The notes beneath the pieces were generated by a model. That model was not told the DNA's origin, made no database searches, and saw nothing but the letters and a program-made list of their open reading frames with translations. The translations under genes were made by a program, and so were the position numbers. DNA of 64,000 nucleotides from Lachnospiraceae bacterium (GTDB lineage Bacteria; Bacillota; Clostridia; Lachnospirales; Lachnospiraceae), in contig AP025576.1 of the NCBI GenBank assembly GCA_022845955.1, forward strand, positions 2,542,001 through 2,606,000, read 5' to 3'. Positions 1 to 64,000 of the stretch are shown piece by piece (the first letter of the stretch is position 1; the number at the start of each line of letters is the position of its first letter).

Positions 1-37
1 AAAGTGGGTAGGATGGCAGTAAATGACGGGATATAGC

Positions 38-61
38 AACGGGAGCCTGGAAGCTCCCGTT
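38..61 (+). terminator. Hairpin, probable terminator of an upstream gene
   Basis: A 9-bp perfect inverted repeat (AACGGGAGC and its complement) with a 6-nt loop is followed by only a modestly T-rich tail. It probably ends a transcript that begins left of the window. Confidence 0.5.
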
Positions 62-360
62 CTGTATCTGCAGGTGCCGGCTCTTCCTTTTTTGTTTTCG
101 GAATTCGGAAAGATACATGGGAAAAGTAATATGGAAGGGACATAGAAGGAAAACAGAAGGAACATAAAAAATCATAGAAGAAACATAGAAAACACACGAA
201 AGACATAGCACGAATGGCATAGAAGATTGAAACAAAGGCTTATACATGGTAGGATAGGAAAAGGCGGGAGCACATAAGAGGGCCAGGCACACCAGACGGA
301 GCCTTGTCTCATTAGAAACAGTGAAAATCCGCCGGCTGTTCATGAAGAGGAGAAAGAAGC
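62..360. other. Intergenic region, A-rich, with a possible promoter
   Basis: No gene is visible. The stretch 110-220 is purine- and A-rich with loose recurrences of CATAGAAG. A possible sigma-A promoter is TTGAAA at 227-232, a 17-bp gap, and TAGGAT at 250-255, which would serve the epimerase gene. Its -10 is poor, so this is a weak call. Confidence 0.35.
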
Positions 361-1260
361 ATGGATATTCTGGTATTGGGAGGAACCCGTTTTTTCGGCG
401 TTCATCTGGTTGAAAGACTTTTGCAGGCAGGACATCGGGTCACAATAGCAACCAGAGGGCGGACAGAGGATCCCTTTGGAGAGCGGGTAAAACGTCTGAA
501 AGTGGAGAGAACAGACGGGGAAGATATGAGAAAAGTATTCTGGGGCCGCTGCTATGACTTGGTTTATGATAACCTGGCATATTGCCCGATGGATATAAAA
601 ACAGCTCTGGATGCCATTTCCTGCGGACGTTATATTTTTACTTCTTCCGCATCGGTATATGAACTGCACAGGGACACCAGGGAATCGGATTTTTCCCCGG
701 AAGGAAAAGAACTTGTATGGTGCCGCCGCGAGGAAGTGGAATATGACGAAGGGAAAAAAGGGGCTGAAAGCGCTTTGGTACACGCATATCCCGGACAAAA
801 GGCGGCATTTGTCCGTTTTCCGTTTGTGATTGGAGAAGACGATTATACGGACAGGCTCTATTTTTATGTGAAGAATACGATACAGGGGATTCCTATGTAT
901 GTAGATAATCCGGACTGCCGGATGAGCTTTATCGGCTCCGCGGATGCGGGATCCTTTTTAGCGCAGCTCGCGGCAGCGAAGCTGGAGGGGCCTGTAAATG
1001 CCTGCTGTAAGGGAACCCTTTCCATCAGGGAAATACTGACATGGGTAACCGCAGAAACAGGAAAAATTCCTGTCCTGTGTGAGGAAGCTGCCCCGGCGCC
1101 CTATAATGGAGCAGAAGATTACAGTCTGAATACGGATAAGGCAGAACAGGCCGGTATCCGGTTCCGGGATCTTCACAGCTGGATTTTCGGGCTGCTTGCC
1201 CATTATGTGGAGCGAGCTGGAAAAGAAATAAGCCCTTCTTTTTTTAAGAAAGGAATATGA
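361..1260 (+). CDS. NAD-dependent epimerase/dehydratase family protein
   Basis: The 299-residue product is an extended short-chain dehydrogenase. Residues 5-13 hold the nucleotide-binding glycine motif (LGGTRFFG), followed by an arginine-containing stretch (ATRGR) that could select NADP over NAD. A Y-x3-K catalytic pair is present in the YDEGK segment near residue 130. The substrate cannot be read from sequence; relatives act on nucleotide sugars or are annotated as RNA-binding SDR paralogues. An AGGAG-like site precedes the ATG. The next gene, a methyltransferase 83 bp downstream, is co-directional and may share the transcript. Confidence 0.85.
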   Translation: MDILVLGGTRFFGVHLVERLLQAGHRVTIATRGRTEDPFGERVKRLKVERTDGEDMRKVFWGRCYDLVYDNLAYCPMDIKTALDAISCGRYIFTSSASVYELHRDTRESDFSPEGKELVWCRREEVEYDEGKKGAESALVHAYPGQKAAFVRFPFVIGEDDYTDRLYFYVKNTIQGIPMYVDNPDCRMSFIGSADAGSFLAQLAAAKLEGPVNACCKGTLSIREILTWVTAETGKIPVLCEEAAPAPYNGAEDYSLNTDKAEQAGIRFRDLHSWIFGLLAHYVERAGKEISPSFFKKGI

Positions 1261-1343
1261 GGTTCCGTTTCATTTGGAGTCCTGTTACAATAAGCGGGAA
1301 AGAAAAATAGCGGAGCGGCAGGATAGGAGGCGGGTGAAGCAGA

Positions 1344-2057
1344 ATGCAGAATAAGATGATTATAAGAGAAAATACAGAAGCTTATATGAAGGAACTCCGT
1401 AGGTGGACAGAGCAGGTACAAGACAGCAGACTGGAAGAAATGGCCTCTTTTTTCAGAGACAGACTGGGAGAGTATGAGGCGCATATGTCCGTTTGGCGTT
1501 CCGCCTATAAACACTTGGCAGCACTCATCCCTGAAAATACGGAAACCCTGCTGGATTTGGGATGCGGCACAGGTCTGGAGCTGGATGAAATACTGCCAGT
1601 CCGTCCTGCCCTTGAGGTGACGGGAATCGATTTATCACAGGATATGCTTGCGGTTTTATCGGCTAAACACCCGCAGGTTAAACTGATTCAGGCGGACTAT
1701 TTCCGTTATGATTTTGGAAAACAGGTTTATGATATGGCGGTTTCCTTTGAATCCCTGCACCACTTCAAGCCTGCGCTAAAGCAGAAGTTATACAGGCGGA
1801 TATGGGAAGCGTTGAAAGAAGGCGGAACTTTTATAGAAGCGGATTATATTGCCTGCTGCGAGGAAGAGGAAACATTATTAATGGGTCTTTACGATTCCAA
1901 GCGCGAAAAAGAAAAAGTCCCGGAGAATGTTTATGTCCATTTTGATACGCCGCTTACCTGGGAGCACGAGAGAGAAGCCCTTTCCGGGGCGGGCTTTACA
2001 GGCGTGGAACTTATCTGCAGTATCGAAGGGGCAACCTTCATAAGAGCGGAAAAGTAG
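1344..2057 (+). CDS. Class I SAM-dependent methyltransferase
   Basis: The 237-residue protein has the SAM-binding motif I (LLDLGCGTGLELDEI) at about residues 68-82, an acidic motif II end (VTGIDLS), and a post-motif FESLHHF segment of the UbiE/Methyltransf_25 type. The N-terminal 60 residues are charged and helical. The acceptor is unknown. An AGGAGG site lies 13 bp upstream of this ATG; an in-frame ATG at 1356 is a possible alternative. It is the last gene before the CRISPR leader. Confidence 0.85.
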   Translation: MQNKMIIRENTEAYMKELRRWTEQVQDSRLEEMASFFRDRLGEYEAHMSVWRSAYKHLAALIPENTETLLDLGCGTGLELDEILPVRPALEVTGIDLSQDMLAVLSAKHPQVKLIQADYFRYDFGKQVYDMAVSFESLHHFKPALKQKLYRRIWEALKEGGTFIEADYIACCEEEETLLMGLYDSKREKEKVPENVYVHFDTPLTWEHEREALSGAGFTGVELICSIEGATFIRAEK

Positions 2058-2261
2058 AAGAATAAAAAGAAAAACATGCTGATGATAGTAAGGTGCGAAC
2101 CCCAAGTGCACATGAATTTACCGGGGGATTCGCACCTTGTTTTGTGTGGAAAACGAGGTTTTTTTGACGGTTTTAGAGAGAAAAAGTACGAATAGGATAG
2201 ATTTTCGGTAGTTTGAACAAGGAAAATGTGTTAGAATGAGATGAAAACGTTGAGTTTTGCA
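2058..2261 (+). promoter_or_regulatory. CRISPR leader 1
   Basis: This AT-rich stretch directly precedes the first repeat of array 1. At 2092-2136 it carries an imperfect palindrome that opens GGTGCGAA and closes with its complement TTCGCACC, with GTGCACAT and a GGGGG tract inside. The same arrangement occurs in leader 2. The 3' end of the palindrome is 125 bp from the first repeat. The degenerate repeats at the other end of the array support this as the leader side. Confidence 0.8.
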
Positions 2262-3436
2262 GTCACAACCCTTTGCGGGTTGTGTGGATTGAAATCCGCG
2301 TATGAAGGCACTGAAATAAATGCACGGAGGTCACAACCCTTTGCGGGTTGTGTGGATTGAAATTTCCAATCGGTCATACGCCAGTCCTATATACCAGTCA
2401 CAACCCTTTGCGGGTTGTGTGGATTGAAATCCATAAATCCCTCAAGTGTTTTCAGGCTTGTCAGTCACAACCCTTTGCGGGTTGTGTGGATTGAAATGCA
2501 CCAATTCCTACATTATGCGCGCCGGTTGTGTGTCACAACCCTTTGCGGGTTGTGTGGATTGAAATTTCCTGGTTGGGATGCTTGCGGACGGCCTGGGAGT
2601 CACAACCCTTTGCGGGTTGTGTGGATTGAAATAGGGAAGTTTGGGAGAAACACCATACCCGGACACGTCACAACCCTTTGCGGGTTGTGTGGATTGAAAT
2701 ACTTTTCAGTCAACTATTTCTATACCTTTACAAAAGTCACAACCCTTTGCGGGTTGTGTGGATTGAAATTCCTTTTCGGCTGCAGCCGACAAATTATCAC
2801 TTGTCACAACCCTTTGCGGGTTGTGTGGATTGAAATCATCTGTATTATTTATCATCCTATACCGTCGTTTTGTCACAACCCTTTGCGGGTTGTGTGGATT
2901 GAAATTTGCGATACAGGGCACAGCCTACGAACAACAACAGGTCACAACCCTTTGCGGGTTGTGTGGATTGAAATTAGTAAATCCCCCGGCTGACATTGTA
3001 ATACATTGTCACAACCCTTTGCGGGTTGTGTGGATTGAAATTGCATTACAACAGAGCGAAGGTATACGGGGAAAGTCACAACCCTTTGCGGGTTGTGTGG
3101 ATTGAAATACGCGTCATTCCGCGCCTGTTTAGCATGTCCAATGTCACAACCCTTTGCGGGTTGTGTGGATTGAAATGTGAGAAAGAGACGGCTGTTGTAT
3201 ACGGGCCTGGTCACAACCCTTTGCGGGTTGTGTGGATTGAAATATTTTTATTGGATAATGTTTTCGCCGAACTTTTGTCACAACCCTTTGCGGGTTGTGT
3301 GGATTGAAATGCATCAAAATATGGTTATTAGCCCTAAAAATAAGGTCACAACCCTTTGCGGGTTTAAATCCGATTATGGTATCGGTGTTGTCTTTACAAA
3401 TCGTCACAATCCTTTGTGGGCCTTGTGGACATTTAT
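2262..3436 (+). CRISPR. CRISPR array 1, 34-nt repeat, type I-C-like
   Basis: Sixteen identical 34-nt repeats start at 2262, 2330, 2397, 2464, 2532, 2599, 2667, 2736, 2803, 2872, 2941, 3008, 3075, 3143, 3210 and 3277. Spacers are 33-35 nt and all differ. The repeat starts GTCACAACCC and ends GGATTGAAAT; CACAACCC pairs with GGGTTGTG as an 8-bp stem. The ATTGAAAT 3' end is typical of type I-C (and some I-B) repeats. Two decayed repeats close the array: one truncated at 3345-3365 and one with several substitutions at 3403-3436. No cas genes lie in the window. Confidence 0.97.
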
Positions 3437-3710
3437 TATTGTGGTATACTAATAAAAGTGAATTAGTTTATGAGAAGAAAAATTGTGCTGTAATAGTTAA
3501 GTATGGTAACTTTTAATAACGAGTGGGTAGAAAATTTTATGGTGCGAATGTGAAGTGTACATAAAAACATGGGGGGATTCGCACTGTAAAAAAACTGAAT
3601 AATGCATGGATATAATTGTTTTATAAATACATAACAAACAATGGTTAATGATTTTATGAAAAGAGTATAGTTTTTGCCTTTATGAAGCATGATTTTTGAT
3701 ATTTTTTGCT
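3437..3710 (+). promoter_or_regulatory. CRISPR leader 2
   Basis: This AT-rich, non-coding stretch lies between the arrays. At 3541-3584 it carries the same palindromic motif as leader 1: GGTGCGAA at the left, GTGTACAT in the middle, a G6 tract, then ATTCGCAC. The motif ends 126 bp before the first repeat of array 2, against 125 bp in leader 1. The rest of the leader is poorly conserved, so the motif is likely functional, for example in spacer acquisition. Confidence 0.8.
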
Positions 3711-4397
3711 GTCGAGGCTTTCACAGCCTCGTGGATTGAAATTGGTGGAGAAAAACAAAGGCTGGCATTGGCTAGGTCGAGGCTTTCACAGCCTCGTGGA
3801 TTGAAATCTGGAGACGGAGTTGAAAAAAGCCGAAAAAGCTGTCGAGGCTTTCACAGCCTCGTGGATTGAAATCATCTTCCCACATCCCTTCTTCATTCAG
3901 CCGGTACGTCGAGGCTTTCACAGCCTCGTGGATTGAAATGCCCTCAGTATGAGGTAGGAGATTGCGGTCTGAGTCGAGGCTTTCACAGCCTCGTGGATTG
4001 AAATATAAAATGCCCATATCCTCCCCTGTATAAAGTTGTCGAGGCTTTCACAGCCTCGTGGATTGAAATAACCGTCTTTTCCCACAATGACATATTATCC
4101 CATGTCGAGGCTTTCACAGCCTCGTGGATTGAAATAAAATCTCCTTTAGTGTAAAAACTGTCAATATTATGTCGAGGCTTTCACAGCCTCGTGGATTGAA
4201 ATATCTTTTGTAATGAGGCAAGTTTCAGATGCCCTGAGTCGAGGCTTTCACAGCCTCGTGGATTGAAATCAGGAAATGGAAAGAGAATTGAACATGAAAA
4301 TAGCGTCGAGGCTTTCACAGCCTCGTGGATTGAAATTCGATTTTATCTATGTCAATCCTCATAGTCTCTCGTCGAGGATTTCACAGCCACGCCGTAC
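3711..4397 (+). CRISPR. CRISPR array 2, 32-nt repeat, type I-C-like
   Basis: Ten identical 32-nt repeats start at 3711, 3776, 3841, 3908, 3973, 4038, 4104, 4171, 4238 and 4305, with unique 33-35-nt spacers. The repeat starts GTCGAGGCTT and ends GGATTGAAAT; CGAGGCT and AGCCTCG form a 7-bp stem. A decayed eleventh repeat begins at 4371 and loses similarity after about 20 nt. The orientation matches array 1. The stem sequence differs completely from array 1 while the 3' handle is the same, so both arrays could feed one type I-C Cas complex. Confidence 0.97.
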
Positions 4398-4856
4398 GTC
4401 TGTTTTACCGGTGATTTCCTAATTGAAAATCAGATGAATGGAGGATGGAAAGAGGGTTTGTGATGAAGGCTCGTTCCGAACGTCACTTTCTGTTTCTGAC
4501 AAAAAATAACGTATTATGGACTGTATCCCTGCTGATTGAGGCAGGTGGTTCCAAACTTTTTTATCCACACCCTGGAATTCAGAATAAGGCAGATTTCAGA
4601 CTGCCTTATCTTCCGGGGGAAACCTCTGTAATTAGCCTGTTCCCGTCCTGATTCTGTTATCTCTCAACCTGCGGATAAGGGTTGACATTGTCCCGCGTCT
4701 CTGCCGTTTCCGGCCTCATAAAATCCGGTCAAAAATAAAAAAATTTGAAAGGGATAGATTTTCCCTTCCTTTTACGAATCAGATAGTGAAAGGAGTAAAC
4801 CAAAGGATAGAAAAAAGAGGCTGCAGACTCGGCTTTGGTTTGAGATGGAGTGGTGT
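4398..4856. other. Intergenic region between array 2 and the sigma-factor gene
   Basis: I see no convincing gene. A 68-codon frame at 4445-4651 has no recognisable features. A hairpin with a 9-bp arm (ATAAGGCAG) spans 4584-4609 without a T tract. The A/T-rich tract just before 4800 probably contains the promoter of the ECF sigma gene, but no clear -35/-10 pair is visible. Confidence 0.5.
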
Positions 4857-5405
4857 ATGAAAGCAAATGAAGATAATTTTATCTCCCTGATAAAGAAACG
4901 CCGGGAAGAGGGAATCCGGTATGTAATGGAAGAATATGGAGGATTGCTTCAATCCATAGTGAAAAAAAGGCTCTTCGGTATGCCGGACAGGATTGAAGAA
5001 TGTATGAATGACATTTTCTTCGGTATTTGGAATAATATCAGTTCCTTCGACCCCGGCAGAAGCAGCTTTAAGAATTGGGCGGCAGGAGTTGCCCGGTTTC
5101 AGGCTATTGATTATCTGCGCAGATACGGAAGGCAGCTTCAGCAGGAAGCATGGGAAGATGTGGAATTTCCCGTGGAGGATGATAACCTGCTGCGTCTTGT
5201 TGAAAGAGAGCTTTCCCGGGAGACGGAGGAGCTGCTGAACTGCCTGAAACCAGAGGACAGGGAAATCTTTGCAAGGATTTTCATACAGGATCAGGATGTG
5301 GAAACGGTAAGTGTGGAAATGGGGATTCCCAGGGCCGCCGTTTATAACAAAATCTCCCGCGGCAAGAAAAAAATGAGGCGCGCTGCGGGTGAAAACCGGA
5401 AATAA
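4857..5405 (+). CDS. ECF-type RNA polymerase sigma factor
   Basis: The product (182 residues from this start) has a sigma-70 region 2 at about residues 25-90, including a ..FDPGRSSFKNWAAGVARFQAIDYLRR.. core split over 5050-5130. Region 4 at about 125-175 shows the VETVSVEMGIPRAAVYNKISRG helix-turn-helix. An in-frame ATG at 4845 exists, but a GGAG site is placed correctly only for 4857. The next gene starts 10 bp downstream and encodes a single-span membrane protein of the DUF4179 family, which in Firmicutes commonly pairs with ECF factors as the putative anti-sigma factor. The stimulus is unknown. Confidence 0.85.
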   Translation: MKANEDNFISLIKKRREEGIRYVMEEYGGLLQSIVKKRLFGMPDRIEECMNDIFFGIWNNISSFDPGRSSFKNWAAGVARFQAIDYLRRYGRQLQQEAWEDVEFPVEDDNLLRLVERELSRETEELLNCLKPEDREIFARIFIQDQDVETVSVEMGIPRAAVYNKISRGKKKMRRAAGENRK

Positions 5406-5415
5406 GGAGTAAGCT

Positions 5416-6480
5416 ATGGATAAAAAAATATATGATATGGCTAACAATATTGTCACGGGCTTTTCCGAAGAGGAAAATGCGGAACAGGATATAAGGAAGC
5501 TGACAGAAGCAGAAACAGGAAAATATATGCACAATTTCAGAAAAAGAAAGAAAGGCGGAAAGAAAAGTATACCGGGGCCTGGAAAAATGGCGGTTTGTGC
5601 TGCGGCACTGCTTCTTATCGTGGGAACAGCCGCAGCAAGCAGTGAGGTACATGCCGCTATAGAACGGCTGCAGTGGACAATCGGAAGTGCACTGGGCCTG
5701 CAGAAGGATTTGGAGGATTACAAGGAGGTTGTGGATACTACGGTGATGGACAGCGGTTATGCGCTGACTTTGCATGAGGTAGTGGCATCCGAGGAAGAGC
5801 TGTGGATCAATTTGTCCGTACAGAAAGAAGACGGTACCCCTCTATCCCTGGATGAAATTTCCCCCGACGGTATTATTGCAATCAATGGAAAACGGATATA
5901 TGCAGGAAGCGGCGGCGGAATCCATTATCTGAATGAGGAAAAGACGGCTGTCGGAATGGAAATGCATTACAGCAGCGACGGCGTGGATCTGACAGGAGAG
6001 AAAGATTACCAGATCATTTTCCGCCATTTGGATAGGGAAGGGAAAATCAAAGGAAACTGGACCTTTTCCTTTACGGCCGATGCCTCCACTTTAATGGCGG
6101 ATACGCTGCGCATCCCTCTGGAGAAAACCTTTACGCTCCCCAACGGAATTGCTGTTACGCTGACTGAATTTACCAGCAACGATCTGGAACAGCGGATTTT
6201 TTATACCGCGGAGGCAAAAGAAGCGATAGATTACGATTTACTTGTCAAAGCTATAGATGAGGAGGGGCAGGAATACACCTTTTATTTAAGCCAGTTTAAC
6301 GGCAAAGAGAAAAAAGGGTACCTGCGTGCCCAGGATACACGGATTCCGGATGGGATCGCTCATGTGGAAATGACTCTTTATACGGTAGCCATGCCGAAGG
6401 AAAACGGCAAAATGAGTAACGATTTCCAGCCGCTGGGAGACAGCTTTATGGTGGAAGTCAAAAAACCTGCGGGAATATAA
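5416..6480 (+). CDS. DUF4179-family membrane protein, probable anti-sigma factor
   Basis: The 354-residue protein has a charged cytoplasmic N-terminus (about 1-56), ending in a lysine-rich stop-transfer segment, and one transmembrane helix at about 57-78 (MAVCAAALLLIVGTAAASS). A large extracytoplasmic DUF4179-type beta domain follows. Its position directly after an ECF sigma gene suggests that the N-terminal part binds the sigma factor and the outer domain senses a signal. No zinc-binding HxxxCxxC anti-sigma motif is visible, so the inhibitory role is inferred from context. Confidence 0.75.
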   Translation: MDKKIYDMANNIVTGFSEEENAEQDIRKLTEAETGKYMHNFRKRKKGGKKSIPGPGKMAVCAAALLLIVGTAAASSEVHAAIERLQWTIGSALGLQKDLEDYKEVVDTTVMDSGYALTLHEVVASEEELWINLSVQKEDGTPLSLDEISPDGIIAINGKRIYAGSGGGIHYLNEEKTAVGMEMHYSSDGVDLTGEKDYQIIFRHLDREGKIKGNWTFSFTADASTLMADTLRIPLEKTFTLPNGIAVTLTEFTSNDLEQRIFYTAEAKEAIDYDLLVKAIDEEGQEYTFYLSQFNGKEKKGYLRAQDTRIPDGIAHVEMTLYTVAMPKENGKMSNDFQPLGDSFMVEVKKPAGI

Positions 6481-6706
6481 GAAACGTACCGTAATCCGGG
6501 TGGCACAACAGAAGAGAACGTAGTACAATAAGGACAGATTTTATGAAAGAAAGGCAACTGTTCAGCAGGTCTGCGCATGTATTGTGCAGACCATAAAAAA
6601 AGATACCGCAGAAAAGCATAAATCCACCGCCTAAGGTGATTTGGCATGGATTTATGTCCTTAGCGGTATGAGTACGGAACCGTTACGAAGAAAGGAAAAC
6701 AGAACC
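6481..6706. other. Intergenic region with two hairpins
   Basis: A GGTCTGC/GCAGACC hairpin lies at 6570-6594. A longer interrupted one has arms 6603-6609 with 6663-6669 (ATACCGC) and 6617-6626 with 6647-6656 (CATAAATCCA). The second may act in the 5' leader of the NUDIX gene or end the preceding transcript; no T tract follows it. Confidence 0.45.
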
Positions 6707-7231
6707 ATGAAATTTACCTACTGCCCGGACTGCGGCACGAAACTGATACAAAAGGAGATCGGGGATGAAGGGCTGGTGCCCTGGTGTGAATGCTGCAATA
6801 AGCCCTTTTTTGATATGTTCTCCACCTGCATTATCGCCCTGGTGGCTGATGAATACGGGGAGGTAGCCCTTCTCCGGCAGGGCTACATTTCCCATAAATA
6901 CTATAATCTGGTTTCCGGCTATATGAAGCCGGGGGAAACAGCCGAATATACGGCGGTCAGGGAAGTGGAGGAAGAAATCGGTGTACGGGTGGAAAACCTC
7001 CGTCCGGCAGGCACCTTTTGGTTTGGCAGGAAGGATATGCTGATGATTGGCTTTCTTGCGGAGGCGAAAAAGAAGAAACTGGAACTTTCGGGGGAAGTGG
7101 ATGATGCGGTGTGGGTGGATGCTTCCCGGGCGCTGGAGATGGTGCATCCGGAGGGAAGCGTTTCTTATACATTGGTGGAATCCTATTTGAAGGAACAGGG
7201 ACACAAACGGCAGAAGGGAAGCTCTTTATGA
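6707..7231 (+). CDS. NUDIX hydrolase with N-terminal zinc ribbon
   Basis: The 174-residue protein starts with a CPDCG..CECC zinc-ribbon-like pair and carries a complete NUDIX box: G-x5-E-x7-REVEEEIG, beginning at GYMKPGE. This architecture is like NudC/YjaD-type NAD(+) or mRNA-cap pyrophosphatases, but the protein is shorter than NudC. It probably hydrolyses a nucleoside diphosphate linked to another moiety. An AAAGGA site precedes 6707; upstream in-frame starts lie inside the hairpin region. Its stop overlaps the next start by 4 bp (ATGA), so the two are translationally coupled. Confidence 0.85.
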   Translation: MKFTYCPDCGTKLIQKEIGDEGLVPWCECCNKPFFDMFSTCIIALVADEYGEVALLRQGYISHKYYNLVSGYMKPGETAEYTAVREVEEEIGVRVENLRPAGTFWFGRKDMLMIGFLAEAKKKKLELSGEVDDAVWVDASRALEMVHPEGSVSYTLVESYLKEQGHKRQKGSSL

Positions 7232-8154
7232 AAATAGACCGTCTTATGGCAATCCTGACCATCCTCCTGCGGCAGGAAAAAATAACGGCGCCTGAACTGG
7301 CGGACAGGCTGGAGGTGTCCCGCCGGACCATCAGCCGGGATCTGGATGCGTTATGCCGTGCCGGGATACCGATAGTGACGGAGCAGGGATACGGCGGCGG
7401 AATCTCCCTCGCGTCAGGTTTTAAAATCGATAATTCCCTGCTTACGGATAAGGAAAGGGAGGCACTGCTCACAGGCATCCGGGGGCTTGACAGCGTGGCG
7501 GCATCGTCTCTGGAGGACAGTCTGCGAGAGAAACTGCGGATGATTCCGGATAAAGATATGGCCCCGCAGGAAACGGTGAATATTGATCTGGCCTCCTTTT
7601 ATAAGGACAGTCTTACCGGGAAGCTGGATTTACTGAAGGAGGCTATCCGGGAACACCGGCTGGTTTCCTTTCTGTATTATTCCCGTACAGGAGAGGGGAG
7701 AAGGCTGGTGGAACCGTACCGGATTGTTTTCCGCTGGTCCTCCTGGTATCTGTTCGCCTATTGCAGGGAACGGCAGGATTTCCGCATGTTTAAGCTGAAC
7801 CGGCTGTGGAAAACGGAAACCGAAAAGGAATCTTTTTCTCCCCGGCCCGTGCCAAAGGAAAAACTGGACTTTTCCTCCGGCTTTACGGATGAGATAAGGC
7901 TGCGTGCCAGGTTTTCGGAACGTGTCAAATACAGGCTGATAGAAGAGTATGGCCCCTCCTCCTTCACGTATATGGAGGATGGGTCACTTTTGGTAGAGGA
8001 TCTGGGTTTTACCAATTATCAGGTGCTCCTGGAATGGGCGTTGGGGTTTGGGAGCAGCATGGAAGTGCTGGAACCGGAACGGCTCAGACAGGATATCCGT
8101 AAGGAAGCGTCCCGGATACTTGGGATGTATGACAGGAAAGATTCGGAGTACTAA
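7228..8154 (+). CDS. HTH/WYL-domain transcriptional regulator
   Basis: The 308-residue protein has a DeoR-like winged helix at residues 1-60 (recognition helix LEVSRRTISRDLDAL). A WYL domain follows at about 140-220 (FLYYSRTGEGRRLVEPYRI), then a WCX C-terminal part. WYL domains bind nucleic acid or nucleotide-like ligands. The ATG overlaps the stop of the NUDIX gene, so the regulator may respond to the metabolite handled by that enzyme; this is inference. It most resembles the YafY/YobV group. Confidence 0.88.
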   Translation: MKIDRLMAILTILLRQEKITAPELADRLEVSRRTISRDLDALCRAGIPIVTEQGYGGGISLASGFKIDNSLLTDKEREALLTGIRGLDSVAASSLEDSLREKLRMIPDKDMAPQETVNIDLASFYKDSLTGKLDLLKEAIREHRLVSFLYYSRTGEGRRLVEPYRIVFRWSSWYLFAYCRERQDFRMFKLNRLWKTETEKESFSPRPVPKEKLDFSSGFTDEIRLRARFSERVKYRLIEEYGPSSFTYMEDGSLLVEDLGFTNYQVLLEWALGFGSSMEVLEPERLRQDIRKEASRILGMYDRKDSEY

Positions 8155-8309
8155 GGAACGGCCATGAAATATCTCCGTTTTATGCCGGACGCTCCCGACG
8201 CATCCTGTACTGTAAAGCGCATCCGTTCAAACCAAACAGATTCTAACAGGACAGACTGTTGTCCGGTTACTCATGTTATTATGTTAGGCAAAAAACAGGA
8301 GATACAGAC

Positions 8310-9374
8310 ATGACAACTGCAGAAAAAACAGGGGATAATTGGGAAAAACAGGTAATTGCCCTCCGGATGGATCGACAGCATTTGACTAAGCCGGCGGATT
8401 GGGAAGCATATGACAGCCTTTACCGGGATTTGTCACCGGGGCTGAATGTATATTGGCATGGTTTTGGGGAGCCGCCCTGCCTTGTTTTCCGGGCCGCCTT
8501 TGATGACTTGGAATATAACCGGGAAAGGCAGCAGAACAGGGAACTGGTAAAAGGAAGATTCCAGAAAGGAAATATCGGGTTTATCCGGGAAGCGGATATG
8601 GAGCTTTTTGCCGGACTTTACCGCAAACCCGCAAAGCCGGATGATATCCAGGAAACCATCCTTGCGCTGATAGACAGGGAAGGACCCCTGAATATCGGGC
8701 TGATCAAAGAAATGACAGGGCTTTTGGTGAAACAAATCACACCTGCCCTGCACAAACTACAGGAAGCATTCCTTTTATTTGAGGACCAATTCGACGGGGA
8801 ATGGGACCGGGAATGGTACCGCTTGGAAGAAATGTTTCCGGATGTGGATGTACATCGCTATACCAGGGAGGAGGCACTTAAAATCCTGCTTCCGCGGTTC
8901 CTTTTCCGCTATGTGGCAGCCTCCGTTAAAAATATGAAGGACTTTTACGGAATACCGGAGCGTGAACTGAAAGCAGCAGCGGATGGTTTGGCGGCCCGGG
9001 GAGACTTTGTTCAGCAGGACGGGAAATACTATCTTGCCGCAGACTTTGCGCTCCTGCAGAAACAGGCCCGGGAACCTTTCCGCAAAGTTCTGCTTCTGCA
9101 CCGGAATGATTGCCTGGTGCGCTGTGAGGAACATCATCTGAAGCAGGAGTACAAGAGGGATGGGATGGATATTCTCCAGTACCTGCTCATTGACGGCACT
9201 GTCAGAGGCGCTGTGCTGGGGCATTTCAAATACGGCCCTTATCTTATGGAGGATGTGTGCGTCAGACTTCCGGAGGAGGAGGCGATGGCAAGGAAACAGG
9301 AGATCTTGGATGCGATTTATGAGGTAAATGGGAGAGAAGAACCTGTGAAGCATTATATGGGTGTCCCAATATAA
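8310..9374 (+). CDS. AlkZ/YcaQ-like winged-helix protein, possible DNA glycosylase
   Basis: The 354-residue protein resembles the HTH_42 (AlkZ/YcaQ) superfamily, whose studied members unhook interstrand crosslinks and excise bulky alkyl lesions. It shows several tandem helix-turn-helix-like stretches at about 110-150 and 190-240. I do not see the QxQ catalytic motif of canonical AlkZ, so it may be a divergent or non-catalytic member. An AGGAG site 8 bp upstream supports 8310 rather than the in-frame 8259 start. The 155-bp gap before it contains only weak hairpins. Confidence 0.6.
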   Translation: MTTAEKTGDNWEKQVIALRMDRQHLTKPADWEAYDSLYRDLSPGLNVYWHGFGEPPCLVFRAAFDDLEYNRERQQNRELVKGRFQKGNIGFIREADMELFAGLYRKPAKPDDIQETILALIDREGPLNIGLIKEMTGLLVKQITPALHKLQEAFLLFEDQFDGEWDREWYRLEEMFPDVDVHRYTREEALKILLPRFLFRYVAASVKNMKDFYGIPERELKAAADGLAARGDFVQQDGKYYLAADFALLQKQAREPFRKVLLLHRNDCLVRCEEHHLKQEYKRDGMDILQYLLIDGTVRGAVLGHFKYGPYLMEDVCVRLPEEEAMARKQEILDAIYEVNGREEPVKHYMGVPI

Positions 9375-9416
9375 GGAACTGTCCGGAAATAACCTGTACG
9401 GTTCCCGGGAAAGACA

Positions 9417-9460
9417 GTCCGGCGCAATTACGGAAAAGGAGCGCCGGATTTTTGTTTTTT
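9417..9460 (+). terminator. Rho-independent terminator after the AlkZ-like gene
   Basis: The arms CCGGCGC (9419-9425) and GCGCCGG (9441-9447) are followed by ATTTTTGTTTTTTG, a good T tract. Confidence 0.85.
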
Positions 9461-9620
9461 GTCAAGAAAAAATAATTTTTTTGAAAAAAAAAAAAGGATT
9501 CCCGGAATCGGCGCAGAATATAAAAGATAGCGAGCTTATTTTTGTCCGGATACAGGATCCGGGAATGGATTCTGTTATTCCGGCATACTCTGATTAAGCC
9601 GGCAGGCAGAAAGGGGACGG

Positions 9621-10631
9621 ATGACAACAATTCGGGAGAATCTGGAGAAGTGGGAAGAGGTGTATTTAAGCCCTTATGCTACGCTGAGCAGGAATTCCCT
9701 GGGAAGGCTGAAGGAGGAGGAACCCTGTGATATCAGGCCCGTATTCCAGCGGGACCGGGACAGGATCCTGCACTGCAAGGCATTTCGCAGACTCAAGGAC
9801 AAAACCCAGGTTTTCCTCACTCCGGAAGGCGATCATTACCGGACGAGGCTGACCCATACCCTGGAGGTTTCCCAGAATGCCAGGACGATTGCCAAAGCGC
9901 TGCGGCTGAATGAGGATCTGGCAGAAGCGATAGCGCTGGGGCATGATTTGGGGCATACCCCCTTCGGCCATGCGGGAGAGCGGGCTTTGGACCGTGTCTG
10001 TCCCTATGGCTTTGAACACAGTGATCAGAGCGTGCGGACTGTGGATATTCTGGAGAAGGACGGCCAGGGTCTGAATCTGACCTTTGAGGTGAGGGACGGG
10101 ATCCGCAACCATCAGACCAAAGGGAATCCGGCCACACTGGAGGGAAAGATCGTCAGGCTTTCCGATAAGATTGCTTATATCCATCATGACTGTGATGACG
10201 CTGTGCGGGCCGGCATCCTGAGAGAGGAGGACATTCCGGCATCGGTGCAGGACGTGGTGGGAAGGACCACCGGCGAGCGTCTGGATCATTTTATCCATGA
10301 TATTGTGACGAACAGCTTCGGCAGGAATGATATTTGTATGTCCCCTCCGGTGGAGGAGGCTATGAAAACGCTGCGGGCTTTTATGTTTGAGCGGGTATAT
10401 ACCAACAGGCAGGCAAAAAGCGAAGAGAGCAAGGCGGAACTGCTGGTGGAAACACTGTATGATTATTATCTCCATCATATTGATAAAATATCCGCAGAAC
10501 TTTTGGAATTAATGGAAAGAGGGGAAGCGAAGGAAAGGATTTGCTGTGACTATATAGGAGCAATGACGGATCGGTTCGCCATTGCACAGTATGAGGAAAT
10601 TTATATTCCCAAATGCTGGACGGTGAAATAA
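9621..10631 (+). CDS. dgt: Deoxyguanosinetriphosphate triphosphohydrolase-like protein
   Basis: This 336-residue HD-domain enzyme hydrolyses dGTP or other dNTPs to the nucleoside and triphosphate. The metal site is visible: RLTHTLEVSQ supplies the first histidine and GHDLGHTPFGHAGE the HD pair, with a later D in the KIAYIHHDCDDA segment. The length fits the Gram-positive dGTPase-like type 2 subfamily. A GGGGACGG site precedes the ATG. It lies 21 bp before dnaG and heads the dgt-dnaG-rpoD group, an arrangement common in Clostridia. Confidence 0.93.
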   Translation: MTTIRENLEKWEEVYLSPYATLSRNSLGRLKEEEPCDIRPVFQRDRDRILHCKAFRRLKDKTQVFLTPEGDHYRTRLTHTLEVSQNARTIAKALRLNEDLAEAIALGHDLGHTPFGHAGERALDRVCPYGFEHSDQSVRTVDILEKDGQGLNLTFEVRDGIRNHQTKGNPATLEGKIVRLSDKIAYIHHDCDDAVRAGILREEDIPASVQDVVGRTTGERLDHFIHDIVTNSFGRNDICMSPPVEEAMKTLRAFMFERVYTNRQAKSEESKAELLVETLYDYYLHHIDKISAELLELMERGEAKERICCDYIGAMTDRFAIAQYEEIYIPKCWTVK

Positions 10632-10652
10632 GCAGGCGAGGTGAGTTAAGGC

Positions 10653-12425
10653 ATGTATTATCCCGATGAGCTGATTGAAGAAGTCAGGATGAAAAATGAT
10701 ATTGTGGAAGTGATTTCAGGCTATGTGCGCCTCCAGAAAAAGGGGGCTAATTATTTTGGCCTGTGTCCTTTCCATAATGAAAAATCGCCTTCCTTTTCCG
10801 TATCTCCCGGCAAGCAGATGTACTATTGCTTCGGCTGCGGCGCGGGAGGAAATGTGTACACCTTTATCCAGGAATATGAAAATTATACATTTCCGGAGGC
10901 CGTTAAAATGCTGGCGGACCGGGCGGGCGTGAACCTGCCGGAAATTGAGTATTCCGAAGAGGCAAAAAAGGCGGAAGGCAAACGGAGCAGATTGCTGGAA
11001 ATCAATAAGGAAGCGGCGAAATACTTTTATTTCCAGCTGCGGGCCAGACAGGGAGAAGTGGGATACAGCTATCTGAGGGGCCGTCAGCTGACGGATGAAA
11101 CCATAAAAAAGTTCGGCCTTGGCTTTGCCAATAAGACGAGCAATGATCTTGTGCAGTATCTGCGCAGCAAAGGTTTTACCCCGGAGCTTATCCATGAAGC
11201 GGGGCTGTGCAATGTGGATGAAAAGCACGGGATGTATGATAAATTCTGGAACCGGGTGATTTTTCCCATCGAGGATATCAACCACCGGGTAATCGGGTTC
11301 GGCGGCAGGGTGATGGGGGACGGAAGTCCCAAATACCTGAACTCTCCCGAAACGCCTGTTTTTGATAAAAGCAGGAATCTTTACGGGCTGAATTTTGCAA
11401 GAACCTCCCGTAAGGGGAATATTATTCTGTGTGAAGGATATATGGATGTAATTGCCATGCACCAGGCCGGTTTCGACCAGGCGGTGGCATCCCTGGGAAC
11501 TGCCTTTACCATGGGACAGGCCGGTTTGCTGAAGCGCTATACCAGGGAAGTCCTGCTGTCCTATGACAGCGACGGCGCCGGTGTCAAGGCGGCGCTGCGG
11601 GCTATCGGTATCCTTAAGGAGTCCGGGCTGACAGGAAAGGTAATCAACCTGGAGCCTTACAAGGATCCGGACGAATTTATGAAAAACCTGGGAAAGGAAG
11701 CGTTCCAGGAACGGATCGACCATGCGGAAAACAGCTTCCTGTTTGAAATCCGTATGCTGGAAAAAGAATTCAATCTCTCCGATCCGGAGGACAAGACCCG
11801 GTTCCACAGGGAGATTGCCAGAAAGCTTTGCGATTTTTCCGAGGAAGTGGAACGGGAAAATTATATAGAGGCGGTGGCGGACAAGTATCATATCGGGTTT
11901 GAGAATCTGCGGAAGCTGGTGGGAAGCACCGCTGCCAAGACCGGGCTTGCCAGGCCGGTGGAACGTCCCAAATCCGGCATACAGAAAAAAGTGACGCCCG
12001 AGGAAAATAGCAGGCGGACACAACGGCTGCTGCTCACCTGGCTGGTAGAGGAGCCTCAGGTTTATCCGAAAATATCCCGGTTTCTGTCTGCGGAGGATTT
12101 TACGGAGGAGCTATACGTAAGGGTTGCACAGAGGCTGTTCGCAGGCCTGGAAAAAGGCGAATTAAACGCCGCGTCAATCATCAGCCTGTTTCCCGAGGAG
12201 GAAGAGCAGCGGGAGGTTGCCTCCCTTTTTAATACAAAGCTGATAGAACCGGAGACACAATCAGAGAAAGAAAAAGCCTTTCATGATATCCTGGTTTCTG
12301 TAAAAAGAATCAGTTATGAATACAATACCAGCCGTCTTGGAACGGATGTAGAAGCGTTAAACCGCGTCATTGAAGGAAAAAAGGCGCTGGAAGAACTTAG
12401 CAAAACGCATATTTCCCTGAATTAA
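10653..12425 (+). CDS. dnaG: DNA primase
   Basis: This 590-residue primase makes RNA primers at the replication fork. A CHC2 zinc finger is formed by C38, H41, C59 and C62. The catalytic N-terminal domain follows, then a TOPRIM fold with the conserved glutamate in LCEGYMDV and the acidic SYDSDGAG motif. A C-terminal DnaB-binding domain begins at about residue 450. The length is normal for Firmicutes. It is followed by rpoD after a short gap, as in the classical macromolecular-synthesis operon. Confidence 0.97.
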
Positions 12426-12465
12426 GGATAACAATATTAACATGCGCAGGAAGGATGGACTAAGA

Positions 12466-13659
12466 ATGGGCAAAAAGACACAGGAAAAAGCGGATGAGGC
12501 AAAAAAGACGAATAACCAGAATGAAAGCGAGCTGACCCCGGAAGAGAGAGCCGCGGCGGAAGCCAAATTTCTGGAAAGAGTAAGAGGCCTTATCGGCGTT
12601 GCCAGAAAGAAAAAAAATATTCTGGAATACCAGGAGATCAGCGATTATTTTGCGGATCTGCAGCTGAATGAGGATCAGTTTGATAAACTGCTGGAGCTGC
12701 TGGAGCAGAGCAATGTGGATGTGCTGCGTATCACCGAGGATGACGATGATATTCCCGATGAGGAAATCATCCTGTCCGAAGAGGACGAAGTGGATATGGA
12801 AAATATCGACCTTTCCGTTCCCGACGGCATCAGCATTGAAGATCCGGTGCGTATGTATCTGAAGGAAATAGGCAAGGTGCCCCTGCTTTCTGCGGAAGAG
12901 GAAATCGATCTGGCGCAGAGAATGGAAGTCGGTGATGAAGAAGCCAAAAAGCGTCTGGCGGAAGCCAATCTGCGTCTGGTGGTCAGCATAGCTAAACGAT
13001 ATGTGGGAAGGGGTATGCTGTTCCTGGATCTGATTCAGGAAGGAAATCTGGGCCTTATCAAGGCGGTGGAAAAGTTTGACTATACCAAGGGGTATAAGTT
13101 TTCCACCTATGCTACCTGGTGGATCCGCCAGGCGATCACCAGGGCCATTGCGGATCAGGCGAGAACCATCCGTATCCCGGTGCATATGGTGGAAACGATC
13201 AACAAGCTTATCCGTGTGAGCAGACAGCTGCTGCAGGAGCTGGGGCGTGAACCTACCCCGGAGGAAATTGCAGAAGAAATGAGCATGCCGGTGGAAAGAG
13301 TCAGGGAAATCCTGAAAATATCCCAGGAGCCGGTATCTCTGGAAACCCCTATCGGTGAAGAGGAAGACAGCCATCTGGGTGATTTTATCCAGGATGATAA
13401 TGTACCGGTGCCCGCAGATGCGGCGGCATTCTCCCTGTTGAAAGAGCAGCTGAACGAGGTGCTGGGCACGCTTACGGAGCGGGAGCAGAAGGTGCTGCGC
13501 CTGCGTTTCGGGCTGGATGACGGCAGAGCCAGAACCCTGGAGGAAGTGGGCAAGGAATTCAATGTTACCCGCGAACGTATCCGCCAGATTGAGGCAAAGG
13601 CCCTCCGCAAGCTCCGTCATCCCAGCCGCAGCCGTAAGCTGAAGGATTATCTGGATTAA
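12466..13659 (+). CDS. rpoD: RNA polymerase primary sigma factor
   Basis: This is the housekeeping sigma factor (SigA/RpoD), 397 residues from this start. Region 1.2 ([17 protein letters not shown]), region 2 with the aromatic-rich 2.3 and 2.4 segments ([18 protein letters not shown]), region 3 and region 4 ([25 protein letters not shown]) are all intact. An acidic region 1.1 precedes them. The start at 12466 has an AAGGATGG site about 9 bp upstream; an ATG at 12442 lacks one. Together with dgt and dnaG it links replication and transcription initiation. Confidence 0.97.
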
Positions 13660-13670
13660 GGAAAAAGAAT

Positions 13671-14471
13671 ATGGAATTGTCAAAAAGACTTCATATGGTC
13701 GCATCTATGGTGGAAAAAGGAAGTACCGTTGCGGATGTGGGATGTGACCATGGGTATGTGGCGGTGTATTTGATCCGGGAGGGGATTTCCCCCCATGTGT
13801 TTGCCATGGATGTTAACGCCGGCCCCCTGGAAAGGGCGAGGGAGCACGTGGAAAGATACGGGCTTGCCTCATACATAGACGTAAGACTTTCCGACGGACT
13901 TTCCGGCCTTCCCTGCCGCGGGGGAAGGCCGGAAGCGGATACGCTGCTGGCGGCAGGCATGGGCGGACGCCTGACGGTGAAAATATTGGAAGAGGGCGCG
14001 GATAAGCTTTCAGGAATGCGCTGGGTTATCCTGCAGCCCCAGTCGGAGCCATGGCTGGTAAGAAAATCTTTGAGAAATGCAGGATATTTCATTACGGATG
14101 AGAATATGATTTTGGAAGAAGGGAAATATTATGCCGTAATGAAGGCGGTGAATCTGGGAAATCTGCCGGATGGCTTTCCTGCCGGCAGGCTTAAGGAAGA
14201 AGAACGTTTTTTTTTCAGGAACCGGCCGGAGCTTTCGGAGGAAGAATGGGAACAGGCAGGGGACAGATATGGTTCCTGGCTGCTCATCCGCCGTCATCCG
14301 GTTCTTTTTGCATATCTGAAAGACTGCCTGCACAAAAACGACAGTATTTTAAATGGGATAACCGGCCTGACGGAAGCGGACGGCCGCCCGGATAAGACCG
14401 GAAAGCGACTGACACAGCTGGAAGAGGAACAGCAGCTGCTGAAACGGCTGCTTACCCTGTATACGGAATGA
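13671..14471 (+). CDS. trmK: tRNA (adenine(22)-N(1))-methyltransferase
   Basis: The 266-residue protein belongs to the TrmK/YqfN family, which methylates A22 in tRNA. The SAM motif VADVGCDHGYVAVYL is at about residues 21-35, a DxNxGPL segment follows, and AAGMGG is near residue 105. The C-terminal coiled-coil-like part (TQLEEEQQLLKRLL) is typical. It begins 11 bp after rpoD and is followed by the Nif3 gene, the usual Firmicutes order. Confidence 0.92.
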   Translation: MELSKRLHMVASMVEKGSTVADVGCDHGYVAVYLIREGISPHVFAMDVNAGPLERAREHVERYGLASYIDVRLSDGLSGLPCRGGRPEADTLLAAGMGGRLTVKILEEGADKLSGMRWVILQPQSEPWLVRKSLRNAGYFITDENMILEEGKYYAVMKAVNLGNLPDGFPAGRLKEEERFFFRNRPELSEEEWEQAGDRYGSWLLIRRHPVLFAYLKDCLHKNDSILNGITGLTEADGRPDKTGKRLTQLEEEQQLLKRLLTLYTE

Positions 14472-14503
14472 TAACTCTTTTACAGGCATAAGGAGAAAAG
14501 CCT

Positions 14504-15286
14504 ATGAAATGCAGTGAGGTAATGGCGAAACTGGAGGAACTTTCCCCTCTTTCCTTTGCGGAAGGCTGGGATAATGTGGGGCTTCTTGTGGGAAGCCGGG
14601 AACGGGAAGTGGAATCGGTGATGATTGCGCTGGATGCAACAGATGCGGTTATTGATCAGGCTGTGCTTGCGGGAGCGGATATGCTGCTCACCCATCACCC
14701 CCTGATTTTTTCACCTCAAAAACGGATAACGGCAGATGATTTTACCGGGAAACGGATTAGCAAGCTGATCCTGAACGATATCTCCTATTATGCCTGCCAT
14801 ACGAATTTTGACGTGATGGGAATGGGAGATGAGGCGGCGGAACGTCTTGGCCTGGAGGAAAGAAGTGTCCTGGAAATTACTTTTGAGGATGAGCTGTCCC
14901 AGGAAGGGATCGGCAGAGCGGGGGTGCTGCCGGAAGACATGACACTGCGGGAATGCGCCGCCTATGTAAAAGAGGTTTTTGATCTGGACAGAGTGAAGGT
15001 ATTCGGGGAGGAAGGCCGGAAGGTCCGCAGGGCTGCTGTTGTGCCCGGATCAGGCGGCGATTACATCCGAAGCGCGGTAAATGCCGGAGCGGATGTGTAT
15101 ATCTCAGGGGATATCGGACATCATGACGGAATAGACGCGTTGGAACAGGGGCTTGCGGTCATAGATGCCGGACATTTCGGACTTGAGCAGATTTTTGTGC
15201 CCTATATGAAGGAGTTTTTAAGCAGGGAGCTTCCTATGCTCCATCTTTTAACCGCAAGGCAGCAGGAACCTTTTTGGTATGAATAG
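14504..15286 (+). CDS. Nif3-like dinuclear metal centre protein
   Basis: The 260-residue protein is a NIF3/YqfO family member. The metal ligands are recognisable: THHPLIF near residue 66, HTNFD near 99, and a late H-x3-E (GHFGLEQ) near 225. The family forms toroidal hexamers and binds two divalent metals; its reaction is not settled. YqfO proteins with an inserted PII-like domain are longer, and this is the short form. It follows trmK with a 32-bp gap. Confidence 0.9.
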   Translation: MKCSEVMAKLEELSPLSFAEGWDNVGLLVGSREREVESVMIALDATDAVIDQAVLAGADMLLTHHPLIFSPQKRITADDFTGKRISKLILNDISYYACHTNFDVMGMGDEAAERLGLEERSVLEITFEDELSQEGIGRAGVLPEDMTLRECAAYVKEVFDLDRVKVFGEEGRKVRRAAVVPGSGGDYIRSAVNAGADVYISGDIGHHDGIDALEQGLAVIDAGHFGLEQIFVPYMKEFLSRELPMLHLLTARQQEPFWYE

Positions 15287-15308
15287 CCACGGACAGAGGA
15301 GACGAAAT

Positions 15309-17003
15309 ATGGTAAAAGTAACGGTGAACGGCATATGCAGGGAATATGAAGACGGAATTACCTATGAAAGACTGGCACAGGAGCATCAGCAGGAATATGA
15401 GCACCGTATTATCCTTGCTGTTGCGGACAATAAAATCAAGGAACTTCATAAAAAAGTGGATAAGGATGTCACCGTGGCTTTCCAGACGTTATCCGACAGA
15501 GTGGGACACGACACCTATGTCCGCAGCGCCGTGATGCTTCTCATAAAAGCCATAAGTGATGTGGCAGGCTCTCCGGGAGCGGGTAAGGTCTCCGTGGAAT
15601 TCACCATCGGTCAGGGGCTTTACTGCATACCGAAGGGAATTCTGGCAGAAAAAGTGACTGCGGCGGACGGAGAAGAGGAAAAACAGATCGATGCCTCATT
15701 TGTAGCGAAGGTGAAAGAGCGGATGCGCGCTATGGTGGAGGCTGGGCTTCCGATTACCAAGCAGGCATACCCCACGGATGAAGCCATCGCGTTGTTTGAA
15801 GCCCAGGGGATGGACGATAAGGTCAGGCTGTTCCGCTACCGCAGAGGTTCCTATATCAATGTCTATTGTCTGGACGGGTATTATGATTATAATTATGGCT
15901 ATATGGTGCCGGATACCAGCTATTTACCGTATTTTGACCTGCTCCCTTATAAGAAGGGACTGCTTCTGATGCTTCCCGATCGCTGGGAGCCGGAAACGCT
16001 GGAGGAATTTGAACCCAGGGAAAAGCTGTTTCATACCCTTGACCGTTCCAATAACTGGGGGGAGCAGATGGGGATAGAGACAGTGGCGGATTTGAACGAC
16101 AAAATCTGTGAGGGGAATCTGGCGGAGATGATCCTGGTACAGGAAGCCCTCCAGGAGCGGAGAATTGCGGAGATCGCCGGAGATATTGCCAGACGCGGCA
16201 ATGTAAAATTTGTAATGATAGCGGGACCGTCCTCCTCCGGGAAAACCACCTTCTCCCACCGCCTGTCCATCCAGCTGAAAACCCATGGCCTGGTGCCCCA
16301 TCCTATCGCGGTGGACGACTATTTTGTAGATCGCAAAAACACGCCCCGTGACAAGGACGGCAATTATAATTATGAATGTCTGGAAGCGATTGACGTGGAA
16401 ACCTTTAATTCCGATATGGCGGCACTCCTGGCAGGCGAACGGGTGGAAATGCCCCGTTTCAATTTCAAAACAGGGCTGCGGGAATACAAGGGGGATTATC
16501 TGCAGCTCGGGCCGGATGATATCCTGGTTATCGAAGGGATACACGGGCTTAACGACCAGCTTTCCCACTCCCTCCCTTTGAAAAGCAAATACAAAATCTA
16601 TATCAGCGCCCTTACCAGCCTGAATGTGGATGATCATAACCGGATAGCCACAACCGACGGCAGGCTGATCCGGCGTATGGTAAGAGATGCCAGGACCAGG
16701 GGCGCCTCCGCTACCCACACCCTGCGTATGTGGGCTTCCGTGCGCAAAGGGGAAGAGGAAAATATTTTCCCTTTTCAGGAAAGCGCGGATGCGATGTTTA
16801 ATTCCGCCCTTTTGTATGAGCTTGCCGTGCTTAAGCAGTTTGCGGAGCCTTTGCTTTACAGCGTGGGTAAAGACGAGCCGGAATATTTTGAAGCCAAACG
16901 GCTTCTTAAGTTCCTGGAATATTTTCTGGGCGTGAGCAGCGAAAACCTTCCGAATAATTCCATTGTCCGCGAGTTTGTGGGAGGCAGCTGCTTCCGCGTA
17001 TAG
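15309..17003 (+). CDS. Nucleoside kinase with N-terminal TGS-like domain
   Basis: The 564-residue protein has an N-terminal TGS/ThrRS editing-like region (about 1-180) and a C-terminal uridine-kinase-type P-loop domain. The Walker A is GPSSSGKTTF near residue 305, with the DDYFVDR lid/substrate motif and VIEGIHGLN thereafter. The family is annotated as uridine kinase-like; the nucleoside specificity is not clear from sequence. An AGGAG site 7 bp upstream favours 15309 over 15279, which would overlap the Nif3 gene. Confidence 0.87.
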   Translation: MVKVTVNGICREYEDGITYERLAQEHQQEYEHRIILAVADNKIKELHKKVDKDVTVAFQTLSDRVGHDTYVRSAVMLLIKAISDVAGSPGAGKVSVEFTIGQGLYCIPKGILAEKVTAADGEEEKQIDASFVAKVKERMRAMVEAGLPITKQAYPTDEAIALFEAQGMDDKVRLFRYRRGSYINVYCLDGYYDYNYGYMVPDTSYLPYFDLLPYKKGLLLMLPDRWEPETLEEFEPREKLFHTLDRSNNWGEQMGIETVADLNDKICEGNLAEMILVQEALQERRIAEIAGDIARRGNVKFVMIAGPSSSGKTTFSHRLSIQLKTHGLVPHPIAVDDYFVDRKNTPRDKDGNYNYECLEAIDVETFNSDMAALLAGERVEMPRFNFKTGLREYKGDYLQLGPDDILVIEGIHGLNDQLSHSLPLKSKYKIYISALTSLNVDDHNRIATTDGRLIRRMVRDARTRGASATHTLRMWASVRKGEEENIFPFQESADAMFNSALLYELAVLKQFAEPLLYSVGKDEPEYFEAKRLLKFLEYFLGVSSENLPNNSIVREFVGGSCFRV

Positions 17004-17028
17004 ATAAGCACAGGGCGGAGGTGGGGAG

Positions 17029-17910
17029 ATGTTCGAGGTAGATGTGAAGGCGATTCTTTCTGCCGGGAACGGGATGAATCTGTACAGAGGGTGTTCCCAC
17101 GGCTGCATTTACTGCGATGCGAGGAGCACCTGCTACCAGGTGCACCCGGACAGGCCATTTGAGGATATCGAGGTAAAGAGAAATGCGCCCAAGCTGCTGG
17201 AGCAGGCGCTGCGGGGTAAACGGAAGAAATGCATGATCGGTACGGGAGGCATGAGTGATCCGTATCTTCACGTGGAAAAGAAGCTGGGGCTTACCCGCAG
17301 ATGCCTGGAGCTGATTGATGAATATGGCTTCGGAGCGGCCATCCAGACGAAATCCGATTTGATTTTACGGGATTTGGATTTGCTGAAGCGCATAAACAGT
17401 AAAACGAAGTGCGTGGTACAGATGACGCTCACTACTTATGAGGAAGATATGTGCCGCCTGATTGAGCCAAATGTATGTACGACGAGGAGGAGAGCGGAGG
17501 TATTGGAGATCCTGCGGGATGAAGGGATTCCCACCGTCTGCTGGATGACGCCGATCCTGCCTTTTATCAACGATACACAGGAGAATATCCGCGGACTGCT
17601 GGAATACTGCAGCCGGGCGAAAACCTACGGGATTCTTACGTTCGGGATGGGAGTCACCCTGCGGGACGGCGACCGGCAGTATTTTTACCGGAAGCTCGAC
17701 GCGCATTTTCCGGGCCTCCGGGAAAAATATGTGAAAACCTACGGGGATGCGTACGAGGTGCCTTCCCCGAACCGGGCCGGGCTTATGAGACTGGTCCGCA
17801 GCGTGTGCAGCGAGCAGGGAATCGTCTGTGACAGCGATGAAATTTTCAGGTATCTGTACCGCTTTGAGGACAAGCTGGCCGGGAAACAGATGACCCTGTT
17901 TGATTTTTAG
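17029..17910 (+). CDS. Radical SAM protein, SPL/Rv2578c-like
   Basis: The 293-residue enzyme carries the 4Fe-4S-binding C-x3-C-x2-C motif (CSHGCIYC, C22, C26, C29). An aromatic and basic TIM-barrel body follows, resembling the spore-photoproduct-lyase-related family. The C-terminus, GKQMTLFDF, is a family signature. The substrate is unknown. A GGAGGTGGGGAG run precedes the ATG. The gene ends the housekeeping block and its stop abuts the rnpB promoter. Confidence 0.85.
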   Translation: MFEVDVKAILSAGNGMNLYRGCSHGCIYCDARSTCYQVHPDRPFEDIEVKRNAPKLLEQALRGKRKKCMIGTGGMSDPYLHVEKKLGLTRRCLELIDEYGFGAAIQTKSDLILRDLDLLKRINSKTKCVVQMTLTTYEEDMCRLIEPNVCTTRRRAEVLEILRDEGIPTVCWMTPILPFINDTQENIRGLLEYCSRAKTYGILTFGMGVTLRDGDRQYFYRKLDAHFPGLREKYVKTYGDAYEVPSPNRAGLMRLVRSVCSEQGIVCDSDEIFRYLYRFEDKLAGKQMTLFDF

Positions 17911-17912
17911 GC

Positions 17913-17941
17913 TTGTCAAGCGGAAGAAAAAAAGATATAGT
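17913..17941 (+). promoter_or_regulatory. Sigma-A promoter of rnpB
   Basis: TTGTCA (17913-17918), a 17-bp spacer and TATAGT (17936-17941). Transcription would start near 17948, about 70 nt before helix P1, and the interval holds an 8-bp hairpin (GTTCAGAG with CTTTGAAC, 17964-18009). Confidence 0.75.
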
Positions 17942-18016
17942 ATATATGGTTATATGGTGTTACCGTTCAGAGTGTGCCGTGCATTTGCCTGAAAGGTAAT
18001 TCTTTGAACACGCAGG

Positions 18017-18406
18017 AAGTAAGTAAAATGAATAATCGCGGCTGTCCGTTTCTTTCGGGAATACGGCAGGTGAGGAAAGTCCGGGCTTCGCAGGGCAGGA
18101 TGCCGGATAACGTCCGGTGGAGGTGACTCCAAGGCCAGTGCAATAGAAATATACCGCCCCGCCTTTGGCGGAAAGGGTTTCTCCCTTCGGGGAAAACCTG
18201 GTAAGGGTGGAAAGGCAGTGTAAGAGACTACCGCCCGTCTGGTAACAGACGGGGCACATGTAAACCCCATCCGAAGCAAGACCAAACAGAGAGCAACAGG
18301 CTTGCCCGGCCTGCTTTCAGGTAGGTCGCTTGAGGCTGCCGGCAACAGCAGTCCTAGATAGATGATTATTCTCGACATAACCCGGCTTACAGTTTTGCTT
18401 ATTTTC
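18017..18406 (+). ncRNA. rnpB: RNase P RNA, class A
   Basis: This is the catalytic RNA of RNase P, which matures tRNA 5' ends. The universally conserved GAGGAAAGTCCGGGC block lies at about 18072-18086. The later blocks GGTAAGGGTGGAAAGG, AAACCCCATCCG and AGCAAGACCAAACAG are also present, as is the 3' signature AGATAGATGATT..CGACATAACCCGGCTTA. Helix P1 can be drawn between 18017-18029 (AAGTAAGTAAAAT) and 18392-18404. The ends are set from P1 and are accurate to a few bases. Confidence 0.96.
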
Positions 18407-18454
18407 AATTAAACCGGATCCCGGTTGTCATGGGTATCCGGCTTCCATCAGGAA

Positions 18455-18485
18455 GAACAGGACACTGGCCTGTTCTTTTCTTTTT
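18455..18485 (+). terminator. Terminator after rnpB
   Basis: GAACAGG (18455-18461) pairs with CCTGTTC (18469-18475), followed by TTTCTTTTT. Confidence 0.9.
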
Positions 18486-18537
18486 GAACGGTATCGGGAA
18501 AGATAGTATTGTTTGCAAATGACAATGCGGGGTAAAG

Positions 18538-19344
18538 ATGAAAAATAAAGGAAGATGGAACTTGCCGGTTCTTCTGGGAGCGGCCGCTGTCCTGTTGGCA
18601 GCAGGCTGCGGGGAAAACGGGACGGGGCCGGCACAGATAAAGAAAGGTTTGGAGGATGAGGGCGGGGAACGGATCGTTTTTGCCGGAAGCCTGGAGGGGG
18701 AGAATGAAGAGAAAGCCCGTGAAATAGCCGAACAGAGTATCGTAAGGCTGGAGGTGGAAGACAGCGGCACCGGCACCGTTTATTTCGGCAGCGGTATCCT
18801 GTGGGATGGGAATGAGGAGCAGCTTGTCATAGTGACTTCCGGGCATCTGCTGAAGGAAGGGGCGCTTCCCCGGGTTATTTTTCCGGGAGGAAAGGAATTA
18901 TCCGGGGAGACGGCGGGAATCTGCGCGCAGAAAGATATGGGATTTGTAACGGTTCCGATTTCACTTCTGGAAAAAGAGGAGCAGAAGGCGGCCGTGGCCA
19001 GCCTTCACCAGCGGATCTTTGATACCCTGGACCAGAGCAGCCGTCTGCTGGTGCTTGGCTGCTCGGAAAACGGGATCGGGGATCAGCTCCGGACAGGAAC
19101 GCTGAAGGAGAAAGCCTGGTACCGGGAAGAATTCGGAGCGGATATCATGGTACTGGAATGCGAATCCCGGCCGGGTATGTCCGGCGGCGGGGTATTTGAC
19201 TGTTACGGCAACCTTGTGGGAATGGTGGGAGGCGGCAGCGGAAGCAATACAGCTGCTTTTTCCATGGAAACCATAAATGAAGGATATGAAGAAATATTCG
19301 GAGAGAAAAGGAATACGGAGGAGTATCGGCAGCGGGCCGGCTGA
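18538..19344 (+). CDS. Trypsin-like serine protease lipoprotein
   Basis: The 268-residue protein has a lipoprotein signal with lipobox LAAGC (Cys24), so it should be anchored outside the membrane. The trypsin-like triad can be assigned to H in VTSGHLL, D in QKDMGF and S in the GMSGGGVFD segment (GxSGG). It lacks a PDZ domain and is shorter than DegP/HtrA. It is separated from rnpB by a terminator and stands alone; its substrate is unknown. Confidence 0.8.
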   Translation: MKNKGRWNLPVLLGAAAVLLAAGCGENGTGPAQIKKGLEDEGGERIVFAGSLEGENEEKAREIAEQSIVRLEVEDSGTGTVYFGSGILWDGNEEQLVIVTSGHLLKEGALPRVIFPGGKELSGETAGICAQKDMGFVTVPISLLEKEEQKAAVASLHQRIFDTLDQSSRLLVLGCSENGIGDQLRTGTLKEKAWYREEFGADIMVLECESRPGMSGGGVFDCYGNLVGMVGGGSGSNTAAFSMETINEGYEEIFGEKRNTEEYRQRAG

Positions 19345-19593
19345 GAGCGTGTACCACAGGAATGTGCTTCCTGGCTGAATGGCTGCAAATATTTATCATG
19401 AAAACAAGAAGCGGATGGTGTGCGGGTTGACAAGAGAAAGAAAACGGGGCAAAATATAGAGGATGCCTTTTGCTCTTATGATAGCATCGGGATATTCTTT
19501 TTAAATAACAGGCCGTTAAGGCGGAACACAGCAGTCTGATAGCGGGCTTATGCATGGCATCCCGCTGCGCCGGAACGGAGAAAGAGGTGTAAT

Positions 19594-20763
19594 ATGACAA
19601 AAATAGATATTTTCTCAGGATTCCTGGGAGCAGGAAAGACGACATTAATCAAGAAGCTTTTAAAGGAAGCTTTGGCGGGAAGCCAGGTGGTGCTGATAGA
19701 AAACGAATTCGGGGAAATCGGCATAGACGGTGGCTTCCTGAAAGAGTCAGGCATAGAGATTAAGGAGATGAATTCAGGCTGTATCTGCTGCTCTTTGGTA
19801 GGCGATTTCGGGACATCCCTGAAGGAAGTCATGGAAACCTATCATCCCGAAAGGATTCTCATTGAACCCTCCGGCGTGGGCAAGCTTTCCGATGTAATCA
19901 AAGCGGTGCAGAATGTGGATATGGGCGGCGAAGTGACCTTAAACAGCGCAGTAGCGGTGGTGGATGCCTCAAAGTGCAGACTGTATATTAAGAATTTCGG
20001 TGAATTTTTCATTAACCAGATTGAACATGCAGGAACGATTATTTTGAGCCGGACCGATGTGGCCTCTCCTGCTAAAGTAGAGCAGGCGGTGGCTTTGATC
20101 CGTGAGCACAACAGCAGGGCGGTTATTATCACCACCCCTTTAGCTCAGCTGAATGGGGCAGATATCCTGTCAACCATTGAAGGCGGCGTGGATTTGGAAA
20201 AACAACTGATGGAGGAAGTGCTGGAAGGGCATGACCATCCTCATGAGGAAGGCTGCGGCTGCGGCCATGATCATGAACATCATCATGGGGAAGAATGCAG
20301 CTGCGGCCATGACCATCACCACGGGGAAGAATGCGGCTGCGGCCACGATCATGACCATCACCATGGGGAAGAATGCGGCTGCGATCACGATCATGACCAC
20401 CATCATGAGGGGCATGAGCATACCCACGGGGAGGAATGCAGCTGCGGCTGCGGCCATGATCATCACGGCCACCATCATGCGGACGAGGTGTTTACCAGCT
20501 GGGGGCTGCAGACGCCTGTTTCCTATACGCAGGAAGAGATATCCGGCATTCTGGAAGAGTTGGAGGATGAAAAGAAGTATGGATTTGTGCTCCGGGCAAA
20601 AGGAATGGTGTCTGCGGGAGACGGCAGCTGGGTATACTTTGATTATGTACCCGGAGAAAGCAATGTGCGTGAAGGAAAGCCGGATGTGACCGGTAAGTTC
20701 TGTGTTATCGGCTCTGGATTGAACGAAGTGGCTCTGGAGGAGCTGTTTGCGAAAAAGAATTAA
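19594..20763 (+). CDS. COG0523/CobW-family GTPase with His/Cys-rich metal-binding insert
   Basis: This 389-residue G3E GTPase is a probable zinc metallochaperone (ZNG1/YeiR/YciC-like). The Walker A is GFLGAGKTT (residues 9-17) and the hallmark CxCC metal motif is C63-x-C65-C66. At about residues 211-297 lies a low-complexity segment of repeated HHxGEECxCGHDHD units, a likely metal-loading or storage tail, followed by the CobW C-terminal domain. It opens a block that ends in a ZnuABC-type importer. I see no clear Zur box upstream; a TTGACA lies at 19427 with a poor -10. Confidence 0.9.
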   Translation: MTKIDIFSGFLGAGKTTLIKKLLKEALAGSQVVLIENEFGEIGIDGGFLKESGIEIKEMNSGCICCSLVGDFGTSLKEVMETYHPERILIEPSGVGKLSDVIKAVQNVDMGGEVTLNSAVAVVDASKCRLYIKNFGEFFINQIEHAGTIILSRTDVASPAKVEQAVALIREHNSRAVIITTPLAQLNGADILSTIEGGVDLEKQLMEEVLEGHDHPHEEGCGCGHDHEHHHGEECSCGHDHHHGEECGCGHDHDHHHGEECGCDHDHDHHHEGHEHTHGEECSCGCGHDHHGHHHADEVFTSWGLQTPVSYTQEEISGILEELEDEKKYGFVLRAKGMVSAGDGSWVYFDYVPGESNVREGKPDVTGKFCVIGSGLNEVALEELFAKKN

Positions 20764-20801
20764 GATGTCTGTGTACAAGCCGCAGACAGGAAGGGTAGAC
20801 G

Positions 20802-21731
20802 ATGAAACCTGTATATGTTATCAACGGCTTTTTGGAGAGCGGAAAGACCGAATTTATTACCTATACATTGGAGCAGCCTTATTTCCGGATAAAGGGGAAA
20901 ACCCTGATCATCCTCTGCGAGGAAGGGGAGAATGAATACGATCCGGCCCTGCTTGCACGCAGCAATTCCTGTTTGGAAATGATAGAGCAGGAGGAGGATT
21001 TTACGCCGGACAAGCTTCTGGAGCTTGAGAAAAAGGTGAAGCCGGAGAGAATTATTATTGAATACAACGGCATGTGGAATTTTAAAAACATGAAGATGCC
21101 CTGGCACTGGCGTGTGGAACAGCAGATCACGACCATTGACGCTTCCACCTTTTCCATGTATTTTACCAATATGAAATCTCTTCTCGCCGAGATGCTGCGC
21201 AATTCGGAAATGATTATATTTAACCGCTGCGACGGTATTGAGGATCTCAACAGTTATAAGCGGAACGTGAAAGCGATTAACCAGCAGGCGGATATTATAT
21301 TTGAAGACAGCAATGGGGAAATTGATGAAATATTCGAAGAGGATCTTCCCTTCGACTTAAACGGTGATCCCATTGTGCTGGATGACATGGGCTATGGTAT
21401 CTGGTATATTGATTCCCTGGATCATCTGGATCGTTATGTGGGTAAAAATGTGCAGTTTACTGCTATGGTCATGAAACCGGACGGCTTCCCGAAGAACCAT
21501 TTTGTGCCGGGCCGTATGGCTATGACCTGCTGCGCCGACGACATGGCATTCCTTGGCTTTGTCTGTATAGCCAAGGAAGCGGATAATTTCCGGGAACAGG
21601 ACTGGGTGAAGGTGACGGCCAGGGTGGAAAAGGAGTTCTGGGCGGATTACGGCGGGGAAGGACCGGTCCTTCACGCCACCAGTGTGGTGAAGGCAAAGGC
21701 ACCCAAAGATAAAGTCATCAGCTTCGTTTAG
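20802..21731 (+). CDS. Second CobW-like GTPase fused to a YcgQ-like C-terminal domain
   Basis: The 309-residue protein has a P-loop (NGFLESGKTEF) and the G3E fold, but the CxCC metal motif is missing. Its C-terminal third (about 200-309) contains GRMAMTCCADD and resembles the soluble domain of TIGR03943/YcgQ, the partner of the YcgR permease family. It starts 38 bp after the first GTPase and is followed at 9 bp by the YlmH-like gene. A role in metal delivery is inferred from the neighbours, and the vicinal Cys pair near residue 247 could bind metal instead of CxCC. Confidence 0.75.
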   Translation: MKPVYVINGFLESGKTEFITYTLEQPYFRIKGKTLIILCEEGENEYDPALLARSNSCLEMIEQEEDFTPDKLLELEKKVKPERIIIEYNGMWNFKNMKMPWHWRVEQQITTIDASTFSMYFTNMKSLLAEMLRNSEMIIFNRCDGIEDLNSYKRNVKAINQQADIIFEDSNGEIDEIFEEDLPFDLNGDPIVLDDMGYGIWYIDSLDHLDRYVGKNVQFTAMVMKPDGFPKNHFVPGRMAMTCCADDMAFLGFVCIAKEADNFREQDWVKVTARVEKEFWADYGGEGPVLHATSVVKAKAPKDKVISFV

Positions 21732-21740
21732 GAGATAGGA

Positions 21741-22511
21741 ATGTCGGCGGAAACAGATAAAGAACTGCTGCAGTTAAAGAAACGTTTTCTGGAACTGGCA
21801 GAGAAATCATATGCACAGAGTATCTTTACCTTCACAGGCTTCCTGTCCATGGCGGAGCAGGAAGCCTTATTTGAGACAATGAACGGCAGCAAGGGTTATG
21901 CCTTCCGCCTTTTCGGAGGCGGGGAAGGCTGTGAAAGACAGATGGCGAGGTTTGGATCCCCGGAGGAACTGGGCTATGAGGAGCCTTTTCCCGTGGAAGC
22001 CCTGAAAATCAGTCCTCTGCTGGAAAAATTTGCGGATAATTTCACACACAGGGATTTCCTGGGTGCGGTGATGAATCTGGGGATTGACAGAAGTACGGTG
22101 GGTGATATTTTCCTGGAAGGAAGGACCGCCTTCCTTTACTGTACGCAGCGGATAGCTCCCTATATCTGTGAAAACATGAATAAGGTGAAACATACCAGTG
22201 TACGCTGTGAGAGGGTGGAAGAAGGGATGGAGGTTCCGGTAAGGGAGCCTGAGAAGCTTTCCCTCATCGTTTCCAGCGAGCGGGTGGATGCCGTTCTGGC
22301 AAAGCTCTGGCAGCTTTCCCGGAACCAGAGCCTGGAGCTGTTCCGTACAAAAAAAGTGTTTGTGAACGGAAGGCTGTGTGAAAACAACAGCTGTCCGCTG
22401 AAAAACGGGGATATGGTCAGCGCCAGGGGATATGGAAGATTTCTTTATTACGGTGCCATCGGGGAAACGAAAAAGGGCAGGCTGAACGTTTCCGCGGGAG
22501 TATACCGGTAA
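21741..22511 (+). CDS. S4-domain RNA-binding protein, YlmH-like
   Basis: The 256-residue protein has the YlmH architecture: an N-terminal alpha/beta domain and a C-terminal S4 domain at about 180-245 (SSERVDAVLAKLW..FRTKKVFVNGRL). YlmH relatives act in rescue of stalled ribosomes and, in many Firmicutes, sit in the sepF-ylm cluster near division genes. Here the gene is embedded in a metal-transport block, with sepF-like and division genes absent nearby. A GGAGATAGG site precedes the start. Confidence 0.87.
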   Translation: MSAETDKELLQLKKRFLELAEKSYAQSIFTFTGFLSMAEQEALFETMNGSKGYAFRLFGGGEGCERQMARFGSPEELGYEEPFPVEALKISPLLEKFADNFTHRDFLGAVMNLGIDRSTVGDIFLEGRTAFLYCTQRIAPYICENMNKVKHTSVRCERVEEGMEVPVREPEKLSLIVSSERVDAVLAKLWQLSRNQSLELFRTKKVFVNGRLCENNSCPLKNGDMVSARGYGRFLYYGAIGETKKGRLNVSAGVYR

Positions 22512-22538
22512 CGGAAAGCACAGAGGAGGAAGATAGAA

Positions 22539-23462
22539 ATGTATCATTATACGCTGTCGCAGTGGATGTTCTTTTTTTATTTTTACTGCTTTTTCGGATG
22601 GTGTTTTGAATCTGCATATGTATCCATCTGCCAGAAGAAACTGGTAAACAGAGGGTTTATACGCGGGCCGTTCCTTCCGTTGTATGGTTCCGGGGCAATT
22701 ATGATGCTTTTGGTATCAAGCCCAATGAAGGGAAATCTGGTGGGGATATATATTGCGGGCTGTATTGGTGCTACCGTTCTGGAGTATGTGACCGGTGTAA
22801 TCATGGAGGCTCTTTTTAAGGTCCGTTATTGGGACTATTCCCATAAAAAACTGAATTTCCGGGGACAGATATGCCTGGAGTCCACTCTCTGCTGGGGGCT
22901 TCTCACCATCCTGATGACCCAGCTTATCCATAAGCCCGTGGAGAGCCTGGCCATGATGATACCTTCCCGGGTCCTGCTTCTGCTGGTGGCGGTTATTTCC
23001 GTGCTTTTCATTGCAGACTTTGCTACCTCCTTCCAGGCGGCTATGGATCTGCGGGATATCCTTATCAAGGCAGAGCAGGCCAAGCAGGAGCTGGAGCGCA
23101 TGCAGAAGCGTCTGGATGTCATCATCGCGGTAGCCAGCAACGAACTGGAAACCAAGAGAGAAAAACGGGAAGAACGCAGGGAGGAGCTTATCGGCGCCAT
23201 AGAGGATACTTTCCTGCAGATCAGGGATGCGTTTCCCGGTTCCGAGCTTCTTCGGGAGAAAAAAGAGGAGATTATGGAGCTGCGTGACAAGTTTGTGGGC
23301 GACAGACGTGTGGGAGAAGAAAAACAGCAGTCCTTTATCCGCAGCTTCTTTAAGCGGAATATGCTGAAGGGCAATCCGACCATGACCTCCCATAAATTCC
23401 ATGACACATTGGAAGAATTGAAACAATCCGCTGTTGATTATAGGAAAAAAGGAAAAAAATGA
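22539..23462 (+). CDS. CmpB/COG4905-family membrane protein
   Basis: The 307-residue protein has four or five hydrophobic segments in residues 1-165 (the start FFFYFYCFFGWCFESAY is a family signature). A long charged coiled-coil tail runs from about 175 to 260. It is annotated as putative ABC-transporter type IV (pfam06541), but a transport role is unproven. Its stop overlaps the next start by 4 bp (ATGA), coupling it to the ZnuA-like gene, so it may help the metal importer. Confidence 0.8.
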   Translation: MYHYTLSQWMFFFYFYCFFGWCFESAYVSICQKKLVNRGFIRGPFLPLYGSGAIMMLLVSSPMKGNLVGIYIAGCIGATVLEYVTGVIMEALFKVRYWDYSHKKLNFRGQICLESTLCWGLLTILMTQLIHKPVESLAMMIPSRVLLLLVAVISVLFIADFATSFQAAMDLRDILIKAEQAKQELERMQKRLDVIIAVASNELETKREKREERREELIGAIEDTFLQIRDAFPGSELLREKKEEIMELRDKFVGDRRVGEEKQQSFIRSFFKRNMLKGNPTMTSHKFHDTLEELKQSAVDYRKKGKK

Positions 23463-24502
23463 AGAAAAAACGGACAGGAATGATGTGCGCTGTGTTTGTG
23501 CTTTCCCTGTTGCTGCTGGCCGGCTGCGGCCGTTACGGCCAGGGAGAAACGGCGCAGGACACAGCTCCTGACGGCAGGCCGAAGGTACAGGTAATAACCA
23601 CGATTTTCCCGCCCTTTGATTTTGTCCGCCGGATAGGGGGCGACTATGTGGAAGTGAATATGCTTCTGAAGCCGGGAATGGAAGCCCATTCCTATGAACC
23701 GACCCCCAGGGATATTATCCGGATCACGGAAAGCGATCTGTTTTTGTATGCGGGAGGCGAGTCGGATGTATGGGTGGAGGAGCTTCTGAAGGGGAACGAC
23801 GCGGAGGTTCGCTCCTACAGCCTCCTTTCCTGGGTGGATCCTCTGGAGGAGGAGTCCCTGGAGGGGATGCAGACAAGAGGCCATTATCATGACGGACATG
23901 ACCACGAAGGCCGCGGGGAAGAATTTTCCGCTGCTTTGGAAGCGGAACAGGGAACGCATCTGGAGGAAGGGGAGTATGACGAACATGTCTGGACCTCTCC
24001 CGCCAATGCCATTCTACTCGTGGAAAAAATAAAAGATACCCTGATTTCCCTGGATCCGGAAAGAGCGGCTGTCTATGAGAAAAATGCGGGTGATTATCTG
24101 GAAGAACTGGAACAGCTTGACGCAGATTACCGGGAGGTAACGGAACAGGCGAAGCGCCATACGCTGGTATTCGGGGATCGTTTCCCGTTTCTGTATCTCG
24201 TGAGGAATTACGGGCTTTCCTATTATGCCGCTTTTCCGGGCTGCAGCTCGGAAACGGAACCCAGCGCCGCTACCATTGCTTTTCTTACGGATGAAGTGGA
24301 GGAGGAACAGATCCCGGTGGTATTCCGCCTGGAACTTTCCAACGGAAAGGTGGCTGAAGCCATCGCAGAGGTGACGGGAACAGAAACGGCAATGCTTCAT
24401 TCCTGCCATACGCTGACCCGGGAGGAGATGGAACGGGGAGAAACCTACCTGTCCCTGATGAGACAGAACCTGGTACAGCTGGATAAAGCTCTTAACGGAT
24501 GA
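23459..24502 (+). CDS. znuA: Metal ABC transporter substrate-binding lipoprotein, ZnuA-like
   Basis: The 347-residue protein has a lipobox LAGC (Cys23) and the cluster A-I (SBP_bac_9) fold. Metal ligands are visible: H77 in EAHSYEP, a histidine-rich loop (HYHDGHDHEG) at about 142-151 typical of zinc-specific members, H in DEHVWTSP, and a late acidic ligand region. It captures Zn(II), or less likely Mn(II), outside the cell and passes it to the ZnuB/ZnuC products encoded downstream. Confidence 0.9.
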   Translation: MKKKRTGMMCAVFVLSLLLLAGCGRYGQGETAQDTAPDGRPKVQVITTIFPPFDFVRRIGGDYVEVNMLLKPGMEAHSYEPTPRDIIRITESDLFLYAGGESDVWVEELLKGNDAEVRSYSLLSWVDPLEEESLEGMQTRGHYHDGHDHEGRGEEFSAALEAEQGTHLEEGEYDEHVWTSPANAILLVEKIKDTLISLDPERAAVYEKNAGDYLEELEQLDADYREVTEQAKRHTLVFGDRFPFLYLVRNYGLSYYAAFPGCSSETEPSAATIAFLTDEVEEEQIPVVFRLELSNGKVAEAIAEVTGTETAMLHSCHTLTREEMERGETYLSLMRQNLVQLDKALNG

Positions 24503-24593
24503 AGATATGCCGCCCTCCGTAAGGTAACAGACGGGCGGAAAGGGAGGCGTGGAAAAACAGGCAGGGCCGGGAGGCTGGGAAGGAATCGATCGA

Positions 24594-25304
24594 ATGTCAT
24601 ATATCGTTTGCAAGGATGTCGCTTTTTCATATGAAAACCAGATCGTGGTGTCGGGATTGAGCTTTCAGGTGGATGCCGGGGATTATCTGTGTATTATCGG
24701 AGAGAACGGAACGGGGAAAACGACCCTGATGAAGGGGCTGCTGGGACTGAAAAAGCCCTCCGGGGGCACGATCACCGCAGGGGACGGGCTGAAGTCCGCC
24801 CAAATCGGCTATGTCCCGCAGCAGGATGCGGTGCAGAGGGATTTTCCGGCCTCGGTGTATGAGGTGGTTTTGTCCGGATGCCTGAACAGCAGAGGGCTGC
24901 GGCCCGGTTTCGGTCCGGAGGAGAAGAAAAGGGCGCTTGGTAATATGTCGCTTTTAAATATCAGTGATCTGAAGAATAAAAGTTTTCAGGATTTATCGGG
25001 AGGTCAGAGGCAGCGTGTTCTGCTTGCCCGGTCTTTGTGCGCCACGAAGCGGCTGCTTTTGCTGGATGAACCGGCAACAGGTCTGGATCCGGTGGCTACG
25101 GAAGAATTTTACGGCGTGCTGGATAACCTGAACAAAAAGCACGCGATTACCATTATCATGGTTTCCCATGATATCCGGGAAGCGGTGGAGCACGCGGATC
25201 ATATCCTTCATCTTTCCCACAGCGGGTATTTCTTCGGAACAACGAAGGATTACGGGAAGAGCAGCTTTGGAAAAAAATTTCTGGGAGGTCTGGCAGATGC
25301 TTGA
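24594..25304 (+). CDS. znuC: Metal ABC transporter ATP-binding protein, ZnuC-like
   Basis: The 236-residue ATPase has Walker A GENGTGKTT, Q-loop (YVPQQD), signature LSGGQRQRVLLARSL, Walker B LLLLDEP and the H-switch VSHD. An in-frame GTG at 24549 follows a good AGGGAGG site and could add 15 residues. I prefer ATG 24594, where the conserved domain begins. It overlaps the permease start by 8 bp. Confidence 0.9.
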   Translation: MSYIVCKDVAFSYENQIVVSGLSFQVDAGDYLCIIGENGTGKTTLMKGLLGLKKPSGGTITAGDGLKSAQIGYVPQQDAVQRDFPASVYEVVLSGCLNSRGLRPGFGPEEKKRALGNMSLLNISDLKNKSFQDLSGGQRQRVLLARSLCATKRLLLLDEPATGLDPVATEEFYGVLDNLNKKHAITIIMVSHDIREAVEHADHILHLSHSGYFFGTTKDYGKSSFGKKFLGGLADA

Positions 25305-26115
25305 ATATATCGGGGAAATGTTTTCTTACCCATTTATGCAGCGGGCATTCCTGGTGGGTATTCTGGTGTCGTTATGTGCGTCCCTTCTGGGGGTCAGCCT
25401 GGTGCTGAAGCGATATTCCATGATAGGGGACGGGCTATCCCATGTGGGCTTCGGCGCTTTGGCGGTGGCTTCCGCGCTGCATATGGCGCCTCTTGCAGTG
25501 GCTGTTCCGGTGGTGATTCTGGCGGCGTTTGTGCTGCTGCGTCTGAGTGACAGCGGCAGGCTGAAGGGGGATGCGGCCATTGCCATGATTTCCACGGGGG
25601 CGCTGGCAGTGGGGGTGATGGTAGTCTCTGTTACCACAGGGATGAACTCCGATCTGAACAGCTATATGTTCGGATCCATTTTGGCTATGAGCAAAAGTGA
25701 TGTGGTGCTGAGTGCAGTGCTTTCGGTTCTTGTGCTCGTGCTGTATTTGTTCTTTTATGATAAAATATTTGCGGTGACCTTTGATACGGTTTTTGCCAGG
25801 GCGACCGGGATACGCACAGGGCTGTACAACATGCTTCTGGCTGTGCTTACGGCGGTTACGGTAGTGCTGGGCATGCGGATGATGGGAGCGCTTCTCATAT
25901 CCAGCCTGATCATTTTCCCGGCGCTGACCGCCATGCGGGTCTGCAAATGCTATCGGAGTGTGATTCTGTGTTCGGTGGCACTTTCCGTCATCAGCTTTGT
26001 GCTGGGGATGACGGTTTCCTTCCTGCTGGCTACCCCTGCGGGAGCGAGTATTGTTATTGTGGATATCGTCCTGTATGTTATTTTCTGGGCGGCGGGAGCC
26101 GTCCGGGGAAGATAA
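25297..26115 (+). CDS. znuB: Metal ABC transporter permease, ZnuB-like
   Basis: The 272-residue protein has eight or nine hydrophobic helices and the ABC-3 family pattern, including the SMIGDGLSHVGFGALAVA cytoplasmic loop that contacts the ATPase. The ATG is preceded by GGGAGG within the end of the ATPase gene. It completes the ZnuABC-type importer; a terminator shared with the convergent LacI gene follows. Confidence 0.9.
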   Translation: MLEYIGEMFSYPFMQRAFLVGILVSLCASLLGVSLVLKRYSMIGDGLSHVGFGALAVASALHMAPLAVAVPVVILAAFVLLRLSDSGRLKGDAAIAMISTGALAVGVMVVSVTTGMNSDLNSYMFGSILAMSKSDVVLSAVLSVLVLVLYLFFYDKIFAVTFDTVFARATGIRTGLYNMLLAVLTAVTVVLGMRMMGALLISSLIIFPALTAMRVCKCYRSVILCSVALSVISFVLGMTVSFLLATPAGASIVIVDIVLYVIFWAAGAVRGR

Positions 26116-26117
26116 AT

Positions 26118-26163
26118 AACAGCCCTTATACCGAATGTGATGTACGGTATAAGGGCTGTTTTG
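26118..26163. terminator. Bidirectional terminator
   Basis: A perfect 16-bp stem (26118-26133 with 26145-26160) is flanked by AA on one side and TTTTG on the other. It lies between the convergent znuB and LacI-family genes and can serve both strands. Confidence 0.85.
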
Positions 26164-26201
26164 AACATAAGGATGGCCGGCGGAGCGTGTCCCCGTTGCT
26201 T

Positions 26202-27218
26202 TTATATATTTTCACGGATACGGATGTCCACGGTGGTGTAGTGGTATTCTTTTTCCGGCTTTTCCCCGGTGGTCAGGCAGGAAAACAGCAAATCCAGGGG
26301 TTTTGTGCCCTGTATGAGCGGCTGCTGGCAGATCGTGGCGGCGATAACTCCCTGAAGCACCATGTCCCTTGTGGTGGAAACCTTATCACAGGATATAATC
26401 GTAATATCCTTCCTGCCTGCGGCAAGCACTGCACGGCAGCCGCCGTAGACACCGCCCGCAGCAAAATAAAGGGCGTTGATTTCCGGATGCTCTCTCAGCA
26501 GGGCCAGGGTACGGTCATAGCTTTCAAATTCGTCATCGCTGTTCTCGATGGTGCCCACAATGCGGATACCCGGGTAATGGGATTCTATCCGGTCGCGGAA
26601 GCCGGCGATCCGGTCCGTATGGCAGAGCACCTTGGAGGAACCGGTGACAATGCCGGCGTAGACTTCGTTTCCTGCAATTAAATGCATCAGGCCTGCTGCC
26701 GTTTCCCCGGAACGGTAGAAATTGCAGCCTACATAGGCAAGTCTGCTTGAATTCTCGATGTCGGTATTGGTGGTGATGACCGGAATACCCCGGCCGTCCA
26801 GTTCATTTATTTTATCGGAGATGAGAGGGTCATTATAGGGAGAGAGCACGATGCCGCTCACGCCCTGGGATACCATTTCATCCATGGCATCCAGCTGCGC
26901 CGTAAGATCAAACCCCACCCTGGTGACAAGGACGGAACAGTTATAGCCGCCAAGCTCCTGGGATTTCCGGTTCACGCCCTCGAGCACATCGTCAAAAAAA
27001 GGATTTCCCGTGTCAAACAGAATGACGCCGATTTTCAGGTTTTTCTTCTGGGCGGCAAGGACAATGCCTGCTTTATTGGGCTTATAATCAAGGGCCTGTG
27101 CGATTTCCAGAATTTTCCGGGCGGTCCGGGGATTCACCGCGCCGCGGTTATTCAGGACGCGATCCACCGTGCCGCGGGAGACGCCGGCCAGTTCGGCAAT
27201 TTCCTTTATTGTAGCCAT
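26202..27218 (-). CDS. LacI-family transcriptional regulator
   Basis: The 338-residue protein has an N-terminal LacI helix-turn-helix (TIKEIAELAGVSRGTVDRVLN) with hinge helix. A periplasmic-binding-protein-like sugar domain (Peripla_BP_4 type) starts at about residue 60. The start is set by the family N-terminus. It is divergent from the FGGY kinase-isomerase operon, which it probably represses; a candidate operator is at 27447-27462. Confidence 0.92.
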   Translation of the reverse strand: MATIKEIAELAGVSRGTVDRVLNNRGAVNPRTARKILEIAQALDYKPNKAGIVLAAQKKNLKIGVILFDTGNPFFDDVLEGVNRKSQELGGYNCSVLVTRVGFDLTAQLDAMDEMVSQGVSGIVLSPYNDPLISDKINELDGRGIPVITTNTDIENSSRLAYVGCNFYRSGETAAGLMHLIAGNEVYAGIVTGSSKVLCHTDRIAGFRDRIESHYPGIRIVGTIENSDDEFESYDRTLALLREHPEINALYFAAGGVYGGCRAVLAAGRKDITIISCDKVSTTRDMVLQGVIAATICQQPLIQGTKPLDLLFSCLTTGEKPEKEYHYTTVDIRIRENI

Positions 27219-27410
27219 GTCTTGTTCACCTCTGCTTCCGTGTTATGCTTCATTCTCATTTACCGTAACATAAATAGAGGGCAAAGTCAATTTGGGAACC
27301 CTGGAAACCGTGTGCGTGCAACACAAAACGGCAGAATCCACAAAAAGAAGGGCGCAGAACCTGTGAAAACGGCGATAGATTGTGTATTTTTACGAAATTT
27401 ATAATCCCCA

Positions 27411-27439
27411 TTGATTTTTGGATGAAAATCATTTATCAT
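27411..27439 (+). promoter_or_regulatory. Promoter of the sugar-kinase operon
   Basis: TTGATT (27411-27416), 17-bp spacer, TATCAT (27434-27439). Transcription would start near 27446, leaving a leader of about 150 nt that includes a CTGCCGG/CCGGCAG hairpin near 27515. Confidence 0.55.
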
Positions 27440-27446
27440 GAAAGTA

Positions 27447-27462
27447 ACGTGCACGGGCACGT
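27447..27462 (+). promoter_or_regulatory. Candidate LacI-family operator
   Basis: The inverted repeat ACGTGC-ACGG-GCACGT immediately follows the predicted -10. LacI-type repressors commonly bind this kind of CG-centred palindrome, and the position at about +1 to +17 would block initiation. Assignment to the divergent LacI gene is inference. Confidence 0.5.
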
Positions 27463-27598
27463 AAGGCGGGGCTGCCGTATGTGGCCATGCCCGGTTTCTC
27501 TTAGGCTGCCGGTATCCGGCAGGTGTCAGGGAAACGGAAATGCCGGGCAGCTAAACAATAATACGTTAAACAGGAGAAGAAAGGACGGGAGGCGCAGA

Positions 27599-29068
27599 AT
27601 GTTATACATAGGCGTGGATCTTGGAACATCGGCGGTAAAGCTGCTGCTGATGGATGAAAAGGGAGCGATCAGGAAGATTGTGTCAAAGGAATACCCTTTG
27701 TTTTTCCCTCATCCGGGCTGGTCTGAGCAGAAGCCGGAGGATTGGTTTGAGCAGACCATGGCAGGATTAAAGGAACTGGTATCGGATTGTGACAAGTCAC
27801 AGGTAGCAGGCATCAGTTTCGGCGGACAGATGCATGGACTCGTTATTCTGGATAAGGAGGACAAGGTAATCCGTCCTGCGATTCTCTGGAATGACGGCAG
27901 AACCGGTGAGGAAACCGATTATCTGAACCAGGTGATAGGCAAGGATAAGCTGTCGGAATATACGGCCAACATCGCATTTGCGGGCTTTACCGCACCCAAG
28001 GTGCTGTGGGTGAAAAACAAAGAGCCTGAGAATTTTGCAAGAATAGAAAAGATCATGCTGCCCAAGGATTATCTGGCATACAAGCTTTCCGGCGTACACT
28101 GTACGGATGTATCCGATGCCTCCGGCATGCTGCTTTTTGATGTGAAGAACCGCTGCTGGTCGGAAGAAATGTGTGATATCTGCGGAATCCGCAGGGAACA
28201 GCTGGCGGATGTCTTTGAAAGCTATGAGGTGGTGGGCAGCCTGCTTCCTGAAATCGCACAGGAGCTGGGTCTTTCCTCTGAGGTAAAGGTAATTGCCGGC
28301 GCCGGAGACAATGCGGCTGCCGCTGTGGGAACGGGTACCGTAGGTGATGGGATGTGCAATATTTCCCTGGGAACCAGCGGAACGGTTTTTATCTCCTCCA
28401 AAAGCTTCTGCGTGGACAGCAACAATGCGCTGCACGCGTTTGCCCATGCGGACGGCAAGTATCATCTGATGGGCTGCATGCTCAGCGCCGCATCCTGCAA
28501 CAAATGGTGGATGGACGATATTATCGGAACCGGCGATTATGCGAAGGAACAGGCGGAGATTACCGGTCTGGGAGAAAACCATGTGTTCTTCCTTCCTTAT
28601 CTGATGGGAGAGCGTTCTCCTCATAACAATCCCAATGCAAGGGGAACCTTTATCGGGATGACGATGGATACCACAAGATCCGATATGACGCAGGCGGTAC
28701 TGGAAGGGGTTGCTTTTGCCCTGAGGGATTCCTTTGAGGTGGCTAAATCCCTGGGTATCCGCATTGAAAGGACCAAAATCTGCGGCGGAGGCGCCAAGAG
28801 CCCTCTGTGGAAGAAGATTATGGCAAATGTGCTGGGAATCAAGGTGGATATGATTGAAAGCGAAGAAGGACCGGGCTACGGCGGCGCCATTCTGGCGGCA
28901 GTAGGCTGCGGGGAATTCGCAAGTGTGGAAGAAGCGGCAGATAAGCTGGTTAAGGTAGTGGGAACAGTGGAACCGGATCCGGAGCTTACCGCCAGATACG
29001 AAGAGCGATATCAGCAGTTCAGGCAGATATATCCCGCATGCAGGGAGCTTTTTGATAAAATCATTTAA
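27599..29068 (+). CDS. FGGY-family carbohydrate kinase, xylulokinase-like
   Basis: The 489-residue kinase starts with the phosphate-1 motif (GVDLGTSAVK). It contains the GQMHGLV substrate motif, GAGDNAAAAVG, and the late ADP-binding GGGAKSPLW. These agree best with xylulokinase, but the downstream isomerase of the fucose/arabinose family suggests that the natural substrate may be another ketose such as L-fuculose or L-ribulose. A GGGAGG site precedes 27599; the reading frame is open upstream but without a start context. Confidence 0.85.
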   Translation: MLYIGVDLGTSAVKLLLMDEKGAIRKIVSKEYPLFFPHPGWSEQKPEDWFEQTMAGLKELVSDCDKSQVAGISFGGQMHGLVILDKEDKVIRPAILWNDGRTGEETDYLNQVIGKDKLSEYTANIAFAGFTAPKVLWVKNKEPENFARIEKIMLPKDYLAYKLSGVHCTDVSDASGMLLFDVKNRCWSEEMCDICGIRREQLADVFESYEVVGSLLPEIAQELGLSSEVKVIAGAGDNAAAAVGTGTVGDGMCNISLGTSGTVFISSKSFCVDSNNALHAFAHADGKYHLMGCMLSAASCNKWWMDDIIGTGDYAKEQAEITGLGENHVFFLPYLMGERSPHNNPNARGTFIGMTMDTTRSDMTQAVLEGVAFALRDSFEVAKSLGIRIERTKICGGGAKSPLWKKIMANVLGIKVDMIESEEGPGYGGAILAAVGCGEFASVEEAADKLVKVVGTVEPDPELTARYEERYQQFRQIYPACRELFDKII

Positions 29069-29121
29069 AGTATCCAATGCCATTTCTAAATGGCTGGAAT
29101 AAAGGAAAGGAGGAAAGAAGG

Positions 29122-29742
29122 ATGGAAATTAAGAAAGTGACGGACGCCGCCTTCCGGAAATACGGAAAGGTAGTGGAAAATGTGGACTTTACAGCTCTTG
29201 TGGAGGAACTGGAAAAGACCCCATGTACCGCTGAAGTGGTATATGAACCCAGTGTTCCGCAGCTGGAAGCGCTGCCTGTATATAAGGAAGTACAGGATGT
29301 GTCCTATGGCGAAATGCCTATCCAGATAGGGTTCTGCAATGGAAATAACTATAAGCTGAACGCTTTGGAATATCACAGAACCTCTGAAATTGATGTTGCT
29401 GCATCGGATCTGATCCTGCTGCTCGGATGGCAGGCGGATATCGGGGAAGGCTACACCTACGATACCTCAAAGGTGGAGGCATTCCTGCTTCCCAAGGGAG
29501 TCGCGGTGGAGCTGTATGCAACAACTCTGCATTATGCGCCCTGCAACAGCGGGGAAGAAGGATTCCGCTGTGCGATCATCCTTCCGGACGGAACCAATCT
29601 TCCTCTGGATGAGAATCACTATGCAGGCGGAGAAGACGCTCTGATTACGGCAAAGAACAAATGGCTTATCGGCCATGCCGAGGGCGGACTCCCGGAAGGC
29701 TGCCATATTGGTCTGAAGGGTGAAAATATCTGCGTAAAGTAA
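29122..29742 (+). CDS. DUF4867-family protein
   Basis: The 206-residue protein belongs to a small cupin-like family often found next to sugar kinases and isomerases. HRTSEIDV near residue 84, KVEAFLLPKGVAVELYATTLHYAP, and a terminal NKWLIGHAE motif are visible, suggestive of a ureidoglycolate-lyase/cupin-like barrel. A very strong AAAGGAGG site precedes 29122. Its exact reaction is unknown; a sugar mutarotase or lyase role would fit the operon. Confidence 0.7.
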   Translation: MEIKKVTDAAFRKYGKVVENVDFTALVEELEKTPCTAEVVYEPSVPQLEALPVYKEVQDVSYGEMPIQIGFCNGNNYKLNALEYHRTSEIDVAASDLILLLGWQADIGEGYTYDTSKVEAFLLPKGVAVELYATTLHYAPCNSGEEGFRCAIILPDGTNLPLDENHYAGGEDALITAKNKWLIGHAEGGLPEGCHIGLKGENICVK

Positions 29743-29745
29743 TAG

Positions 29746-29861
29746 GTTATGCGGCCTGAGGCCGCGGAAGGAGGGCATGGGACACGCTGTGTCCCAGAGA
29801 AGAAGCAGCCAGCTGCTTCTTCCCCCTTTATTTTAATGCGGCCTGAGGCCGCGGAAGGAGA
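29746..29861 (+). repeat. Intercistronic tandem hairpins with a duplicated RBS-bearing unit
   Basis: A 25-bp unit containing the GCGGCC-TGA-GGCCGC hairpin and a GGAAGGAG site occurs twice (hairpins at 29751-29765 and 29838-29852). Between the copies are two more perfect hairpins: GGGACAC/GTGTCCC (29779-29795) and AGAAGCAG/CTGCTTCT (29801-29820). They probably stabilise or process the mRNA and set expression of the isomerase. Confidence 0.7.
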
Positions 29862-29869
29862 GGAAAGAC

Positions 29870-31348
29870 ATGAACAACATGCCGAAAGAAAAAATCGCTG
29901 TAGTAGCGGTAAGCCGTGACTGCTTCCCTATGGATTTATCTGTATCCAGAAGAAAAGCGGTGGTTGCAGCTTACAAGGAGAAATATGGGGATGGCCTGTA
30001 TGAATGCCCTGTATGTATCGAAAATGAAATTGATATGAGAAAAGCCCTGGCTGACGTAAAGGAAGCCGGCTGCAATGCCATTGTGGTTTATCTTGGCAAC
30101 TTCGGGCCGGAAACACCGGAAACCCTGCTGATCAAGGAATTTGACGGACCGGCTATGGTAGTGGCTGCGGCGGAGGAAACCGGAGACAATCTGGTTGGCG
30201 GCAGAGGCGACGCTTACTGCGGTGTTCTGAATGCCAGCTATAACCTGAAGCTTCGTAACCTGAAAGCATATCTTCCGGAATATCCGGTGGGAACCGCTTC
30301 CGAATGTGCGGACATGATCGCAGAGTTCGCGCCCATCGCAAGAGCTGTCATCGGATTGAAGAACCTGAAAATCATTTCCTTCGGCCCCCGTCCGAAAGAC
30401 TTTATGGCCTGCAACGCACCTATCAAGCAGCTGTTTAACCTGGGTGTGGAAATTGAAGAAAATTCCGAACTGGATCTGTTCGAAGCCTTTAACAAACATG
30501 CCGGAGACGAGAGAATCCCGGAAGTAGTGAAGGATATGGAAGAAGAGCTGGGAACCGGAAACAAGAAGCCTGAAATTTTAACCAGACTGGCTCAGTATGA
30601 ACTGACGCTGCTTGACTGGATTGAAGAACATAAGGGAAGCCGTGATTTTGTTGCTATTGCCGGAAAATGCTGGCCTGCATTCCAGACACAGTTCGGCTGC
30701 GTTCCCTGCTATGTAAACAGCCGCCTTACGAAGAGAGGAATTCCGGTATCCTGTGAAGTTGATATTTACGGAGCCCTCAGCGAGTTCATCGGAACCGTAG
30801 TCAGCGATGATGTGGTTACCCTGCTGGATATCAACAATACGGTGCCTGCCGATATGTTTGAAACAGATATCAAGGGTAAATACGATTATACACAGAAAGA
30901 TACCTTCATGGGCTTCCACTGCGGAAATACCGCATCCAGCAAGCTGTCCTTCTGCGAGATGAAATATCAGCTTATCATGGCAAGAAACCTTCCGGAAGAA
31001 GTAACCCAGGGAACTCTCGAAGGAGATATCATCCCGGGAGATATTACCTTCTACCGTCTGCAGAGCACCGCAGATGCCAAGCTGCGCGCTTATATTGCGC
31101 AGGGTGAAGTCCTGCCTGTTGCAACCCGTTCCTTTGGCGGAATCGGCGTATTCGCAATCCCTGAAATGGGACGTTTCTACCGTCATGTACTGGTTGAGAA
31201 GAATTATCCTCACCACGGTGCGGTTGCTTTCGGACATTTCGGAAAAGCACTGTATGAAGTATTCAAATATATCGGTGTGGAAACGGATGAAATCAATTTC
31301 AATCAACCTAAGGGAATGATGTATCCGACTGAGAATCCCTTTGCATAA
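29870..31348 (+). CDS. L-fucose/L-arabinose isomerase family protein
   Basis: The 492-residue protein has the fucose/arabinose isomerase fold. An N-terminal Rossmann-like part (about 1-170) is followed by catalytic domains containing KCWPAFQTQFG, CEVDIYGALSEFIG, and the metal-ligand segments DINNT and FHCGN. It would interconvert an aldose and ketose for the upstream FGGY kinase. It lacks close resemblance to FucI or AraA proper, so the substrate is open. The second copy of the duplicated RBS unit lies directly upstream. Confidence 0.82.
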   Translation: MNNMPKEKIAVVAVSRDCFPMDLSVSRRKAVVAAYKEKYGDGLYECPVCIENEIDMRKALADVKEAGCNAIVVYLGNFGPETPETLLIKEFDGPAMVVAAAEETGDNLVGGRGDAYCGVLNASYNLKLRNLKAYLPEYPVGTASECADMIAEFAPIARAVIGLKNLKIISFGPRPKDFMACNAPIKQLFNLGVEIEENSELDLFEAFNKHAGDERIPEVVKDMEEELGTGNKKPEILTRLAQYELTLLDWIEEHKGSRDFVAIAGKCWPAFQTQFGCVPCYVNSRLTKRGIPVSCEVDIYGALSEFIGTVVSDDVVTLLDINNTVPADMFETDIKGKYDYTQKDTFMGFHCGNTASSKLSFCEMKYQLIMARNLPEEVTQGTLEGDIIPGDITFYRLQSTADAKLRAYIAQGEVLPVATRSFGGIGVFAIPEMGRFYRHVLVEKNYPHHGAVAFGHFGKALYEVFKYIGVETDEINFNQPKGMMYPTENPFA

Positions 31349-31367
31349 TAAAGTTATATGAATAAGG

Positions 31368-31421
31368 AAGCCGCAGGAGTTTCGCGTGGGGTGGCGCGAA
31401 ATTCTCCTGCGGCTTTTTTGG
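31368..31421 (+). terminator. Terminator of the kinase-isomerase operon
   Basis: AAGCCGCAGGAG pairs with CTCCTGCGGCTT, extended by a TTTCGCG/CGCGAAA inner stem, and is followed by TTTTTTGG. Confidence 0.92.
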
Positions 31422-31455
31422 ATATAAGATGATTAAGAGCATGGCATCCTTTTTT

Positions 31456-31794
31456 TTAACTGCGCAGCTTCAGCGCCTGGATAATGAGATCATAAATAAT
31501 CCGCTGTTCTTTTGGTGACATCTCGGCCACCAGGTACATGATACGGTCCGGGATATAATCCATTGCCTGTCTGTTGGAGCACGGAATGTTTATAAAAAGC
31601 TGGTCGATGGGAATTTCCAGCCCGTCTGCAACTTTCATAACGCTTTCAATGGTGGGATTCTTTTCCCCTCTTTCCAGCTGGCCGATATAAGTGGGATGCA
31701 GACTGCATTTTTCTGCCAGCTCTTCCTGGCTTAAACGCTTTTCTTTACGAAATCCCCGTATCCTTGCCCCTACTAATTTTGTAATAGTATCCAT
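31456..31794 (-). CDS. XRE-family transcriptional regulator
   Basis: The 112-residue protein is a Cro/CI-type helix-turn-helix at residues 8-65 (LSQEELAEKCSLHPTYIGQLERGEKNPTI, read in parts) with a short helical C-terminus. A GGGAGG site precedes the start. The upstream 130 bp is very AT-rich and probably holds its promoter. Its target is unknown. Confidence 0.88.
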   Translation of the reverse strand: MDTITKLVGARIRGFRKEKRLSQEELAEKCSLHPTYIGQLERGEKNPTIESVMKVADGLEIPIDQLFINIPCSNRQAMDYIPDRIMYLVAEMSPKEQRIIYDLIIQALKLRS

Positions 31795-31959
31795 AGTTTT
31801 GCCCTCCCATTACAGACTATAAATATGGAAGTTATCTTTCAATATACGATTAATATTTATTAACAGAATATATATACTTTAAATATTATTTGTAAAAATA
31901 TATATACAATAAATATCTAAATCCGGCTTTACATGGCCGTATGCAGGTTAGTAAAACGG

Positions 31960-32008
31960 AAAAACAAAAAAAGGAACCTCCGATGTTTTTTGAAAACATC
32001 GGGGGTTC
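31960..32008 (-). terminator. Terminator of the symporter gene
   Basis: On the minus strand a 15-bp stem (31974-31988 with 31994-32008, one G-T wobble) is followed by a TTTTTTTGTTTTT tail. Confidence 0.9.
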
Positions 32009-32040
32009 GCGTGTATATGGGACTCGTATGGAAAGCAGCT

Positions 32041-33576
32041 TCAGTTTTGTTTTTTTTGATCCCAATAAGGACAGCTGCGTCCAATAACAGAAGAATCAAA
32101 AGCGCTTCCGTCATCTTTTTTGAAATGGGCCGTGGCTTTGAATACACATTTTGCCCCCAGATAAAGCAGGGGGATATTGGCAAATACGATAAGGATATTC
32201 CCAAGATCGGAGATAGCCCACAGATTCCCCAGCTCGATACCCGCAAGGGAACAGGCAATGCCAAAAGCCGTGATGAGAATACCTATAATGCGGACCGCGT
32301 AAATCAACCGTTTCCGGGTACTGATCCGGTTGGCAGCGATCTCGCTGAAGGAAATCATGCCCACCAGGCAGGTAAATGCGAACAGGCAGAAACAGAAGGT
32401 GAGCAGGAAAGCGACAATGGCGTTCATGGCCGTGCCCGGTGTGAGTACCTTGGCGGATTCCAGGAATTTGGGAAGTCTGTCCAGGGCGAACCAGGCTTCG
32501 GCTCCGCTTCCGGTCCATATGTGTGCCATGACTACCACGAATCCGGTGAGTGTACAGATGACCATGGTATCCAGAAAGACACCGATGGACTGTACACAGC
32601 CCTGTTCGCAGGGATGGCTGGTGCTGGCAGCGCCTGCCGCCATGGTAATAGTTCCCTGGCCCGCTTCATTGGACATCAGTCCCCTTTTCACACCCTGGAC
32701 AAGAACCGTTCCGAACACACCCCCGAATATGGCCTCAGGGGTAAAGGCCCCGCTGAATACGGCCCCGAAGAAATAGGGTACGGAATGCAGGTTAAGAAGG
32801 ATCAATACAAATACCACGGCAACATATACGACAGCCATCACAGGGACCAGCCTGTCGGTAACCCTGGTAACCTTACGGATGCCGCCGAAGGCGATATAGG
32901 CGGTTATTACGATGAGCAGCAGCGATACCACATAATAAAATATGGAGGTGCCCTCCAGGGAAGAGCCGGTGGCGATTTCCGCCATCTGCCCGATGGAACT
33001 GACCACGTTAAAACCCTGGGCCGGCAGGCAGCACATGGCGTATATGATATACATCAGGGAAAGGGCAATTCCGGCCCAGAGCTTATTACCCAGCAGGACT
33101 TTACCATAGAAGGGAAGTCCGCCCACAAATTCCTCATTTTTCCGTTCTTTAAAAATCTGCGCCAGTACCGCTTCCGTATAAGCCGTTGCCATGCCGAAGA
33201 AAGCGGAAACCCACATCCAGAATAAGGCCCCCGGGCCTCCTACGGCAATAGCTCCCGTCACTCCGAGGATATTACCCGGCCCCACGCGCATGGCAGAACT
33301 CAGGAAAAAAGCAGCGAGAGAAGAAATTCCGATTTCCTCCTTTTTTTTCCGGGCCAGAATCCGTATCCCCCTGCCGAAATGGGTTACCTGGATAAATCCC
33401 GTTTTCAGGGTGAAGTAAATACCTGACCCGATAAGAAGGATGACTGCCAGGGAAAAATTGCCGAGAACAGGAATGGATGCATACCAGCTGAAGTTCGTGG
33501 GAAAGTCCCAGAAAAAGTCGGAAACCGGGATGACGAAGTCAAAAATGTTGTTGATAGCCTGAAACAGATGTTCCAT
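32041..33576 (-). CDS. Sodium:alanine symporter, AGCS family
   Basis: The 511-residue membrane protein has about eleven hydrophobic helices. The AGCS signatures include GPGNILGVTGAIAVGGPGALFWMW (read in parts), a GxPFY segment and QGVKRGLMSNEAGQGT. It imports alanine or glycine with sodium. An AAGGAGGGAGT site lies just upstream of 33576, so the in-frame start at 33618 is not used. It is monocistronic and ends in a strong terminator. Confidence 0.92.
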   Translation of the reverse strand: MEHLFQAINNIFDFVIPVSDFFWDFPTNFSWYASIPVLGNFSLAVILLIGSGIYFTLKTGFIQVTHFGRGIRILARKKKEEIGISSLAAFFLSSAMRVGPGNILGVTGAIAVGGPGALFWMWVSAFFGMATAYTEAVLAQIFKERKNEEFVGGLPFYGKVLLGNKLWAGIALSLMYIIYAMCCLPAQGFNVVSSIGQMAEIATGSSLEGTSIFYYVVSLLLIVITAYIAFGGIRKVTRVTDRLVPVMAVVYVAVVFVLILLNLHSVPYFFGAVFSGAFTPEAIFGGVFGTVLVQGVKRGLMSNEAGQGTITMAAGAASTSHPCEQGCVQSIGVFLDTMVICTLTGFVVVMAHIWTGSGAEAWFALDRLPKFLESAKVLTPGTAMNAIVAFLLTFCFCLFAFTCLVGMISFSEIAANRISTRKRLIYAVRIIGILITAFGIACSLAGIELGNLWAISDLGNILIVFANIPLLYLGAKCVFKATAHFKKDDGSAFDSSVIGRSCPYWDQKKQN

Positions 33577-33767
33577 AGGTACTCCCTCCTTGAAGTGTGA
33601 AAGCTCCGTGCGCTGCATAAACAGCCTTTCTTTTATTATACGAAGCGCAGCAGGGATAAAATACGGAAAAAGAACTGTATATATTGTAAATTGTGCTGGT
33701 GTATCACCTGCTGTTTATTCCTCCGGTGAAAGTAAAAAGAAATTAGAACATATGTTTGTAAAAGCGG

Positions 33768-33796
33768 TTGCCGGCATAGGACAGTGCTGGTATAAT
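33768..33796 (+). promoter_or_regulatory. Promoter of the DNA polymerase A gene
   Basis: TTGCCG (33768-33773), 17-bp spacer and a consensus TATAAT (33791-33796) with an extended TGG before it. The predicted start near 33803 supports the ATG at 33827. Confidence 0.8.
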
Positions 33797-33826
33797 GGGA
33801 GGAGGGGAAGCGGGAAAGGGGAAGCT

Positions 33827-35569
33827 ATGGAATTTACAGTGGTTCGTTCGCCGGAAGAAGGGGTGCCGTATCTGAACAGGCTGAAAAATGCCGGATTGCT
33901 GGCTGTGGATACGGAGACCACAGGGCTGGATGCACATCAGGATCAGCTGCGGCTGGTGCAGATTGGGGCGGCAGGGATGCCGGTGCTCTTAATTGACTGT
34001 GTTCCTTTTTTGGAGGACTCCAGGGGAAGGGCGTTCCTGAAGGAAGTGCTTGAGGGGGATTCGGGGAAAATATTCCACAACGCCAAATTCGATCTCCAGT
34101 TTCTGCGCGGAGAAGGGATCCTGCCGGAAAATATCCGGGACACCATGCTGTCAGCGGAGCTGCTGAGGCCCTGCGGAGGGCCTCGTAAGGTGAATCTGGC
34201 GGCGGTGGCTTCCCATTATCTGGGCGTTTCGCTGGATAAAACGGAACAGACGGGGGATTGGAGCGGGGCGCTGTCCGATTCGCAGCTGGCCTATGCCGCA
34301 TCGGATTCCCGTATTTTGCTGCAGCTTTGGGATTGTCTTGCTGGCCGGCTCAGAGAGAACGGCCTGGAACGGATTGCCGATATCGAATTTGCCTGTGCGC
34401 CGGCTCTGGCCCGGGCGGAGTATGACGGGATTTCCCTGGATTTGGGGCAATGGGAACATTTATGTACAGATATACAGAATCAATATGAGATGGCATTGCA
34501 GGCGCTTTATGCTTACAGCGGAGAGCCTTCCTATCAGCTGACGCTCTGGGGCGGGGAGGAGGCCCTGGATGTGAATTTTGACAGCAATGCTTATGTCCTT
34601 AAGCTTCTGAAAAAAAACGGCATTCAGGTATCCTCCACCTCTCGTTACAGCCTGGCTCCTTATCATAATCATCCGCTGGTGAAGGCGCTTACCGAATACC
34701 GGAAATATGCCAAGCTGCTTTCCGGTTTCCTGCATCCCCTGCCGGCGCAGATCCATCCGGTTACGGGCAGGCTGCACCCAAAATACGGTCAGATCGGCGC
34801 TTACAGCGGAAGAATGTGCTGCTGGGGGCCGAATATCCAGCAAATCCCAAGGGAAACCCGTTTCCGCAGCTGCTTCCGGGCGCCGGAGGGGCGTACCCTT
34901 GTCCTTGCCGACTATTCCCAGATTGAGCTGCGGGTGGCCGCCCAGATTTCAGGAGATGTGCGGATGAAAAGCGCCTATACAAAAGGAGAGGATCTGCACC
35001 GGCTTACCGCATCCCTTGTTTCCGATACTTCGCCGGAAAAAGTGACTGCGGCGCAGCGGCAGGCGGCAAAAGCGGTGAATTTCGGGTTGATCTTCGGGAT
35101 GGGCGCCGCAGGGCTGCAGCAGTATGCGGCACAATCCTATGGCGTGGACATGACGATGGAGGAGGCGGTAAAATTCAGGGACGCTTTTTTCAGGGCCTAT
35201 GCGGGAATAAGCTGGTGGCATCACGATCTGAAGGCCGGCCATTTTATGGAAGGCCGGACTATGACGGGACGGAAATTCCTTTTCACGCCCCGTTCTGGCG
35301 TATCGGAGCTTGCCAATACGCCGGTTCAGGGAACGGCCGCAGATATCCTGAAACGCGCGCTGGGGCTTCTGTATCATGAAATAAGGGAAAAGGACTGGAA
35401 GCTGGTGGGGATTGTACATGATGAAATCCTGCTGGAGGTACCTGCGGAGGATGGTGCCAATGCCGCCCGGTGTCTGAAAGCCGTCATGGAAAGGGCGGGC
35501 GCGGATATCCTGCCGTCCGTCCCCTGTGTGGCAGACGCGAAAACGGCACACAGCTGGGCGGCTAAGTAA
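33827..35569 (+). CDS. Stand-alone 3'-5' exonuclease/DNA polymerase, family A
   Basis: The 580-residue protein lacks the N-terminal 5' nuclease of canonical Pol I. The exonuclease domain (1-190) retains ExoI DTETTGLD (D28, E30), ExoII HNAKFDLQF and an ExoIII Y-x3-D (YAASD), so proofreading residues are present. The polymerase domain has motif A ADYSQIELRVAA, the O-helix RQAAKAVNFGLIFGM and motif C IVHDE. Similar proteins occur in Actinobacteria, Firmicutes and phages. No phage genes surround it. It probably acts in repair or gap filling next to a full PolA elsewhere. Confidence 0.92.
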   Translation: MEFTVVRSPEEGVPYLNRLKNAGLLAVDTETTGLDAHQDQLRLVQIGAAGMPVLLIDCVPFLEDSRGRAFLKEVLEGDSGKIFHNAKFDLQFLRGEGILPENIRDTMLSAELLRPCGGPRKVNLAAVASHYLGVSLDKTEQTGDWSGALSDSQLAYAASDSRILLQLWDCLAGRLRENGLERIADIEFACAPALARAEYDGISLDLGQWEHLCTDIQNQYEMALQALYAYSGEPSYQLTLWGGEEALDVNFDSNAYVLKLLKKNGIQVSSTSRYSLAPYHNHPLVKALTEYRKYAKLLSGFLHPLPAQIHPVTGRLHPKYGQIGAYSGRMCCWGPNIQQIPRETRFRSCFRAPEGRTLVLADYSQIELRVAAQISGDVRMKSAYTKGEDLHRLTASLVSDTSPEKVTAAQRQAAKAVNFGLIFGMGAAGLQQYAAQSYGVDMTMEEAVKFRDAFFRAYAGISWWHHDLKAGHFMEGRTMTGRKFLFTPRSGVSELANTPVQGTAADILKRALGLLYHEIREKDWKLVGIVHDEILLEVPAEDGANAARCLKAVMERAGADILPSVPCVADAKTAHSWAAK

Positions 35570-35614
35570 TGTCCGGCAGCAGCCACGGGCCTGCCGGGCG
35601 GTTTTGTCTGTCTT

Positions 35615-38095
35615 TTATTCGATTGACCGAATGGTGGTTACGATATTCATTCTGGTAAGAGAACGCAGCGGGAAAGCAGTGGAAAGCAGACAGGCAAGGA
35701 CGGAAACCAGGGATGCCTGAAGCACGGGAATGAGGGGAAAGGGGGGAAGCTGCCAGGCCTCCGCCGCTGCGGCATGCACAAAGAAGGTACACAGCCAGCT
35801 GGTAACCGCCCCGATGCCGGAGGCGATCAGGCCGTAATATGCCCCTTCCCAGAGAAAGGTCCGGTAAAGGCTTCCGGCACTCATTCCGATCGCCCGCTGT
35901 ATGCCGATTTCATTCACGCGGGTATGGATACTGGTGTAGACGGTATTTATGATATTAAGCAGGCCGATCAGGCCGATGAACAAAATCAGCCCCCAGCTAA
36001 GAAGGGTAATCTGCTCAAAGCTTTTCGCCAGCTGTGCATCCGATTGGCGGTAGGACAGCCAATGGCTTCCCGGATTACTGTCACACCATTCCTGCAGCCA
36101 TTTCTCAAAAGCATCCGCCTTTTCTTCCCCATACAATACCGGATAGATCTCAGAATAGGAATCCTTTCCGGTAAGGGTGTCATATAGGGAATCAGAAACA
36201 AGGATCTGGATGCCGTTTATATATCCTGCGTTATTGATTGTGACAGGCGTGCTGACGATACCTGCCACCTGCAGGGGCGTACCATTGACGGTAAGCGTAT
36301 CACCCGCTTTCAATTGGGTGAATGCCGTTTCCTGCCCGTCAAAGGAAAAAGGAATCGGGTTTTTAACAAGGCAGGCTGTGCCGTTTCTCAAGGCTTCTTT
36401 CGTCTGCGCCGAAAGGCCGGGCAGATAGCTTTCCAGACGGCCGCTGTCAATTCCTGCGATCTGGAAGGCTTCCCAGGACTGGAGGGTAAAATCCAGGCGC
36501 AGAGGAAAGTGCCCGCCGGCATCCCAGGTATAGACGGATAGCTTTGTGGTATATAAGGCCGCCACCTCCTCCCTTTCCTGCAGTTCTTTTACGGCAGCAG
36601 GCCGGAAACCCGCCGTTTCATTCGTAACCGCGTAATCTCCCAGGTGCATTTCCTGTACGGCGCGGCTTGTATCCAACAGCCCGCTGAAGCTTTGCAGCGC
36701 AACGTAAACCGTGATGCTCATCACGATGGAAAGGATTGTGATCGCGGTTCGGCCCCGGCTGCGGGACATATTCAGGCGGGCGTAAAAAGCTTCAAAGCAG
36801 CGTATTTTACCGGTTTTCCGGTGTGCCCTTTTAATGACGGCGGCATGGCCGGACATGGCTTCCACCGGAGACACACGGGACGCATAACGGGCGGCCGGGA
36901 ATGCAGCGATGAGAGAAAAGAACAAAGTGATTCCAATGCCTGCAAGGATAGGAAGCATTGTTCCTGTCCGGCTGCCGGTGATCGCTGTATGCAGCTGCTG
37001 TGTGCTGCCGGCCAGAAACAGATCGGGATTCAGCAGACCTGTTGCTGCAAGTAGGATCCCTTTGGCGGATAACGTACCCAGAAGAGAACCCGGGGGCAGG
37101 GCGATAACAAACAGAAGGAGAAGCTGCAGGGTAACCAGAGCATATAGCTGTCTGCGATCGCCGCCAATAGCCCGGAGCGTACCGTACTCCCGGATTTTCC
37201 TGGAAACGGAAACCTTCAGGATGTTATAGATTACAAGACCGGAGGCCAGAAGGACAAGGCTGCCCACCAGAATGCAGGCTGCCGCCATGAAGGGAAAGCC
37301 GTTTCCTGCGTCGCCCTCTCCCTTTTCCGCATAATCCATCCCCATGGCGTCAAGAAGTACCCAGTTGTACTGGATATTTTCTTTATCCAGAGTCAGCTGT
37401 TCTGCCAGGCTGTCGATAATGGCCTGGAAGTCTCCGGTGGTTTTGGTTTTAAAGTTAGTGGAATACAGTAAATAGCGTTCCGGCAGAAGGGCCGCCGCCG
37501 TTCCGCGGCCAGCCACGGCGGTCATGGTGCCGGAAGCATAGCCGAGATAATCGTTTTCCAGTATGCCGGTGATGGTAAAGGGAAAGGTATATTCAAAGGG
37601 AGGCTGATCATCTGTTTTCAGGCTCACGGAAAGAGTGAGTGTAAGGGTATCCCCCACACCGGCTCCGGGGGCAAGGTATTGCAGCGCATCTTCGGAAAGG
37701 GCGATTTCCCCTGCGCCGGAGGGCAGGTGCCCCTCCCGGAGGATGCCGATGGATGGATATGCATCCAGGGAATTCCCGCAATATTCCCGTAAAAACAGAG
37801 TGAGACTGCTGCTGCCCAGCCTGCAGTTCCCGATTTGGATCAGACTTCCCACATCCGTTAAGCGGGCATCCCCGGACAGTTGCTTCCTCTGTGCTTCCGT
37901 CAGCTGATGGAAGGTGGCGTAGCGGTTCCCGTTGAATCCGGCGGCCTGTCGGATCCGCAGGGACTGCAGGATCCCCACAGAAGCTCCTGCGGCTGTGGTG
38001 GCAATTGTGGAAAGGAGGAGGGCGCACAGAATCAAAAGGGATGTGATTTTTTCAGCTTTAAGCTGCTTCCAGGCGAGAGACAGATAGGATTTCAT
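35615..38095 (-). CDS. ABC transporter permease, FtsX/MacB-like, 826 residues
   Basis: The protein has an N-terminal helix (about 17-39), a large extracytoplasmic domain, three helices of a first FtsX domain (about 260-400), a second helix and extracytoplasmic domain, and a final FtsX triple (about 690-815). This is the two-module layout of bacitracin/lantibiotic-type or lipid-handling permeases. It overlaps the ATPase gene by 4 bp and is in an operon with a two-component system, so it likely senses or removes a cell-envelope toxin. Confidence 0.87.
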   Translation of the reverse strand: MKSYLSLAWKQLKAEKITSLLILCALLLSTIATTAAGASVGILQSLRIRQAAGFNGNRYATFHQLTEAQRKQLSGDARLTDVGSLIQIGNCRLGSSSLTLFLREYCGNSLDAYPSIGILREGHLPSGAGEIALSEDALQYLAPGAGVGDTLTLTLSVSLKTDDQPPFEYTFPFTITGILENDYLGYASGTMTAVAGRGTAAALLPERYLLYSTNFKTKTTGDFQAIIDSLAEQLTLDKENIQYNWVLLDAMGMDYAEKGEGDAGNGFPFMAAACILVGSLVLLASGLVIYNILKVSVSRKIREYGTLRAIGGDRRQLYALVTLQLLLLFVIALPPGSLLGTLSAKGILLAATGLLNPDLFLAGSTQQLHTAITGSRTGTMLPILAGIGITLFFSLIAAFPAARYASRVSPVEAMSGHAAVIKRAHRKTGKIRCFEAFYARLNMSRSRGRTAITILSIVMSITVYVALQSFSGLLDTSRAVQEMHLGDYAVTNETAGFRPAAVKELQEREEVAALYTTKLSVYTWDAGGHFPLRLDFTLQSWEAFQIAGIDSGRLESYLPGLSAQTKEALRNGTACLVKNPIPFSFDGQETAFTQLKAGDTLTVNGTPLQVAGIVSTPVTINNAGYINGIQILVSDSLYDTLTGKDSYSEIYPVLYGEEKADAFEKWLQEWCDSNPGSHWLSYRQSDAQLAKSFEQITLLSWGLILFIGLIGLLNIINTVYTSIHTRVNEIGIQRAIGMSAGSLYRTFLWEGAYYGLIASGIGAVTSWLCTFFVHAAAAEAWQLPPFPLIPVLQASLVSVLACLLSTAFPLRSLTRMNIVTTIRSIE

Positions 38096-38766
38096 GCTTC
38101 CGTCACCTCCCTGAGTACACCGTCCACAATGGTAAAGCGGCGTTCCGCCATTTCCGCCAGCTGTTTGTCGTGGGTGATGAGAATAAGGGTTTTGCCCAGA
38201 CTTTTCCGGATTGTACAGAGCATTTCCATAACTTCGCCGCCGCTTTTGCTGTCCAGGTTTCCGGTGGGTTCATCTGCGAAGAGGATGTCCGGGCCGGCTA
38301 TCAAAGCCCGGGCCACAGCCACACGCTGCTGCTGGCCTCCGGAAAGTTCGTGGGGAAGATGGGACAGACGGTCCTCAAGGCCCAGAAAACCGGCAATCCG
38401 CATGAGTTGTGTTTCATCCGGGCGGACCTTGTCCAGCAGAAGGGGCATGAGGATATTTTCCCGGGCGGTCAGGACGGGAAGCAGGTGGAACTGCTGGAAA
38501 ATAAAGCCGATTTTCCGACGGCGGAAGGCGGATAACTCTTTGTCTGTTCCCCGGTGGATGTCCGTTCCCCCATAGGTTACCGTACCGGTTGTGGGAACAT
38601 CCAGGCCGCTTATGATATGAAGCAGTGTGCTTTTCCCGCTTCCCGACGGCCCCATGATGGAGAGAAAATCCCCTTCCCGTACGGTCATGCTGGCTGGTTG
38701 GAGGGCAGTGACCCGGTTCTCCCCCGTACCATATATTTTTGCTATCTCTTTTACCTCAATATCCAT
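38092..38766 (-). CDS. ABC transporter ATP-binding protein, MacB/LolD-like
   Basis: The 224-residue ATPase shows Walker A GPSGSGKSTL, Q-loop (FIFQQFHLLP), signature LSGGQQQRVAVARAL, Walker B ILFADEPTGNLD and the H-switch ITHD. The DEPTGNLDS segment is typical of MacB/FtsE/LolD/BceA ATPases. It overlaps the permease start by 4 bp. Confidence 0.92.
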   Translation of the reverse strand: MDIEVKEIAKIYGTGENRVTALQPASMTVREGDFLSIMGPSGSGKSTLLHIISGLDVPTTGTVTYGGTDIHRGTDKELSAFRRRKIGFIFQQFHLLPVLTARENILMPLLLDKVRPDETQLMRIAGFLGLEDRLSHLPHELSGGQQQRVAVARALIAGPDILFADEPTGNLDSKSGGEVMEMLCTIRKSLGKTLILITHDKQLAEMAERRFTIVDGVLREVTEA

Positions 38767-38824
38767 AAAAAACTCTCCTTATCCTATGATAAAGAGAGTA
38801 TATAAAACAATTCTCAAGAAACAC

Positions 38825-39985
38825 TCAACTTTTCCGGTTTTTAAAAACCGCTTTCACCTGCGCCCCCGTTTCCCGGTTTTCCAGCGTTAAGCTGCCTCCG
38901 TGTTTTTCGCACAAAAGCCTGCAGGTGGCAAGTCCCATCCCCAGATGATCGCCGCCGGACGTATCCTCCCGGCGAAAGAAAGCAGGCCCTTTTTGCAGAA
39001 GAAGAGCTGGATAGCCGGGACCATCGTCCGTTACGGTGAGAAGCAGAGCTTCTTCTGTGCAGGATATTTCTGCAGAAACCTGTGATTTTGCATAGCGGAG
39101 AGCATTGCAGACAAGATTTTCAGCGGTATTCAGAAAAAACTGCCTGTCGATGCTTATTTCCTGATCGGTACCGGGGAAGGTAATTTCCAGCTTCCTGCCG
39201 GAATCCGCCGCCAGCAGGGGGAGGCTTTTTTTTAGCCCGTAATACAGGGCAAGGCTGCTGCAGGCGACCGGATGACATTCCAGAGCTTCCATTTTGCCGG
39301 CATGGCTCATGGCCTCTATATAGGCTTCCAGCCGTCCGGTATATTGCAGGATCAGGGCGAGGGAATCCTTTTGAAGGACCGGATTTGGGGGCGATTGTTC
39401 CATTCCCTTTTGAAGAAGCATGGCGGAACCTTTCAGGACGGTGACCGGATTTTTCAGGTCATGGGCAAAGGCGGCATTCAGTCTTTTGCGTTCCTCCATC
39501 TGCCTCCACAGCTTTAGATGGCTGCTTTTCAGTTCGCTGCGCATAGTTTCGAAGGACGCGCAGAGCTGCCCCAGTTCATCCCGGGAGAGCGGTTCCAGAG
39601 CGAAATCCAGATCCTGCCGGGAAATGCGTGCCGCTCCCTCCCGCAGAAGCGCGAGAGGACGTCTGATTTTCAGGTTGTAAAACAGGACATCGGCAAGGAT
39701 CAGAGAGAGTATAACCCAGAATACAGGCAGTCCGAATTGCAGAAAGGCGAGGATACGTGCGGCGTTTTGTTCTAAGGTGCCATTGGTTTCCTTCGGGGAA
39801 GGGGAGGTGACAAAACGGCTGTCATCCTGGAGAGAAATCGTAACTCCCGGAGCGTCGGAAAAACGGCTCCCCTGTTCCAGGCACAGATAGAAGGAAAGTG
39901 CGGCTAACAGAAGGCCGGCGCTGAGAAAGAGCGCAGTTATGATGAAAAATGACTGTTTCAGGTTCTTATTTTTTATCCATTCCAT
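38825..39985 (-). CDS. Sensor histidine kinase with HAMP domain
   Basis: The 386-residue protein has two transmembrane helices (about 10-35 and 90-115) flanking a short outer loop, then a HAMP segment. The H-box is AFAHDLKNPVTVLKG. The N-box (NLVCNALRYA), G1 (VTDDGPGYP) and G2 (GMGLATCRLLCEKHGG) motifs are intact. It overlaps the response regulator by 13 bp and presumably controls the adjacent ABC transporter. The outer loop is longer than in intramembrane-sensing BceS kinases. Confidence 0.92.
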   Translation of the reverse strand: MEWIKNKNLKQSFFIITALFLSAGLLLAALSFYLCLEQGSRFSDAPGVTISLQDDSRFVTSPSPKETNGTLEQNAARILAFLQFGLPVFWVILSLILADVLFYNLKIRRPLALLREGAARISRQDLDFALEPLSRDELGQLCASFETMRSELKSSHLKLWRQMEERKRLNAAFAHDLKNPVTVLKGSAMLLQKGMEQSPPNPVLQKDSLALILQYTGRLEAYIEAMSHAGKMEALECHPVACSSLALYYGLKKSLPLLAADSGRKLEITFPGTDQEISIDRQFFLNTAENLVCNALRYAKSQVSAEISCTEEALLLTVTDDGPGYPALLLQKGPAFFRREDTSGGDHLGMGLATCRLLCEKHGGSLTLENRETGAQVKAVFKNRKS

Positions 39986-40653
39986 TTATAGCCTATCCCC
40001 CAAACGGTTTCAATGTAAGCATGGTCTGTATGGACGGAGAGCTTTGAGCGGATTTTGCGGACATGTTCCATAACCGTATCACTGCTGCCGTCGCCTTCCA
40101 GCCCCCAGACGGTTTCATATATCCGTTCCCGATCAAAGATCTGTCCCGCATTTACGGAGAGAAGCTCGACGATTGCAAATTCTGTTCTGGATAAAGGGAT
40201 CGGCGTTTCCCCGATTTGGAGCAGGTGCCCGGAATAATCGATGGACAATTCCCCAAAAAAACGCATGACATTCTGCTTTTTCGTCCGGTGTTCCCTGCGC
40301 AGGTGGGCCGCCACCCTCGCACCCAGTTCCTCCAGATCAAAAGGTTTTACAATATAATCGTCCGCACCTGCGCGGAAGCCTTCGATTTTATCCCCGGTTT
40401 CTATACGGGCGGTGAGAAAAAGGATAGGGCAGGAGACATGCTCCCGGATACGCCGGCAGACTGTAAAACCGTCCACATCCGGCATGTTGATGTCAAGCAG
40501 GATAAGATCCGGGAGGCGGGCGGCCTTTTCTAGCGCTTCCGCCCCGCTGCAGGCTGTCAGCACCTGATATCCGCACAGTTCAAAATAAGCTGCCATCATT
40601 GACACAAGTCCTTTTTCATCATCCGCAAGCAGGATTCTGCCGCTCATAACCAT
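39973..40653 (-). CDS. OmpR-family response regulator
   Basis: The 226-residue protein has a receiver domain (DD at 11-12, phosphoacceptor D54 in LLDINMP, K near 104 in VKPF) and an OmpR/PhoB winged helix (about 130-225, ending in VWGIGYKWNG). A GGAGG site precedes the start; a second ATG two codons on is equally possible. It is the first gene of the RR-HK-ATPase-permease operon. Confidence 0.93.
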   Translation of the reverse strand: MVMSGRILLADDEKGLVSMMAAYFELCGYQVLTACSGAEALEKAARLPDLILLDINMPDVDGFTVCRRIREHVSCPILFLTARIETGDKIEGFRAGADDYIVKPFDLEELGARVAAHLRREHRTKKQNVMRFFGELSIDYSGHLLQIGETPIPLSRTEFAIVELLSVNAGQIFDRERIYETVWGLEGDGSSDTVMEHVRKIRSKLSVHTDHAYIETVWGIGYKWNG

Positions 40654-40788
40654 GTTCCTCCTTTCCTGTACGGTTTCTATTCTGCCATAAAATTCTCAAG
40701 ATTTTCTCAAGCCTTTCCTTGTTATCTCAAACGTTCTCCGGGGATAACCGTTCAGACAAGTCCGAACGGTTACCACGGGTATTCTGCT

Positions 40789-41463
40789 TTATGCCTGGTT
40801 TTTGAAATTCCGGATATGCATATAAACCGTATTTTTGGAAATATTCAATTGATCCGCAACCTTGATAACCGCATCCTTCAGATTGAAAATCCCCTTTTGG
40901 TAAAGCAAAAGGACAATTTCCTTATTTTTATTGGCTGAGGAAATGGAGGCATCGTTATAGACGGCCTCACGGGTTTCGGAAAGTGCGGACAAGATTAAGT
41001 CATCGATATTATCCGAGAAGGTTTCTGCAGGGGGCGCTGATACGGCGGTTGTCTCCTGGGGAGGGAGCAGGCTCTGCAGAATGGTGGAAAGGGGGCTTTC
41101 CATGTGGAAGTTCATGCAGAGAAGGCCGATAATCCTGCCATGTTCCCCGGTTATGGGGATAGTGCAGGAACGCAGGAGTGCGCCGGATTTGTTCTTATTA
41201 AAATAAGGAGAAACAGTCCGGGCCGGATCCTTCTCCAGTTCCCCCAGCATTTTAAGAGCCAGATCGGTAATGGGAGAGCCTTCCTTCCTTCCGGTATAGT
41301 GGCCGTTGATAATCTTAATAACAGAATGATCCAGGCTTTCCAGGCTGTGGAGCACAAGCTCGTAGCCTTCGCCCAGATAAGCGCCGAGGCCATCCAGCAT
41401 ATGGGAATAGGAAGTGAGTATTTGTCTGTCTGCTGCAGTCAGCTCGATAAAAGGAGTATCCAT
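40789..41463 (-). CDS. YheO/DauR-like PAS-HTH transcriptional regulator
   Basis: The 224-residue protein has a YheO-like PAS domain (about 20-125: YELVLHSLESLDHSVIKIINGHY, read in parts) and a C-terminal DauR-type helix-turn-helix (VADQLNISKNTVYMHIRNF). Relatives regulate D-arginine or other amino-acid catabolism. The frame is open up to 41583, but the family N-terminus fits 41463. It is divergent from the RidA-NhaC-MalY operon, its likely target. A 44-bp palindromic element lies 27 bp before its start. Confidence 0.85.
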   Translation of the reverse strand: MDTPFIELTAADRQILTSYSHMLDGLGAYLGEGYELVLHSLESLDHSVIKIINGHYTGRKEGSPITDLALKMLGELEKDPARTVSPYFNKNKSGALLRSCTIPITGEHGRIIGLLCMNFHMESPLSTILQSLLPPQETTAVSAPPAETFSDNIDDLILSALSETREAVYNDASISSANKNKEIVLLLYQKGIFNLKDAVIKVADQLNISKNTVYMHIRNFKNQA

Positions 41464-41490
41464 AGAATCACCCGTACCTTTCTGTATATC

Positions 41491-41534
41491 ACTCAAACTT
41501 CGCAGAGGGCCATTTGGCACCTGCAAGTTTGAGT
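41491..41534. repeat. Short palindromic element related to the fold-back element at 58.3 kb
   Basis: A 44-bp near-palindrome has 14-bp arms (ACTCAAACTT..CAG). Its first 15 nt equal 58270-58284, and its remaining about 30 nt closely match the right end of the large fold-back element (58497-58528). It looks like that element with its interior deleted. Confidence 0.65.
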
Positions 41535-41732
41535 AAATCGATAATATAAAGTAACTGTTCCGTATCTTCACAGTTCTGTACAATCAACGCGGTGAATGCG
41601 CCGGCCTGCTGAACAGTTATGAAATAAATTTCAGTATCGCTTTTCTATCATTATAAAGTACGGCAGGTAAATGTGCAATAAAATAGTGAAAAAAATTTTA
41701 TTGAATATACAGAATAAATAAACAAAAGTGTA

Positions 41733-41761
41733 TTGACTAAAATATATTTTATTGATATAAT
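41733..41761 (+). promoter_or_regulatory. Promoter of the RidA-NhaC-MalY operon
   Basis: TTGACT (41733-41738), 17-bp spacer, TATAAT (41756-41761), within an AT-rich stretch between the divergent regulator and ridA. Confidence 0.85.
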
Positions 41762-41799
41762 GCAGTTATCAAGAAAAAACAAAGAAAGAGGTGGAAGAA

Positions 41800-42180
41800 A
41801 TGCTGAAAAAAATTTACACATCCAATGCTCCGGAAGCAATCGGCCCTTATTCCCAGGCTATCCTGTTCAATGAACTTTTGTTCAGTTCAGGACAAATCCC
41901 GGTGAATCCGGCCAACGGAGAGGTAGTACAGGGAGACATTACCGTTCAGGCGGAACAGGTAATGAAAAACGTGGGCGCCGTACTTAAGGAAGCGGGAACC
42001 GGTTTCGCATCCGTGATCAAGACGACCTGCTTCCTGAGTGATATGGGAGACTTTGCCGCGTTTAATGAAGTATATGGAAAATACTTTACGGAAAAGCCGG
42101 CACGTTCCTGTGTTGCAGTTAAAACACTTCCTAAAAATGTATTATGTGAAGTGGAAGTTATCGCAGCTGTTGAAAAGTAA
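41800..42180 (+). CDS. ridA: RidA family 2-iminobutanoate/2-iminopropanoate deaminase
   Basis: The 126-residue trimeric enzyme hydrolyses reactive enamine/imine intermediates released by PLP enzymes. The signature APEAIGPYSQAI, the SGQIPVNP segment and the catalytic arginine in KPARSCVAV are present. It precedes an antiporter and a PLP-dependent C-S lyase, which would be a natural source of such imines. An AAAGAGGTGGAAG region supplies the ribosome site; a GTG at 41791 is less likely. Confidence 0.95.
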   Translation: MLKKIYTSNAPEAIGPYSQAILFNELLFSSGQIPVNPANGEVVQGDITVQAEQVMKNVGAVLKEAGTGFASVIKTTCFLSDMGDFAAFNEVYGKYFTEKPARSCVAVKTLPKNVLCEVEVIAAVEK

Positions 42181-42200
42181 TGTAGATGAGAGGGTTTGAA

Positions 42201-43682
42201 ATGGGTGAAAAAAAAGTAAGAGAAAAGAAGAAACCAACCTTTTTCCTGGCCGTGCTTCCGATTCTGGCCATGATACTTCTGCTGGGAGTAGGTTATGCGG
42301 TTATGGGCCTCAGCCCGGAGGTGCTGATGCTTGTTTCTGCAGCTGTGGCGGCTGTGATCGCCGTAGCCCTGGGATATACCTGGGATGATATCATGAATTC
42401 CATCGTGGGTAAGCTTTCCAAGACAATGCCCGCTATTTTTATTCTGATTATCGTAGGGTTCCTGATTGGTTCCTGGATGATCGGCGGTACCATTCCCATG
42501 ATGGTATATTACGGACTGAAAATCATAAGCCCCCGCTACATTGCGGTGACTTCCTTCCTGGTAACGGCAGTGGTATCCCTGTGCACCGGTACCTCCTGGG
42601 GATCGGCGGGAACCATCGGCGTGGCCCTGATGGGTGTTGCTGCGGGTATGGGTGCTCCGCTTCCCCTGGTGGCGGGCGCTGTGGTATCCGGGGCCTACTT
42701 CGGCGACAAGATGTCCCCGTTGTCCGATACCACCAATCTTGCACCTATTGCGGCAGGAGCCAAGCTGTATGATCACATCGGCCATATGTTTTATACCACA
42801 ATTCCCGGCTGTATTATCTGCCTTATTGTCTATACAGTGGCAGGGTTCTCCCTGGCAGGCGGCAGCACAGTGGCTACCCCTGAAAAGGTGGAAACAATCC
42901 TGAGCACCCTGGATGGCATGTTCCGGTTCAATCCGCTGGTCATTCTGCCTCCTCTTATCGTGCTGTATGGATCTATCCGCAAGAAACCCACCATCCCGGT
43001 TATGCTGATTTCCAGCGTGGTTGCTTTCTTTAATGCCACCGTGTTCCAGGGCTTTTCCCTTCAGCAGTGCTTTACCGCAGCTATCAGCGGTTTCAGCCTG
43101 GATATGGTAACCAAAGCGGGCTTTGATGCGGCGGCGCTGATTCCGGATATCCCCAGACTTCTGGAAAGAGGCGGCATGCTTTCCATGCTGAACACCGTAC
43201 TTATCGCTTTTTGTGCCTATGGTTTTGCGGGAACCCTGGCGGTTACCGGTTCCCTGGATATCGTACTGGATAAACTGATGAAGTCAGTAAAGAGCACGGG
43301 CGGCCTGATTGTTTCCACAATCGTATCCTGTATCACCGCTGTTTTTGTAACCAGCAACGGGCAGCTTTCCATTCTGGTTCCCGGCGAAATGTTTGCAAAG
43401 ACTTATATCAAGAAGGGCCTGCAGCCTAAAAACCTTTCCAGAACGCTGGAAGATTCCGCTACCGTAGTGGAACCCATCGTACCCTGGACCGCAGCAGGTG
43501 TTTACATGGCGACAACCCTGGGCGTTCCTACCCTGTCTTATCTGCCCTGGGCTATCCTCTGCTACACAGGTGTCATCTTCGCCGTCATATGGGGCTTCAC
43601 CGGATTCGGTATAGCCAAAATTAAACCCGGCGATGAATATTACGACGAATACCTCGCCCTTCAGAAGGAAGAAGAGGCATAA
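42201..43682 (+). CDS. NhaC-family Na+/H+ antiporter or amino-acid antiporter
   Basis: The 493-residue membrane protein has about twelve helices and the NhaC signatures TGTSWGSAGTIGVALMG and GDKMSPLSDTTNLAP (each read in part). Family members include Na+/H+ antiporters and malate-lactate or amino-acid exchangers. In this operon with a RidA and a C-S lyase, amino-acid exchange is plausible. A GAGAGG site favours 42201 over 42186. Confidence 0.88.
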   Translation: MGEKKVREKKKPTFFLAVLPILAMILLLGVGYAVMGLSPEVLMLVSAAVAAVIAVALGYTWDDIMNSIVGKLSKTMPAIFILIIVGFLIGSWMIGGTIPMMVYYGLKIISPRYIAVTSFLVTAVVSLCTGTSWGSAGTIGVALMGVAAGMGAPLPLVAGAVVSGAYFGDKMSPLSDTTNLAPIAAGAKLYDHIGHMFYTTIPGCIICLIVYTVAGFSLAGGSTVATPEKVETILSTLDGMFRFNPLVILPPLIVLYGSIRKKPTIPVMLISSVVAFFNATVFQGFSLQQCFTAAISGFSLDMVTKAGFDAAALIPDIPRLLERGGMLSMLNTVLIAFCAYGFAGTLAVTGSLDIVLDKLMKSVKSTGGLIVSTIVSCITAVFVTSNGQLSILVPGEMFAKTYIKKGLQPKNLSRTLEDSATVVEPIVPWTAAGVYMATTLGVPTLSYLPWAILCYTGVIFAVIWGFTGFGIAKIKPGDEYYDEYLALQKEEEA

Positions 43683-43720
43683 CGAGGCGGCTTAAGAACC
43701 ATTCAGGAGGAGGTTTTCCT

Positions 43721-44896
43721 ATGGGAATGCAATATGATTTTGATTCCATAACGGACCGCAGAAATACAAACTGCGGAAAATGGGATACGATGGACCAGAA
43801 ATATGGACAAAAAAGCATGATCCACCTCGGTGTGGCGGACATGGATTTCAAAGCGCCGGATCCCATATTGGACGGGCTGCGCGGAATCCTTGATATGGGT
43901 GTTTTGGGCTATACCGATATAAGTGATAAATTTTATGAAAGCATTCAGCGCTGGTACCGGAAGCAGTACGGGCTTGAGATTCCCAGGGAATGGATCGTAT
44001 TCTGCCCGAGAATCAATATTGCCTCCAGTATCTGTGTGGATACCTTTACGGAAAAAGGGGACGGCGTGATTATGAACACCCCTGCCTATGGACCGCTGCA
44101 GAGCGCTATTCTCAAAAATGACAGAAGGATGCTCTCCAGCCCGCTGAAAAGGAATGAAGACCGGTATGAACTGGATTTTGCCCATATGGAAAGCCTGGTG
44201 GATGAGCGGACCAAAATGCTGATCATGTGCAATCCCCATAACCCCACCGGGCGTTCCTGGACAAAGGAAGAACTGATCCGGACAGCGGAATTCTGTAAGA
44301 AGCATAACCTGATCCTGTTCTCCGATGAAATCCATGGTGATCTGGTTGCGGAGGGCGTAAAACACAATTCCACTCTTTCCGTGACGGCGGATGTAAATGA
44401 CAGGCTGATTCTGGCGACTTCGCCGGCCAAAACCTTCAATATCCCCGGGGTTATCGTCTCCTATATGATTATTCCCAACAAGGAATTGCGGGAACAGATA
44501 GCAGCCACCATTGATCGTATCGGTATGCATAACCCTACCATTTTTGCGGTTACCGCAGTGGAGAAGGCCTATACGGAATGTGATGAATGGTATGAGGCGG
44601 TAAAACGGTATATTGATGAAAATGAAAAATATACCCGGGCCTATTTTGCGCAGTATTTTCCGGCTTTTCATATCATGCCCAGAGAAGGGACCTATCTGCT
44701 GTGGATTGATTACAGCAAGACCGGCATGAGCGAAGAAGAACTGGAACAGTGGTTCCTTCAGGAGGCGGACGTATCCGTATATATGGGAAGCATATTCGGG
44801 GAAGCCGGACGTGGATTTATCCGTCTGAATCTGGCATCTCCCAAGAGCCTTCTGGAAGAAGCGTATGAGAGAATGAGAAAGGCCTGGAAGTTCTGA
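43721..44896 (+). CDS. MalY/PatB-family PLP-dependent aminotransferase (cystathionine beta-lyase-like)
   Basis: This 391-residue fold-type I enzyme shows MIHLGVADMDFKAP, CNPHNPTGRSW, the SDEIHGDLV cofactor-binding aspartate, and the Schiff-base lysine in SPAKTFNIPG. These are typical of MalY/PatB C-S lyases that release pyruvate, ammonia and a thiol from cystathionine or cysteine conjugates. It starts with a GGAGGAGG site 38 bp after nhaC and ends the operon. Confidence 0.92.
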   Translation: MGMQYDFDSITDRRNTNCGKWDTMDQKYGQKSMIHLGVADMDFKAPDPILDGLRGILDMGVLGYTDISDKFYESIQRWYRKQYGLEIPREWIVFCPRINIASSICVDTFTEKGDGVIMNTPAYGPLQSAILKNDRRMLSSPLKRNEDRYELDFAHMESLVDERTKMLIMCNPHNPTGRSWTKEELIRTAEFCKKHNLILFSDEIHGDLVAEGVKHNSTLSVTADVNDRLILATSPAKTFNIPGVIVSYMIIPNKELREQIAATIDRIGMHNPTIFAVTAVEKAYTECDEWYEAVKRYIDENEKYTRAYFAQYFPAFHIMPREGTYLLWIDYSKTGMSEEELEQWFLQEADVSVYMGSIFGEAGRGFIRLNLASPKSLLEEAYERMRKAWKF

Positions 44897-44942
44897 AAAC
44901 ATGACGGAAACGATACACAAATCCGCCTGAACTGCTATACGG

Positions 44943-44988
44943 AAGCTCCTGCTGGTTATGGGAAAACCATTCCTGCAGGAGCTTTTTA
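44943..44988 (+). terminator. Terminator of the RidA-NhaC-MalY operon
   Basis: AAGCTCCTGC (44943-44952) pairs with GCAGGAGCTT (44975-44984), with a further TGGTT/AACCA inner pairing, followed by TTTTATG. Confidence 0.85.
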
Positions 44989-45032
44989 TGTCATCTGCCA
45001 TGTACAGCCTCTCTTTATCCGGCGGCCATCGG

Positions 45033-46340
45033 TTATGAAGAAGGAACCGCTGTACCGGAGGAGGCGGGAAAGAGTATGCGCAGCTTAAAAAGGCCGTTTT
45101 CCATCTGATAATCAATGACTGCGTTATTTTTGTGTACATATGCCAGGATGCTTCGGGTACCGATGCCATGCCCCGGTTTGCCGGACATGGGGATATGATT
45201 TTCGTCAAATACAACGGCGGCTTCCAGACAGGTATTAGTAATAGCGAACAGCAGCTGGTACTCTTCCACACAGGCAACCTTAATTTCCCTCCCCGTTTTC
45301 TCCGGAACTTTCAAACATCCGTTTATGGCATTTTCAAAGGCATTTGCCATCATGATGGAAAATTCGGTATCGCTGTCCAGTTTATCACATGCGGCTGTAA
45401 AATGGATGCTTACCTGTATTCCCAAATCGTCTGCTTTAGAAGCATAATAAGACAGAGTGGCATTAATGGTTGGATTTTTGCAAAAGCTGGTTACAACGGA
45501 ATCATTACACAAATCTTCAAAATGATGCAGATACTGCCGTGCTGCGGAAATATTTCCGCTCTGGAGACAAACCGAAAGCTGGTTCATATAATGACGCAGA
45601 TCATGACGCAGAATCTTGTTCTTTTCGTCCGATTCCTGAAGCAGCCGAAGCTGGTTGCAAAAGCCGGTGAGCTGGGATTGCAGAATAGCTTCATTCTGCA
45701 GCCTGGTATCCAGCCTGCATTGGTGATAGAGCAGGAGAAAGATCGTAATGTATACTACGGGAATGATAAGCAGCAGCAAAAGAAAAGAAGGAAGCTCCAG
45801 GGGGCGTTCCGTAATTCTTGTCGGCCATCCTGACATAAGGGAAAAAAACAGATAAAACAGACCGGACGCAAAGGCAAAACCTCCCCAGCCCCTTTTCACA
45901 AACTGAAGAATGAGATGGTAAGGTTTTTTTAAATAATATACGACAAAAAATTCAAGCAGGAGAAACAGAAAAATGCGAAGAAGAAGCAGCAGCAGAAAAT
46001 TTTCTCCAAAAGCATATGATATCAGGTTGGTAACGGCCATGATCCAGAACCCCATAATATCGGCAATACAAAAAGTAAAAAAGAACCGCCCGTTCCTGTC
46101 CTTAGCCATATAAAAGAAATAGAAGAAGCTGGGAAGGGTGCAGGTGAGGATAAAATATTTTCCCATCCATATAACTCCCATTTTCAGTACAAGAAGCATA
46201 TTGAATACAATTAGCCCGCCCATACAGATCAGATTCAGACGGAAAGATTTCTTCCCGGGAAATCGGGATTCATATAGCTGGCTGAATATAAACAGAATAT
46301 TTATTAAACTCCATAGTATGGAAAGATCTCTATAATTCAT
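45033..46340 (-). CDS. GHKL-domain sensor histidine kinase, AgrC-like
   Basis: The 435-residue protein has six or seven hydrophobic helices in residues 1-200, then an H-box (LRHDLRHYMNQLSV) and a GHKL ATPase domain (MANAFENAINGCLKV; GKPGHGIGTRSI). This is the architecture of peptide-sensing AgrC/ComD kinases. No agrB or agrD is seen nearby. I chose ATG 46340, which overlaps the regulator stop by 11 bp; the frame is open from 46379. Confidence 0.88.
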   Translation of the reverse strand: MNYRDLSILWSLINILFIFSQLYESRFPGKKSFRLNLICMGGLIVFNMLLVLKMGVIWMGKYFILTCTLPSFFYFFYMAKDRNGRFFFTFCIADIMGFWIMAVTNLISYAFGENFLLLLLLRIFLFLLLEFFVVYYLKKPYHLILQFVKRGWGGFAFASGLFYLFFSLMSGWPTRITERPLELPSFLLLLLIIPVVYITIFLLLYHQCRLDTRLQNEAILQSQLTGFCNQLRLLQESDEKNKILRHDLRHYMNQLSVCLQSGNISAARQYLHHFEDLCNDSVVTSFCKNPTINATLSYYASKADDLGIQVSIHFTAACDKLDSDTEFSIMMANAFENAINGCLKVPEKTGREIKVACVEEYQLLFAITNTCLEAAVVFDENHIPMSGKPGHGIGTRSILAYVHKNNAVIDYQMENGLFKLRILFPASSGTAVPSS

Positions 46341-47088
46341 GTCGGTTACCGCCGTATCCTTTGCTGAGAATAAAATCAATGTAAAGCTTTTTTATTGCCG
46401 TGTAGTTTTTCCTTGAGATAGGGATTAAAATGGAATTTTTCATGGTAAAATCCTTATCCTGCAGGCTGATAACATAATTCATGTTAAGCAGAAAAGCCTT
46501 GTGGGGTTTAATGAAGAAAGTAAACTCCGTGAGAGGTTTTACGATCTCATCAAAATTACTTCTCATAGTAATACTGGTATAAATGCTGTTATCCTCCATA
46601 TTCACCTCAATCATATGGTTCAGATATTCGATGTACATAATCCGTTCGCATTCCAGTCTCACGATTCCTGTTTTGGTTTTTAGAAGGAAATATCCGGTAT
46701 CGTTTTCTTTCAGATGGGAAAGAGCGTCCGACAGGACAGGGAAGAGCGTTTCCCTTGTCACCGGCTTTACCAGATATTGAAAAGCAAAGACATGAAAAGC
46801 ATCCAAGGCATAATCCGGGGAAGTGGAAAGATAGATTACCAGGGCGGAAGGACTGGATTTATGGATTTCCCGTCCAAGATCGATACCGTTATATCCCGGC
46901 ATCAGGATATCCAGCAGATAGATATGATAAGCGGCTTCCGTGGACAGGGAAGCCAACAGCTGGGCAGAAGAAGAAAATTCCCTTACCTGAAAGGCTGCAT
47001 TGGTCTTTCTTTCCATGAAAGACAGGAGAAAAGCTTTGGTGGTCCGTGCGTCCTTTCTGTTATCGTCACATATTGCAATCCGAATCAT
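46330..47088 (-). CDS. LytTR-family response regulator, AgrA-like
   Basis: The 252-residue protein has a receiver domain (D8-D9, phosphoacceptor D60 in LLDILMP, K near 108) and a LytTR DNA-binding domain at about 145-250 (CERIMYIEYLNHMIEVN; FFIKPHKAFLLNMNYVISL). It pairs with the AgrC-like kinase downstream. Its stop overlaps the kinase start, and its start lies 18 bp after the SepF-like gene. Confidence 0.92.
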   Translation of the reverse strand: MIRIAICDDNRKDARTTKAFLLSFMERKTNAAFQVREFSSSAQLLASLSTEAAYHIYLLDILMPGYNGIDLGREIHKSSPSALVIYLSTSPDYALDAFHVFAFQYLVKPVTRETLFPVLSDALSHLKENDTGYFLLKTKTGIVRLECERIMYIEYLNHMIEVNMEDNSIYTSITMRSNFDEIVKPLTEFTFFIKPHKAFLLNMNYVISLQDKDFTMKNSILIPISRKNYTAIKKLYIDFILSKGYGGNRHEL

Positions 47089-47106
47089 AGTTTCCGTATA
47101 TCTCCT

Positions 47107-47454
47107 CTAGTTTTTTGATTCTGCCATGGCAGTGTCAATGTAATCGTCCACACTGACAATGTATATACCTGCAGAGATACAGGTTAGCCTTCCTTCCACG
47201 GTATAACAGATACCGCATACGAAGTCCATGAATCGCTGCCTTGTATCTGTGTCAAGATAGTTTAAGTTCAGGATTACCGTTTCACCCAGCAGCAGCTTTT
47301 CCCCTACAGATACAATTTGTGAATGCCGGGTGGGGATGATAACCATAATTTCCCGGTTCGCCATTTTTTTCATATGAAGTTCCAATTCCTTTTTAGAAAG
47401 ATATTCCTGGAAGTCCACAATTTTACAATGATTTTCCTGTACAGCCATAACCAT
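47107..47454 (-). CDS. SepF-domain protein, short form
   Basis: The 115-residue protein matches the SepF core: GETVILNLNYLDTDTRQRFMDFVCGICYTVEGRL (given in parts) corresponds to the VVVNL..RIVDFLSG..YAIGG region of the FtsZ-anchoring division protein. It lacks the N-terminal amphipathic helix and the long acidic linker of canonical SepF. Unusually, it heads an operon with an agr-type response regulator and kinase. The AAGG site fits ATG 47454; the frame is open from 47517. A regulatory or division-coupling role is open. Confidence 0.75.
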   Translation of the reverse strand: MVMAVQENHCKIVDFQEYLSKKELELHMKKMANREIMVIIPTRHSQIVSVGEKLLLGETVILNLNYLDTDTRQRFMDFVCGICYTVEGRLTCISAGIYIVSVDDYIDTAMAESKN

Positions 47455-47502
47455 TTCATCCTTCCTGCTTTCCTGTCCTGTCGTAAATGGAACGGAATAA
47501 AA

Positions 47503-47531
47503 AACATGATATGTCAAAAATACATCATGTT
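47503..47531. promoter_or_regulatory. Inverted repeat upstream of the SepF-LytTR operon
   Basis: AACATGATATGT and ACATCATGTT form an imperfect palindrome 49 bp before the SepF-like start. It could be a regulator site; no clear -35/-10 pair could be assigned. Confidence 0.35.
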
Positions 47532-47703
47532 GTATACAAAGTATAAATTGGCCTTGATTAGAATATATTGATTGTAATGTTTGTTTTTTATTATAGAAAG
47601 TTACTGATAAAAAAGCAATAATTTCACTTAACCGGACAGCTTTTACACTTTAATTGACGTGAAAATGTATAATGAGTAACAGTTCATACGGGTCTGAAAA
47701 TGG

Positions 47704-47732
47704 TTGACAAATAAGAAAAGGCCCCATATAAT
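47704..47732 (+). promoter_or_regulatory. Consensus promoter of metG
   Basis: TTGACA (47704-47709), 17-bp spacer, TATAAT (47727-47732): a perfect sigma-A consensus. Transcription would begin near 47739 and include the T-box leader. Confidence 0.92.
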
Positions 47733-47738
47733 GAATCA

Positions 47739-48042
47739 TAATTTCATAGCCTAAAATGCATGGAAGGGAAGAGTAGGTTACCGGAGCTTTTACAGAGAAT
47801 CCGCGTTGGTGAGAGCGGAGGGAGTGAGGGTAATTGAACATGGTCCCGGAGCTGCGCACCGAAAACCGGCTGGTTCAGGCTGCGACGGATTCACCCGTTA
47901 CCGTGATAGACTATCGATGAATCATTTCTCGTCCGTAGTTGATAAGGCCTGTGCCGTGAGGGACAGGTGAATTGGGGTGGTAACACGAAGCGATGCTCTC
48001 GTCCCCGAAAAATTATTTTTTCGGAGAGGAGGGATTTTTTTT
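47739..48042 (+). promoter_or_regulatory. T-box riboswitch controlling metG
   Basis: The leader has the stem I landmarks AGAGAATCCGCGTTGGTGAGAGCGGAGG (47793-47820, in parts), a specifier region with ATG at 47840-47842 after TTGAAC, and the T-box TGGGGTGGTAACACG at about 47973-47987. A terminator hairpin (CCCCGAAAAA with TTTTTCGGAGAGG) ends in a T9 tract at 48034-48042. Uncharged tRNA-Met should stabilise the antiterminator and allow transcription of metG. The specifier assignment is by position and by the downstream gene. Confidence 0.92.
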
Positions 48043-48105
48043 GCCTGTAAACAGCGGATTTTGCGATCTGCGTTATCACAACAAATAAGAAATGAGGAAT
48101 GTAAG

Positions 48106-49779
48106 ATGAGAAATATAGTAATTGGAGGAGCCTGGCCATATGCCAACGGCTCCCTGCATATCGGCCATATTGCGGCCCTGCTTCCGGGGGATGTCCTGGC
48201 CCGTTACCACAGGGCGGCGGGAGATAAGGTCTGCTTTGTTTCGGGAAGTGACTGTCATGGGACACCGGTGGCGATCCGGGCCAGACAGGAAGGCAAAACG
48301 CCGGAAGAAATCAGCGGGTTTTATCACCGGGAATTTGAAGAATGCTTCCGTAAGCTGGGATTCAGCTATGATTATTACGGCAGAACCTCCTCTGAGGTCC
48401 ATAAGGAATTTGTTAAGGAATTTCACAGGAAGCTGTATGATAGTCCCTATGTTTATGAGAAGGAAGTGCCCCAGGCCTTTTGCGTAAGCTGCGGTTCTTT
48501 TCTGGCGGATAGGTTCGTGACCGGGAGCTGCCCGGAATGCGGAGGGGAAGCGAGAGGGGATCAATGTGACTCGTGCGGCGCGGTGCTGGAGGCGGAAACT
48601 CTGATAAACCCGGTCTGTGCGATCTGCGGTTCCGCAATTTCCTTCCGGAGCAGCAGGCATCTGTTCATCGCGTTAAGCCGTCTGGAGCAGGAACTGAGAG
48701 ATTACGTGGAAAGCCATGGAAACTGGAGGAAGAATGCACTGGCTTTTTCAGGGAAGTATCTCAGCGAGGGCCTGCGGGACAGAGCACTTACCCGGGATCT
48801 GGACTGGGGAATTGAGGTTCCCCGTGAAGGCTATGAAACCAAGAAAATTTATATTTGGGCAGAAAATGTGCTGGGCTATTTATCCTCCGGCAAGGAAGCG
48901 CTGAGAGACAGGCCGGAGGAGTTCAGGAAGCTTTGGAAGACGGATAAGAAGAGCGGGCAGCAGGAATCTCCCGACTGTCCGGTAAGGCACTATTATGTGC
49001 ATGGGAAGGATAACATTCCTTTTCATACCATCATTCTCCCTTCCCTTTTGCTGGCTAACGGAGAGGGCTGGCATCTGCCGGATGAAATCCTGTCAAGTGA
49101 ATATCTGACGCTGGAAGGGAAAAAGATTTCCACAAGCCATAACTATGCCGTATGGGTTAAGGATATCACAGACCGATATGACAGTGATTCCCTGCGGTAT
49201 TATCTGCTTGCCAACGGACCGGAAAAGAAGGACGCTGATTTTTCATGGCGGGAATTCATCAACAGCCATAACGGGGAACTGCTTGGCGCATACGGGAATT
49301 TTGTGAACCGTACGCTGGTATTTATACAAAAGTACCTGGGAGGTTGTGTACCGCGGGGAATAGCGGACGGGGAACTGGAGACAGCGACAACAAAACTGTA
49401 TGGCAGGACGGCGGAGTCGATTGAAAAAGGGCTGCTCAAGGAGGCGGTGGATGAAATATTCGGCCTGGTGAGGAAGGCAAATAAATATTTTGATTCCCGG
49501 CAGCCCTGGATTACCCGTGACACCGATACCGGGGACTGCTGCAATACGCTGTTTACCTGTGTCCAGGTCATTGCCGATCTGGCGGTGCTGTTATACCCCT
49601 TCCTCCCCTTTTCTTCCGCGAAAATCTGCGGCTGGCTGCAGCTGTCACCGGACTGGAAAAAACAGCAGGTGGAGCCGGGGTACAGGCTTCCCGGAATCGG
49701 AATTTTATTTCAGCGTCTGGATAAAAAGCTTGCGGAAGAAGAAAGTGCCAGGCTGGAAAAAGCCTGTACGCATTTATGA
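48106..49779 (+). CDS. metG: Methionine--tRNA ligase
   Basis: This 557-residue class I synthetase has the HIGH motif (SLHIGHI near residue 18) and a KMSKS-like loop (GKKISTS). The connective peptide contains four CxxC pairs (CVSC, CPEC, CDSC, CAIC), giving two zinc knuckles. It ends without the C-terminal EMAP/Trbp111 domain found in many Firmicutes MetRS, so it is shorter than usual. The T-box leader controls it. It may be the only MetRS or a second paralogue. Confidence 0.93.
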   Translation: MRNIVIGGAWPYANGSLHIGHIAALLPGDVLARYHRAAGDKVCFVSGSDCHGTPVAIRARQEGKTPEEISGFYHREFEECFRKLGFSYDYYGRTSSEVHKEFVKEFHRKLYDSPYVYEKEVPQAFCVSCGSFLADRFVTGSCPECGGEARGDQCDSCGAVLEAETLINPVCAICGSAISFRSSRHLFIALSRLEQELRDYVESHGNWRKNALAFSGKYLSEGLRDRALTRDLDWGIEVPREGYETKKIYIWAENVLGYLSSGKEALRDRPEEFRKLWKTDKKSGQQESPDCPVRHYYVHGKDNIPFHTIILPSLLLANGEGWHLPDEILSSEYLTLEGKKISTSHNYAVWVKDITDRYDSDSLRYYLLANGPEKKDADFSWREFINSHNGELLGAYGNFVNRTLVFIQKYLGGCVPRGIADGELETATTKLYGRTAESIEKGLLKEAVDEIFGLVRKANKYFDSRQPWITRDTDTGDCCNTLFTCVQVIADLAVLLYPFLPFSSAKICGWLQLSPDWKKQQVEPGYRLPGIGILFQRLDKKLAEEESARLEKACTHL

Positions 49780-49865
49780 TAGCGCGGCATGAATTTTGGA
49801 AGAGGGGATAACCCCAAGCCGGTCAGAAACAGGGCTATATTGAACAGAAAAGGCAAATTAATTAT

Positions 49866-50474
49866 ATGATGAAAAAAATAGTACATGCTTTTATTATATG
49901 CCTTTTTTCCGGCATGATAATTACTGCATGTGGAAAATCAAAAGAAATAAAATATTGTGAGAGTATGAGTCTGTTTGGGGCTTCATTGCCGGAAGCTTGT
50001 GAACTGTTGGGGATAGACGTTGATTCTGAGAATTACTCAGAAAAGATGATGGGAGGACGTAACTTTAAAATATATACGCCTGAGGAGTTATATACAATTA
50101 ATGGTTATAAAACTTCGGTAGATCTATATTTTCTCCAACTGCAAGCCCCGGATGGACAGGAAATGGGTTTAGCGATAATACGTTTTTCATTTGAAGATTT
50201 AATTAGCTTGGATGAGTTCGCGGACTACCTTGAGGAACACTATACACTACAAAATAAATACGGTGGAAAATCAGAAATAGGATGGCAGGGGGAATATTAT
50301 TTTGATCTGAATAAATCCGATAAATTTGTAAAAGTTTATACGGAATTATTTGATTTTAAGCCTCTGGCACCAATATGGATTTTACAGCTAAATCAGGTGA
50401 AGGGAAACCATACGGAATTAATGCTCCTTTGTGAAGAAGCTGCAATTTACCGTTATATTGATTCGTTCAATTAG
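49866..50474 (+). CDS. Hypothetical lipoprotein
   Basis: The 202-residue protein has a signal peptide with lipobox ITAC (Cys22). The remainder shows no family I recognise; it is mixed alpha/beta and acidic, with a repeated DLYFLQLQ/YFDLNKS beta pattern. The gene is clearly more AT-rich than its neighbours and lacks a good ribosome site (AAGG 12 bp upstream), suggesting recent acquisition or low expression. ATG 49869 is an alternative start. Confidence 0.65.
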   Translation: MMKKIVHAFIICLFSGMIITACGKSKEIKYCESMSLFGASLPEACELLGIDVDSENYSEKMMGGRNFKIYTPEELYTINGYKTSVDLYFLQLQAPDGQEMGLAIIRFSFEDLISLDEFADYLEEHYTLQNKYGGKSEIGWQGEYYFDLNKSDKFVKVYTELFDFKPLAPIWILQLNQVKGNHTELMLLCEEAAIYRYIDSFN

Positions 50475-50485
50475 AAAGATAAAGA

Positions 50486-50531
50486 AAAAGCTATTGCAGA
50501 TCTGGCGGCTCAGCTCTTTGCAATAGCTTTT
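50486..50531. terminator. Bidirectional terminator between the lipoprotein gene and pyrI
   Basis: AAAAGCTATTGCA (50486-50498) pairs with TGCAATAGCTTTT (50519-50531). T tracts follow on both strands. Confidence 0.9.
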
Positions 50532-50562
50532 TTCGTTCCATCCCCGTCAGCTTCCCCCGCCC

Positions 50563-50997
50563 TTACAGGGAGCGCCTGTCGAATTTCTCTTCACAGTATT
50601 TACACCGGTAAATCTCTTTCTTTTCATCAGAGAGTACAAAGATATGAGGCAGTCCCTGTTCAATAGATGTTATGCATCTGGGATTTTTACAATGGATGAC
50701 ATTTTTAATTTCTTTAGGAAGTATTAGTTCTTTCTTTTCAACAATTTCCCCGTTCTTAATAATATTTACGGTGATATTGTGGTCGATGAATGCCAGGACA
50801 TCCAGATCCATCCTGTCCACATCACATTCCACCTTCAAAATATCTTTTTTTCCCATTTTATTGCTTCTGGCGTTTTTGATGATAGCCACCGTACAATCCA
50901 GCTTGTCCAGCTGTAAATGACGGTATATGGACAGACTGGTTCCGGCTTTTATATGATCCAGAACAAAACCTTCTTCTATTTTTCCAACATTTAACAT
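50563..50997 (-). CDS. pyrI: Aspartate carbamoyltransferase regulatory subunit
   Basis: The 144-residue protein is the allosteric subunit of ATCase. The N-terminal nucleotide-binding domain (VGKIEEGFVLDHIKAG) and the C-terminal zinc domain with C-x4-C and CxxC pairs (CKNPRC; CKYCEE) are intact. An AAAGG site precedes 50997; the frame is open from 51069. It follows pyrB after 96 bp. Confidence 0.95.
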   Translation of the reverse strand: MLNVGKIEEGFVLDHIKAGTSLSIYRHLQLDKLDCTVAIIKNARSNKMGKKDILKVECDVDRMDLDVLAFIDHNITVNIIKNGEIVEKKELILPKEIKNVIHCKNPRCITSIEQGLPHIFVLSDEKKEIYRCKYCEEKFDRRSL

Positions 50998-51093
50998 AAG
51001 ATTACCTTTCCGCCCGGTAAGCGGGCTGTTCGTGTAGTGAGCGCAAGGATGGCCTGTAAAAAGCGGCATCCGCTGCCTGGCTGCGGCATTGTG

Positions 51094-52014
51094 TCAGGAA
51101 TCAACGGTGATCCCCAGCAGTGTGAGAATCAGGGCCATACGCACGTAAACACCGTATTGGGCCTGCTTAAAGTATACGGCTCTCGGATCGTCGTCCACAT
51201 CCACGGATATTTCGTTTACTCTGGGAAGAGGATGAAGCACCAGCATATCCTTCGGAGCCAGGTTCATCTTGGCCTTATCCAGTATATAGAAATCCTTCAG
51301 GCGGACATAATCCTCTTCATTGAAGAAACGTTCCTTCTGCACCCTGGTCATATAGAGGATGTCCAGCCGGGGCATAATTTCTTCCAGCTGCATGACCTCT
51401 TCATAGGGAATGTTTTTATCCTTCAGCATTTCCGTGATATAATCCGGCACGCGAAGCTCTTCCGGGGATATAAAGATGAAACGCACATCATCATAACGGA
51501 CGAGGGCATTGATCAGGGAATGTACGGTGCGGCCGAATTTCAGGTCGCCGCAGAGCCCTATGGTGAGCTGGTTCAGACGCCCCTTCAGTGTGCGGATGGT
51601 CATCAAATCCGTCAGCGTCTGGGTGGGATGCTGGTGGCCGCCGTCGCCGGCGTTGATAACCGGAATCCCGGAAACGGAAGCGGCAACCATGGGGGCACCC
51701 TCTTTGGGATGACGCATGGCGCAGATGTCTGCATAACAGGAAATAATCCGGATGGTATCGGCCACGCTTTCTCCCTTGGTAGCGGAAGAACTGGCGGCAT
51801 CGGAAAAGCCCAGGACATTGCCCCCCAGATTCAGCATGGCGGCTTCAAAGCTGAGCCTGGTCCGGGTGCTCGGCTCATAAAAGCAGGTAGCCAGTTTTTT
51901 TCCTTCACAGGCGTGGGCATATTTAGGCATGTTGACTTCGATATCCCTGGCAGTCTCAAAGAGCCTGTCCAGTTCCTCAGCGGAAAAGTCCAGGGGATTC
52001 ATTAAATGTCTCAT
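51094..52014 (-). CDS. pyrB: Aspartate carbamoyltransferase catalytic subunit
   Basis: The 306-residue enzyme condenses carbamoyl phosphate and aspartate in pyrimidine synthesis. The carbamoyl-phosphate motif [23 protein letters not shown] and the late LHPLPRV loop are all present. A GAAAGGAG site precedes the start. With pyrI it encodes a class B-like ATCase, and its roughly 295-nt leader contains a possible attenuator. Confidence 0.97.
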
Positions 52015-52098
52015 GATAGTTGGTTCTCCTTTCTGTGAAAACGTGGAGATTCAGGGTGTTTTTAGCGGACAGCAAAAGGACCGGCGGCAGCCGTCACG

Positions 52099-52173
52099 GT
52101 CAGATACCCCGCAGCGGACTGCGGGGTATCTGACTTTAGAAAATCGAAGAGAAAATAAAATTCCCTTCGATTT
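52099..52173 (-). promoter_or_regulatory. Two hairpins in the pyrBI leader, possible attenuator
   Basis: In transcript order a 9-bp stem with a 15-nt loop comes first (52165-52173 with 52141-52149, AAATCGAAG). A perfect 16-bp stem with a 4-nt loop follows (52119-52134 with 52099-52114). The first hairpin and the gap after it are U-rich. The second has no T tract, so it may be an anti-terminator, a processing site or a pause element. Confidence 0.6.
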
Positions 52174-52178
52174 ATATT

Positions 52179-52238
52179 CTATGTACCATATGAACTTAAG
52201 AATATTCCGTTGCTGCAGTATCTGCCAAACAAGCCCAT
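52179..52238 (-). CDS. Putative pyrBI leader peptide, 19 residues
   Basis: An ATG at 52238, with GGAG correctly spaced upstream (AAATGGAGAATTTT), opens a frame encoding MGLFGRYCSNGIFLSSYGT that stops at 52179, a few bases before the first leader hairpin. The arrangement recalls the E. coli pyrBI leader peptide, where translation coupled to UTP-sensitive pausing controls attenuation. It is inferred from position and ribosome site only. Confidence 0.5.
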   Translation of the reverse strand: MGLFGRYCSNGIFLSSYGT

Positions 52239-52314
52239 AAAATTCTCCATTTTTTAGTAGCGGTTCAGACGGATCGGAACCATTCCCATTTTTACAGCAG
52301 TCATTGTTTGTGAC

Positions 52315-52343
52315 ATTATAGCACATCGAAAATAGGGTTTCAA
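52315..52343 (-). promoter_or_regulatory. Promoter of pyrBI
   Basis: On the minus strand TTGAAA (52343-52338), 17-bp spacer and TATAAT (52320-52315) with an extended TGC before the -10. Transcription would start near 52308. Confidence 0.85.
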
Positions 52344-52368
52344 TTTTTTTTTGAAAGTTACCTTAAAA

Positions 52369-52396
52369 AAATACATACTATCCATAATTTTTCCAA
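52369..52396 (+). promoter_or_regulatory. Candidate PocR-AraC site upstream of the corrinoid operon
   Basis: AAATACATAC, a 9-bp gap, TTTTTCCAA. The same two blocks with the same gap occur at 55889-55916. A TATAGT at 52416-52421 could be the -10 with a weak -35, as expected of an activated promoter. Assignment to the neighbouring regulator is inference. Confidence 0.55.
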
Positions 52397-52482
52397 TTTA
52401 GGAGAAGCAAAAGAGTATAGTATGGGGATAACCGTAAAAACCAAAGGAAACGGAAGAAACTGTTTTGGAGGAGGATAAAAAA

Positions 52483-53118
52483 ATGGTGGAAATTACAGAA
52501 ATCTCGGCAATGCTGCAAAAAGGGAAGGCTAAAATCGTTAAGGAAATGGTACAGCAGGCGTTGGACGAGGGACAGGATCCCAAAGTAATTTTAAATGACG
52601 GGCTTCTTTCCGGCATGATGATTATCGGTACTAAATTCAAAAATAATGAAGTGTTTGTGCCGGAGGTCCTGGTAGCGGCAAGAGCGATGAATGCCGGTCT
52701 GGGAATTCTGGAGCCTAAGCTTGTGGAAGTCGGAAATGAACCGGTGGGCAGAGCGGTAATCGGCACGGTGAAGGGTGATCTCCATGATATCGGAAAGAAT
52801 CTGGTAGCTATGATGTTAAAGGGTGCAGGTTTTGATGTGGTCGATGTGGGTGTTGACGTGGATGCGGATACCTTTATCAGCAAGGCGGAAGAGGTCCAGG
52901 CGGATGTTATATGTATGTCGGCCCTTCTGACAACCACGATGCCCAACATGCAGGATTGCATTGATAAGCTTAAGGAAAGAGGCCTTCGGGATAAATACAT
53001 TGTCATGATCGGCGGCGCTCCGGTTAATGACAGCTTTGCAAAACAGATCGGCGCGGATTATTATACGCCGGATGCCGCCACAGCAGCGGAGGTTGCCAGA
53101 AATGCGGTAACGCATTAA
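52483..53118 (+). CDS. Corrinoid protein of a methyltransferase system
   Basis: The 211-residue protein has the two-domain layout of MtaC/MtmC/MttC proteins: a helical cap (1-85) and a Rossmann B12-binding domain with GDLHDIGKN, whose histidine is the lower cobalt ligand. It carries methyl groups between a substrate methyltransferase and an acceptor. A GGAGGAGG site precedes 52483. The methyl donor is not identifiable from this protein. Confidence 0.93.
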   Translation: MVEITEISAMLQKGKAKIVKEMVQQALDEGQDPKVILNDGLLSGMMIIGTKFKNNEVFVPEVLVAARAMNAGLGILEPKLVEVGNEPVGRAVIGTVKGDLHDIGKNLVAMMLKGAGFDVVDVGVDVDADTFISKAEEVQADVICMSALLTTTMPNMQDCIDKLKERGLRDKYIVMIGGAPVNDSFAKQIGADYYTPDAATAAEVARNAVTH

Positions 53119-53144
53119 GCACCGGGGCAAAGGAGTAAAGTCCA

Positions 53145-54203
53145 ATGAATGCAATGGAAAGAGTGGTAACGGCCCTGCAGCATAAGGAGCCGGACAGGGT
53201 TCCGGTCTATCCCATATTAAGCGGTGTGTCCAGAAAACTGGTGGGAGCGGATTATAAGACCTGGTCAACGGATGCGGACGTCTGCAGCCGGGCATTGCTA
53301 AAAGCCAGGGAAATGTATGATCAGGACTGTATTGTTACTCTGATTGATCTGTCGGTGGAGTGTGACGCCTGGGGACAGGAGCTGATATTCCCGGAAAATG
53401 AGGCGGCACATCCCGATTATCAGAAGTCCGTCATACAGGATATTGAGGAATACTGCAAGATAAAAAAAGTGGATTACAGAGATTCCAAACGCATGATGAT
53501 GCATATTGAAACCTGTAAAAAGCTGGTGCAGGAGGCAAAAGGAGAATTCCCCATAATCGCCTTTGTATTCGGGCCGCTCGGCGTTTTATCCATGCTCAGG
53601 AACCAGCAGGATATGTATATGGATCTCTATGATGATCCGGACGCGGTCAAAGAGGCGGCCGGAGCCATTACCGAGACGCTGAAGGATTATTGCCGGGCGC
53701 TTATGGCAACCGGCATTAACGGGCTGATGTTTGATACCCTGTTTTCTTCCGGGACGATTATGTCCAAAGAAATGTGGACGGAAATGGAAGGGCCTTATGT
53801 GAGGGAACTGTCGGAAGTGACAAGAGAAGCCGGAGGCCTGGTTATGATTCATAACTGCGGCCAGAGGATTTATTTTGACGCACAAATTAAGATGATGAAT
53901 CCGGATGCCATATCCTTCCTGTATCCTCCGGATGACTGCGCGGATTTTAAGGAATGCAAGGAAAAATACGGGGATCAGGTCACGTTGATCGGCTGTGTGA
54001 CACCGGCGGGCGCCGTACTCGGCACCGATGAAGAGTGGGATGAGGAGTGCAGAAATTGTATGGATGCCATGATGGAGGGCGGCGGCTTTATTCTGGCAAC
54101 CGGCTGCGAATATCCGGCAAATGCTTCCTTTGACAGGGCGGAACGTATGGTGGACCTGGCAAAAACTTATGGAACATACGGAAACAAAGAGAGAGCTTTA
54201 TGA
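53145..54203 (+). CDS. Uroporphyrinogen decarboxylase (URO-D)/MtaA-type methyltransferase
   Basis: The 352-residue protein has the URO-D fold. The catalytic zinc ligands of MtaA/MtbA-like methyltransferases are recognisable as His and Cys of HNCG and Cys in TGCEYPANA. It should transfer a methyl group to or from the corrinoid protein encoded 26 bp upstream, for example in methylamine, methanol or methoxyaromatic use. It overlaps the CobW remnant by 4 bp (ATGA). Confidence 0.88.
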   Translation: MNAMERVVTALQHKEPDRVPVYPILSGVSRKLVGADYKTWSTDADVCSRALLKAREMYDQDCIVTLIDLSVECDAWGQELIFPENEAAHPDYQKSVIQDIEEYCKIKKVDYRDSKRMMMHIETCKKLVQEAKGEFPIIAFVFGPLGVLSMLRNQQDMYMDLYDDPDAVKEAAGAITETLKDYCRALMATGINGLMFDTLFSSGTIMSKEMWTEMEGPYVRELSEVTREAGGLVMIHNCGQRIYFDAQIKMMNPDAISFLYPPDDCADFKECKEKYGDQVTLIGCVTPAGAVLGTDEEWDEECRNCMDAMMEGGGFILATGCEYPANASFDRAERMVDLAKTYGTYGNKERAL

Positions 54204-54503
54204 CCAGCGTGGATTTGATAACCGGTTTCCTGGGAGCCGGAAAAGCTACTTTTATCAAGCGCTATGCCGGATTTCTGCAGGTCGGGGGAGACTTAAGACG
54301 GCGTCTGGAGCAGATCATGTCAGGCTGCTGCGGAAAGATACTCCGGGTGAAGGGCTGTGCGTCCGGAAAGGACGGATGTCTTTACCGGATCAATGGTACG
54401 CAGAGCAGTTGCCATTGAAAAAGCCGGAGACGGCAGATCGGAAGTGAATATAATCGGAATGGGGTTAAAGCGCCAGGAGATAAAGAGGCATTTTGCGTGC
54501 TGA
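54200..54503 (+). pseudogene. CobW-family GTPase remnant, internally deleted and frameshifted
   Basis: The start reads MTSVDLITGFLGAGKATFIK, a CobW Walker A segment in which GKT is GKA. After about 25 residues the sequence jumps to a CobW C-terminal part (KILRVKGCASGKDGCLYRI), and this frame stops at 54418. The family end continues in the other frame from about 54393 to TGA 54501-54503 (AVAIEKAGDG..NIIGMGLKRQEIKRHF). The central G3E core and CxCC motif are gone. It overlaps the methyltransferase start-stop, so it was once the third gene of the operon. Confidence 0.8.
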
Positions 54504-54538
54504 GGCAGCCGCGGCAGAATGCCTCTTTCCCAGTGGTG

Positions 54539-55786
54539 CTAGCGGTATTGCTTCGGGGTCATCCCCGTATATTTCTTGAATACCTTCGAAAAATAGCTTT
54601 GGTCGTCAAAACCGCAGGCCACCGCGATATCGATAACGCTGTATTCCGTATTGCTCAACAGCCGTTTGCTTTCCTCCACCCGGACCATATTCAGGTATTC
54701 CTTAAAGGAAGAACCGCTGCATTGTTTGAATATAGAAGAAAAATAAGCAGGATGCAGGTGGACGGCATCCGCCACCTCTTCCAGGGTGATGGGACGGTTG
54801 AAATGGGTGGAAATATAGTTCATGGCTTTTTTGATGGTTTCCCGGTTTTTATTCAGGGAATAATCAAACAGACTGTCCGTGAAGGCCTCCACGATTTCCT
54901 GAAGCTTGGCGCACAGCAGATCCAACGTGTCGATTTGCTGCAGGCTTTTCAGAAACGAATTATTCAGCTTCAGGATATTGTCGGTTGGCGCGCCGCCTTC
55001 TATCGCCACACGGGAAAGCAGGGAGCACAGTTCGATGGCCCTTGCTTTCATAAAATCCAGGCTGTTGCCTTCGGAAAACAATACATAGCCGAGGAGATCG
55101 TTCAGGATGGCTCTGGCCTGCGTCTGGTTGCCGGTTTTTACCTTGGTGATCAGTTCCCGTTCCTTTTCATACGGATAGTCCAGGGCAGCGGTATCCATAT
55201 TTTTGTACCGCTGGATGGCTTCGCTGATTTTGGACTGCTGGGACAGGATGCGGTTATTCAGCTTCAGCTGTTCCTTACTCTCGTCGATGAGGTTGCAGAA
55301 CAGATAATACAGAAGCTTGTTAATGTGGTTGACCATTTCCGGAGTAACCAGAGGAATGGAGCCGGATTCCTCAAAAAGACGCAGGGTATCGTCAATATTC
55401 AGGTTATATTTCCTGGACAGATCGGATATGAGGAGCGAGTCCGGTTCATCCATGAGGAAAGGGCCGAGCAGGATGGAACCTAAGAATTTGTCCTTACAAA
55501 TCAGAGGATACACGATGTGGTTTAAGTGGGCATGGCAGGAAAAAATATAAGGTTCCCCCAGGGAAATGGCCCGTTTGCTTGCACCCACATGCATTATCTG
55601 GCAGGTATCCTCAGGAGGCAGGTGCTTTTGGAAGAGGCTGCAGAATTTCCCGGTATCCCCGAAGGATTCCAGAAAATTCCCATTCTCATCAATGACCTGG
55701 ATGGGAAGCTGGATGCAGCCGTAAAAGGCTTCTACGATATTATGAAGTGTATCTTTATCCACTACGGAATATAACGACTGAGACAT
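54539..55786 (-). CDS. PocR-domain AraC-family regulator
   Basis: The 415-residue protein has an N-terminal PocR sensory domain (about 10-160; CQIMHVGASKRAISLGEPYIFSCHA, read in parts) and a C-terminal AraC DNA-binding domain (about 310-415; AVACGFDDQSYFSKVFKKYTGMTPKQYR, in parts). PocR domains bind small methylated or diol-type ligands. It is divergent from the RACo-like gene and sits inside the corrinoid locus, so it likely activates it on sensing the methyl donor. Confidence 0.9.
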   Translation of the reverse strand: MSQSLYSVVDKDTLHNIVEAFYGCIQLPIQVIDENGNFLESFGDTGKFCSLFQKHLPPEDTCQIMHVGASKRAISLGEPYIFSCHAHLNHIVYPLICKDKFLGSILLGPFLMDEPDSLLISDLSRKYNLNIDDTLRLFEESGSIPLVTPEMVNHINKLLYYLFCNLIDESKEQLKLNNRILSQQSKISEAIQRYKNMDTAALDYPYEKERELITKVKTGNQTQARAILNDLLGYVLFSEGNSLDFMKARAIELCSLLSRVAIEGGAPTDNILKLNNSFLKSLQQIDTLDLLCAKLQEIVEAFTDSLFDYSLNKNRETIKKAMNYISTHFNRPITLEEVADAVHLHPAYFSSIFKQCSGSSFKEYLNMVRVEESKRLLSNTEYSVIDIAVACGFDDQSYFSKVFKKYTGMTPKQYR

Positions 55787-55888
55787 AATGTTTTCTCCAT
55801 TGTAAAGGGTTACTATAGAATCTCTTTCGTACCATCGGTTATAGTTGAGTATACCATGAGATACAAAAAAATTCCATAAACCTAAAAT

Positions 55889-55916
55889 AAATACCTACAT
55901 TCTTTAGTTTTTCCAA
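55889..55916 (+). promoter_or_regulatory. Candidate PocR-AraC site upstream of the RACo-like gene
   Basis: AAATACCTAC, a 9-bp gap, TTTTTCCAA. It is a second copy of the two-block motif found before the corrinoid protein gene and lies between the divergent regulator and the RACo-like gene. Confidence 0.55.
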
Positions 55917-55943
55917 ATGGACGAAAAATCCGGGAGTATAAAC

Positions 55944-58136
55944 ATGAAAATGACTGATTTTAAGGTCCGGTTCAACCGGGCGAATATTCTGCACCTGATT
56001 GATTGCTATGAGGATTCCCCCATCTACGAAGAGGTGCTGGAAGAATATGAAAATATGGAACAAGAGGCGTATGCCAAAATCCATCCGGCGGCGGCACTGG
56101 AATTCGGGAGGATTCCGGAGGAGGCGGCAGGTTCCGCCGCGCCGGCGGGCACGCAGGCTCTCTTTCTTATTGTCACTATAGGTAAGGAAATCAGCGAATG
56201 GTCAACGGTTCTTTTTGGGGAGGGCAGATATCTGGAGGGGATGCTTGCGGATGCATTTGCCGATGATTATCTTATGCAGGCTTCGGAAAGCCTGCAGCCG
56301 CTGATCCGAACCATATGTGAGGAGAAAAAGCTGGGAATATCCAAACGGCTGGAGGCTCCCACAGGAATCGGCATGGAGGCGCAGAAAACCGCGTTTGACG
56401 TGACAGAAGCCGGGAGGATCCTGGATATGGATATCAAAAGCAGCTATATGTTCGATCCGGTAAAATCCACATGCCAGATATATCTTCTGGATGAAAACAG
56501 CACCCAATACCACATGGATCACAACTGCAGAGAGTGCCCGAACAAAGACTGTAAGATGAGGCATGTGGCCCCGGTCACGCTGGAGGTGAGAAGGAAGGGG
56601 GAGTCCCAAATCCTTGTGAGCAGGGAGGAAAAAACAGTGCTGGAGGTACTCAGGGAGCAGGGGATTTATGTGCCCGCTGTTTGTTCCGGAAGAGGATCCT
56701 GCGGAAAATGCCGGATCAGGGTGGTGAGCGGAGACGCGGCGGTCACGCCTGCGGATGAGAGAACCTTTACTCCGGAGCAGCTGGTGGAGGGATACCGGCT
56801 GGCCTGTACCTGCTATCCTTTGGGGGATATGGTTCTGGCCCTGGGAGAGGAAACGGAAGAAAAAATGGACATAATCGGCATACCGTCTGAAAGGAATGCG
56901 GGCGGGCCGGAAAAGGAAGCGGACGGGCCGGTTATGGTAGGAATCGATATAGGGACTACCACGATTGCCATGGAGCTGGTGACCATGAATTCCGGAGCGG
57001 GAACAGACAGTTATCTGTGTATAAACAGACAGAGACGATACGGGGCGGATGTGATCAGCAGAATCCAGGCATCGGTAGACGGTAAAAAGGAGGAACTGCA
57101 GGAAAGCATCCGGGAGGATCTGCTCCTGGGCCTGGAAAAGCTTACCGGGGCCGGCAGACAGATACCGGAACAAGTGGTTATTGCAGGAAATACCACCATG
57201 ATCCATCTCCTGATGGGATATCCCTGCAATACACTTGGAATATATCCGTTTACTCCCTATCACATCCAACAGGTGGAAAGTACGCTGGGAGAGGTTCTGG
57301 GAGAAAAAGTGACAGAACGGCTTCGCCAGGTGGCTGTGAAAATACTGCCTGGCATTTCCACCTTTGTAGGAGCGGATATTGTGGCGGATATCCTTTCCTG
57401 CGGTCTGGCGGAATCGGAAAAAGTCAGTATGCTTATTGACCTGGGAACCAATGGTGAAATGGGAATCGGAAACCGGGAACGGATCCTTGTAACCTCCACG
57501 GCAGCAGGCCCGGCCTTTGAGGGAGGGAATATCGTGCATGGATCCGGCAGCATACCGGGAGCCATCTCCCATGTGGAAATCGAGGGGGATCAGGTGCGGG
57601 TACAGACAATCCGGGATGAACCGCCTGCCGGTATTTGCGGCACCGGGGCAATAGAGGCCTTATACGAGCTTCTGCAGGCGGATTTGGTGGATGATACGGG
57701 ACTGATGGAGGACGAATGGCAGGAGTGCGGATATGAACTTGCCCGGAACCGGGAAGGCGGGCCTATCTGTTTTTATCAGAAGGATGTCCGTGAGCTTCAG
57801 CTGGCCAAATCCGCAGTCCGGGCCGGGCTGGAAACCCTGCTTCTGCGTTATGGTATCCGGCCGGAGGAGGTGGATAAGGTTTATCTGGCGGGCGGCTTCG
57901 GCTACCGTATGGATGTGGCGAAAGCAGTGGGAATCGGCCTGATACCCGAGGCTTTTGCGGATAAAATAGAAGTGATTGGAAACGGGGCCCTGGACGGTGC
58001 CATCCGGTATGGCAGGGAAGAGGGAGCCGCGGAAAGGGCCGGGGAAATCGTAAAGCTTTCCTCGGAGATTGGGCTATCGGCGGATAAGGACTTTAATGAA
58101 CTTTATATGGAGCATATGTATTTTGAGCGCAGCTGA
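55944..58136 (+). CDS. RACo-type corrinoid activation protein with N-terminal MetH-activation-like domain
   Basis: The 730-residue protein is modular. Residues 1-190 resemble the vitamin B12-dependent methionine synthase activation domain. A Cys-rich segment (CRECPNKDCKMRH, about 198-210) follows. A 2Fe-2S ferredoxin lies at about 230-310 (CSGRGSCGKC..LACTC), and an ASKHA ATPase domain (GIDIGTTTIAMELV; LIDLGTNGEMGIGN; YLAGGFGYR) fills the C-terminal 400 residues. RACo proteins reactivate inactive Co(II) corrinoid proteins by ATP-dependent reduction. GGGAG lies 7 bp upstream of 55944. Confidence 0.9.
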   Translation: MKMTDFKVRFNRANILHLIDCYEDSPIYEEVLEEYENMEQEAYAKIHPAAALEFGRIPEEAAGSAAPAGTQALFLIVTIGKEISEWSTVLFGEGRYLEGMLADAFADDYLMQASESLQPLIRTICEEKKLGISKRLEAPTGIGMEAQKTAFDVTEAGRILDMDIKSSYMFDPVKSTCQIYLLDENSTQYHMDHNCRECPNKDCKMRHVAPVTLEVRRKGESQILVSREEKTVLEVLREQGIYVPAVCSGRGSCGKCRIRVVSGDAAVTPADERTFTPEQLVEGYRLACTCYPLGDMVLALGEETEEKMDIIGIPSERNAGGPEKEADGPVMVGIDIGTTTIAMELVTMNSGAGTDSYLCINRQRRYGADVISRIQASVDGKKEELQESIREDLLLGLEKLTGAGRQIPEQVVIAGNTTMIHLLMGYPCNTLGIYPFTPYHIQQVESTLGEVLGEKVTERLRQVAVKILPGISTFVGADIVADILSCGLAESEKVSMLIDLGTNGEMGIGNRERILVTSTAAGPAFEGGNIVHGSGSIPGAISHVEIEGDQVRVQTIRDEPPAGICGTGAIEALYELLQADLVDDTGLMEDEWQECGYELARNREGGPICFYQKDVRELQLAKSAVRAGLETLLLRYGIRPEEVDKVYLAGGFGYRMDVAKAVGIGLIPEAFADKIEVIGNGALDGAIRYGREEGAAERAGEIVKLSSEIGLSADKDFNELYMEHMYFERS

Positions 58137-58189
58137 ATAAGACGCGTTGGAAGATTTGTAAATAAGGAACTGTAACAGGTAAATGTAAA

Positions 58190-58253
58190 AGAACCCCACA
58201 GAGGAAATCCGGAGACAGCATTGGATACCGGATTGCTTTTGTGGGGTTTGTTA
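58190..58253 (+). terminator. Terminator after the RACo-like gene
   Basis: GAACCCCACA (58191-58200) pairs with TGTGGGGTT, and AATCCGG with CCGGATT inside; TTTGTT follows. Confidence 0.8.
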
Positions 58254-58265
58254 TGTTTATATATA

Positions 58266-58532
58266 CTATACTCAAACTTCGCAGGCGCGAAATGGCCTTC
58301 CGCCCGCTGTCTGCGGCGCGCTGCCGGGATGGAAAAGGATTTTCTTCAGTCCATCAGGCCGGGCATTCCGATGAACCCGAAGGCATCAAGTGTGTCAGAT
58401 GAGGCTGACACACTTGATCGGTCTCATCTCCATAGCCTGAAAGGCGCTGAAGAAAATTCCTTTTCCATCCCGGCAGCGCGCCGCAGACAGCGGGCGGAAG
58501 GCCATTTCGCGCCTGCGAAGTTTGGATACTAT
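58266..58532. mobile_element. Fold-back (MITE-like) element with about 77-bp inverted arms
   Basis: The arms 58273-58349 and 58448-58524 are complementary over about 77 bp with a single 1-nt bulge. The outermost bases (TATACTC and GGATACTATA) continue the pairing imperfectly. The loop contains a second perfect 14-bp hairpin (58385-58398 with 58405-58418, ATCAAGTGTGTCAG). The 109-codon frame across it is not a gene. No transposase is present. The TA-rich flanks (ATATACTATA..ACTATAAAA) could be a TA-type target duplication. A 44-bp relative is at 41491-41534. Confidence 0.85.
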
Positions 58533-58669
58533 AAAAGAGTGGATTTATGAAAAGGAAAAAAAGTATAATTTTTATAAAATAAGGATAAGTTTTCAAAAGA
58601 CGGACCTGTGTATAATGAAATAAGAAGTAAACTGGGGAAGGGCTGCCGTAATGGGGAAAGGGAGAAGGT

Positions 58670-60193
58670 ATGATAAAAATATTAGTTGCGGAGGATATGG
58701 ATATCACCAGAGAAGATATCTTGGGGCTGATTGAATGGGAACAATATGGTTTTGAGTTGCTGCCGCCTGCCAGAAATGGAAAAATCGGTTTGGAATATGC
58801 GTTACAATACAGGCCGGATATTATTTTGACGGATATCAAAATGCCTGTTATGACAGGATTGGATATGATTGATGAAATACGAAAAAAGGATCCTGATGTA
58901 AAATTTATCCTGCTTACGGCATATGAAGAATTTGAATTGGCAAAAAGGGCAGTGGACATGGGAGCACAGGCATTTATCCTGAAATACGAAATTGACAGCC
59001 AGGTATTGCTGCGTGAATTAAATAAATGTGCGGAAGCCATAAAAAAAGAGCGGGACGTTAAGAGTATTACAGCACGGGCAAGGCTTGGCAGGCTGCTGGA
59101 TGAAGGGGAAAAGATGCAGCTTGCGCAGGAAAACGTTTCGGGGAAAACGGCTTATCGGGAAAGGTGTTTCCAATGGATTGGAAACAGTATTCTGCTTAAT
59201 GTCTGGCGGCTTAAAATGAGAAAAGATATTGGAGAAGAAAATTTACAGGATCTTTTGAAAGAAGAGGTTTGGAATTACCGGTTTACATGTCTGAAAATAA
59301 CGGAAAGAGAGTTTGTCATTTTCTTAAAATCCCGGGATGGTAGTTCGCTGATGGAACAGGAAAGATATGTAAGTGAATTTATTTTGTCTGTGCAGGAAAT
59401 CTTCAGGGAACACCTGGATACACAGATTGCAGTAGCTGTAGGAGGTATTGTGAGGAACAGCCAGGATATTCCGGCGGCAAGAAGAAAGGGGACAGAACTT
59501 CTTCAATACCGTATATTCAGGAAAGGTGGCTGCATACTGGTTAAAAAGCCGGAGGAGTGCCCGGCGGAATGGAAAGAACAGATTCTGGTGGAGGTGGAAA
59601 CAATAGGGAATGATATCAGGGAGGAAAACTATCAAAGGGCGGGAGAGAAGATAGAAGCTTTGTATGAGAGGGGGATTGCGAAGATCCAGAGCATTGCTCT
59701 TTTGAAGAAAGCTACGATCAAACTGTCCTATTATTTTAGGGAAAAAGGGTATGAGGTAAAACTGCCGGAGTTTGATGAGTGGCTGGAACGGGTGGAGATT
59801 AATCTGCTTCAGGAAAGTGTCTATCATACCGCAGAACGTTTTGGGTATCTTTTGGAAATCCTTAAAGAATGCACGGTCAGGCAGTATTCCCGAAAGGTGC
59901 GTGAGGCGATGGCCTATATGAGAGCGCATTACCCGGAGGATATCGGATTGAATGAAACAGCTCTTCATCTTGATATCAGTCCTATTTATCTTTCCCATTT
60001 GTTTAAAAAAGAAACAGGAATCACCTTTTCCGCCTATGTTACCGGCCTGCGCATTGAGCGTGCCAAGGAACTGCTCAGACAGGGCGATAAAAAGATTTAT
60101 GAGATCAGCGAGATAGTGGGGTATCAGACAGTTCAGTATTTCAGCAAGGTATTTAAAAAAGAAACAGGAAAAAACCCAAAGGAATTTGAATGA
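58670..60193 (+). CDS. YesN-type response regulator with AraC domain
   Basis: The 507-residue protein has a receiver domain (phosphoacceptor D55 in LTDIKMP, K near 104), a middle region (about 150-400) of the kind seen in sugar-sensing YesN proteins, and an AraC domain at about 400-507 (IVGYQTVQYFSKVFKKETGKNPKEF, in parts). It pairs with the YesM-like kinase that follows. The pair probably controls the downstream ABC importer. Confidence 0.92.
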   Translation: MIKILVAEDMDITREDILGLIEWEQYGFELLPPARNGKIGLEYALQYRPDIILTDIKMPVMTGLDMIDEIRKKDPDVKFILLTAYEEFELAKRAVDMGAQAFILKYEIDSQVLLRELNKCAEAIKKERDVKSITARARLGRLLDEGEKMQLAQENVSGKTAYRERCFQWIGNSILLNVWRLKMRKDIGEENLQDLLKEEVWNYRFTCLKITEREFVIFLKSRDGSSLMEQERYVSEFILSVQEIFREHLDTQIAVAVGGIVRNSQDIPAARRKGTELLQYRIFRKGGCILVKKPEECPAEWKEQILVEVETIGNDIREENYQRAGEKIEALYERGIAKIQSIALLKKATIKLSYYFREKGYEVKLPEFDEWLERVEINLLQESVYHTAERFGYLLEILKECTVRQYSRKVREAMAYMRAHYPEDIGLNETALHLDISPIYLSHLFKKETGITFSAYVTGLRIERAKELLRQGDKKIYEISEIVGYQTVQYFSKVFKKETGKNPKEFE

Positions 60194-60206
60194 GGTGACG
60201 CATAGT

Positions 60207-61889
60207 ATGATATTCGGGATACATAAAACGAGGACAAGAATCTTCTGGAAGATTTTATCGCTTGTTCTGCTGTCTGTCATTTTTTGTGTTTTCGTTACCA
60301 GTGGATTTATGTATTTTTATATGAAACCCCTGGTAGAAAACTCACTGCTTGAGAAGAGAAGGGAAATGGCAATAAATCTATCAGAGCAGGAAATAAATGA
60401 TTTGGAAGAGATTGCGCTGTATGCAAGGAATATTACTTTTGATGATACTGTTCAAAATATTTTAAAGATGGAAGCGGCGGAAAATAGTTACCTTTATTTT
60501 TCCCGGATCCAGACAATGGAAAAAAAGCTGAAGGAATACCGGATGCTTTACGGCAGCCTGATACAGGATATTTTTGTGGTGGACGGCAGGGGGAAGGTTC
60601 TGGAAATGGTAAATACTTACAGGGAATTAGTGGAAGGAAAACCATATAGAGAATTCCTGGAAAATAATAAAATGGCCGGATTTACATCCCGTTTTATATT
60701 TGATTACCATGGAGTTACGGGTGAGAAAAATACAATAGCATATATAAATGAGATCTTTGATAAAAATGGAATCAATGTGGGGCTGGGAAAGCTGGTCATT
60801 TTACTGGATACTGAAAAGATGGATGCAGCCCTGACAGCGGATGAGGAATTATATCTCCGGCTGACGACGCCGGAAGGCGTGATTGTTTTTGACAGCCTTA
60901 CCGGATGGGAGGAAAAGGATACCATATACACGGACGGGATTGGGGCAAATGGGTGGAAAATAGAGTACAGGATAGATAATCGGGCGATGGAAACGGAAAT
61001 CAGACGGATGAATACAATGGTTGCCCTGACAATTGCGTTGATTTTATTAGTCATGCTTTCCCTTATGCTTCTAATGCTTATGCGGATTATTTCACCATTG
61101 GATACATTAATCCGGGGAATGCAGAGGGTGGCGCAGGGTAGCAGAAAGGAGCATATTGAAATCCAAACCCAGGATGAATGCGGGGAAGCGGCCGATGTTT
61201 TTAATCAAATGGTGGAAAGTATAGAATTACACACCGAACAGCTGATTGCCAGTGAGAAAAAGCAATATGAAGCCCAGATGAAAATGCTGTCTTATCAGCT
61301 GAATCCCCATTTTATTTACAATACGCTTAATGCCATTATCTGTCTGGCCCGCAAACACAGCTATGAGGATATCATTTCACTTACCAAAGCGTTTATTAAG
61401 CTTCTTCAATCCTTGCTTCGTACCGATCTGCAGGCTATGACCACAGTGGAAAAGGAAAAAGGATATATTGATAATTACCTGCATGTTCTGCAAATGTGTT
61501 ACAGGAATGTACCGGATATTATCTGGCAGATTCAAGAAGGGCTGGAACAGCGGGAAATTCCCCGTTTGATACTTTATCCGCTGGTGGAAAACAGTGTATT
61601 CCATGGCATCGTACCAAGTGATAAAGCATGCTTTCTCCGGATTGTCATAATAGAAAAGGAAGGATGGATCTCCGTATCTGTAGAAGATGACGGAATTGGC
61701 TGTAACGGGGAAGAACTGAAGGAAATCAGGGACAGGCTGGAAAGCGAGAGGGTGGAAAACCATATCGGCTTATTTAATGTAAACGGACGGCTCCGGCTTA
61801 TCTATAATAAATGTCAGCCTCTTGAAATAAACAGCTCAGAAGGCGGAGGAACGGTAATCCGATTTGCTTTCAAGGACAGAAAAATATAA
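60207..61889 (+). CDS. YesM-type sensor histidine kinase
   Basis: The 560-residue protein has a helix at about 12-34, a large extracytoplasmic region, a second helix at about 275-300, a HAMP segment, the His_kinase domain (YQLNPHFIYNTLNAI, phosphorylated His) and an ATPase domain (LVENSVFHGI; VEDDGIGC). A GAGGTG site favours 60207 over the overlapping TTG start at 60186. Confidence 0.92.
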   Translation: MIFGIHKTRTRIFWKILSLVLLSVIFCVFVTSGFMYFYMKPLVENSLLEKRREMAINLSEQEINDLEEIALYARNITFDDTVQNILKMEAAENSYLYFSRIQTMEKKLKEYRMLYGSLIQDIFVVDGRGKVLEMVNTYRELVEGKPYREFLENNKMAGFTSRFIFDYHGVTGEKNTIAYINEIFDKNGINVGLGKLVILLDTEKMDAALTADEELYLRLTTPEGVIVFDSLTGWEEKDTIYTDGIGANGWKIEYRIDNRAMETEIRRMNTMVALTIALILLVMLSLMLLMLMRIISPLDTLIRGMQRVAQGSRKEHIEIQTQDECGEAADVFNQMVESIELHTEQLIASEKKQYEAQMKMLSYQLNPHFIYNTLNAIICLARKHSYEDIISLTKAFIKLLQSLLRTDLQAMTTVEKEKGYIDNYLHVLQMCYRNVPDIIWQIQEGLEQREIPRLILYPLVENSVFHGIVPSDKACFLRIVIIEKEGWISVSVEDDGIGCNGEELKEIRDRLESERVENHIGLFNVNGRLRLIYNKCQPLEINSSEGGGTVIRFAFKDRKI

Positions 61890-62065
61890 AAAAGATCAAT
61901 ATAGGACAAATAATTAGAGGAAAAGTTACAAAGATGCGTTTTACTGGTTCCTTACAGAATAAAAAGTATAAAAAAGATAGAAAGTCTGCTGTTTCTTTAG
62001 GGATTTATGCGTCCTATACTGAACCTATCAACAGGAAACGTGTAAAACAGGTAAAGGAGGCAGTT

Positions 62066-63427
62066 ATGGGTAAGCGATTATTGGTGTATTTGTTAGGGAC
62101 GGCCTTATGTATTTCTTCGTTGGCCGGATGCGGTAAACAGGAGAATAATGCAGCGGAGGCGGCGCAGGGCACTTCCCCGGCCCAGAACGCGCAGGTTGAG
62201 GAAGGCGGGGCACAAGAAGGACGTGAAATTACTATTTGGTGCTGGGATACCAGTGAGAATAACCGGAACATGTATGCAGAATTTACAAAGGATACGGGAA
62301 TTGAAGTGAATTTAGTAGCTGTAGAAAGCAAAGATATGACGCAAAAGCTGCAGACAACCCTGGCGAGCGGCGGGGAAATGCCGGATATCGCATGGCTGGA
62401 AGCTACCTATCGGGGAAAGCTTCTTTCCCTGGATATCTGGGAAGATATCACAAAGGAACCCTATCTTTTTGATACCAGCCAGATAATGGATTATTTGATC
62501 CCGTTGGAAACCTCTGAGAGCGGGATTTATGTTGGGCCGGAATGTCCGTCAGTTGCAGGGCTGGCTTATAAACGGGAGCTTGCCAGGGAATATCTTGGTA
62601 CGGACGATCCGAAAGAACTGGAAGCAATGCTTTCGGATTGGGATTCCTTTATTGCAAAAGGGAAAGAAGTGGCAGAAAAATCAGGGGGAACTGTTTATAT
62701 GCTTTCCAGCCTTGGCGCTGCAGGGCAGATGTTAAAGGGCCAATCCACGGAACCTTTTATTATTGATAATAAATTAAACCTGGACGCTTCCATGCGCCCT
62801 ATCCTGGAGAAACTTGTTGAGATGAAACAGGCGGGGATGATTGATGTGCTGGATTTTAATTCTGCGGAAGAAGGGGCTTCCTATGCCCGTAATGATGATA
62901 TTTTTTATCCTTGTGCCAATTGGTCACTTGAATTTACCATAAAATCCAATGATAAAGACGGCGCAGGAAGATGGGGGTTTATGCTTCCTCCCGGCGGGCC
63001 GTTCCCATGGGGCGGAACGGTAAGCGGGGTTCCGAAGGATGCAGCACATAAGGAAGAGGCTGTGGAATTCCTGAAATATTTTTGGTTAACACAAAAGGGC
63101 GGGGAACTGAACCGCGATTACGTGGGAAATTTCACGTCGTATAAGCCCACTTATGAGGACGAAAGCTTTTACAGCCGTCCGGATGACTTTTTTGCAGGAC
63201 AGGATGTGCTTAAAGTCATCGCCCAGGATGTGCTGCCTAATATTAAAGGAGTCAGACTTCCGAGCAGGTATGATCAGGATATTGACGATGTATATAACCT
63301 GGCGTTAAAAACCATAAATGCTTCGCCGGATGGGAAGGTTTCGGTGGATGAACTGCTTGCTTCCATGGCAGATGAATTACTCACAAAGCAGCCGGATTTA
63401 TCGATGTCAAATCCCCCGCAGCAATAA
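62066..63427 (+). CDS. Extracellular solute-binding lipoprotein, carbohydrate ABC transporter
   Basis: The 453-residue protein has a lipobox LAGC (Cys22) and the family 1 solute-binding fold. The segment IAWLEATYRGKLLSLD and a terminal hinge with FWLTQKGGELNRDYVG are visible. It delivers an unknown sugar or glycan to the downstream permeases. A very strong AAAGGAGG site fixes the start at 62066; the frame is open from 61934. The YesNM pair upstream is the likely regulator. Confidence 0.93.
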   Translation: MGKRLLVYLLGTALCISSLAGCGKQENNAAEAAQGTSPAQNAQVEEGGAQEGREITIWCWDTSENNRNMYAEFTKDTGIEVNLVAVESKDMTQKLQTTLASGGEMPDIAWLEATYRGKLLSLDIWEDITKEPYLFDTSQIMDYLIPLETSESGIYVGPECPSVAGLAYKRELAREYLGTDDPKELEAMLSDWDSFIAKGKEVAEKSGGTVYMLSSLGAAGQMLKGQSTEPFIIDNKLNLDASMRPILEKLVEMKQAGMIDVLDFNSAEEGASYARNDDIFYPCANWSLEFTIKSNDKDGAGRWGFMLPPGGPFPWGGTVSGVPKDAAHKEEAVEFLKYFWLTQKGGELNRDYVGNFTSYKPTYEDESFYSRPDDFFAGQDVLKVIAQDVLPNIKGVRLPSRYDQDIDDVYNLALKTINASPDGKVSVDELLASMADELLTKQPDLSMSNPPQQ

Positions 63428-63433
63428 AGAAAG

Positions 63434-63464
63434 AAAAGGGATCTGCCGGTGTAGATCCCTTTTT
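63434..63464 (+). terminator. Intercistronic hairpin after the solute-binding gene
   Basis: AAAAGGGATCT pairs with AGATCCCTTTT, followed by T residues. It probably causes partial termination, so that the binding protein is made in excess over the permeases. Confidence 0.8.
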
Positions 63465-63483
63465 CCAAAACAGAGGTGACGTT

Positions 63484-64000
63484 ATGACGAGAAAAAAAAT
63501 ACCATATTTAATGATTTTTCCTTATTTCTTTTTATATATTGCATTCGGGCTTTTTCCTGTTCTCTTTTCGCTGGGTGTCAGCTTCACCTCCTGGGATGGT
63601 ATCCAAGATGCGGCCTTTGTAGGACTGTCCAATTATAAAAGAGTTTTCGTCCAGGATAAGTTTTTCTATAAATCACTGGAGAATACCATAATTCTTTTAG
63701 CGATAAGTACACCCATACAGATTGGCCTGGGCTTATTCATGGCTGTCTTTTTAAAGGATTTTTTTAAAAAGACCAGGAATGGCCTGCAGCTTATCAATTT
63801 CCTCCCTTATATAACGACCCCGGTAGCTGTGGGAATTATTTTCCAGCTTATGTTTGACTGGAAAAGCGGGGTAAGCAATGCAATTTTGAACCTGTTTGGG
63901 ATAGAGAGCGTTTACTGGCTGGGAAATGCCTGGCCTTCCAGAATTGTGGTCATTCTGATGATTGTCTGGAAAAATTATGGATACATGATGATTATGTTTC
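63484..64000 (+). CDS. Carbohydrate ABC transporter permease, MalF/UgpA-like, partial
   Basis: The frame from ATG 63484 is open to the window end (172 codons). It begins MTRKKIPYLMIFPYFFLYIA and shows helices at about 10-32, 72-95 and 106-130, with SLGVSFTSWDG, a typical opening of the first permease of a type I sugar importer. A GAGGTGACG site precedes it. The EAA loop lies beyond the window. Confidence 0.9.
   Translation, partial: MTRKKIPYLMIFPYFFLYIAFGLFPVLFSLGVSFTSWDGIQDAAFVGLSNYKRVFVQDKFFYKSLENTIILLAISTPIQIGLGLFMAVFLKDFFKKTRNGLQLINFLPYITTPVAVGIIFQLMFDWKSGVSNAILNLFGIESVYWLGNAWPSRIVVILMIVWKNYGYMMIMF

Follow-up and report, generated by a model that had tools for sequence, protein, structure and literature searches.

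Type I-C CRISPR arrays from several phyla carry a palindromic element at a near-constant distance upstream of their first repeat, which we interpret, with a probability of roughly 0.6, as the distal anchor of type I-C leaders, i.e., a DNA site for spacer acquisition that the I-C integrase would recognize in a bent leader. This interpretation comes from sequence comparisons centered on two arrays in a 64,000-nt stretch of the genome of a Lachnospiraceae bacterium (contig AP025576.1, positions 2,542,001 to 2,606,000), hereafter the window, and covering the rest of the host genome, a phylum sample, plasmids, and viral contigs. To our knowledge, it is an open question how an I-C system locates the correct array and, within it, the correct end, above all in bacteria without IHF. 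With a conserved site whose distance is near-constant and possibly phased, such recognition becomes testable by simple leader mutants.

Both leaders in the window contain a palindromic 43-bp core, GTGCGAA-N10-ACAT-N10-GGNGNTTCGCAC, which ends 126 bp before repeat 1. The features of this region, in window coordinates, are as follows.

2092..2135, plus strand: putative leader anchor motif of array A1, 44 bp including a leading G, with arms GTGCGAA/TTCGCAC.
2136..2261, plus strand: remainder of the A1 leader, 126 bp, with terminal bases TTTTGCA.
2262..3364, plus strand: CRISPR array A1, with 16 intact 34-nt repeats (GTCACAACCCTTTGCGGGTTGTGTGGATTGAAAT) and then a truncated repeat; a degenerate copy lies near 3403.
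3042..3074, plus strand: A1 spacer 12, which has its protospacer in common with spacer 15 of array D1 (at 6.16 Mb), with an identical 5' end and a 3' end 1 nt shorter.
3541..3584, plus strand: putative leader anchor motif of array A2, 44 bp including a leading G, as in A1.
3585..3710, plus strand: remainder of the A2 leader, 126 bp, with terminal bases TTTTTGCT.
3711..4336, plus strand: CRISPR array A2, with 10 intact 32-nt repeats (GTCGAGGCTTTCACAGCCTCGTGGATTGAAAT); a degenerate copy lies near 4371.

The original prediction, made from the letters of the window, was that two CRISPR arrays share a palindromic leader motif. Both arrays proved to be real, each with its motif at the position listed above, and the predicted repeat lengths of 34 and 32 nt were borne out by the 16 and 10 intact copies. 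The motif-to-repeat distances, put at 125 and 126 bp, needed correction since both measure 126 bp (first repeats at 2262 and 3711), while the statement that the remaining leaders differ holds for most of their length but not for the final bases before the repeat (TTTTGCA and TTTTTGCT). The description of the surroundings as cas-less agrees with a check of five proteins encoded at 361-8154, none of which is a Cas protein. The A1 and A2 repeats fit the type I-C form GTC...stem...GTGGATTGAAAT/C, with a unit of about 65-69 nt, and a scan of the whole window with the motif profile returned the A1 and A2 copies only, a third match being the mirror of A1. Directly downstream of array A2, at 4845-6480, there is a gene for a sigma-70-like factor followed by one for a DUF4179 protein.

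In the host genome (7.29 Mb, one contig), the 43-bp core had eight matches at three or fewer mismatches, all eight upstream of type I-C arrays. Since the reversed-pattern control at the same stringency gave no site in the whole genome, the motif is not a product of chance. When the core pattern was spaced one base longer, there was no site in the host genome or in the viral contigs described below. The gaps between element and first repeat were 126 (A1), 126 (A2), 128 (B1), 127 (B2), 126 (B3), 128 (B4), 127 (C1), and 128 bp (D1). The repeats of these eight arrays are 31-34 nt long and have eight different sequences, all ending in GGATTGAAAT; a repeat-end pattern has 121 matches in the host genome and, among the matches listed, the fit is to the eight arrays plus one lone match at 2865636, where there is no array. 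Array D1 (locus L234), which has 16 repeats and lies at 6.16 Mb, was discovered via the motif, which is thus a practical tool capable of pointing to an array 3.6 Mb away from the window.

The host encodes a single Cas1, which is part of a complete I-C operon (cas3-cas5c-cas8c-cas7c-cas4-cas1c-cas2) at 4.89 Mb, 2.3 Mb from the window. The operon is surrounded by arrays B1-B4, and the B2 copy of the element begins at the cas2 stop codon. A type I-C cas operon was indeed expected elsewhere in the genome, and the original prediction further held that one I-C-like adaptation machinery encoded outside the window serves both arrays, which is supported by the single Cas1 together with a protospacer shared by A1 and D1. 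The eight arrays hold 104 spacers flanked by intact repeats, of which A1 spacer 12 and D1 spacer 15 are identical over 33 nt counted from the first base, the D1 spacer extending one nt further 3'. Because the A1 and D1 repeats differ, array copying is unlikely to be the cause of this sharing, for which the simple reading is probably two insertions from one protospacer by one machinery. The common 5' end therefore suggests that one machinery probably feeds both arrays. Another such pair lies within B4, where spacers 1 and 3 have 27 identical nt in register and trace to a single protospacer region. A search of phage records for the source of the protospacers, using the window arrays, gave a single record, the repeat-bearing contig MT836291, so that no protospacer, and with it no PAM, was located. 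This faecal contig (L233, MT836291.1, "Bacteriophage sp.," unverified), which is perhaps bacterial, contains 31 copies of GTGGATTGAAA at about 5100-7300, with the element at a gap of 124.

One of the host arrays has aberrant repeats. In B2 (L007, minus strand of G000:C1, about 4885260-4885455), duplication of a 20-nt stem-loop unit brings the repeat of the third unit, counted from the leader, to 52 nt. The two newest repeat copies are 31 and 35 nt long when measured from the leader edge as the stretch shared with the next copy, where chance matches may lengthen the second. These copies end inside the second stem-loop, without the GTGGATTGAAAT 3' end, and the newer units total 65 and 68 nt, as is normal. 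Since the newest copies lack the usual repeat 3' end, insertion appears to be set from the leader side. B2 thus looks like a natural experiment in which repeat length was measured from the leader side rather than read at the far repeat end, i.e., a natural test of the repeat-length ruler in I-C integration.

We determined how widespread the element is in a phylum sample of 398 genomes, host (G000) included. The exact pattern was found at 17 sites in nine of these genomes, with six of the sites in G000, while the reversed exact pattern was found at none. An I-C-type repeat follows 16 of the 17 sites, which are all those whose downstream DNA was examined. Two observations were named in advance as counting against the idea, namely a host lacking cas1/cas2, which the complete operon contradicts, and a motif common away from CRISPR arrays. 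Instead, bacterial sites are at I-C arrays (8/8 in the host, 16/17 in the sample), the exception being viral contigs, with five of seven at Cas12f-like loci. The suggested check for a fixed spacing across genomes also turned out favorably, with a near-constant gap to the first repeat both in the host and in the sample. Csd1/Cas8c, which marks type I-C, was found in 103 of the 398 genomes, so that the exact pattern, with its nine genomes, sees a small part of I-C leaders. Csd1 was unmatched in three of the nine (G003, G346, and G066), two of which have Cas1c.

We therefore assembled a set of I-C leaders starting from Csd1. Of 95 downstream stretches sought, four did not exist and 91 were obtained; 72 had an array usable by our script, and 70 had a leader of at least 250 nt. 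A motif-free search of these 70 leaders for perfect 6-bp inverted repeats spanning 40-48 bp produced a sharp peak at a gap of 125-127. A flexible profile grown from five seeds, whose training set was identical with the leaders being scored, detected the element in 60/70 leaders at a strict threshold of 20.3. In a leave-one-out scan with similar motifs removed, 67/70 were above the 99% null, 64 of them at a gap of 113-140, and by position alone the best match was at a gap of 113-140 in 65/70 leaders versus 5.2 expected. Three leaders (L131, L133, and L135) fell below the null, and in three others the best match was outside this range, one being at 180. As controls, we used 30 of the many type I-B Cas1 places in the same genomes, none of which had the element at a score of 14 or more (an array was in reach in 23), and 30 of the 37 Cas12f/TnpB-like places of bacterial genomes, only two of which are near Cas12f (L173 and L174, E 7e-105 and 1e-48), again with no element. 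In 754,470 bases of shuffled DNA, there was no profile match above a score of 16.

The distance between element and first repeat is near-constant. Of 61 scored gaps, 50 were at 121-130 (mean 125.3, SD 1.4), while the others were 115 (three), 132, 134, 136 (three), 138 (two), and 180. Most gaps are at 123-128, with minor classes near 115 and 136. When the ten off-centre gaps from 115 to 138 were compared with a 10.5-bp period, the mean cosine was 0.63, with a p of 0.0014 against uniform choice, which ignores kinship between genomes and is a guide only; over eleven gaps, the fit is about as good for a period of 10.5 (0.60) as for one of 11 (0.67). The gaps of 132, 134, and 203 fall out of phase, and plasmid gaps of 133-134 are also not whole turns from 125. 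In genome G066, where no Cas1c or Csd1 was found, two short or decayed arrays have the element at gaps of 159 (L010) and 148 (L019), which suggests, from this one genome, that spacing perhaps drifts once the machinery is lost.

Plasmids extended the survey to other phyla. We chose 18 Cas8c loci from 45 records, in nine of which our script found an array, and counted the gaps by hand from the repeat start. Six of the nine I-C arrays had the element above the 20.3 threshold, and weaker forms were in place elsewhere, as listed here.

Nitratidesulfovibrio vulgaris DP4: gap 136, above threshold, with the element beginning at the cas2 stop codon.
Zymomonas, two loci: gaps 134 and 134, one barely above threshold with a score of 20.6.
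Geminicoccaceae: gap 134, above 20.3.
Rhizobium: gap 133, above 20.3.
Thermus thermophilus: gap 138, above 20.3.
Parabacteroides: gap 124, weaker form of the element in place.
Deinococcus aetherius: gap 135, weaker form of the element in place.

Most plasmid gaps are 8-13 bp longer than those of the window group, which is near, but not exactly, one helical turn. A search of plasmids with the A1 leader gave no match. In Treponema saccharophilum plasmid pTS2 (L154), in the 200 bp before 11819, the right arm of the palindrome seems to have been displaced by an insertion, leaving the arms far apart.

Of 2.9 million viral contigs, seven had a match to the correctly spaced pattern, and a second, strict arm variant (CGCGAACC...GGTTCGCG) matched none. 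"Phage" is here the label of the viral collection, whose contigs can hold host DNA. Two of the seven (L070 and L072) have the element ahead of I-C arrays, with gaps of 125 and 138, while five are Cas12f-like loci, namely L068, L069, L071, and L073, which are identical around the site, and L074. The best solved chain for the L068 and L074 proteins is 8j3r (E 4e-113 and 2e-78), which is named transposase OrfB protein in that entry and which we take to be AsCas12f, and both proteins also match 9nzq, named Cas12f (E 6e-83 and 4e-67). The Pfam Cas12f1-like TNB domain is present in the viral loci tested, while in NCBIfam three proteins tested were assigned to the TnpB family, with the Cas12f2 model below cut-off. 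Scans with Cas12f-like proteins led to 29 distinct viral loci, after duplicates of contig or sequence (L171, L246, L252, and L253) were set aside, and the element was present at a score of at least 19 in eight of these (L165, L166 with the left half only, L170, L172, L245, L247, L248, and L256).

The arrangement of these viral loci is diverse. The gap to the first repeat is 125 in L247, 127 in L248, 125 in L074, 139 in L256, and 179 in L170, with 203 for a lone second repeat. In L247, L248, and L074, the element is inside an apparent tracrRNA gene, where it caps a predicted hairpin that is longer than the element; we presume these to be tracrRNAs from their likeness to a Cas12f tracrRNA. In L074 (9500-11431), the apparent tracrRNA gene holding the element is followed 125 bp on by I-C-type repeats, and there is a Cas12f-like gene, suggesting that this Cas12f may use I-C-type crRNAs. 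In L170, direct copies of the element at 2534-2576 and 4633-4675 bracket a tracrRNA-array-cas12f unit, with another tracrRNA-like stretch and a lone repeat coming after the second copy, and the leader terminates in TTTTTGCT, as many I-C leaders do. In four other loci, the element follows a terminal half repeat and directly precedes the cas12f-like gene (L165, 2912-3000; L172, 2900-2972; L245, 2906-2972; and L166, 2930-2990, left half). Cas12f requires a T-rich PAM, and the possibility that the terminal half repeat plus element serves as a guide against host leaders was rejected because the flanking bases have no such PAM. A tentative reading, which we consider rather less likely than not, is that phages have taken over the element as a docking code for I-C spacer integration. 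Their Cas12f (type V-F) loci carry it in or beside the tracrRNA gene, three at 125-127 bp from the first repeat and one of these (L074) with I-C-type repeats as well, so that the host I-C Cas1-Cas2 might update the phage Cas12f array in trans. If this link is true, a phage nuclease system would borrow the host adaptation machinery via a shared DNA address.

We considered other explanations for the element. The element might act as a structured RNA, either within a long leader transcript or as part of the Cas12f tracrRNA. This is suggested by the folding of both window copies, which surpasses that of each of 200 shuffles (z -5.05 and -5.33), and by the hairpins whose tip it forms in L074, L247, and L248 (predicted z -2.2, -2.4, and -1.5), but any inverted repeat folds. 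Across 62 distinct motifs taken from other genomes, positions 3-5 of the arms hardly vary, and position 2 changes in both arms at once (T-A 29, C-G 26, other 7), which favors the anchor. There is no G-U bias among mismatches over the first nine arm positions (20 G.T plus T.G versus 26 A.C plus C.A), although position 6 alone leans to G.T (eight, with no A.C). No Rfam family matched window 2000-4500 at E<=1, which led us to reject a known RNA, and pairing kept through G-U changes was not seen either. With spacing steps near a helical turn pointing to DNA, an RNA hairpin appears very unlikely. A transcriptional operator or activator site, through which a CRISPR-specific regulator would control the leader promoter, finds support in some placements, with the I-C element being upstream of the array, promoter-like hexamer pairs being present in all eight host leaders, and the element lying directly upstream of the cas12f-like gene in L165, L172, and L245. 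A palindrome with phased spacing would also suit a looping regulator. However, the near-constant distance is to the repeat, whereas the best -10 hexamer in each host leader ranges from -20 to -100 (in a crude scan), which makes regulation a rather unlikely explanation.

The element might otherwise be a module boundary, i.e., a recombination or mobility site where CRISPR modules (cas genes, array, tracrRNA, and cas12f) join or move. This would account for its presence at a module edge in several arrangements, including the cas2 stop codon in N. vulgaris and host array B2 and the two direct copies around the Cas12f-like unit of L170, but a boundary mark would not require a near-constant 125 bp to the first repeat, and we view it as highly improbable. 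Least credible is an inherited residue, now without function, of one ancestral leader from which the arrays were copied. Although arrays of one genome likely share ancestry, the element persists in several phyla, and in alignments it stands out against the poorly conserved leader stretch that separates it from the repeat, a selective conservation that already contradicts such a residue. Two further candidates were rejected: a repeat remnant, since likeness to repeats is limited to short words (by eye), and a cas-operon terminator, since the window copies follow no cas gene, though the host B2 copy starts at the cas2 stop.

Returning to a distal anchor, we propose that Cas1-Cas2 together with Cas4, acting as the I-C integrase, or else a protein specific to this integrase, would bind the palindrome about 12 helical turns upstream while simultaneously engaging the leader-repeat junction, with the intervening leader bent or looped. 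This anchor would mark true arrays and fix insertion at the leader end, which would explain how at least eight arrays, whose repeats differ and some of which lie megabases away, can all be served by the single operon at 4.89 Mb. An anchor for the integrase in a bent leader is favored by the distance, which is kept relative to the repeat and has minor classes offset by roughly one turn. Since in the searches run the element was seen only at CRISPR or Cas12f-like loci, and since it recurs across phyla, the factor that reads it is probably a product of the I-C system, or one reserved for that system, and not a general host factor. Against an anchor is the placement between half repeat and cas12f in L165, L172, L245, and L166, which acquisition does not explain. 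The six leaders with no motif or with an out-of-range best match, the lone phage repeat at 203, and the gaps of 132-134 also count against it, as do the short-leader substrates discussed below.

In the literature searched, we found no description of the I-C element or of its Cas12f link. The I-C part of our findings is not claimed as new, since such a motif may well appear in the catalogue of CRISPR leader motifs by subtype and taxon that Buyukyoruk et al. reportedly published in CRISPR J in 2025.

The closest parallels are in types I-E and I-F, for which Santiago-Frangos et al. are said to have described, in Curr Biol in 2021, upstream leader motifs that are bent to the integrase by IHF. The I-C element resembles these in being a leader element at a near-constant distance to the first repeat, and phase matters there, but it differs in belonging to I-C arrays and in being a 43-bp palindrome, with about 125 bp separating its near end from the repeat. 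Cas2 residues in type I-F contact conserved inverted-repeat leader motifs (PMC12259127), and in systems that depend on IHF the critical variable may be phase and not distance (PMC9602844). In type I-C itself, the portion of the in vitro work on Bacillus halodurans Cas4-Cas1-Cas2 that we consulted (Lee et al. 2019, PMC6519985) concerns the same operon type and used CRISPR substrates in which the leader end, TTTTCGCT before a GTCGCAC repeat, resembles the leader ends here. These substrates had a 10-bp leader only, so that a distal element was out of reach, and the element is therefore not needed for catalysis. As for the viral loci, the L068 and L074 proteins match Cas12f solved chains, as in type V-F, but unlike known type V-F systems some of these loci carry the I-C leader element, three of them at the I-C distance, and L074 also has I-C-type repeats.
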